From IMG/VR virus record IMGVR_UViG_3300037586_000175, positions 1-27,645 of that record: 27,645 nucleotides of DNA; one strand, given 5' to 3'. Made by a program: the position numbers and the translations under genes. Shown here piece by piece: positions 1 through 27,645 of the stretch. The first letter of the stretch is position 1. Each line of letters opens with the position of its first letter. The notes beneath the pieces were generated by a model that saw only the letters and a program-made list of their open reading frames with translations, was not told the DNA's origin and made no database searches. This DNA is from a virus.

Positions 1-2
1 GT

Positions 3-257
3 GCAGACAATCCTAAGAGATGGGAAAAGACAACCGAAGTAGAAACACCTGACAAGCTACATCAGTCATTAATAGATGAAGCGATAGAGGTTTGGGAAGA
101 AATAAAGAATGGTAGAGCAAAAGATTTTGAAGGAAAGAAAAGAGCAGTTGAATTATACAACACAATCTATGGTGCTAATTATAATGCAGGAACAAATTGT
201 GGATCTTGCTTGTCTGCTATTTCAGACGGCATAAAAAAAGTAGTAGATGAAAACTAA
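3..257 (+). CDS. Hypothetical phage protein, 3' part (start outside window)
   Basis: Reading frame 3 is open from the window edge to a TAA at 255-257, leaving 84 residues of a protein whose start is missing. The visible part is largely helical and acidic-basic mixed, with a stretch reading DEAIEVWEEI followed by a C-terminal section holding two cysteines in a CGSC arrangement (TNCGSCLSAISDGIKK). I do not assign a family; the C-x-x-C could bind a metal or be redox-active, but two cysteines alone are weak evidence. The next gene starts inside its last codons (ATG at 247), an 11-nt overlap, so the two are probably translated together as part of the small-gene cluster preceding the packaging genes. 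Codon use and base composition match the neighbours. Confidence 0.75.
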   Translation, partial: ADNPKRWEKTTEVETPDKLHQSLIDEAIEVWEEIKNGRAKDFEGKKRAVELYNTIYGANYNAGTNCGSCLSAISDGIKKVVDEN

Positions 258-456
258 AAGAACATATAAGACGATAAAGTGGATATTAAAAAACCACATT
301 AAGAATAATGTAAAAAGTCTTTGGACTTATGAGGATGATAACTTTACCTGTATATATGAAAATTATTCAGGAGAGAGTAGAATATATACTGCACACCAAA
401 TGTTAAAACTAATAGAAAATCTAATTAAAGATGACGCAAAACGAGAAACTAATTAA
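247..456 (+). CDS. Small hypothetical protein
   Basis: This 69-residue protein overlaps the gene before it by 11 nt and the gene after it by 26 nt, the tight packing expected of a translationally coupled phage operon. The N-terminal half is strongly basic (many K/R, MKTKRTYKTIKWILKNH). The second half is a short beta-like stretch (FTCIYENYSGESRIYTAHQ) followed by an amphipathic helix. I see no catalytic motif, signal peptide or membrane segment. It could be a small nucleic-acid-binding or regulatory protein because of its basic N-terminus, but that is only inference. Gene status rests on ATG start, compatible overlaps and composition rather than recognised homology. Confidence 0.6.
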   Translation: MKTKRTYKTIKWILKNHIKNNVKSLWTYEDDNFTCIYENYSGESRIYTAHQMLKLIENLIKDDAKRETN

Positions 457-694
457 AAACCTAGAAAATATGACACCAATTGATTTAGATGATATACCTA
501 AATATTACAAAGGAAAGAATGGATATATGGCTAAAGATGTAGTAAGCAATTTTAACCTCAGCTACAATATCGGAACGGCAGTAACTTATCTTTTGAGAAG
601 TAAGAACAAACACAATGACGGAGGAGTTGAGGATATTAGAAAAGCAATAAACCACCTGCATTTTGAACTAGACAGACTGTATGACGAGGTATAG
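431..694 (+). CDS. DUF3310-family phage protein
   Basis: The 87-residue product carries the signature of the DUF3310 family of small phage proteins: a tyrosine-glycine region (KYYKGKNGYMAKDVV), then FNLSYNIGTAVTYLLRSKNK, then a helix DIRKAINHLHFELDRL. In family members the pattern is GY-x-DV, followed by N-x-GNAVKY-x-LR and a helix of the DLxKAxxYLxxEL type, and each block is present here in order. The family is sometimes labelled nucleotide-kinase-like after T7 gp1.7, but no P-loop is visible, so I do not claim an activity. It overlaps the previous gene by 26 nt and the next by 14 nt. Homologues usually sit in early/middle regions beside DNA-metabolism genes, which fits the position upstream of the methyltransferase. 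Confidence 0.8.
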   Translation: MTQNEKLIKNLENMTPIDLDDIPKYYKGKNGYMAKDVVSNFNLSYNIGTAVTYLLRSKNKHNDGGVEDIRKAINHLHFELDRLYDEV

Positions 695-899
695 ATGTGA
701 GTGTGGTAAAGAGGAAAGAGAAGTAACTAAAGCTAAGATAGTTTTAAGAGAAGGTAAATGGGTTGCAGATGTAATATGTAGTTGTAATAAATATATGGAT
801 AGCGAACCAACTGAAGGTATGCCAAGTCTTAAAAGAACAGAACCAACACTAAGTAATAAAGATGATATGCTTTGGGATAAAGCTAAAGAACAGCTTTAA
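681..899 (+). CDS. Small zinc-finger-like hypothetical protein
   Basis: A 72-residue protein beginning MTRYRCECGKEEREV, with a second cysteine pair further on (VICSCNKYM). The two C-x-C pairs, about 25 residues apart and joined by a beta-like segment (KAKIVLREGKWVADV), look like a zinc ribbon made of two knuckles. The C-terminal half is polar and probably flexible or helical. Such mini zinc-ribbon proteins are common in phage small-gene clusters; their targets are generally unknown. It overlaps the preceding DUF3310 gene by 14 nt and is the last gene before an A-rich spacer and the first copy of the six-copy TCTATTATATAYTA element, so it probably ends a transcription unit. I assign no specific function. 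Confidence 0.65.
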   Translation: MTRYRCECGKEEREVTKAKIVLREGKWVADVICSCNKYMDSEPTEGMPSLKRTEPTLSNKDDMLWDKAKEQL

Positions 900-916
900 A
901 ATAAAAATAACAAAAA

Positions 917-932
917 TCTATTATATACTATG
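917..932 (+). promoter_or_regulatory. Late-promoter-like element, copy 1
   Basis: TCTATTATATACTATG, the final ATG being the start codon of the methyltransferase gene at 930. It is one of six near-identical copies in the window, identical to copies 2 and 4. The tract upstream is A-rich. Placement against the start codon suggests a -10-like element giving a leaderless or near-leaderless transcript. There is no experimental evidence, and a translation signal is the main alternative. Confidence 0.6.
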
Positions 933-2069
933 AAGCAACAAGTTAAGATCAGTAAGGTAAAGGGAAACCCTAACAATCCTAGAATAATTAAGAACGATAA
1001 GTTTAAAAAGCTAGTTAAGTCAATACAGGAGTTCCCTGAGATGTTAAAGTTAAGACCAATTGTAGTTGATGAAGATATGATGGTGCTAGGCGGCAATATG
1101 CGACTGAAGGCAAGTAAAGGCGCAGGACTAAAAGAAGTATGGATAGAAGTAGCTGAAGGACTTACTGAAGAACAAAAGAAAGAGTTTATAGTTAAAGATA
1201 ATGTAGGATTTGGAGAATGGGAATGGGATATGTTAGCTAATGAATGGGATAGCGTACAACTAGCTGAATGGGGATTAGACGTTTGGGAAAATGAAGATGA
1301 CAAAGTAACGGAAGGATTAATAGAAGATGATGAAATACCTGAAGTAAAAGAAAGCATAATAAAGCGTGGTGATATTTGGCAACTTGGAGAACATAGAATA
1401 ATGTGTGGAGATAGTACAAGCTCAGATGATGTTGCTAAACTAATGAATGGAGAAAAAGCAGATATGGTATTTACAGACCCTCCTTATGGAATGGATTTAG
1501 ATGCAGAATTTCAAAAAATTCATAAAGGAGCAACAACAGGAAAAAATCATAGAGCAGTTATAGGAGATGATAAATACTACAACCCACAACATATTTTTGA
1601 TTTTTTTGATGATGTGAAAGAAATATTTATTTGGGGTGCAGATTATTTTATAAAATCAATACCAAACTCAGAAAACGGAAGTTGGATTATATGGGATAAA
1701 ACAGTAGGTAAATTTGAAGGAAGAATTGGAAATGAATTTGAAATGTGTTTTAGTAAAAAAAGGCACAAGAAATTTATAGAAAGAATTGAGTGGGTAGGAT
1801 ATAATGGTATGCAAAATGAAGATACAAAAAAAAGAGTTCACCCAACACAAAAACCTATTAAATTAACGGAAAATATAATAGAAAAGTATTCAAAAAAGAA
1901 TAATTTAATAATTGATATATTTTTAGGTAGCGGCTCAACATTAATAGCAGCAGAGAAACTAAATAGAAAATGTTACGGAATGGAGTTAGATGAAAAGTAT
2001 TGTGATGTAATAATAAACAGATGGGAACAATTTACAGGACTTAAAGCAATTAAAAATGGAACAAAATAG
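930..2069 (+). CDS. ParB-like/DNA adenine methyltransferase fusion
   Basis: A 379-residue two-domain protein. Residues 1-120 resemble the ParB/Srx-like domain that often precedes phage methyltransferases: NPNNPR near residue 13-18, KFKKLVKSIQEFPEML, RPIVVDEDMMVLGGNMRLKA, then KEFIVKDN. Residues 140-370 form the methyltransferase: motif IV DPPYG at 183-187, HPTQKP at 304-309, and the AdoMet-binding motif I, DIFLGSGST, at 329-337. Motif IV before motif I is the beta-class order, and DPPY favours N6-adenine or N4-cytosine methylation; adenine is the likelier. No restriction endonuclease partner lies in the window, so it is probably a solitary phage methylase that shields phage DNA from host restriction or marks DNA for packaging. 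The terminase genes follow with a 14-nt overlap. The start is fixed by the upstream six-copy element. Confidence 0.92.
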   Translation: MKQQVKISKVKGNPNNPRIIKNDKFKKLVKSIQEFPEMLKLRPIVVDEDMMVLGGNMRLKASKGAGLKEVWIEVAEGLTEEQKKEFIVKDNVGFGEWEWDMLANEWDSVQLAEWGLDVWENEDDKVTEGLIEDDEIPEVKESIIKRGDIWQLGEHRIMCGDSTSSDDVAKLMNGEKADMVFTDPPYGMDLDAEFQKIHKGATTGKNHRAVIGDDKYYNPQHIFDFFDDVKEIFIWGADYFIKSIPNSENGSWIIWDKTVGKFEGRIGNEFEMCFSKKRHKKFIERIEWVGYNGMQNEDTKKRVHPTQKPIKLTENIIEKYSKKNNLIIDIFLGSGSTLIAAEKLNRKCYGMELDEKYCDVIINRWEQFTGLKAIKNGTK

Positions 2070-2409
2070 AACAAAGATTAACAAAGAGAGATTGCTCAAA
2101 GCTTTAGAAAGTTCTTTAGGAGTAATTACTACTGCATTAAAAGCAACTGACTTATCAAGAACTAACTTCTATAAGTGGTTACAAGAAGATGAGGAGTTTG
2201 CAAAAGCAGTATCAGAAGTGCAAAACATTGAGAATGACTTTATTAAGTCTAAGTATTATGAATGTGTAAAAGACAAAGTGCCTTCAGTTGTAATACACGC
2301 TGCTAAGACTAGACTTGGTTGGAATGAAACAAACAGAGTAGATATAACTTCAGGTGATAAAGCTATCAATATGCCTGTAATAACATTTGTAGATACTGAT
2401 ACTGAATAG
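2056..2409 (+). CDS. terS: Terminase small subunit
   Basis: The 117-residue protein has the layout of a phage small terminase. An N-terminal helix-turn-helix region (residues about 8-45: LLKALESSLGVITTALKATD, then SRTNFYKWLQEDEEFAKAV) is followed by a long helix (VQNIENDFIKSKYYECV) and a segment AAKTRLGWNETNRVDI that is characteristic of many small terminases with a 'KxxxRLGW' ending. It should form the ring that recognises viral DNA at the packaging start. It overlaps the methyltransferase by 14 nt, and the large subunit follows immediately; the large-subunit reading frame in fact extends back over its stop codon. Length and position agree with the family, and the assignment is supported by the adjacent ATPase/nuclease. 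Confidence 0.87.
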   Translation: MEQNRTKINKERLLKALESSLGVITTALKATDLSRTNFYKWLQEDEEFAKAVSEVQNIENDFIKSKYYECVKDKVPSVVIHAAKTRLGWNETNRVDITSGDKAINMPVITFVDTDTE

Positions 2410-2452
2410 CAAATATAACGCACTCTTTTCATCTGAAGCTAGATACTTTATT

Positions 2453-3598
2453 ATGACGGGGGGTAGAGGATCAGGAAAGTCTTTTGCTGCAACAGTCTTT
2501 CTTACTTTACTTACTATGACTAAGGGGATTAGAATACTCTTTACAAGATACACAATGACATCAGCTCACTTGTCAATCATTCCTGAGTTCTTAGAAAAGA
2601 TAGGACTATTAGGATTTGATGATGTTTTTAATATCAATAAGGCAGAAGTATTAAACACAAGCAATCAGTCTGACATTCTATTTAGAGGTATCAAGACTTC
2701 AGCAGGAAATCAGACAGGGAACTTAAAGTCATTACAAGGAATAAGTTGTTGGGTATTAGATGAAGCTGAAGAACTTATTGATGAAGATATATTTGATACA
2801 ATAGATTTAAGTATTAGAGAGAAAGGTGTTCAGAATAGAATTATACTTATCTTGAATCCTGTTACTAAAGAACATTGGATATATAAAAGGTTCTTTGAGG
2901 ACAAAGGAGTTGAAGCAGGTTTTAATGGCTTTAAAGACAATGTATGCTATATCCATAGCACATACCTAGACAACAAAGATAATCTCTCTACGAGCTTCCT
3001 AGAGCGTATTAAGACTATAAAGGAAAGAAACTTTAAAAAGTATCAGCACAAAATTCTCGGTGGGTGGTTGGATAAGGCAGAAGGAGTAGTCTTTGAGAAT
3101 TGGAGTATAGGAGCTTTCAATCCTGATGGACTTCAGACTTCTTGTGGTCTTGATTTCGGGTTCTCAGTAGATCCTGATAGTTTAACTGAAGTTGCTATTG
3201 ATAAAAAGAAACAAAAGATATATCTTAAAGAACATATATATCGTAACGGACTTAAAAGCCACGAACTTGCTAAAATCATATTAGATAAAGTGGGTGATAA
3301 ACTTATAATCGCTGATAGCTCTGAGCCAAGACTTATTGCCGATCTAAGACATTTAGGAGTAAACGTTAAACCTGTAAAGAAAGGAACTATTGAAAGTGGT
3401 ATAACTCGTATGCAAGACTATGAACTTGTCATAACTCCTGAATCAACTAATATAGCTAAAGAAATGAACAATTATGTTTACGCAGATAAGGGTTCTAAAC
3501 TTTATGTGGATAATTACAATCACGCAATAGACGGAGTAAGATACAATGTTATTTATCACTTAGATAATCCAAATGCAGGACAATACTATGTACAATAA
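2453..3598 (+). CDS. terL: Terminase large subunit (start probably upstream, non-ATG)
   Basis: This is the packaging motor. Counting from the first ATG, Walker A GGRGSGKS is at residues 3-10, Walker B VLDEAEE at 101-107 and a coupling-type LNPVTK at 134-139. The nuclease fold has aspartates at D234 (LDFGF), D288 (ADSSEP) and D360 (HAIDGVRY). The first ATG lies only two residues before Walker A and would remove the beta-strand that family members have there. The frame stays open upstream to 2393 and encodes LNSKYNALFSSEARYFI, which looks like the expected terminase N-terminus, so translation probably begins at a non-ATG codon such as CTG 2402, ATA 2399 or a nearby near-cognate codon. The reported start is therefore the conservative one. 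The extended frame overlaps the small terminase stop. Confidence 0.93.
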   Translation: MTGGRGSGKSFAATVFLTLLTMTKGIRILFTRYTMTSAHLSIIPEFLEKIGLLGFDDVFNINKAEVLNTSNQSDILFRGIKTSAGNQTGNLKSLQGISCWVLDEAEELIDEDIFDTIDLSIREKGVQNRIILILNPVTKEHWIYKRFFEDKGVEAGFNGFKDNVCYIHSTYLDNKDNLSTSFLERIKTIKERNFKKYQHKILGGWLDKAEGVVFENWSIGAFNPDGLQTSCGLDFGFSVDPDSLTEVAIDKKKQKIYLKEHIYRNGLKSHELAKIILDKVGDKLIIADSSEPRLIADLRHLGVNVKPVKKGTIESGITRMQDYELVITPESTNIAKEMNNYVYADKGSKLYVDNYNHAIDGVRYNVIYHLDNPNAGQYYVQ

Positions 3599-3615
3599 AC
3601 TATATTAACAAAATT

Positions 3616-3631
3616 TCTATTATATACTATG
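3616..3631 (+). promoter_or_regulatory. Late-promoter-like element, copy 2
   Basis: TCTATTATATACTATG, ending in the start codon of the tail chaperone gene at 3629. It is identical to copies 1 and 4 over 16 nt and lies in the 30-nt gap after the large terminase. This is the probable start of the tail transcription unit. Confidence 0.6.
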
Positions 3632-4270
3632 AAAGTCAATATCAAAAAGGAAGGGAAGAAAGAAACATTTAATTTAATTGACAGTTGGTCAGATGTAACC
3701 CTTGAAAAGTGGGCAGAGCTTATATCTTCAGAAGAAATAACAAAAAGTGAAGAAGCATTCGAAACCCTCACTTCTTTGTCAGACATACCAAGACAATTAG
3801 TATCACAACTTGCTTTAAGTGATGTAGTTGGTATTATGGCTAAAATATCAGAGTTACAAGAACAAGCAGATACAACTCTTAAAAACCTTATTGAGATTGA
3901 CGGTGTTGAGTACGGCTTTCATCCTGATTTATCAGATATTACATTAGGGGAGTTTGCCGATTTGGAAACTTTGATAAAAGATGGTATTGAAGATAACTTA
4001 CCTGAAATAATGGCTGTACTATATAGACCGATTACAGAACGAAAAGGGGATCATTATACAATACAAGCTTATGATGGCGCTATACGGCTTAGGTCAGAAG
4101 AAATGAAACAGATGAAAGCGGAAGATGTGCAAGGAGCTTTGGTTTTTTTTTGGCATTTCGTAAAGATACTATTGATAGTTATGCCATCATTTTTAATTCA
4201 AGCAACGGAGAAGATAGTGGAAGCAACGCAGACGAAGATTTCGCAAGTAAATGGTCGTGGTTCGGAGTAA
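3629..4270 (+). CDS. Tail assembly chaperone, short (zero-frame) form
   Basis: A 213-residue protein with no membrane segment in its first 170 residues. Features resembling tail assembly chaperones of Bacteroidota phages include SWSDVTLEKWAEL near the N-terminus, SDITLGEFADLETLI, and EIMAVLYRPITERKGDHYTIQAYDG in the middle. The decisive feature is near the 3' end: nine T at 4143-4151 read as GTT TTT TTT TGG, a perfect slippery heptamer. A -1 shift leads into an 83-residue open frame. Two overlapping products from one slippery site are the hallmark of lambda gpG/gpGT-type chaperones, which coat the tape measure during tail assembly. The zero-frame tail after the slip (WHFVKILLIVMPSFLI onward) is hydrophobic and atypical, in keeping with being read past the slip. 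The tape measure lies at the far end of the same module. Confidence 0.72.
   Translation: MKVNIKKEGKKETFNLIDSWSDVTLEKWAELISSEEITKSEEAFETLTSLSDIPRQLVSQLALSDVVGIMAKISELQEQADTTLKNLIEIDGVEYGFHPDLSDITLGEFADLETLIKDGIEDNLPEIMAVLYRPITERKGDHYTIQAYDGAIRLRSEEMKQMKAEDVQGALVFFWHFVKILLIVMPSFLIQATEKIVEATQTKISQVNGRGSE
4143..4151 (+). promoter_or_regulatory. Slippery T-run for -1 frameshifting
   Basis: Nine consecutive T. In the chaperone frame the codons are GTT (4142), TTT (4145), TTT (4148) and TGG (4151), so the heptamer T TTT TTT at 4144-4150 allows both tRNAs to re-pair after a one-base backward slip. Downstream, TGGCAT at 4151-4156 is complementary to ATGCCA at 4181-4186, a possible but weak stimulatory stem with poor spacing. 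Polymerase slippage on the T-run could give the same fusion. Confidence 0.7.
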
Positions 4271-4401
4271 TGTACAGATTGACAAATGGTGAGATAGTAA
4301 ATTTAGAAGCAATAACAAAACTGAACTTATACGAGTGTTTAACTTGGTTAAGTTATGAAACAGATTTAAACGATACTAAAATGGTAAATAGAAATGATTA
4401 A
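4150..4401 (+). CDS. Frameshift extension of tail assembly chaperone (G-T-type fusion)
   Basis: An 83-codon frame, offset by -1 from the chaperone frame, begins at the slippery T-run and ends at TAA 4399-4401. Its apparent start is only a TTG inside the slip region, so it is better read as the C-terminal part of a fusion: 174 residues of the chaperone plus 83 residues, about 257 in all. The extension is polar and acidic at first (SSNGEDSGSNADEDF) and then forms a folded-looking segment WFGVMYRLTNGEIVNLEAIT. In lambda the T domain binds the tail tube protein while the G domain binds the tape measure; the same division is inferred here. The next gene begins at 4394, overlapping the stop by 8 nt. 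Confidence 0.68.
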   Translation: MAFRKDTIDSYAIIFNSSNGEDSGSNADEDFASKWSWFGVMYRLTNGEIVNLEAITKLNLYECLTWLSYETDLNDTKMVNRND

Positions 4402-4900
4402 CAATAAGACATATCAGAACGTAATAGATGTAATTGCAGAGATAGGCAATAAACATCAGCAGATAGCAACAGTAACAACAGGAGATATATATGATGTAGA
4501 TCTTGAGAAGAATACCAAATATCCCTTAATGCACGTCAATCCAACGAGTGTTGAAGCAAATGAAAGTTCTTTATCTTTTAACTTTCAGATCTTTATAATG
4601 GATATGGTAAGTATAAAAAATGATTGGACTACTTCAACAGCAGTAAATAAAACTAATGAGAAGGAAGTCCTATCTGATTGCCTAAGTAACTCTATTGATA
4701 TAATAGGAATCCTTAGACATAGTAAATATCAATCACAAGCTATGGATGATATTAATGCACCTATCTATTTTAGTTCAGTAGGTCAGTCCTTAGAACCATT
4801 CACAGAAAGATTTGACAATGACGTAACGGGGTGGGTGTTCTCAATAACGGTAGAAGCAGAGAATGACTTTCAGACTTGCACAATACCTGTAAGTGCTTAG
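4394..4900 (+). CDS. Putative tail completion/terminator-like protein
   Basis: A 168-residue soluble protein with alternating beta-like stretches and no motif I can tie to an enzyme. Near the C-terminus LEPFTERFDNDVTGWVFSITVEAEN resembles the ending of small tail-completion or tail-terminator-type proteins of Bacteroidota phages, which have a beta-sheet core and are often placed near the chaperones and the gp10-like protein. It begins 8 nt before the frameshifted chaperone product ends, so it belongs to the same tail unit. The middle part (MDMVSIKNDWTTSTAVNKTNEKEVLSDC, positions about 4598-4680) is a helix-rich insert. Function is inferred from position and length; another minor tail protein is possible. 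Confidence 0.55.
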   Translation: MINNKTYQNVIDVIAEIGNKHQQIATVTTGDIYDVDLEKNTKYPLMHVNPTSVEANESSLSFNFQIFIMDMVSIKNDWTTSTAVNKTNEKEVLSDCLSNSIDIIGILRHSKYQSQAMDDINAPIYFSSVGQSLEPFTERFDNDVTGWVFSITVEAENDFQTCTIPVSA

Positions 4901-4929
4901 ATTAAATAATAATAAAATAAAAAATAAAA

Positions 4930-5382
4930 ATGGCAGATTTAACAGTAACAGTAACCGAGAACGTTATACTAAATAATGAAAGACGAGGTTCTACAAACAC
5001 AACAACTATTACGGACATACTAAACACTTTTGAAAGAATAGTAGTTTGCACACACTCACAAACAACTACAATAGCAACATTTGCAACAGCGCCTTATACT
5101 TCAGCAGGAGCTATTGATGTAGAAAATGTACGCTATATTAGGGTAACAAATTTAGATGCAGAAGGAGCTTTAGTTTTAGCAGTAGTTACTACTAATACGA
5201 ATTATCAAGTAAGACTTACTCCCGGAACATCTCACATCATACCAAGAGGTGAAGCTGAAATAATAGGGGAAGAAGATACAACTCCTGCTTTTTCAACTTT
5301 AGAAAATATAACGTCTTTACAAGTAAGACCTGAAGGAACAGAACACAATCCACAAGTAGAAATATTTGTTGCTAGTATCTGA
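4930..5382 (+). CDS. Hypothetical tail-module structural protein
   Basis: A 150-residue, threonine-rich, almost entirely beta protein (TVTVTENVILNNERRG, VRYIRVTNLDAEGALVLAVV, SLQVRPEGTEHNPQVEIFVA). Composition and the repeated short strands suggest a virion surface or tail-associated beta-sandwich rather than an enzyme. It follows a 29-nt A/T-only spacer and ends in a TGATG overlap with the gp10-like gene, so translation of the two is likely coupled. I do not recognise a family. A decoration or minor tail role is the most economical inference. Confidence 0.55.
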   Translation: MADLTVTVTENVILNNERRGSTNTTTITDILNTFERIVVCTHSQTTTIATFATAPYTSAGAIDVENVRYIRVTNLDAEGALVLAVVTTNTNYQVRLTPGTSHIIPRGEAEIIGEEDTTPAFSTLENITSLQVRPEGTEHNPQVEIFVASI

Positions 5383-5921
5383 TGAAAGGTAAGCATAAGA
5401 ATTTAGAAAGATATTTAGATAGTGTAGGGAAGCAGGTAGTCAATAGAGCAAAAGGCAACTTACAAAAGAAGAAGGGCGGTGGAACTAAGCTTGAAAACTC
5501 AATTAAATTTAAAGTAGTCCCTGACAAAAAAGGATTTATTATACAATTCATTATGTCACCTTACGGAAAGTTTGTTGATAAAGGAGTTTCAGGCACAAAA
5601 AAAGGCAGGAAATATAAAGACAGTAAGGGGCAGATTGTATCAAGTCCTTATAGGTTTAGGGGCAAACAACCACCTAGTAGGGTGTTAGATAAGTGGATAG
5701 TAAGAAAAGGAATAGCACCAAGAGATAAGCAGGGCAGGTTTTTATCTAGGAAAAGCATTTCGTTCCTTATTGCTAGAAGCATAAAGATCAAAGGAATACA
5801 AGGGATAAGTTTCTTTCAAAAACCTTTTGGACTTGCTATGAAAACATTTGGACAAGGAGTAGCACAAGCAATGGCTCAAGATGTTGCTGACAATATCAAA
5901 AACAATAAGAATAAACAATAA
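5382..5921 (+). CDS. HK97 gp10-like tail completion/neck protein
   Basis: A 179-residue, strongly basic protein. The section YGKFVDKGVSGTKKGRKYKD at about residues 60-80, followed by PYRFRGKQPPSRVLDKWIV and RKSISFLIARSIKIKGI, matches the layout of gp10-like tail-completion proteins common in Bacteroidota phages, where a Y-G-x-x-x-D-x-G motif sits in a beta-sheet and the C-terminal half is helical. These proteins form part of the neck between head connector and tail tube. It starts in a TGATG overlap with the gene before and is followed after 5 nt by the next tail gene. The many K/R residues suit a protein contacting the DNA channel. Function is by resemblance and context. Confidence 0.68.
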   Translation: MKGKHKNLERYLDSVGKQVVNRAKGNLQKKKGGGTKLENSIKFKVVPDKKGFIIQFIMSPYGKFVDKGVSGTKKGRKYKDSKGQIVSSPYRFRGKQPPSRVLDKWIVRKGIAPRDKQGRFLSRKSISFLIARSIKIKGIQGISFFQKPFGLAMKTFGQGVAQAMAQDVADNIKNNKNKQ

Positions 5922-5926
5922 ACAAT

Positions 5927-7378
5927 ATGGCATTAGCTTTCGCACAACATCCTAGATATAGAACTCTTGCAGCAGAGCAAGATATTATCTTTGCAATAAA
6001 AGAAACTACCACAATAGTAGCAACTGAATCAAAAGTTAAATTTGTAGCTAAAGTAAGTGTTGGGAGTGATAGTGCTGCACTTACAGAAATAGGAGTATTT
6101 AAAACAACACCAAATGCAGCAGGAGTAGGAATATTTGATTTTGGAACTATATTAAAAAACTATGTATCGCCTGACTATACAGGAATGGCTGACACTTTAA
6201 CTACAAGTCAATATAAAGGCGTTAATTATAGTAATACTGCCTACCATCCAATTCATCTTATTGATGAGTTTTGTTTAGGGTATAACTCCACTAAATGGTT
6301 TCAAATAGATTTTGCAATAGAGTATTTAGGAGCTGACCCTAGCAATGTTAATTATGTAGCAGAAGATACTTCAATGTCTTTAGCTTCAGTTAATTATTAT
6401 TTATATAACGGAGTAGTCTATGATACAGATCCATTAAGAAGTGATAACAATAATAATATTTATAAGTTTGGTTATGATTTACTTTTAGGAGGGTATATAT
6501 GTAATGCTGCAACTATTTCAACAGCAGGAGCTTTGTCTGACGCACCAAAAGTTCAATATGCTAGACTTACTGATTATGGAACTTTGCCTTATATTACAGG
6601 AATGACAAATCAAACTACTTATGGTTTTAATGCAATACAAGCAGATACAGTAGAAGTGCGGATGTATGACGCTTCAGATTCATTATTAGGAAATTTTACA
6701 ATTACTCCTAGTAGTTCAAATGGTGGATATAATGGAAGTCCTGCGACTACTCTATCAGAAGCTAATTTAATGTATATAGGGTGCTTCCCTGCAAACTTTG
6801 ATGGTGCAGGAAATGCTACTTGGACTGCAAACAAAGCGAATTGTAGTTATTATACATTACGACCTGAAACAGTAGTTGGAACACCACTTGGACAGTTATA
6901 TACAATCAATATTATATGTGATGACGCAAGAGGTTATGAGGGTATTCGTTTGACTTGGTTAAACAAGCACGGAACTTGGGATTACTATACATTCAATAAG
7001 AAGTCAGTAAGAAGCGTAAGCTCAAAAAGAAAAACCTACACTCAATTAAGTGGAACTTGGAATGAATCAATATTAAAATTACACGGATCTAGTGGTGGTA
7101 GAAAGAATTACAGGGTAGATTCAAAAGAGAAAATTAAAGTAAACACAGACTATGTTAGTGAATTAGATTCAATATGGTTTGAGCAGCTTATGAATAGTCC
7201 TGAAGTATTTATATTAAATGAATATCAATCTGATACGGGTGGCGTACTAAGAAGATATGTGCAACCTGTAACATTAACAACATCAAATTATACTAGAAAG
7301 ACAGTTGCTAATGATAGACTTATCCAATATTCTTTTGAAGTAGAAAGAACTACAAACCTAAGAACACAATCAGTATAA
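5927..7378 (+). CDS. Putative tail/baseplate structural protein
   Basis: A 483-residue, beta-rich protein with an N-terminal part (VKFVAKVSVGSDSAALTEI, FDFGTILKNYVSPDYTG) like proteins found beside the distal tail proteins of Bacteroidota phages, where a short structural repeat leads into a long carbohydrate-binding-like or hub-like body. Tyrosine, asparagine and glycine are abundant. The C-terminal region (SLKRKTYTQLSG-like segment, then FEVERTTNLRTQSV) resembles connector strands. No enzyme motif, signal peptide or membrane segment is seen. Its stop overlaps the start of the 974-residue protein (TAATG at 7376-7380), so the two are probably made at matched levels and form neighbouring parts of the tail tip. 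Exact role unknown; distal tail or baseplate is inferred. Confidence 0.6.
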   Translation: MALAFAQHPRYRTLAAEQDIIFAIKETTTIVATESKVKFVAKVSVGSDSAALTEIGVFKTTPNAAGVGIFDFGTILKNYVSPDYTGMADTLTTSQYKGVNYSNTAYHPIHLIDEFCLGYNSTKWFQIDFAIEYLGADPSNVNYVAEDTSMSLASVNYYLYNGVVYDTDPLRSDNNNNIYKFGYDLLLGGYICNAATISTAGALSDAPKVQYARLTDYGTLPYITGMTNQTTYGFNAIQADTVEVRMYDASDSLLGNFTITPSSSNGGYNGSPATTLSEANLMYIGCFPANFDGAGNATWTANKANCSYYTLRPETVVGTPLGQLYTINIICDDARGYEGIRLTWLNKHGTWDYYTFNKKSVRSVSSKRKTYTQLSGTWNESILKLHGSSGGRKNYRVDSKEKIKVNTDYVSELDSIWFEQLMNSPEVFILNEYQSDTGGVLRRYVQPVTLTTSNYTRKTVANDRLIQYSFEVERTTNLRTQSV

Positions 7379-10302
7379 TGAGTGTACAATTAATAGTATA
7401 TCCACAAGCTTTAGTATCAACTACAACTTCTACCACCACTAATACGGGGTTCGGTCCTGAACTTATATATGATGGACAAATCTTTAGCACATTAAATAAT
7501 GCAACCGCAACTAGTGCAGAGGGTGCAGATAATATCCCATATTACAGTAGTCTTTTAACGCAATTTAATATACAGCCCCCAACAATACCTAATACTTGGT
7601 ATAGATGGCGGAACGTATCTACTGCTCATTCTCCAAACTATTTAGCTTATCCAACACAAAGTGGTGGTGATGTTGATTTTGAAAGTGAGGGTATTCAGAA
7701 TACATCAGGTAGTTACCCATTCCCTGCGGGTTATGAAAATAATTGGAGTATGATCTACCAAAGAATTACAGGGTTAGTAATAGGGCAAACATATCGTATA
7801 ACAATAAAATTTGATTCAATAACGGTTGCTGACAAAGCAAGAGGTATCTATGGTGTTGTATCGCAAACAGGCTCAGGTTCAATACCACACGTATCACCTT
7901 ATGGTACGGGTACTCCGTATATCACCTGTACAGGTTCAGGTCCGCAAACTTGTTATTTAAATGGGACTGATGTAGAGCTTGAATTTACATCACCTGAAAC
8001 AGAACTTATATTTGTTCTAAAATTAGTTAGTCTTGATGGATCAGGTGAACCTACATTAACCGTTAAATCTGTTTCTATTAAATCTTCACCAACCACAACA
8101 ACTACCACCACAACAGGATTTTCTACTGATTTAGCAGGTCAAGAGATACTAGACCTTTACGAAGAAGAAACAATACCTCTAACTTTAAGTGTAGATGATT
8201 TTAAAGATGTTGCTACTAAGACACAATCTTATTCAAAAGCTTTTAATTTACCTGCTACTAAAAAGAACAACAAAGTATTTGGTAGCATTTATGAAGTTAC
8301 GAAAAAGTCAGATGTTTATACTTTCAATCCATATATTTCAACTGCTGTAACATTAAAGGAAAATGGCTTTATGGTATTTGAAGGATTTTTAAGACTAATA
8401 GATGTAGTAGATAAAAATGGAGAGATAAGTTATAACGTGAACCTTTACTCAGATACAGTAGCACTAATGGATTCAATGAAAGATAAAACATTTAGCGAAT
8501 TACCACTTTCTGAGTTAGACCACGAATATAACATTACATCAATACAAGAAAGTCAAACAGGAGCATTGCCTTTGTTAAGTCCTTTACCTGCGGGAACTTT
8601 TGCAGGAGTAGCAGGTGCAGATACTACTGATGTTTTAAAATATCCTTTAGTAGATTGGGCAGGAAGTATGAATAGAAATGCAACATCAGTTCATACTGCT
8701 CTTGGAGCTACTGACGGGAATCCTTCAATGAATAAACTAGAAGATGGCTTTAGACCTTTCATCCAACTTAAATACTTAGTAGATAATATATTTGCAGATT
8801 CAGGATTTACTTACACATCAGACTTTCTGACTTCTACTTATTTCAGTAAATTATTTATGGACTTTAATTGGGGGGAAGAACGTAATGGCTCAGCTCCTAA
8901 CAGGAATGATTTTCTAAAAAGAAAAACTGATACAGTAAATACAATTATTGCTAATGGTTCTTACACAACTGTGCCTTTAACTCAGCTTGGTTCTCCTCCG
9001 GGAAGTCCTGATTTATGGGATAGCACAAATTATAGGTTTCAATCAGATGTAAATAACTTAACAGTAACAGGTGTATTTAATATACAAATAGAAAACAGAG
9101 CTTGGATAAGTCCGGGTGTTCCTAATGTAGATAGTTGGTCAGCAGCTATGCGAATAGCTATATTTAATGCAGGAGGTAGTGTTATAGAAACAATTAAATA
9201 CGAAAAGAGAAATGATGATCACGCTGATGGTAAAATCCCACCCGGTGGTGGAGCTTCTCTAAGCGGATCATTTGATGTTGTATTAAACAATGGAGATTAT
9301 ATAGCGTTACAGGCAATAACTTGGAATAGTGACCACGATATACTTGTTTCAGATACAACCACAAGTTATCTTAATGTAACATATAATAATACCGCTGTAA
9401 GTGTTCTTTCTCTTTTACAAGTAGCAAGAGGTGAATTAGGGCAATGGGACTTCTTTAAAGGGCTTATTACAATGTTTAATCTAATAACACTAAAAGACGC
9501 ACAAGATCCATCTAACTTAATTATAGAACCTTACAATGATGTTTTTGTAACCAACCCTAATATCAAGACAATAGATTGGACGCATAAGGTAGATATTTCA
9601 GATATTAAGTTAAAACCTTTTGACTTACATAAGAGAACACTCTTTAAATATGAGGAAGATGAAGAAGATTATCCTTTTAGTGTATATAAAACAGCAACAG
9701 GTGGCTACTTATATGGAAGTAAAGACTTTGATGCTTCAGGATTTGATTTATTAAAAGAAGAAACAGAAATTGTAGCTAGTCCTTTTGCAGCGACATTAAT
9801 AAAGCCGTTATTTGATGATATTGCAGACTTTTATGCTTCTGTTATTTATGGAGCTAATGAAGATGCTACTGAGTTTGGATCAATTAAAAACTTGCCTAGA
9901 ATTTTATATGATACAGGAGTTCACACTATCAATGATTCATATTATATACCTGCACAAAATGGAGGGGGTGATGATAACGCGACTACTTATAGTTTGTTCT
10001 CACATACTTCAGCAGTTCCTTCTACTTTAACTGATACTGATTTAAACTTTGGAGAATGTCAATTAATGATAGGTGTTTCTCCAACTGATAATCTATTCAG
10101 CACTTATTATTTTCAATACTTTTCAGAACTGTATAGTGCAGATGTAAAGACAATGACTTTAAAAGTTCTATTAACTCCTGAAGATGTTTCAAACTTTAAT
10201 TTCTATGACAAGGTATTTATCAAGAACCGAGAATATAGAGTGGACAAAATAAACTACAAACCAAACGACTTAGCAACTATTGATTTTATACTTATAACAT
10301 AA
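7378..10302 (+). CDS. Large tail-tip/hub protein with poly-Thr-flanked insert domain
   Basis: A 974-residue protein, the largest in the window. Residues 1-14 are a short strand. TTTSTTTNTGF at 15-25 and TTTTTTTTGF at 239-248 are two matching threonine linkers that bracket a module of about 210 residues, rich in aromatic and polar residues and carbohydrate-binding-like. After the second linker comes the conserved part: LPATKKNNKVFGSIYEV, then FNPYISTAVTLKENGFMVFEGFLRLIDV. This pattern recurs in Bacteroidota phage and prophage tail-tip proteins and is reminiscent of hub/Tal-type domains. Further beta domains fill the C-terminal half, ending in DYNF-type strands (KVFIKNREYRVDKINYKPND). It is probably the distal tail hub, with the insert acting as a binding module. 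TAATG overlaps join it to both neighbours. Confidence 0.65.
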   Translation: MSVQLIVYPQALVSTTTSTTTNTGFGPELIYDGQIFSTLNNATATSAEGADNIPYYSSLLTQFNIQPPTIPNTWYRWRNVSTAHSPNYLAYPTQSGGDVDFESEGIQNTSGSYPFPAGYENNWSMIYQRITGLVIGQTYRITIKFDSITVADKARGIYGVVSQTGSGSIPHVSPYGTGTPYITCTGSGPQTCYLNGTDVELEFTSPETELIFVLKLVSLDGSGEPTLTVKSVSIKSSPTTTTTTTTGFSTDLAGQEILDLYEEETIPLTLSVDDFKDVATKTQSYSKAFNLPATKKNNKVFGSIYEVTKKSDVYTFNPYISTAVTLKENGFMVFEGFLRLIDVVDKNGEISYNVNLYSDTVALMDSMKDKTFSELPLSELDHEYNITSIQESQTGALPLLSPLPAGTFAGVAGADTTDVLKYPLVDWAGSMNRNATSVHTALGATDGNPSMNKLEDGFRPFIQLKYLVDNIFADSGFTYTSDFLTSTYFSKLFMDFNWGEERNGSAPNRNDFLKRKTDTVNTIIANGSYTTVPLTQLGSPPGSPDLWDSTNYRFQSDVNNLTVTGVFNIQIENRAWISPGVPNVDSWSAAMRIAIFNAGGSVIETIKYEKRNDDHADGKIPPGGGASLSGSFDVVLNNGDYIALQAITWNSDHDILVSDTTTSYLNVTYNNTAVSVLSLLQVARGELGQWDFFKGLITMFNLITLKDAQDPSNLIIEPYNDVFVTNPNIKTIDWTHKVDISDIKLKPFDLHKRTLFKYEEDEEDYPFSVYKTATGGYLYGSKDFDASGFDLLKEETEIVASPFAATLIKPLFDDIADFYASVIYGANEDATEFGSIKNLPRILYDTGVHTINDSYYIPAQNGGGDDNATTYSLFSHTSAVPSTLTDTDLNFGECQLMIGVSPTDNLFSTYYFQYFSELYSADVKTMTLKVLLTPEDVSNFNFYDKVFIKNREYRVDKINYKPNDLATIDFILIT

Positions 10303-11144
10303 TGGACTACAAAACAGGATTTAACGTAAAGCCAAAAGAAATAAGCGCAGTAGGAGAAGTAACTTTTACTGATGGAACTTATGACTTCCCACCGAATCAA
10401 TTACAATGTGAAGCTTATGGCTATAAATACAATACGGCAACAGGAACTTGTACGGCTTTTCAATATAGTAATAAAGTAGCTAAATTACTTGATAATAGAA
10501 CTAATAATGTAAAAGGTGGAACAGCTAAAGTTGGAACGATTAACTCATTCATTAATGGTGAGGGGAATATAGCACAGGGAGATAATAGAAATGTTTTTAT
10601 CACAGGACAAGAAAGTGAAATACCAATAGGAATAGATAATGGCTCAGTCTTAGGTGGTAAGATGGGAAAGGTAGTAAGACAGGGTGAAATAGTTTTAGGT
10701 GGCGGTTCTTTTGATATAGGTGCAGGATATACACAGAGTTCAAGAGTACAGTTAAGCGTAGCAACTACTGACGATACTTCTACCAATTTAACGGCACAAG
10801 GTTTAACAGGAGAATACATAACATTGCAGACTAATAGCGTTATAGGTTATGAGATGTACTTAACAAGATTAGAAACAGGGGGAACTTCAGGAACAGCAGG
10901 AAATTATAGTTACAGACAACAGAGGGGAGCAATAATTACAAATAGATCTAGTGCCATTACAATTACAACAGGTACTACAAAGAATATTGCTAAAGATGGA
11001 GTAAATGGAAGCTTTGCATTTGTAGATAGTACAACAGATGGAATACCAAGTGTAACAATAGAAGTATCAGATAGGGTTGATGTAAACAACTTATGGTCGG
11101 CCACAGTTTACTTACACGAATTACGAACAAATATAGATTTTTAA
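10302..11144 (+). CDS. Tail fibre-like/receptor-binding candidate
   Basis: A 280-residue, glycine- and threonine-rich beta protein between the tail-tip protein and the tape measure. Residues 30-50 hold a disulfide-capable pair in CEAYGYKYNTATGTC. Then come short repeat-like turns (INSFINGEGNIAQGDNRNVF, GIDNGSVLGGKMGKVVRQG) that look like the left-handed beta-roll or head repeats of trimeric adhesins and fibres. The C-terminal half is beta-sandwich-like (VTIEVSDRVDVNNLWSATV). These features suit an elongated trimeric virion appendage that touches the host. No enzyme residues are seen. It starts in a TAATG overlap with the tail-tip gene and ends 1 nt before the tape measure. Receptor binding is an inference from composition and place. 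Confidence 0.55.
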   Translation: MDYKTGFNVKPKEISAVGEVTFTDGTYDFPPNQLQCEAYGYKYNTATGTCTAFQYSNKVAKLLDNRTNNVKGGTAKVGTINSFINGEGNIAQGDNRNVFITGQESEIPIGIDNGSVLGGKMGKVVRQGEIVLGGGSFDIGAGYTQSSRVQLSVATTDDTSTNLTAQGLTGEYITLQTNSVIGYEMYLTRLETGGTSGTAGNYSYRQQRGAIITNRSSAITITTGTTKNIAKDGVNGSFAFVDSTTDGIPSVTIEVSDRVDVNNLWSATVYLHELRTNIDF

Positions 11145-11145
11145 A

Positions 11146-13053
11146 ATGGCAATAAAAGAAACAGTAGAGGTAGAAGTTAAATCTAATATAGGGGAAGTAT
11201 CAAAAGGAGCTTCAGAAGCAGCAGGGAATATTTCATTTATGGGGGTGTCTTTAAATAGTGTAAAGGCAGGTTTTGTGGCGGTAGGAAGAACTGCTAAAAC
11301 TATGTTCGGCTCAATTAAGGCAGGAATAATGAGTACAGGAATTGGTGCTTTATTAATAGCAGTTGTTGGTTTAGTAAGTTATTTTACAAAAACAAAGAGG
11401 GGTGCAGATATGCTTAAAAGAGCTATGGCAGGAGTGGGAGCTGTTGTTAATGTGATAGTTGATTTATTCTCTAAGGTAGGAGAAACAATGGTAAATGCTT
11501 TTAAAAATCCACAAAAGGCGTGGGATAATCTTACAAATACTTTATATAAGGGGGTGCAATTTATCAATAAACAAATTGTGAATAGATTTTCAGGGAGTTG
11601 GAAAGTCTTAACAGGTAACATTCAAAGTGGTATTTTAAAAATGCGTATTGCGTGGAATGAATGGATAGGGGACTCTGAAGAAGCTGAACAATTAACAGAA
11701 GAATTAGAAAAAGTTAAAGAAAAAGTAAGAGAAGGAACTGCTGAACTTAAAGCAGCAAATGAAGCAATAGCTGAGGTCTATACTGAAGTGATAGAAAAAA
11801 TCAAAGAGGTTACGGATGAAATGAAAAGAGAAGCAAAAGCAGCGTCGGCTTTAGAGGGTAGGTTGCAAAGACTGAGAGATATGGAGAACTCTTTTATGGT
11901 TCAAAAAGCAGCAACTAGACAAGAAATAGAAAGAGCAAGATTAGGAGCAGAAGATGAATCTAAAACAGCAGAAGAAAGATTAGAAAATCTCAAAAAAGCC
12001 TTAGAATTAGAAGCACAAACTACCGCACAAGAAATAGCATTAGCAAGAGAGAGGGTATCTGTTCAGCGACAACAAATGGCACTTTCTGAAAATATGGCAG
12101 AGGATGAAGAAAAGTTAGCTCAGTTAAAAGTAGCATTAATTGAAAAAGAAACTGCTTCTATTAAAATGAGAAGAAGGGTTGTTACTGAAGTAAATGCTTT
12201 TGAGAAAGAAATAGCAACAGCAAAAGCAAAAGCAGCTAAATTAGATGAAGAAGCTGCAAAATATAAGCTTAAAAGATTAGAAAATGAAACAAATGAAGAA
12301 TTAAAAATAAGAATTGACGCAGCAAAAGAGTTAGAAAAAATAAGATTAAAAGCAGAAGCTGATTTAGCAAAACTAACAGAAACATCTGCTGCTAAATTGT
12401 TGGCAATACAACAAGAAAACTCATTAGCTATAATAGAAGATGAAAAAGAAAAAGCATTTGCAACTTTAAAAATTCAAGAAGAAAAAGAGTTGGCAAGTGT
12501 TGAGAATACGGAACACGCAGAAGAACTTAAAGCAGCTATTGCAGAGAAATATGAAAGGAAAAGAGGTGAAATAACAAAAAAATATAGTAAAAAGAAGAAA
12601 AAGTGGGCTGAAATGTCTGCTGAAGCACAACTTGACATTATGAGTTCAACAGCAGGTAATATGATCAAGATATTAGGTGAGGAAACTGAAGCAGGGAAAG
12701 CTATGGCAGTTACACAAGCTACTATTGATACTTATAAAGGTGCTACGGCTGCTTATTCATCTATGGCAGGGATTCCTTATGTCGGTCCTATTCTTGGAGC
12801 TATTGCAGCAGGTGCGGCAGTTGCTTCAGGGTTAGCAAATGTAAAAGCGATACTATCAGCAGATTCAAGTGGTGGTGTTGATGATAAAACAGTAAAAACG
12901 ACAGCAAAAGCTCCTGCACCTGAAATGCTAAGTGGTAAATTTGAATTAGGTGGTGGTCAAGCTCCTGAACCATTGAAGGCATTTGTTGTAACAGACGAAA
13001 TGACAAACAGCCAAGATCAATTAGCAAATATAAGACGTAGAGCAACAGTTTAA
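11146..13053 (+). CDS. Tape measure protein
   Basis: The 635-residue protein has the three-part shape of a tape measure. Residues 60-110 hold a hydrophobic membrane-like segment (STGIGALLIAVVGLVSYF, then GVGAVVNVIVDLF). Residues about 175-500 are a long alanine/glutamate/lysine coiled coil. Residues 525-590 hold a second glycine/alanine-rich hydrophobic region (IPYVGPILGAIAAGAAVASG) typical of tape measure C-termini. Tape measures set tail length and are released into the host envelope on DNA entry. At about 1.5 angstrom per residue the whole chain would suit a tail near 95 nm, an estimate from the general rule, not a measurement. The chaperone at the other end of the module is its expected partner. 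It is the last gene of the tail unit. Confidence 0.88.
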   Translation: MAIKETVEVEVKSNIGEVSKGASEAAGNISFMGVSLNSVKAGFVAVGRTAKTMFGSIKAGIMSTGIGALLIAVVGLVSYFTKTKRGADMLKRAMAGVGAVVNVIVDLFSKVGETMVNAFKNPQKAWDNLTNTLYKGVQFINKQIVNRFSGSWKVLTGNIQSGILKMRIAWNEWIGDSEEAEQLTEELEKVKEKVREGTAELKAANEAIAEVYTEVIEKIKEVTDEMKREAKAASALEGRLQRLRDMENSFMVQKAATRQEIERARLGAEDESKTAEERLENLKKALELEAQTTAQEIALARERVSVQRQQMALSENMAEDEEKLAQLKVALIEKETASIKMRRRVVTEVNAFEKEIATAKAKAAKLDEEAAKYKLKRLENETNEELKIRIDAAKELEKIRLKAEADLAKLTETSAAKLLAIQQENSLAIIEDEKEKAFATLKIQEEKELASVENTEHAEELKAAIAEKYERKRGEITKKYSKKKKKWAEMSAEAQLDIMSSTAGNMIKILGEETEAGKAMAVTQATIDTYKGATAAYSSMAGIPYVGPILGAIAAGAAVASGLANVKAILSADSSGGVDDKTVKTTAKAPAPEMLSGKFELGGGQAPEPLKAFVVTDEMTNSQDQLANIRRRATV

Positions 13054-13076
13054 AAATCAAATATTAATTAAAAAAG

Positions 13077-13092
13077 TCTATTATATATTATG
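13077..13092 (+). promoter_or_regulatory. Late-promoter-like element, copy 3
   Basis: TCTATTATATATTATG, ending in the start codon of the protease gene at 13090. It differs from copies 1, 2 and 4 by a single C-to-T. It lies in the 36-nt A/T-rich gap after the tape measure gene and probably begins the head transcription unit. Confidence 0.6.
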
Positions 13093-13701
13093 AAAAAGAA
13101 AACATCCATTATAGAATTAGTAATAAGTGAGGAAAACGAACCATTGACAATTGATGCAATTAGTTTAGTAACATCTCCTGCTATTGAAACTGACTTTGTT
13201 TATTTCTCAAAAGAAAAGAACAATTTAACTTTCGCAAAGGTAGATGAAGAAAAAAGAGAATTAATTTCTCCTGCTTTGATTCCTAACAAACAAATATTTA
13301 GATATGACCCTAATACTGATAGTGAGTATTATGTTTACTTTTCTAAAGACACAGTAAAACAAGCAGCATATAGTTATTTAAAACATAACAACCATCATAA
13401 AGCAACTGAGCAACACAATGAAAGAGTTTCAGGAGTTCTGACTGTTGAGAGTTGGATAAAAGAGGGAGATCAGGATAAGTCTAATTTGTACGGATTTAAT
13501 TTACCTTCAGGAACGTGGTTCGTGAAAATGAAGATAAACAATGATGAGCTTTGGAGTAAGATAAAATCAGGCGAATTGAAAGGTTTGTCAATTGAGGGGT
13601 TCTTTGTAAATAAGATGGAAAAGATGAGTGAGCAAAAGCCAACAGACGAAGAAATATTGAAAGCATTGAACGATATAATAACTAAAAATCAAACAACCTA
13701 A
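13090..13701 (+). CDS. XkdF-type prohead protease
   Basis: The 203-residue protein matches the XkdF-like phage serine protease family (Peptidase_S78_2). The conserved run is in order: ISPALIPNKQIFR (59-71), EYYVYFSKDTVKQAAYSYL (79-97), the histidine of EQHN (H109), VESWI (119-123), LPSGTWFVKMKINNDELW (138-155) and KGLSIEGFF (164-172). H109 and a serine, probably S121 or S167, are the likely catalytic residues; I cannot tell which serine acts. It would cut scaffold and capsid N-termini during head maturation. Position directly upstream of scaffold-like and capsid genes supports this. After residue 172 a short charged helix (EILKALNDIITKNQ) may hold it in the prohead. It starts at the six-copy element. 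Confidence 0.87.
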   Translation: MKKKTSIIELVISEENEPLTIDAISLVTSPAIETDFVYFSKEKNNLTFAKVDEEKRELISPALIPNKQIFRYDPNTDSEYYVYFSKDTVKQAAYSYLKHNNHHKATEQHNERVSGVLTVESWIKEGDQDKSNLYGFNLPSGTWFVKMKINNDELWSKIKSGELKGLSIEGFFVNKMEKMSEQKPTDEEILKALNDIITKNQTT

Positions 13702-13708
13702 AAAAAAA

Positions 13709-13724
13709 TCTATTATATACTATG
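13709..13724 (+). promoter_or_regulatory. Late-promoter-like element, copy 4
   Basis: TCTATTATATACTATG, ending in the start codon of the scaffold-like gene at 13722, preceded by a run of nine A. It is identical to copies 1 and 2. It separates the protease from scaffold plus capsid, allowing much higher expression of the latter. Confidence 0.6.
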
Positions 13725-14417
13725 GAATTAAAAGAACAAATCTTAAAAGCACTTGGACTTTCTTCAGAAGTAAAGTTTGAGGTACAAGCAAAATTATTAG
13801 ACGGAACTATTATTGTATCAACGGCAGAAGCTCTTGTTGAGGGCGCAGACGTGTTTGTATTAACTGAGGACGGAACGACTATTGAACTTCCTATCGGTGA
13901 GTATGAAACTGAAGATGGTGTTGTTTTTGTAGTTGAGGAGGCAGGTATTATTGCTACAATCGGTGAAGCAGAGGTTGAAGAAGAAGGAGCACCTGAAGAA
14001 GAAGAAACTGTTGAAGCTGCCGAAGATGATGAAAGTCCTGCTGAAGAAGCAGATTGGGCTAAGTCTTTCGAGGAGTTAAAAGACAAAGTAGAAAACTTAG
14101 AGGACGCTGTTGCAGACTTAAAAAGTAAAATAGGAGATGAAGAAGAAGTGGTTGAAGAAGAGGTTGAAGCTGCTGAAGAAGAAGTTGAGCCATCTACAAA
14201 CCCTAAGTCAATTAAGACAACTGAAACTATTGAATTTTCAATAGAAGATTTAAAAGCTGAGAATGAAAGATTGAAAGCAGAATTATCTAAACAACCTGCA
14301 ACACAACCTGTTGGGGTGAATAAGTTTGCTGAAGCTTCAAGTACAAAACTTTCTACTGCTGAATATAGAAAACTTAGCAGAAAAGAAAGATATTGGTATA
14401 ATATAAAAAATAATTAA
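13722..14417 (+). CDS. Acidic scaffold-like head protein
   Basis: A 231-residue, extremely acidic protein just upstream of the major capsid gene. Residues 15-82 form a beta-rich domain (FEVQAKLLDGTIIVSTAEAL, then GVVFVVEEAGIIATIGEAEV). Residues 83-118 are almost all E, D, A and P. Residues 118-165 form a coiled coil (WAKSFEELKDKVENLEDAVA), followed by a second acidic stretch, another coiled coil (SIEDLKAENERLKAELSKQ) and a basic tail (YRKLSRKERYWYNIK). Acidity, coiled coil, basic C-terminus and position between protease and capsid are the usual profile of an internal scaffolding protein that is removed by the protease. No sequence family is recognised with certainty. Low-complexity GAA-rich codon runs make this region prone to length change. 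Confidence 0.7.
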   Translation: MELKEQILKALGLSSEVKFEVQAKLLDGTIIVSTAEALVEGADVFVLTEDGTTIELPIGEYETEDGVVFVVEEAGIIATIGEAEVEEEGAPEEEETVEAAEDDESPAEEADWAKSFEELKDKVENLEDAVADLKSKIGDEEEVVEEEVEAAEEEVEPSTNPKSIKTTETIEFSIEDLKAENERLKAELSKQPATQPVGVNKFAEASSTKLSTAEYRKLSRKERYWYNIKNN

Positions 14418-14434
14418 TAAAAAAATAAAAAACT

Positions 14435-15301
14435 ATGGGATTAACTATCACATCAAGCTCATACGCAGGGAAACAGGCGGGAGAGTATCTACACGCTGCA
14501 TTAAATGGTGCAGACAGTTTAGAGTATGCAACAGTTAGGGATGCTGTGAACTATAAAGAAGTTCTAAATAACCTTACAAATTCAAACTTAGTTAAAGACG
14601 CTACTTGCGACTTTGATGAGCAAAGTTCTACACTTACTATGACTGAAAGAGTTTTAGAAGTAGAGCAATTTCAAGTAAACCAAGATATTTGTCGTAAGAC
14701 ATTATTAAGTGATTGGTCATTTGCACAAGAAGATGATTTTGCCGCTTTTGTAATGGGCTATTCTGCTTCAGTTATTGCTGATGCTATTGAGGGTTCTTTT
14801 TGGGCAGGAACAACAGCTACATCAGGACAGTTTAATGGTATTACTACTTCTTATTCAGGTTCTATGACTACTGATTCTGCTTCAGGTGCTTATACTGCTG
14901 CAAACATTATAGCAAACTTAGGAACTTTAACAGCTGCTATTCCTAGTGCAGTTTATGGAAAAGATGACTTATATATCTATATGAACAAAAAGACTTACAG
15001 ATTTTATATTTCTGCAATTTCAGCTTTAAGTGCGTTCCCTTTCAACAATATGGGTGAATATACTGCTCAATTTGAAGGAGTAAATATTGCAATAGTACCG
15101 GGTCTTGCGGACAATGTTATGTATGCAGGTTGTAAGTCAAACTTATTCTTTGGAACTTCAACTAAATTAGATATGGATTTCAATGAAGTATCTGTTTTAG
15201 ATATGAAACCTTTAGACGGAAGCCAAAACATACGATTGGTTGCTAGATGGACGGCAGGTGTACAAGTAGGTGTAGCAGCAGATTTCACTTACCAATCATA
15301 A
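14435..15301 (+). CDS. Major capsid protein
   Basis: A 288-residue protein in the right place (after protease and scaffold, before a terminator) and with the composition of a HK97-fold capsid protein. Recognisable parts are an N-terminal arm (SSSYAGKQAGEYLHAALNGADSL split over residues 7-29), VNYKEVLNNLTNSNLVKD, a segment of the kind LTMTERVLEVEQFQVNQDIC that resembles the E-loop/long helix region of Bacteroidota phage capsids, and a C-terminal SQNIRLVARWTAGVQVGVA strand. It would assemble the icosahedral shell. It begins 17 nt after the scaffold stop, behind an A-rich tract, and is followed by a hairpin terminator at 15313-15346. Length is modest for the family, suggesting no large insert domain. 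The call rests on context plus resemblance. Confidence 0.82.
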   Translation: MGLTITSSSYAGKQAGEYLHAALNGADSLEYATVRDAVNYKEVLNNLTNSNLVKDATCDFDEQSSTLTMTERVLEVEQFQVNQDICRKTLLSDWSFAQEDDFAAFVMGYSASVIADAIEGSFWAGTTATSGQFNGITTSYSGSMTTDSASGAYTAANIIANLGTLTAAIPSAVYGKDDLYIYMNKKTYRFYISAISALSAFPFNNMGEYTAQFEGVNIAIVPGLADNVMYAGCKSNLFFGTSTKLDMDFNEVSVLDMKPLDGSQNIRLVARWTAGVQVGVAADFTYQS

Positions 15302-15312
15302 AACAAATAAAC

Positions 15313-15346
15313 GGAAGTAGTGTAAAAGCTACTTCCTTAACTTTTT
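15313..15346 (+). terminator. Intrinsic terminator after the capsid gene
   Basis: GGAAGTAG at 15313-15320 and CTACTTCC at 15329-15336 form a perfect 8-bp stem (9 bp with a T-G pair) around an 8-nt loop, followed by TTAACTTTTT. The T-tract is interrupted, so termination is likely partial, which would let some transcripts reach the next structural gene. Confidence 0.7.
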
Positions 15347-15358
15347 AAAAATTAAAAA

Positions 15359-15937
15359 ATGGCTTGTACAGTAATAACAAAAGGACGTGGTTTAGATTGC
15401 TCTAGGTCATTAGGTGGTGTAAAAAACGTCTATTTCGGTGTATATGATGAATTTGATACACCAACAGATGGAACAGGGATAGTAATAGCTTCAAATCAAG
15501 TTACAGATATTCAAATGGGGACTAATGATCTTTATAAATACGCTTTGCCTAAGGGTACGGCAAGTGTTACAGAGACTATAAATGGCGATACAGCCGCAGG
15601 AACAATTTACTACACTCCTTCTATTACAATTCAATTAAACAAACTGACCAAGGAAGATCAGAACGAGTTGAAGGCATTATCTCAAAGTAAGCTTGTCGTT
15701 TTCGCTGAATTAAATCAAAGACTAGCTTCAGGTAATAATGTTATTCTTTGTCTAGGAGTTAAGAATGGTATGCTTCTTAATGCAGGTACTAACGCTTCAG
15801 GAGCTGCGTGGGGTGATAGAAACGGTTACGAATGGACACTTGACGGAATGGAGCAAGAGCCAATGAGTATGGTTGAAGATTATACTACCGCACCATTTGA
15901 TAATGGATTTACATATGGGTCAATCGTTACTTCATAA
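15359..15937 (+). CDS. Paralogous structural protein A (tail tube or decoration candidate)
   Basis: A 192-residue protein that opens TKGRGLDCSRSLGGVKNVYF at residues 7-26 and shares about half its residues with the next gene: GGVKNVY, LYKYALPK, YYTPSITIQLNKLTKEDQ, ELNQR, NVILCLG, NGYEW, FTYGSIVTS. The beta-strand pattern and location next to the capsid gene suit a major tail tube protein or a capsid-associated protein; I cannot choose between them from sequence. It lies between two hairpin terminators, so it may be made as a read-through product of the capsid transcript. No six-copy element precedes it, unlike its sister gene. Two cysteines (C3, C14) are shared with the paralogue. Confidence 0.65.
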   Translation: MACTVITKGRGLDCSRSLGGVKNVYFGVYDEFDTPTDGTGIVIASNQVTDIQMGTNDLYKYALPKGTASVTETINGDTAAGTIYYTPSITIQLNKLTKEDQNELKALSQSKLVVFAELNQRLASGNNVILCLGVKNGMLLNAGTNASGAAWGDRNGYEWTLDGMEQEPMSMVEDYTTAPFDNGFTYGSIVTS

Positions 15938-15965
15938 GTAGTATTTTTCATATTTTCTTGATTAG

Positions 15966-15993
15966 GGTGGACTTCGGTTCACCTTTTTCTTTT
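15966..15993 (+). terminator. Intrinsic terminator with TTCG tetraloop
   Basis: GGTGGAC (15966-15972) and GTTCACC (15977-15983) pair over 7 bp, with one G-T pair, around the extra-stable loop TTCG (15973-15976), followed directly by TTTTTCTTTT. This is a textbook intrinsic terminator and separates the two paralogous structural genes. Confidence 0.88.
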
Positions 15994-16018
15994 ACAATAA
16001 AAACAAACAATACTTTTT

Positions 16019-16033
16019 TCTATTATATATTAG
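16019..16033 (+). promoter_or_regulatory. Late-promoter-like element, copy 5
   Basis: TCTATTATATATTAG, directly after the TTCG terminator and preceded by T-rich sequence. Here the start codon of the following gene (16049) lies 16 nt further on rather than inside the element, which argues that the element itself, not its fusion to ATG, is what is conserved. Confidence 0.6.
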
Positions 16034-16048
16034 AATTAAAAACAAAAT

Positions 16049-16618
16049 ATGGGAAGTTGTACGAATTTAAGTAAGGGGCGTGGAATTGATTGCAGTAGAA
16101 GCGCAGGAGGAGTCAAAAATGTGTATCTAGCTAATTTTGAGGAGATGTCAAGCATTACAGTAACTTCAAGTGAGGTGACTGCTTTTGTCTTAGGACATTA
16201 TAAGTTGTATAAATATGCCTTACCAAAAAGAGGTGGGAGCGTAGCTGAAGTATTAAATGCTGACGCAGGAACTTTAACAGCATTATATTACACACAAGGA
16301 CTGACGATTTATTTAGATAAACTAAGCAAAGAAGATCAGGATGAATTGAGTAGATTAGGAGAATCAAAGCTTATAGCATTTGTAGAATTAAACCAAAGAA
16401 ATGCAGCAGGTCATAATGTTATATTATGCTTAGGAATTGTAAATGGCCTTAGGTTAAATTCAGGGAATAATACATCAGGGGATAATTGGTCGGCAGCTAA
16501 CGGTTATGAGTGGATTCTAACAGGGCAAGAAAAAGAGCCAATGGCTATTTGTGCTGATTATACTACAACTCCTTTAGATAATGCAGGATTCACTTACGGC
16601 TCAATTGTTACTTCATAA
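16049..16618 (+). CDS. Paralogous structural protein B (tail tube or decoration candidate)
   Basis: A 189-residue sister of the preceding protein. It aligns along its whole length: SKGRGIDCSRSAGGVKNVYL, LYKYALPK, YYTQGLTIYLDKLSKEDQ, ELNQRNAAGHNVILCLG, NGYEWILTG, FTYGSIVTS. The main differences are a shorter loop near residue 32-40 and changed surface loops. Tandem duplication followed by divergence is the simplest origin. It has its own six-copy element and lies behind a strong terminator, so it is expressed independently of the capsid. Role as tail tube subunit, tube end piece or capsid decoration is open. If one copy is the tube, the other may form a specialised ring. Confidence 0.65.
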   Translation: MGSCTNLSKGRGIDCSRSAGGVKNVYLANFEEMSSITVTSSEVTAFVLGHYKLYKYALPKRGGSVAEVLNADAGTLTALYYTQGLTIYLDKLSKEDQDELSRLGESKLIAFVELNQRNAAGHNVILCLGIVNGLRLNSGNNTSGDNWSAANGYEWILTGQEKEPMAICADYTTTPLDNAGFTYGSIVTS

Positions 16619-16638
16619 GCAAATAAATGCAATTAATT

Positions 16639-16653
16639 TCTATTATATATTAG
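16639..16653 (+). promoter_or_regulatory. Late-promoter-like element, copy 6
   Basis: TCTATTATATATTAG in the 36-nt gap before the gene starting at 16655. It is identical to copy 5 over 15 nt and is followed at once by AATG, so the start codon is 2 nt away. It probably drives the unit running through portal and lysis genes to 22154. Confidence 0.6.
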
Positions 16654-16654
16654 A

Positions 16655-17137
16655 ATGATACAACTAACTTACAAAGATTCATATTCTTTTAACATAACAA
16701 CTGAAGATGTTAGGATAGACACTTCTGTTCCTTCAAGTCAGATTAGGCATTTGTTCAAGTTTACCAATGATATGGATAAGGAGGTTAAGTATGCTTATGG
16801 TAGAACTGAAACTATTTATGATAGATACACAAAGATAACAATGACACATAATACTACTGAGAGTGCGCCTGATGGAGATATAAACTTCGTTCCGAATGGC
16901 TATTGGAAATATTCAGTATGGGAAGTAAGTTTTAATGGCACTCCTGAAGTAACTAGCACAAAAGCACCTAGAACTGAAACTGAAGCAGCAGCCGATCAAT
17001 CAGGAGTTTATGGAACAGTAAAAGGGTGTGTAGAAATAGGAAAACTATATGTAACTGAAGAATCAGGAGAAGAACAAGTACAATATACTGAGAATCCTGA
17101 ACCTTCAGGAACTAATTACATATGGTACGGACAATAG
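16655..17137 (+). CDS. Hypothetical head/tail structural protein
   Basis: A 160-residue beta-rich protein: FNITTEDVRIDTS, then SQIRHLFKFTNDMDKEVKYA, a tyrosine-rich strand (YDRYTKITMTHNT), then NGYWKYSVWEVSFNGTPEV, ending in a flexible acidic part (VTEESGEEQVQYTENPEPSG). The N-terminal strands recall small virion proteins that decorate capsids or tails in Bacteroidota phages. I recognise no family with confidence. It is the first gene of the unit headed by copy 6, whose spacing fixes the ATG at 16655. It is followed by a 25-nt A-rich spacer and a 94-residue structural protein. Confidence 0.6.
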   Translation: MIQLTYKDSYSFNITTEDVRIDTSVPSSQIRHLFKFTNDMDKEVKYAYGRTETIYDRYTKITMTHNTTESAPDGDINFVPNGYWKYSVWEVSFNGTPEVTSTKAPRTETEAAADQSGVYGTVKGCVEIGKLYVTEESGEEQVQYTENPEPSGTNYIWYGQ

Positions 17138-17162
17138 AAATAAAAAATAAAAATTTAAAAAA

Positions 17163-17447
17163 ATGGCAATAGAAAATGTACAGCAGCTTTTAACAGAGCA
17201 AATGGGAAAGAACAGATGTGATGTTATTAGCACAACAAATATGACAGGAAAAGATTATTATTGTGTTCACTTCCCTGTTGAAAGTGTTATAGCTTCAATA
17301 ACAGCTAGTAACGCAATAGCAGGGGGTGGTAGTGCAATAGCAGGGCTTCATACGACTATTCCTGCAGGAGTGACGATATTCCTTAATATCACTCAGATTC
17401 AACTTACGAGTGGTGTTGGTCTTTGTTATTATGAGCAACCTCTATAA
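17163..17447 (+). CDS. Small hypothetical structural protein
   Basis: A 94-residue protein with an N-terminal helix (ENVQQLLTEQMGKNRCDV), a beta strand ending in CVHFPVESVIASI, a glycine/alanine-rich loop (AIAGGGSAIAG), and two hydrophobic strands (TIPAGVTIFLNITQIQL, then VGLCYYEQPL). Three cysteines are spread over the chain. This shape is common for small bacteriophage proteins whose C-terminal strand carries a receptor-exposed or capsid-exposed beta domain. No function is assigned. Its stop overlaps the next start in a TAATG arrangement, so it is probably co-translated with the LamG-like protein and may work with it on the virion surface. Confidence 0.55.
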   Translation: MAIENVQQLLTEQMGKNRCDVISTTNMTGKDYYCVHFPVESVIASITASNAIAGGGSAIAGLHTTIPAGVTIFLNITQIQLTSGVGLCYYEQPL

Positions 17448-18124
17448 TGTTAGCGTTAAAACTCGGTTTAAGTTTAGTGTCCAATCGTAAATTAGGTAGT
17501 TGGCTTCCTACTGATGAAACTAGCGTTGTTGCTTGGTATCAAAATGGAGAAGGAATTACTTTAAATGGTACTGATGTTTCTCAATGGGCAGATAGTGCAA
17601 ATTCTTATGATATGGATCAAACAGATGAAGTTACTGAACAACCTGCTTATAATGCATCAACAGGTGCATTAACTTTTGATAGTTCAGGTAAAGAGAACCT
17701 ACAAACTTCATCTCAAATATCTTTAGCAGGTGATTTTACTATTGGAATTAGACTATATCCTACTGATTTTGAAAAGACTTTTTTAGGCGACAATACTGAG
17801 AACAATTATTTGTTTAAATATACAACTACATCAAATCTTAGGTTTAAAGTAGGTGGAACTGCGGGAAATATTGCTTTAGATAGTGGTACATTTGGTGATG
17901 ATTACTTAGTAATAACTAGAGATTCTGATGTTATTACTTTGCACAAAAATGGAGTGGCACAAAGCACAACAGTAACAAAATCAGGAGCAGCAAAACTTGA
18001 CGCAATAGGGATTAGGAATCCTGATGTTAATTCTTATGATGGAGAAATATTTGAAATACAAATCTTTAGTAGCACAAGTTCAGACCTAACTGCCAATGTA
18101 AATACTTACTTATCAAAATTATAA
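17447..18124 (+). CDS. LamG/concanavalin-like virion protein
   Basis: A 225-residue protein with the strand pattern of a LamG/concanavalin A-like jelly roll: VVAWYQNGEGITLNGTDVSQW, then ALTFDSSGKENLQTSS, SLAGDFTIGIRLYPTD, FLGDNTENNYLFKY, NLRFKVGGTAGNIALDSG, VITLHKNGVAQSTTV, and a closing DAIGIRNPDVNSYDGEIFEI and IFSSTSSDLTANVNTYL. The pair 'tryptophan/aspartate near start plus YDGEIFEIQIF near end' is typical of such domains in Bacteroidota phage virions, where they are thought to bind host polysaccharide. It is preceded by an overlapping small structural gene and followed by the portal gene after 1 nt. Sugar binding is inferred from fold likeness, not shown. Confidence 0.68.
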   Translation: MLALKLGLSLVSNRKLGSWLPTDETSVVAWYQNGEGITLNGTDVSQWADSANSYDMDQTDEVTEQPAYNASTGALTFDSSGKENLQTSSQISLAGDFTIGIRLYPTDFEKTFLGDNTENNYLFKYTTTSNLRFKVGGTAGNIALDSGTFGDDYLVITRDSDVITLHKNGVAQSTTVTKSGAAKLDAIGIRNPDVNSYDGEIFEIQIFSSTSSDLTANVNTYLSKL

Positions 18125-18125
18125 T

Positions 18126-19967
18126 ATGGAAAATATTTTATCAATCAATTTAGAATCATCAACATCTCCTATAATACAAGAGGTAAGAGGGCGTGACTAT
18201 ATTGAGTATGGCACAGATGAGTGGCGTAATTTATACCCTCAGTTCCTTATAGACTTGTATTACAATTCTAGTACACACGCTGCCATTATTAATGCCACAA
18301 GTGATATGATAGCAGGAACGGACATCATAGCTTTAGAAGATGACAACTTAGAAGCTTATGTTGGTCTTAAAAAGTTCCTAGCAAATGCTAATGGAAACGA
18401 AACTTTGCACGAAGTAATAAAGAAGATAGCTTTTGACTTTAAACTTCAGGGTGGTTATGCACTTAATATAATTTGGAGTCAGGACAGACAGAGTATAGCT
18501 GCTATTCATCACATTCCTGTTGAACGAGTTAGAGCAGGGAAACCAAATGAACTAGGAAAAGTAGATACTTATTTTGTAAGTGCTGATTGGTCAAATACAA
18601 GAGCTAACAAACCACAACCTGTTCCTGCTTTTAATGTGAATGATAGAAGCACACCAAGTCAAATACTATATACAGGTTCTTACAGTCCTAATATGGACGT
18701 ATATCATACTCCTGACTACAACTGTATGAATTGGGCTTTAATAGATCAGCAAATATCCATTTTTCACCTCAACAACATAAACAATTCATTCTCAGGCAGT
18801 TACGTGTTTTCCTTTAATAATGGCATACCTTCACGAGAGGAACGTCAGCAAGTAGAGAAAAGTTTAACAGAGAAATTTACTTCTGCTTCAAATGCAGGTA
18901 GATTCTTGCTTAGTTTTTCTGATAGTAGAGATAATTCTCCTGAAGTTACTCCTTTAAATACAGCAAATTTAGACAAACAATATATCGCACTCCAAGAACT
19001 CATATTGCAGAACGTCCTGACAGGACACAGATGCACGAGTCCTATGCTTGTTGGAATTAACTCAGAAAATGGATTTGGATCAAATGAACAAGAGTTGAAT
19101 AGTGCTTTTGAAATATATTTAAACACGGTGGTAAAGCCGTTTCAAAATAATATCTTAAAGACTTTAAGTAAAATCCTTACAGTAAATGGAATCAATTTAC
19201 CTTTAGAGTTTGTTCAGAGCAAACCGATAACGACTATGTTTACTGTTGAAGATATGAAGGCAGTAATGACGACTGAGGAGATTCGTAAAGAAATGGGATT
19301 ACCTGAACTAACAGAAGAAGTGGTTGAGGAAGAAAACAAAGAAACACTTAGTTCAGAAAAAACAGAGCTTGAAAGTTGGATTGAAGAATTTGGGGAAGAT
19401 ATGCCTGAAGATTGGGAAATGGTAGATGAAGAAATAGTAGATGGAGAACATAATGATTTTGATTTTGAAAAAGTTTTAAATGAAGAAGCTAATGAAAAAC
19501 TAGAACTAGCTTCAACAGTAAAAGCAACTCCTAATAAAAGAAGTGAACAAGATGGCGTAAATAAATCTTACAATGATTATTATAAGGTCAGGTATGTTTA
19601 TGCAACAGATAATTTCTTAACAAACAAATCAGGGACTAGCAGGAGTTTTTGCAAACAAATGGTTGCAGCTAATAAATTATATACTAAAGAGGATTTGGTT
19701 AATGCTAATAGTCAAAGGGTAAATAAGGGGTTTGGGCATAATGGTCGGTCATATAATATTTTTCTCTATAAGGGCGGACCTCAATGCCGACATTTTTTCT
19801 TAAGAAGAATTTACAAGACTTCTTTAAGAGCAGCTAAGAGTAAAATATCAAGTAGTCAATTAATCTCTTATACTAAAGCTAAGTCAGAAGGATTTACAGC
19901 AGAAAGAAATGACAAACTAGTAGCAATAGCACCACAAAGAATGAGGAATAACGGATATTACAATTAA
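18126..19967 (+). CDS. Portal protein with C-terminal Cys/His (MuF-like?) domain
   Basis: A 613-residue protein. Residues 1-390 have the portal layout: LYYNSSTHAAIINATSDMIAG, DFKLQGGYALNIIW, IHHIPVERVRAGK, then a helical stem (NLDKQYIALQELILQNVL), LVGINSENGFGSNEQELNSA, and VVKPFQNNILKTLSKIL. These form the ring through which DNA enters the head. Residues 395-465 are acidic linker. Residues 475-613 form an extra domain: KVRYVYATDNFLTNK, then SFCKQM with C509 and, 45 residues later, QCRH with C554 and H556. The FC...CRH layout is like MuF/head-morphogenesis domains, so this may be a fused portal and head-morphogenesis module. The portal gene is usually next to terL; here they are about 15 kb apart. 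Confidence 0.85.
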   Translation: MENILSINLESSTSPIIQEVRGRDYIEYGTDEWRNLYPQFLIDLYYNSSTHAAIINATSDMIAGTDIIALEDDNLEAYVGLKKFLANANGNETLHEVIKKIAFDFKLQGGYALNIIWSQDRQSIAAIHHIPVERVRAGKPNELGKVDTYFVSADWSNTRANKPQPVPAFNVNDRSTPSQILYTGSYSPNMDVYHTPDYNCMNWALIDQQISIFHLNNINNSFSGSYVFSFNNGIPSREERQQVEKSLTEKFTSASNAGRFLLSFSDSRDNSPEVTPLNTANLDKQYIALQELILQNVLTGHRCTSPMLVGINSENGFGSNEQELNSAFEIYLNTVVKPFQNNILKTLSKILTVNGINLPLEFVQSKPITTMFTVEDMKAVMTTEEIRKEMGLPELTEEVVEEENKETLSSEKTELESWIEEFGEDMPEDWEMVDEEIVDGEHNDFDFEKVLNEEANEKLELASTVKATPNKRSEQDGVNKSYNDYYKVRYVYATDNFLTNKSGTSRSFCKQMVAANKLYTKEDLVNANSQRVNKGFGHNGRSYNIFLYKGGPQCRHFFLRRIYKTSLRAAKSKISSSQLISYTKAKSEGFTAERNDKLVAIAPQRMRNNGYYN

Positions 19968-19972
19968 AGATT

Positions 19973-20473
19973 ATGGCATACGTATTATTTATATCAGAAG
20001 ATAAATTAAAAGATAGCACAGCTATCAACGGAAACGTGGACGTGGATTTCTTATTGCCATATGTAAGAGTTTCGCAGAAAATATATGTAGAAACTAAACT
20101 TGGTACAGATCTTTATGACAAGCTTCAATCAGAAATAACAGCAGGAACTTTAGCAGGAGATTATAAAACTTTAGTAGATGATTACATTGGGGATATGTTG
20201 GTGCAATGGGCTTTTTACGAATGTATGCCTTTTTTACGCTTTAAAATTCAGAATGGCAACATCTATTCTAAGACATCAGAAACGGGAAATGCTTTAAGTG
20301 AAACTGAAGCTTCTAGTTTGCGTGAAGAAGTTAGGAATACGGCAGAATATTATACAGAAAGACTTGTTACTTACTTATGTAATAACAGTTCTTTATTCCC
20401 TGAATATAAAACTTCAAGCGGTGCAGATGTAACACCTGATACTGACGCTTATTACTCAGGAATAAATATATGA
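19973..20473 (+). CDS. Head-tail adaptor (DUF6712-like)
   Basis: A 166-residue mostly helical protein directly after the portal. VDFLLPYVRVSQKIYVETKLGTDLYDKL at residues 22-49, then DYKTLVDDYIGDMLVQWAFYECMPFLRFKI, and ASSLREEVRNTAEYYTERLVTYL match the DUF6712 family of Bacteroidota phages, thought to be head-tail connectors of the gp6/gp15 type that bind under the portal ring. Helix-only composition, length and position after the portal agree. Its stop codon overlaps a small basic gene (ATGA at 20470-20473). The C-terminal extension (SGADVTPDTDAYYSGINI) is flexible, as in related proteins that insert a tail into the portal. Confidence 0.78.
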   Translation: MAYVLFISEDKLKDSTAINGNVDVDFLLPYVRVSQKIYVETKLGTDLYDKLQSEITAGTLAGDYKTLVDDYIGDMLVQWAFYECMPFLRFKIQNGNIYSKTSETGNALSETEASSLREEVRNTAEYYTERLVTYLCNNSSLFPEYKTSSGADVTPDTDAYYSGINI

Positions 20474-20595
20474 AAAAACATTACAAGCCAAAAACAATAA
20501 ACATAACTAAACTTAAATCATACTTAAATAATGCCGATAAGAAAAGCAGTACAAGACGTAGTGGAAGTAGTGGGGGTAAACGCAACAATTCTTAG
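20470..20595 (+). CDS. Small basic protein overlapping the next gene
   Basis: A 41-residue reading frame starting in an ATGA overlap with the adaptor gene and ending at TAG 20593-20595. The product is very basic, with MKKHYKPKTINITKLKSY at the start and a serine/arginine/glycine end (STRRSGSSGGKRNNS). It overlaps the following membrane-protein gene by 65 nt in another frame. The coupled start and the strongly basic sequence support a real gene; shortness and the long overlap are against it. No function is recognised. A nucleic-acid-binding or membrane-anionic-lipid-contacting peptide is possible. Confidence 0.5.
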   Translation: MKKHYKPKTINITKLKSYLNNADKKSSTRRSGSSGGKRNNS

Positions 20596-20722
20596 CGTAA
20601 CAACATTTACAAATTTAGAAACAATATTGAAGATAGCTTTATTAGTTATCTCAATTATATATACAGCAGATAAATGGTGGTATCACAAAAAGCAAAGAGA
20701 TGAAAAAAATAAAGCTGAATAG
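20531..20722 (+). CDS. Small membrane protein, holin-like candidate
   Basis: The 63-residue protein has one strong membrane segment (ILKIALLVISIIYTADKWW, residues about 31-49) followed by a very charged tail (YHKKQRDEKNKAE), with a polar N-terminus (MPIRKAVQDVVEV). One membrane helix plus a basic C-terminal tail fits class III-type holins or pinholin-like proteins, and it sits at the start of the lysis cassette before a DUF5675 putative endolysin. It could also be a spanin-like or membrane-scaffold protein. The preceding small gene overlaps its first 65 nt. Confidence 0.55.
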   Translation: MPIRKAVQDVVEVVGVNATILSVTTFTNLETILKIALLVISIIYTADKWWYHKKQRDEKNKAE

Positions 20723-20748
20723 TTCTAACCCTAAGTATAAAAAGAAAG

Positions 20749-21231
20749 ATGAAAACCCTGTTAAAGTTCGTAATGAATTTGTTAAAGAAATTAAGGGAGT
20801 TAAAATCTACAAAACCTATTTTGAGTAATATCAATTTACTTATAATAAGAGATACATTCTCTGAAAAAAGTACAATCGGTAAACTCTTTATAAATGGAGA
20901 GTTATTTTGTGATACATTAGAATTACCTTATATTAATAATGAAAGAAGTATATCTTGTATTCCTGCGGGGAGGTATAAAGTAAGATTAAGAACTGCAAGA
21001 GAATCAGCAACAAGAGATTATTTACACCTATTAATTCAAGATGTTCCTGATAGGGATTACATCTTATTTCACAGGGGTAATTCAGCTAAAGATACTAGGG
21101 GTTGTATTCTAGTAGGGAACGGTCGCCAACAAGACGTTGTTGAAAACTCACGCTTGGCTATGGACTTAATAATCAAAGAAATACTTAATTTAGGCGGCGA
21201 AAACATTAATTTAATAATCAAAAATAAATAA
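20749..21231 (+). CDS. DUF5675 protein, candidate endolysin
   Basis: A 160-residue protein. Residues 28-155 match the DUF5675 family: LLIIRDTFSEKSTIGKLFIN, FCDTLELP, SISCIPAGRYKVRLR, DYILFHRGNSAKDTRGCILV. H108, D115 and C119 lie in HRGNSAKDTRGC, close in spirit to the H...GC of L,D-transpeptidase/carboxypeptidase folds. The family is found in phage lysis cassettes and is proposed to cut or edit peptidoglycan; this is not proven here. Residues 1-20 are basic with hydrophobic residues (MKTLLKFVMNLLKKLRELKS), perhaps an amphipathic helix that binds membrane rather than a cleavable signal. Small membrane-protein genes lie on both sides. Confidence 0.78.
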   Translation: MKTLLKFVMNLLKKLRELKSTKPILSNINLLIIRDTFSEKSTIGKLFINGELFCDTLELPYINNERSISCIPAGRYKVRLRTARESATRDYLHLLIQDVPDRDYILFHRGNSAKDTRGCILVGNGRQQDVVENSRLAMDLIIKEILNLGGENINLIIKNK

Positions 21232-21232
21232 A

Positions 21233-21421
21233 ATGAAGAATTACATTATCACAAAACTTCTTACATCTAAGAAGGTATGGTTAGGAATTTCATCTATTGT
21301 TGTTCCTATAATCGCAACTCTTTTAGGAGCTGATGAAGATGCTGTTTCAAAGATTTGGTGGAGCTTACTAGCAATGCTTGGTGGACAATCATTTGCAGAC
21401 TTTGGAAAAGAAAGTAAGTAA
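21233..21421 (+). CDS. Holin-like membrane protein
   Basis: A 62-residue protein starting 1 nt after the DUF5675 stop. Residues 14-31 (KVWLGISSIVVPIIATLL) are a clear membrane helix. Residues 40-52 (KIWWSLLAMLGGQ) could be a second short hydrophobic helix, with a polar loop holding DED between them and a charged end (FADFGKESK). Two helices with a short acidic turn suit a small holin. Together with the single-helix protein at 20531 it brackets the endolysin candidate. The following metallophosphoesterase begins inside its last codons. Which of the two membrane proteins is the true holin cannot be decided from sequence. Confidence 0.65.
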   Translation: MKNYIITKLLTSKKVWLGISSIVVPIIATLLGADEDAVSKIWWSLLAMLGGQSFADFGKESK

Positions 21422-22154
21422 CAGATACAGACTTAAACCTCACGAGATTCAAGTAATAGAGAATTTGAGGAGTAAAAGGGTAAATCGGTTGGTGGTTGGT
21501 GACATCCATCTTCCGTACACCCATAAAAATTATTTGCAGCATTGTATAGATACTTATCACAAACACAATTGTAATGCTGTTTCTATGACAGGTGATTTGA
21601 TAGATTCCCATTTTGCTTCTTTTCATCATACATCTACTGAAACAGATGGGAAGTATGAATTGACAATGGCAATAGAGCAAATGAAAGATTGGTATCAGGC
21701 ATTTAATAACGATACTGTACCTAATGGAATAAGCGTAACTCTTGGAAATCACGATTTAATAATTGCTAGGAAGGCAGAAGATTCAGGAATAGATAAGAGA
21801 TGGGTAAGAAACCTTAATGAAGTTCTTGGCTGTCCTGATTGGAAATTTGAAGAACAATTTGTACACGACAACGTATTATATACTCACGGAACAGGTTGTA
21901 GTGGTAAGGGTATAATGAAAAGAGTTCAGAATTGGGGATCTTCTATGGTACAGGGTCATATTCATACCCAAAGTTTCGTGGATTATACAGCGTCTTTAAA
22001 TGACCTCAAATTCGGCTTACAGTCCCCTTGTGGTATAGACTATAAAAGTTTTGCCTATGGATATGCTAAGTTTCACACCGCTAAACCTATTTTGGGTTGT
22101 GCTGTCATATTGGATTCAGGCAGACTTCCTATAATAGAACCAATGCCTTTATAG
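21402..22154 (+). CDS. Calcineurin-like metallophosphoesterase (TTG start)
   Basis: A 250-residue protein carrying all metal-binding blocks of the calcineurin-like phosphoesterase family, in order: VVGDIH (31-36), MTGDLID (62-68), LGNHD (114-118), YTHGTG and GHIH. Two metal ions in this fold hydrolyse phosphomono- or diesters; the substrate here is unknown. The frame has no ATG before the active-site region. Candidate starts are TTG at 21378, GTG at 21381, TTG at 21393 and TTG at 21402. I chose 21402 because it keeps the conserved NRYRLKPHE segment and gives the smallest overlap (20 nt) with the holin-like gene. It is the last gene before the control region at 22155, so it ends the late unit. 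It may be a DNA/RNA phosphatase or a cyclic-nucleotide-type phosphodiesterase; I do not choose. Confidence 0.85.
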   Translation: MEKKVSNRYRLKPHEIQVIENLRSKRVNRLVVGDIHLPYTHKNYLQHCIDTYHKHNCNAVSMTGDLIDSHFASFHHTSTETDGKYELTMAIEQMKDWYQAFNNDTVPNGISVTLGNHDLIIARKAEDSGIDKRWVRNLNEVLGCPDWKFEEQFVHDNVLYTHGTGCSGKGIMKRVQNWGSSMVQGHIHTQSFVDYTASLNDLKFGLQSPCGIDYKSFAYGYAKFHTAKPILGCAVILDSGRLPIIEPMPL

Positions 22155-22205
22155 ACACTACCCTTTGCGTTCTAAGGCACTTTCACATCTTTTTAATGGT
22201 AATAT

Positions 22206-22236
22206 ACTAGACAGCACCTAAAGTCGCTTATCTAGT
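22206..22236. repeat. Imperfect hairpin in the control region
   Basis: ACTAGA (22206-22211) and TCTAGT (22231-22236) are perfect complements. Inside them AGC (22213-22215) pairs with GCT (22226-22228), leaving a 10-nt loop. There is no T-tract after it, so it is not a standard terminator. It may be an RNA structure at the late transcript's 3' end or a protein site. Confidence 0.45.
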
Positions 22237-22245
22237 CAAAACACT

Positions 22246-22266
22246 ATTAACACTTGAATTGTTAAT
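22246..22266. repeat. Inverted repeat, operator candidate
   Basis: ATTAACA (22246-22252) and TGTTAAT (22260-22266) are perfect complements separated by CTTGAAT. The centre lies about 38 nt before the -33 box of the early promoter, a distance suiting an activator or a repressor site. A further TGTTAAA half-site at 22284-22290 adjoins the promoter. Half-sites of this A/T-rich type are common by chance, so only the paired site is notable. Confidence 0.45.
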
Positions 22267-22293
22267 AACTTTGGTAAAAAGTATGTTAAAAGT

Positions 22294-22323
22294 TTGGTTA
22301 GTAAGTTTTTTATTGTATCTTTG
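22294..22323 (+). promoter_or_regulatory. Early promoter, Bacteroidota housekeeping type
   Basis: TTG at 22294-22296 and TATCTTTG at 22316-22323 are 19 nt apart. TAnnTTTG with an upstream TTG and 19-21 nt spacing is the primary-sigma promoter consensus in Bacteroidota, so host RNA polymerase should read this unaided. It faces the early gene cluster starting at 22351, leaving a leader of roughly 20 nt. Confidence 0.8.
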
Positions 22324-22350
22324 TCCTATAAATAATTTAAAAAAAAGAAA

Positions 22351-22593
22351 ATGGAAAACTTTAAAATTGTGAATAGGAACACAGGAGCTACTTACTTCCT
22401 AAATGAAAAAGAAAAAGAAACTTTCTTTAAGAGAAACTACTTTTACAAAGATGGAGAATATAAATATGACATTCAATATCTAACTCAGGAGAAAGCAAGA
22501 AGAAAGGATAAGATGTTAGATGTATTGGCTCACTTATGTATAATAGGAGCTTCAATGTTGGCTACAATAATCTACATTCAAACATACTGCTAA
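22351..22593 (+). CDS. First early gene: small membrane-anchored protein
   Basis: An 80-residue protein with a polar body (MENFKIVNRNTGATYFLNEK, then FFKRNYFYKDGEYKYDIQYL) and one C-terminal membrane helix (LAHLCIIGASMLATIIYIQTY, residues about 59-79) preceded by the basic stretch ARRKDK. The topology prediction is a cytosolic N-terminal domain anchored by its tail. It is the first gene after the early promoter, and the ATG follows an A-rich leader. First early genes often encode host-takeover or superinfection-exclusion factors; the tail anchor would suit either, but no homologous family is recognised, so this is only a suggestion. Confidence 0.7.
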   Translation: MENFKIVNRNTGATYFLNEKEKETFFKRNYFYKDGEYKYDIQYLTQEKARRKDKMLDVLAHLCIIGASMLATIIYIQTYC

Positions 22594-22594
22594 G

Positions 22595-22960
22595 ATGACA
22601 ATACAAGACGCAGAGTACCTAGAATATTCTACTTATGTAGATTACAGCAAACCTAAAGTTTCTTGGATAACAGGAAAACTATTAGATGACACTAAAGTAA
22701 TAGCTGAAGAATGGCTATTGAAACCTCAATTTACTTCTATAAAATTACCAAGTATTTGTGGATATGCAAATAATGACTTTAAATACAATAAGCGTTCAGT
22801 AGTTGTTATAGGAACTGAACTACAAATCTACAATAAGTTTTGTGAGATGATTGAGAAATACGGTTGGCAACAACAAGACAGTTGGGATATAGATCTAAAA
22901 CCAAGTTGGAAAAAACACTATGAAAATAATAATCAACCAATAATAATAAATTTAATATGA
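22595..22960 (+). CDS. Hypothetical early protein
   Basis: A 121-residue soluble protein starting 1 nt after the previous stop and ending in an ATGA overlap with the next gene. The middle part (FTSIKLPSICGYANNDFKYN, then VVVIGTELQIYNKFCEMIEKYG) suggests a small alpha/beta fold; the C-terminal part is polar (DIDLKPSWKKHYENNN). Two cysteines are too far apart to suggest a zinc site. No family is recognised. Being third-order in the early operon with coupled neighbours supports its being a real gene, and codon use matches the cluster. Confidence 0.65.
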   Translation: MTIQDAEYLEYSTYVDYSKPKVSWITGKLLDDTKVIAEEWLLKPQFTSIKLPSICGYANNDFKYNKRSVVVIGTELQIYNKFCEMIEKYGWQQQDSWDIDLKPSWKKHYENNNQPIIINLI

Positions 22961-23298
22961 CACCAATACCTTTAGAAGAACCAACAAAAAAAGACAACGA
23001 AAAACAATTTTTAGCAGAACAACTAATGGAAATGTCTGAGCTTGAAGAAGTACACTCAGGAGATGATGACTTTAAAAAATGGAAAGAGCAACAAGCAGAA
23101 CCTGATCTGATACACAAAAGAATAAATAATATTAATACATTCCACGTTTACGAAAATGATGTATATTTAGCAGGAGTAGATGAGTATGGTAAAGACTTTC
23201 AGATCTGTTTTGACGCTTATAACTTTTTAGAGTGGATAGATAAAGATCAAATAGAATATATTAAAGAACAAACAATTAAATACATAAAAACCAAATGA
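22957..23298 (+). CDS. Hypothetical early protein
   Basis: A 113-residue, acidic protein. The N-terminal half is a charged helix (EKQFLAEQLMEMSELEEVHS) and a polar DDDF stretch. The C-terminal half reads VYENDVYLAGVDEYGKDFQI, then FDAYNFLEWIDKDQIEYIKE, a short beta hairpin followed by helices. Both ends use ATGA overlaps (22957-22960 and 23295-23298), showing tight translational coupling. No family or catalytic motif is recognised. An acidic small early protein could be a DNA mimic or an inhibitor of a host enzyme, but nothing specific supports that. Confidence 0.65.
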   Translation: MTPIPLEEPTKKDNEKQFLAEQLMEMSELEEVHSGDDDFKKWKEQQAEPDLIHKRINNINTFHVYENDVYLAGVDEYGKDFQICFDAYNFLEWIDKDQIEYIKEQTIKYIKTK

Positions 23299-23687
23299 AA
23301 TATTTAAGCGATTATATGGAAGAAAAGCAAACTAAACTTTTTAATGAAACAGGAACATTCTTTGCTTTTTCAGATAAACAATTTAAGGAGCAATACACAG
23401 AAGAAATTAAGTATGTAAGTTTAGGTTCAGGAATGATAACACCAAAAAAATATGCAAATAAAGTAATTGAAACTTTATATAAAATACACAAAGAAGCAAT
23501 ACTAGAAGATTTAGAAGATAATGGAATTCAAGGAGTAATACAAAGAGAATTAGAAAATTACGAAGTTTATTATACTAATGATTTAGATCCTGTTACAGAA
23601 GCTTTAAAAGATTATCCTGAAATTACTCAAAAAGATATAATAAATATATATCAAAGAAATTATAATAAATCAACGAAAGAGTTATAA
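23295..23687 (+). CDS. Hypothetical early protein
   Basis: A 130-residue, mostly helical, mixed-charge protein (MKYLSDYMEEKQTKLFNETG at the start, then FAFSDKQFKEQYTEEIKYVS, AILEDLEDNGIQGVIQREL, and ITQKDIINIYQRNYNKSTKE at the end). It couples to the gene before through an ATGA overlap and is followed by a 68-nt non-coding gap, the largest inside the early cluster. No motif is recognised. The segment YVSLGSGMITPKKYANKVIE may hold a loop, but nothing catalytic is evident. Confidence 0.65.
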   Translation: MKYLSDYMEEKQTKLFNETGTFFAFSDKQFKEQYTEEIKYVSLGSGMITPKKYANKVIETLYKIHKEAILEDLEDNGIQGVIQRELENYEVYYTNDLDPVTEALKDYPEITQKDIINIYQRNYNKSTKEL

Positions 23688-23755
23688 TTATTTATTATTT
23701 TTAACGAAATTATTAACAGGCAAAAACCCTAGCCAATTAACATAGGAATAGAATT

Positions 23756-23977
23756 ATGATAATAGACAATTCACAAGCACAGATTTTAGCAGCAGCAATT
23801 GAGTTTGCTTACGAAGGTAAAAAAGACGCAGAACTATCTGAGGAAGGGATAATATTTTTATCCGAAACACAAGCGTACTTAGTTTCTAAGCTGCTACCTG
23901 TAAACAAAAACGATATAAAAGAAGACATTAAAGAAAGAATGATTAAAGAACTAACAGAGAAAAGTCCTGCTCACTAA
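23756..23977 (+). CDS. Small hypothetical early protein
   Basis: A 73-residue helical protein (AQILAAAIEFAYEGKKDAEL, then GIIFLSETQAYLVSKLLPVN, then a lysine/glutamate-rich helix DIKEDIKERMIKELTEK). It opens the recombination/replication group after a 68-nt gap and is followed 16 nt later by the Rad52-like gene. The gap holds an A/T-rich stretch with two ATTAACA-type sequences but no full promoter. No family is recognised. Position just ahead of the annealing protein suggests a role in the same process, perhaps as a partner. Confidence 0.6.
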   Translation: MIIDNSQAQILAAAIEFAYEGKKDAELSEEGIIFLSETQAYLVSKLLPVNKNDIKEDIKERMIKELTEKSPAH

Positions 23978-23993
23978 TATAGGCATAGAAAAT

Positions 23994-24461
23994 ATGAAAA
24001 CTAACTTAGAAGATTTAAAAAAAGAACTCCCTTACAAATGGAGAGTTCAATCAACAAAGTATGGAAAAGCAACTTGTGTAGCTTATATAGATGCAAGAGA
24101 TTGTATGGACATGCTAGATGAAGTAGTAGGTGTAGACAATTGGCAAGACAAATATTATGAAGCAGACGGAAAATTATTTTGTGCAGTAGGAATATTTGTT
24201 GGAGAATGTTGGGTGTTTAAGTCAGACACAGGTACAGAATCTAATGTAGAAAAAGAAAAGGGTAAATCATCAGATGCTTTTAAAAGAGCTTGTGTAAAAC
24301 ACGGAATAGGTAGATTTTTATACAGACTTCCTATGCAAATTTTACAAACCAAGAAGCATAGTAACGGTAAAGAATATCCTTATTCACCTGAAAAAGATAA
24401 AATTATTTTTGATGGAGAAACATTAACTAAGTATATAAATTGGAAATTAAGTAATAATTAA
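23994..24461 (+). CDS. Rad52-family single-strand annealing protein
   Basis: A 155-residue protein matching the Rad52/22-like phage annealing family. PYKWRVQSTKYGKATCVAYI then DARDCMDMLDEVVGVDNWQD at residues 13-50, KLFCAVGIFVGECWVFKSD, and the signature block KGKSSDAFKRACVKHGIGRF at about 87-106 appear in order, the last being the helix that lines the DNA groove in these rings. Such proteins coat single-stranded DNA and pair complementary strands, serving phage recombination and replication fork rescue. It is short compared with human Rad52 but usual for phage members. The next gene encodes a DUF3127 OB-fold protein, a natural partner. No exonuclease of the lambda Exo type is visible in the window. 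Confidence 0.88.
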   Translation: MKTNLEDLKKELPYKWRVQSTKYGKATCVAYIDARDCMDMLDEVVGVDNWQDKYYEADGKLFCAVGIFVGECWVFKSDTGTESNVEKEKGKSSDAFKRACVKHGIGRFLYRLPMQILQTKKHSNGKEYPYSPEKDKIIFDGETLTKYINWKLSNN

Positions 24462-24473
24462 ATAAATAAAAAA

Positions 24474-24797
24474 ATGACAATTAACGGTAAGCTAATTAAG
24501 AAACTAGATGTTGAAAGTGGAATATCTAAGGCAGGTAAAGAATGGAAAAAACAATCTATACTTGTGGAACAGGATGGAGATTATAACAAAGAAATAGTAA
24601 TAGGTTTCTTTGGGGATAAGATGAAACAGCTAAGAGATTTAAATGAAGGTGCAAGAGTAGATGTAAGTGTAAATGTTTATTCAAGAGAATTTAACGGTAA
24701 ATACTATCATTCTATTGATGGGTATATGATAGCACAAAAGACTAATGCGCAACCACCATCTGCTTTTGTAACAGGTGATGAAGATATGCCTTTTTAA
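24474..24797 (+). CDS. DUF3127 OB-fold protein, SSB-like
   Basis: The 107-residue protein matches DUF3127, a family largely limited to Bacteroidota and their phages: NGKLIKKLDVESGISKAGKE at the start, WKKQSILVEQDGDYNKEIVI, FGDKMKQLRDLNEGARVDVS, and REFNGKYYHSIDGYMI. It is a five-stranded OB-fold domain. The end DEDMPF is very like the acidic, phenylalanine-ended tip of bacterial SSB (DDDIPF) which recruits repair and replication enzymes. It is therefore a good candidate for the phage's single-strand-binding protein. It follows the annealing protein by 12 nt and is followed by the DnaA-like gene after 1 nt. Confidence 0.85.
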   Translation: MTINGKLIKKLDVESGISKAGKEWKKQSILVEQDGDYNKEIVIGFFGDKMKQLRDLNEGARVDVSVNVYSREFNGKYYHSIDGYMIAQKTNAQPPSAFVTGDEDMPF

Positions 24798-24798
24798 T

Positions 24799-25308
24799 AT
24801 GAAGGGAGAAGATAATTTTAAAAACTTATGCAACCTAGCAACATCTTTGTTAGGTATGCGTAAGGGCTCTTTGGCTTTAAAAAGTCGCAAGACAGAAATA
24901 CAAGTACCAAGAGCTGTTGTTAGTGTAATAGCTAGAATGGAAGATAAGACTCACAGAGATATTATTGGTAAAGTATTAAAAAGAGATAGAACAAGTGTAA
25001 ATCATTATGAAAGATGTCACTCAGCTAATTATTCTTCTTGGGCTTTATATCGAGATACCTTTAATACGATCTATAATGCTTACAAAGGAGTTAAAGAAGC
25101 TAAAAAGATTTTCATTGATTTGTATAATTTACAGGAACATCTAAGAAAGAATGATGTTAGACATAGCTCAAATCATCAGACTACTATTCGTGTTACTTCA
25201 GGGGGTTTTGGAACTGATATAAAAGTTTCTTACAGAGAGTTCTATAATCAATTAGAATTATGTAAGTTAGCACTCCAAGATTATCAATTTGAAATAGAAA
25301 TAGTGTGA
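24799..25308 (+). CDS. DnaA domain IV-like DNA-binding protein
   Basis: A 169-residue protein from the ATG at 24799; an earlier in-frame ATG at 24775 lies inside the DUF3127 gene and is less likely. Residues 36-72 read VPRAVVSVIARMEDKTHRDI then IGKVLKRDRTSVNHYERC, which follows the pattern of the bacterial DnaA DNA-binding domain (PRQIAMYL, then IGxxFGxRDHTTVxxA) with the same spacing. R62-D63-R64-T65-S66-V67 replaces RDHTTV, so the His is lost. No AAA+ ATPase domain is present. After it come helices and a strand (TIRVTSGGFGTDIKVSYREF). It may bind DnaA-box-like sites at a phage origin or at a host one. The following winged-helix initiator starts in a 4-nt overlap. Confidence 0.7.
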   Translation: MKGEDNFKNLCNLATSLLGMRKGSLALKSRKTEIQVPRAVVSVIARMEDKTHRDIIGKVLKRDRTSVNHYERCHSANYSSWALYRDTFNTIYNAYKGVKEAKKIFIDLYNLQEHLRKNDVRHSSNHQTTIRVTSGGFGTDIKVSYREFYNQLELCKLALQDYQFEIEIV

Positions 25309-25955
25309 AAGAAAAACCAAACTACTTTGCTGTTATTGTTGCTGAAGTAAGATACAGTAAAAAATTAACACCAAATGCAAAATTACTTTATGCAGAGATA
25401 ACGGCTTTGGCTAAAAAAGATGGATCTTGTTGGGCAAGTAACAAATATTTTTCAGAGCTTTATAATGTATCAACTGTAACAGTAAGCAGATGGATAAGTA
25501 GTTTAGTTGATAACTCCTTTATTATCAGGAAGATAGTTTATAAAAAAGGTACTAAACAAATTGATAAGAGGTATTTACAATTAAATCAAGAGGGTATTAA
25601 CAATAATGATAAGACACCTATTAACAAAATTGTTAAAGATAACAATACAAGTATTAATAATACAAGTATTAATAATATATCTATAAGGGAATTAAAATTT
25701 ATTAATGATGTTTCTTTATTTGATTATGATAAAAATATTTTAGATAGTTTTACAGATTATTGGACTGAAAAAAATAAGTCAGGAACTAAAATGAAATTTG
25801 AACTTTGCCAAACTTGGGAAACAAAACGCAGACTAAAGAATTGGGCGAACAATCAAAAGAAATGGGATGCACCTACTAAGATCAATAAGAATAAATTAAG
25901 CAAGAATACAACAACTATGAAGAATGTATTAAATAAATTAAATGGAAATGATTAA
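25305..25955 (+). CDS. Winged-helix replication initiator-like protein (GTG start)
   Basis: A 216-residue protein starting at GTG 25305, overlapping the DnaA-like gene's stop by 4 nt. Residues 7-90 form a winged-helix domain of the phage replication type: FAVIVAEVRYSKKLTPNAKL, then YAEITALAKKDGSCWASNKY, then LYNVSTVTVSRWISSLVDNS. Residues 95-127 are an asparagine/isoleucine-rich linker encoded by tandem 15-nt repeats. The C-terminal part, FTDYWTEKNKSGTKMKFELC then RRLKNWANNQKKW, is like the helicase-loading end of phage initiators. The plan matches lambda O, where DNA-binding N-terminus and C-terminus are joined by a segment that contains the origin. It probably recruits the replicative helicase, which is not in this window. 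Confidence 0.75.
   Translation: MKEKPNYFAVIVAEVRYSKKLTPNAKLLYAEITALAKKDGSCWASNKYFSELYNVSTVTVSRWISSLVDNSFIIRKIVYKKGTKQIDKRYLQLNQEGINNNDKTPINKIVKDNNTSINNTSINNISIRELKFINDVSLFDYDKNILDSFTDYWTEKNKSGTKMKFELCQTWETKRRLKNWANNQKKWDAPTKINKNKLSKNTTTMKNVLNKLNGND
25621..25636. repeat. Near-perfect palindrome in the initiator gene
   Basis: TTAACAA (25621-25627) and TTGTTAA (25630-25636) are perfect complements with an AA centre. It lies just upstream of the tandem repeats and has the same TTAACA half-site as the operator candidate at 22246-22266. Confidence 0.5.
25644..25673 (+). repeat. Tandem 15-bp iteron-like repeats
   Basis: AATACAAGTATTAAT occurs at 25644-25658 and again at once at 25659-25673, followed by a partial third unit (AATAT). 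Each unit contains the internal symmetry ATACAAGTAT. They encode NTSIN twice in the linker of the initiator. Direct repeats inside an initiator gene are typical of lambda-type origins; simple codon duplication is the alternative. Confidence 0.55.
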
Positions 25956-26310
25956 AGATTTAGAAAAACTAGAATTAAACAGGTTATGTGTAGTATTGCT
26001 AGCAAAGACTTATACATCATTAGGACAAACACCTAGTGAAGAAACACTAGAGTCTATGGGTTTTTTATTAACTGAATTACTAGAAAGTAGATATAAGACA
26101 TTTACTTGGGAAACAGTAGAACTATCTTTTTATAATGGAACAACAGATACCGAGGTCTTTCATATAAACATACAGACTATGAGTAAGTGGCTTTATACTA
26201 TGAAGCAATTAATTTGGGATGGTCAAGCTAAAATGGCGGAAGGTTCTTATCACGCTATAAATAAAGAGGTAAGAGGAATTATTGATAAAGAAACAAAATT
26301 ATTAAAATGA
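25942..26310 (+). CDS. Hypothetical protein next to initiator (possible helicase-loader partner)
   Basis: A 122-residue helical protein overlapping the initiator gene by 14 nt. LNRLCVVLLAKTYTSLGQTP, then ETLESMGFLLTELLESRYKT and FTWETVELSFYNGTTDTEVF, then IQTMSKWLYTMKQLIWDGQA follow a layout seen repeatedly in Bacteroidota phages at this place. Its size and helical content recall the G39P-type phage helicase loader/inhibitor group, but I see no clear signature, so this is a suggestion only. It ends in an ATGA overlap with the next gene. No membrane segment or metal site is seen. Confidence 0.6.
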   Translation: MEMIKDLEKLELNRLCVVLLAKTYTSLGQTPSEETLESMGFLLTELLESRYKTFTWETVELSFYNGTTDTEVFHINIQTMSKWLYTMKQLIWDGQAKMAEGSYHAINKEVRGIIDKETKLLK

Positions 26311-26492
26311 ATAAACTATTTAAAGAAATATTTGAAGGCTTTAATGAAGCACAAGATATTGCAAGACAAATTTCAAAAGCAAATGAACCAAAAGAAACTG
26401 AAGAAGAAATAGAATATACTTGTTGTGGAGTAGAAATAACAACAGAAATTAGGGATAATAATTTATGTCCCAAATGTTTAGAACATATATAA
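26307..26492 (+). CDS. Small zinc-ribbon-like protein
   Basis: A 61-residue protein with a helical, charged N-terminus (EIFEGFNEAQDIARQISKAN, then a glutamate-rich stretch) and a compact C-terminal finger: YTCCGVEITTEIRD, then NLCPKCLEHI. The cysteines CC...C-x-x-C are spaced like a zinc ribbon. It starts in ATGA and ends in TAATG overlaps, showing close coupling in both directions. It may bind a nucleic acid or a replication protein; no family is recognised. Confidence 0.62.
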   Translation: MNKLFKEIFEGFNEAQDIARQISKANEPKETEEEIEYTCCGVEITTEIRDNNLCPKCLEHI

Positions 26493-26551
26493 TGATAGGT
26501 TGGGTGATAGTAACAGCCGTTGTAATGTGGCTAATAAGAAAATTAAAATGA
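26492..26551 (+). CDS. Nineteen-residue membrane micro-protein
   Basis: ATG at 26492 (TAATG overlap with the previous stop) to TGA at 26549-26551. The product, MIGWVIVTAVVMWLIRKLK, is one hydrophobic helix with a basic end and positive-inside charge distribution. It couples through ATGA to the next micro-gene. Very short, so chance is possible, but coupled overlaps on both sides and the clean membrane helix argue for a real product. Confidence 0.42.
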   Translation: MIGWVIVTAVVMWLIRKLK

Positions 26552-26637
26552 AGATATTAACAATCGTATGGGGAGTAATTATTCTAGCTTGTATTTTAGA
26601 AGCATATTTTTGTACTAAATTTGAAGATGAAATTTGA
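26548..26637 (+). CDS. Twenty-nine-residue membrane micro-protein
   Basis: ATG at 26548 (ATGA overlap with the 19-residue gene) to TGA at 26635-26637. It reads KILTIVWGVIILACILEAYF as one hydrophobic helix and ends in a charged tail (CTKFEDEI). It overlaps the nuclease gene by 11 nt. Together the two form a pair of single-helix peptides, which could be holin-like or toxin-like or regulate a membrane process. No homologue is recognised. Confidence 0.45.
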   Translation: MKILTIVWGVIILACILEAYFCTKFEDEI

Positions 26638-27061
26638 AAGAAAAGAACATAAAGAAAGACAGAACAAAGCTTTAACTCAGTTTTGTAAACACTTTGATTT
26701 AACTTTTGGATCACACGAGGAGTATGCTTATATTGACGCAGCTCTTTATTATAAAGGGAAACTTACAGGTTTTGCAGAAGTAAAGGGAGTTCATAAAAAC
26801 ATAGAGGACAAACAAGATGTTATAGTTGCTATGCGTAAGATAGTCAGGGCGCAGAAACTCCAAGTACATAGTAGGAAGCCTGTTGCAATTATATGGGCTT
26901 TTAATAATGCTTTAGTCTATGAAAGAATAAACAACTTGAAGGGGATCTTTTATTATGGTGGTAGGAAAGTCAGGGAAGGTAGCACCTATGACCAAGAAAT
27001 GCTGATTAAAGTTTTAATTAAAAATCTAATAAGAATTGAAGAAAAAGAAAACGATCAGTAA
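26627..27061 (+). CDS. PD-(D/E)XK-like nuclease
   Basis: A 144-residue protein from the ATG at 26627; a TTG two codons earlier is less likely. Residues 35-54 read YIDAALYYKGKLTGFAEVKG, the D...E-x-K core of the restriction-endonuclease-like fold: D37 and E51-V52-K53. A later strand-helix (KPVAIIWAFNNALVYERINN) fits the remainder of this fold. Such small phage nucleases resolve junctions or trim DNA ends. Position between replication genes and the NinG-like nuclease supports DNA processing. It is soluble and basic at its start (KFERKEHKERQNKALTQFC). It overlaps the NinG-like gene by 26 nt in another frame. Confidence 0.68.
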   Translation: MKFERKEHKERQNKALTQFCKHFDLTFGSHEEYAYIDAALYYKGKLTGFAEVKGVHKNIEDKQDVIVAMRKIVRAQKLQVHSRKPVAIIWAFNNALVYERINNLKGIFYYGGRKVREGSTYDQEMLIKVLIKNLIRIEEKENDQ

Positions 27062-27449
27062 ATTAAAAAAAGAACTTGATAAGTGGTTTAGTTTTTATGT
27101 ACGGCTCAGAGCTGCGGATAATAATGGCAACAATCAATGCTGTACTTGTGGAAAAGTAGATAATTGGCGCAACCTCCAATGTGGTCATTTTGTTAGTAGA
27201 AGATATTTAGCAACTCGGTTTCACGAATTAAATTGTTTCCCGCAATGTGTAAGTTGTAATATTTTTAAAAATGGAGAACAATGGAAATTTGGACAATTTT
27301 TAGATAGGAATATTGAGGAAGGTATATCAGAAGAATTAGTTATATTAGGACATACAATTTTAAAAATTACTAGACCTGAATATGAAGAAAAGATAGTTTA
27401 TTATAAATCACTTGTTGAAAAGTTGAAAAAAGAAAAGGGAATTAAGTAA
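27036..27449 (+). CDS. NinG/Rap-like HNH recombination nuclease (TTG start)
   Basis: A 137-residue protein matching NinG/Rap of lambdoid and many other phages: SKLKKELDKWFSFYVRLRAA at 8-27, QCCTCGK, then NLQCGHFVSRRYLATRF and CFPQCVSCNIFKNG. The cysteines form a zinc site and the CGH/SRR block includes the HNH-like residues. The family cuts recombination junctions and replaces or complements RuvC/RusA. No ATG exists in the N-terminal region; TTG at 27036 gives the expected start and a 26-nt overlap with the preceding nuclease gene. It partners naturally with the Rad52-like annealing protein. Confidence 0.87.
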   Translation: MKKKKTISKLKKELDKWFSFYVRLRAADNNGNNQCCTCGKVDNWRNLQCGHFVSRRYLATRFHELNCFPQCVSCNIFKNGEQWKFGQFLDRNIEEGISEELVILGHTILKITRPEYEEKIVYYKSLVEKLKKEKGIK

Positions 27450-27459
27450 ACTTTTTCTT

Positions 27460-27467
27460 TAAGTTTG
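27460..27467 (+). promoter_or_regulatory. Partial Bacteroidota -7 box
   Basis: TAAGTTTG matches TAnnTTTG and lies 4 nt before an ATG at 27471. No TTG is found 19-21 nt upstream, so it would be a weak or activator-dependent promoter, or chance. Confidence 0.3.
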
Positions 27468-27470
27468 CGT

Positions 27471-27645
27471 ATGACCAACCCAATATATGCAAATGAGGAA
27501 CACAGAAACATCATAGAAACATATATTTTAATGTGCAAAGAGTTTGCAAAAGATGTAAGCACAAAGAGTAGATACAATAATTATTTAGAAGTTTTAGATA
27601 TTATAATTGATTACCATAATGGATATGGCAAAGGAGTTAAAGAGG
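27471..27645 (+). CDS. Hypothetical protein, 5' part (runs off window)
   Basis: ATG at 27471 opens a frame that stays open to the window end, giving 58 residues. It is helical and polar: NEEHRNIIETYILMCKEFAK, then STKSRYNNYLEVLDIIIDYH, then a glycine/lysine section. It follows the NinG-like gene by 21 nt. No motif is visible in the part seen, so no function is offered. Confidence 0.6.
   Translation, partial: MTNPIYANEEHRNIIETYILMCKEFAKDVSTKSRYNNYLEVLDIIIDYHNGYGKGVKE

Follow-up and report, generated by a model that had tools for sequence, protein, structure and literature searches.

The window analysed here spans a whole IMG/VR virus record of 27,645 bases, and its source is a marine virus of bacteria. 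On the plus strand, an open reading frame at 3629..4270 encodes a protein of 213 amino acid residues, of which residues 1-174 form the conserved part. Towards its end lies a run of nine thymines (T9) at 4143..4151, read in the zero frame as GTT TTT TTT TGG, just as the first-pass annotation had described it. Residue 174 is the second phenylalanine of the run, in agreement with the junction that had been placed after that residue. From 4150, a second frame displaced by -1 and without a start of its own stays open for 83 codons, up to a stop that ends at 4401. The stretch 4151..4270 is occupied by both frames, the tail of the short, gpG-like product and the beginning of the gpT-like extension. 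The next gene (4394..4900) begins with an ATG at 4394 and overlaps the end of the extension by 8 nt. Both the length of the open -1 frame and the start of a gene at its end had been claimed before and are confirmed. All of these features are on the plus strand.

The pattern of a slippery heptamer, X_XXY_YYZ, is present in frame within the run as T_TTT_TTT (4144..4150, plus strand). A T9 by itself is unremarkable in the window, where two are found on both strands together, compared with a mean of 6.4 in dinucleotide shuffles; what exceeds chance is its conservation. The run at 4143-4151 is the sole T9 on the plus strand. The window's only other nine-base homopolymer is an A9 at 13700-13708, at the end of the gene 13090-13701.

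The gene directly upstream of the T9 gene encodes the large subunit of terminase (2453..3598, plus strand; Pfam Terminase_3, 9.1e-32). Of the 268 relatives whose upstream sequence is long enough, 226 also have a terminase homologue in the preceding 1,500 nt, among the matches listed. The tape measure protein (PHROG tail length tape measure, 9.4e-14) is encoded on the plus strand at 11146..13053. Its gene lies downstream of the T9 gene, from which some 7 kb and six open reading frames separate it. The location at the opposite end of the module from the tape measure, which the first-pass annotation had proposed, is borne out by these positions. The tape measure gene is followed by an XkdF-like protease and then by a weak major-head match, and the portal lies at 18126 (match 3.6e-69).

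Two further observations concern the same neighbourhood. Just after the capsid-like gene, 15359-15937 and 16049-16618 encode related proteins in tandem, both assigned to phrog_19091, which are candidates for duplicate tail-tube proteins. At 930-2069, a ParB-like N-terminal region is fused to an N6/N4 DNA methylase, with the small terminase just downstream.

Relatives of the locus were collected by scans with the zero-frame protein, the fusion alignment, the extension alone, the N-terminal part alone and the protein of a Nonlabens phage. The best 80 of 122 matches were used for the zero-frame protein and the best 80 for each of three other scans; one genome contig, two phage records and two plasmid records were added. 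At least 380 loci were gathered in this way, including the window. They are redundant, and the survey is a sample. Six of the 380 were set aside with an extension that was not recognisable, and both parts of the protein were seen in the other 374, among the matches listed.

Among these two-part loci, 371 of 374 listed matches carry T9 or T10 at the junction, and in all 371 of those with an intact run the second part is in the -1 frame. The three exceptions are L356, in which the junction is deleted, and L378 and L379, which have T8 and T7 with broken frames; all three were excluded from further counts for their disrupted junctions. L378 (CP045836.1) and L379 (NZ_CP040811.1) are circular "plasmids" of 66-67 kb from Lysinibacillus and Escherichia fergusonii that share near-identical stretches bearing a phage-type chaperone pair. 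The appearance is that of a single phage that either resides in these two unrelated isolates or contaminates them. In prokaryote genomes there was only one match, L084, a contig binned into a Pseudooceanicola MAG; it carries the gene pair at 54% identity and is probably a misbinned virus. The phages collection gave no match when queried with the extension of a distant relative.

The 371 loci collapse to 277 distinct fusion proteins among the matches listed. The run is a T9 in the main register in 254 of them and a T10 in the same phase in 14; in eight it is a T9 read as three phenylalanine codons, and in one a T10 in that phase. A long homopolymer of T9 or T10 is accordingly found at the frame transition in all 277 distinct relatives listed, each with an in-frame T_TTT_TTT, and none of these proteins has a run of fewer than nine Ts, another heptamer or an in-frame fusion. 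Where the -1 extension is complete (268 of the 277 distinct relatives listed), its length is 79-93 residues. Its end overlaps the start of the next gene in 249 of 268 relatives, again among the matches listed. A DNA search that was agnostic to run length, using six Ts followed by any one to four bases in conserved context, returned at least 80 loci. Ten of the 80 were set aside as other sequence, two of these without an upstream translation shown; the remaining 70 were the same gene, and all 70 had T9 or T10, among the matches listed.

Selection on the two frames was estimated from 464 pairs drawn from 67 sequences. The ratio pN/pS is 0.31 upstream of the overlap. Within roughly the first 60 nt of overlap it is 0.61 for either frame, and past the overlap it is 0.30 for the -1 frame. 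By this last value, the -1 frame evolves as protein. The first-pass annotation had suggested aligning homologues to see whether the slippery site and the -1 frame are conserved. That check was run and came out strongly in favour: a 79-93-residue part is kept in 268 of 277 relatives and is under purifying selection, and the junction invariably carries the T run. The comparative evidence indicates that the -1 frameshift is real and that T9 is a conserved switch.

Constraint on the run can also be followed codon by codon. A tree was built from 263 proteins with the junction residues omitted; 14 of the 277 were left out for length or an incomplete extension. Both phenylalanines of the run are encoded by TTT in 263 of 263 cases each and never by TTC, so that in the main register the third bases of the run codons are invariant. 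A conserved phenylalanine elsewhere in the protein uses TTT 169 times and TTC 83 times, and its codon changes 44 times over the tree. The same tree requires no fewer than 15 shifts in register or run length (8, 6 and 1 by type), and the run stays at nine or more Ts throughout. All 197 chaperone genes have a run of at least nine Ts; a single such run was observed across 979 other genes of the relatives, compared with 7.1 expected from synonymous shuffles. Runs of at least nine As are likewise depleted in the 979 non-chaperone genes (22 observed, 80.3 expected), and in these genes the depletion of coding-strand T and A runs follows length.

Curated sequence families do not name a function for the gene. 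Pfam and NCBIfam gave nothing credible, the best PHROG match is of "unknown function" and none carries a chaperone annotation, and a sequence search of the PDB gave no match. The zero-frame protein was modelled with AlphaFold2 at a mean pLDDT of 80.8. Compared with BFVD, this model matches the Nonlabens protein as well as phage proteins that are uncharacterised. Its fold matches to entries annotated as tail assembly chaperone are weaker (E 6.6e-3 with probability 0.98, and E 0.19 with probability 0.99). A fold search of the PDB listed no solved structure, a result in which a missing row excludes nothing. Modelling of the -1 part gave a poor result, with a mean pLDDT of 58.9.

The closest model for such an arrangement is the G/GT tail assembly chaperone. 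The lambda slippery site is G_GGA_AAG, and a G/GT gene usually lies directly upstream of the tape measure gene, although this position is not strictly defining. The short form of such a chaperone binds the tape measure protein, the extension binds the tail-tube protein, and neither enters the virion. In the window, the two-product gene is not in this usual position. Like the window gene, lambda gpG/gpGT yields a short product and a -1 fusion from one gene, with a conserved extension part and apparently no conserved stem-loop stimulator (PMC5009743, in the sections drawn on here). The window differs from lambda in that its site is a T9/T10 homopolymer, that the gene adjoins terminase and lies 7 kb from the tape measure gene, and that sequence similarity between the two is not detectable. 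Two overlapping frames, the second in -1, and a conserved slippery site at their overlap are the features shared with G/GT genes; both are found here, and in the relatives, with T9/T10 in 277 of 277 among the matches listed.

A homologous pair of genes occurs in the Nonlabens (Persicivirga) phages P12024S and P12024L (JQ823122, JQ823123; genes 38/39 and 40/41). There, too, the pair follows the large terminase, a T9 lies at the same place, read as CTT TTT TTT TAT, and the -1 extension contains a KW[GS]WY motif. The proteins are only ~30% identical to the window protein, and the two parts are annotated as separate hypothetical proteins, with no frameshift given in the record tables. Relatives range down to 25-34% identity with the P12024 protein.

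A weak fold match of similar size was found in a flavobacterial phage, Flavobacterium phage 6H (AGN89393), although its TM-score is just 0.34-0.36. No T9 was found when this phage was examined for a comparable site. At ~9.9-10.9 kb on the minus strand of the phage 6H record, an unannotated open frame follows AGN89393, possibly a further recoded tail protein, one that lacks a T9.

Taken with the fold matches, the two-product layout suggests that the product is very probably a tail assembly chaperone, as the first-pass annotation had proposed. The architecture and the weak fold resemblance speak for that proposal, while a match to a sequence family annotated as chaperone did not materialise. There is good reason to expect, from the sequence pattern and the parallel with lambda, that this two-product gene works like the G/GT tail assembly chaperone. 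Because the tape measure gene does not directly follow this gene, the claim is worded as working like G/GT, and membership of that group is put lower.

In the proposed mechanism, most expression would end at 4270 and give the 213-residue short form. A minority would shift one frame back at the T9 and leave the zero frame after Phe174, as the pattern of conservation suggests. The shifted reading would run on to 4401, and the fusion so made would have 257 residues, the C-terminal 83 of them from the extension. By analogy with known chaperones, the shared part would coat the tape measure protein, the extension would recruit the tail-tube protein, and the frequency of slipping would set the ratio of short form to fusion. 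On this view, the T9 switch probably yields a tail-building helper protein in a short and a long form.

Three other accounts of the locus can be weighed against this reading. The -1 frame could be a separate gene with its own start, the T9 being incidental. The extension is indeed annotated as a small reading frame of its own in P12024S/L and has its own PHROG, phrog_38404. However, an independent start was rejected, since among the matches listed 255 of 262 relatives have no -1-frame ATG in the stretch from the run to the conserved W motif; the first codon of the extension is start-like in only 63 of 262, conservation begins right at the run, and the run is invariant. A separate gene is therefore very improbable. 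Still more remote is an assembly error or a decayed gene. Homopolymers are error-prone, and the two plasmid records have T8 and T7 with broken frames, but the same run and frame relation recurs in 277 distinct proteins, including those of two cultured phages. Finally, the recoding could be real and the product some other structural protein made in two forms. The proximity to terminase instead of the tape measure gene and the lack of a sequence-level tie to known chaperones would suit this account, which is unlikely given the G/GT-like architecture and size, the weak fold matches to annotated chaperones and the ORF list, where nothing next to the tape measure gene stood out as a second recoded gene.

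The chaperone reading leaves the question of how the slip is promoted. Stem-loop stimulators, which are common but not obligatory at ribosomal frameshift sites, were not found upstream or downstream of the site. In 114 diverse sequences, the mean folding z-score is -0.05 over the 60 nt following the run and -0.21 in a window starting 15 nt on, and no consensus structure was found at the site in 85 sequences. The first-pass annotation had pointed to TGGCAT (4151-4156) and its complement ATGCCA, with a spacing it called unusual for a stimulator. The complement does exist in the window; as a conserved stimulator it was rejected, such a pair being found within 55 nt in only 13 of 276 relatives among the matches listed, compared with 0-7 of 273-277 at control offsets.

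Shine-Dalgarno sites are another of the usual frameshift stimulators in bacteria. In the window, a Shine-Dalgarno-like site is found at one of 36 gene starts, compared with 0.7 in shuffles, and the 18 nt upstream of gene starts are 54% A. Scarce Shine-Dalgarno sites together with A-rich upstream regions are consistent with a Bacteroidetes host, and so is the kinship with the Nonlabens phages. The homopolymer alone seems to be enough for slippage, since no stem-loop was found and the window's genes lack Shine-Dalgarno sites.

The slip itself may be made by the ribosome or by RNA polymerase, a possibility that the first-pass annotation had already raised. In the latter case a U would be added on the T9, and the longer mRNA would be translated normally. 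Shigella mxiE also carries a T9. Transcriptional slippage is reported for mxiE and for spa13, which differ from the window gene in not being phage tail genes. Slippage in spa13 leads to a trans-frame product whose extension runs into the following gene, as in the window (for spa13, in the sections of PMC5009743 drawn on here). That the fusion arises mainly by polymerase slippage is a serious possibility, somewhat short of an even chance. The run has nine or ten Ts in all 277 distinct relatives listed, never seven or eight, and this length is near that of the RNA-DNA hybrid, which is 9-10 bp (PMC5009743, same sections). The run is always T, on which E. coli RNA polymerase slips more than on A (PMC6260861, in the part drawn on here). 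No downstream stem-loop signal or consensus structure is present, runs of at least nine Ts are depleted in other genes, and eight relatives in phase 0 have arginine before the phenylalanine pair. Against a main role for polymerase, any T9 contains an in-frame T_TTT_TTT, insertions by E. coli polymerase amount at the RNA level to merely 0.75% at T7 (the same part of PMC6260861), and the phage G/GT cases in the sections of the review PMC5009743 drawn on here are ribosomal.

The two Ts outside T_TTT_TTT can also be explained by the encoded residues. The codon preceding the phenylalanine pair specifies Val, Leu, Ile or Phe, all with T as second base, and the codon following it mostly specifies Tyr or Trp, with T as first base. 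The 41 hydrophobic columns used for comparison include the run's own; 7 of them are equally constrained, keeping to NTN codons throughout. Several aromatic columns retain a first-base T. The phase-0 relatives have arginine (AGG or CGG) before the phenylalanine pair in eight of eight cases. Arginine occurs there only in relatives whose run has moved downstream, a suggestive pattern, as if that codon had been freed by the move. The invariance of nine Ts through moves among three registers was considered as direct evidence for polymerase and dropped as decisive, because every T9 holds an in-frame T_TTT_TTT in any phase and because conserved hydrophobic and aromatic codons account for the outer Ts as well.

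A purely ribosomal -1 frameshift on U_UUU_UUU, as in lambda gpG/gpGT and with no share for polymerase, may be correct, at somewhat less than an even chance. It is consistent with the heptamer, in frame in every distinct relative listed, and with the invariant third bases of the run codons. It sits less well with the fact that other slippery heptamers are never used among the relatives listed, and the data for E. coli polymerase make some slippage likely at such run lengths (PMC6260861, same part). In those data, reporter rescue reached 5% and 10% for T7 and T8, yet insertions in the RNA at T7 were 0.75%; for this reason, both machines probably contribute at the T9. The ribosome, slipping on U_UUU_UUU, is slightly favoured as the larger source of the fusion and is put ahead of polymerase because the phage G/GT cases in the review (PMC5009743, sections drawn on here) are ribosomal.

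No report of the T9 site was found in listings from an open-access library, and PMC8776804 and PMC7077304 do not mention frameshift, chaperone or slippage. What sets this variant apart is that the T9/T10 is invariant, that the gene lies far from the tape measure and that slippage may be transcriptional. An anonymous gene pair, found in a widespread group of aquatic phages, can now be given a likely function; in the group's sole cultured genome pair, the two genes are listed as unlinked and hypothetical. With the invariant T9, it can also be tested cleanly whether polymerase, not the ribosome, is able to set the classic G/GT ratio in a phage with genes that lack Shine-Dalgarno sites. There is a fair chance, somewhat short of even, that a large phage clade without Shine-Dalgarno translation, with hosts that are probably all Bacteroidetes, sets the ratio of its chaperone forms by polymerase slippage on the T9 and not by the ribosome. 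If so, tail assembly would be tuned at the level of transcription.
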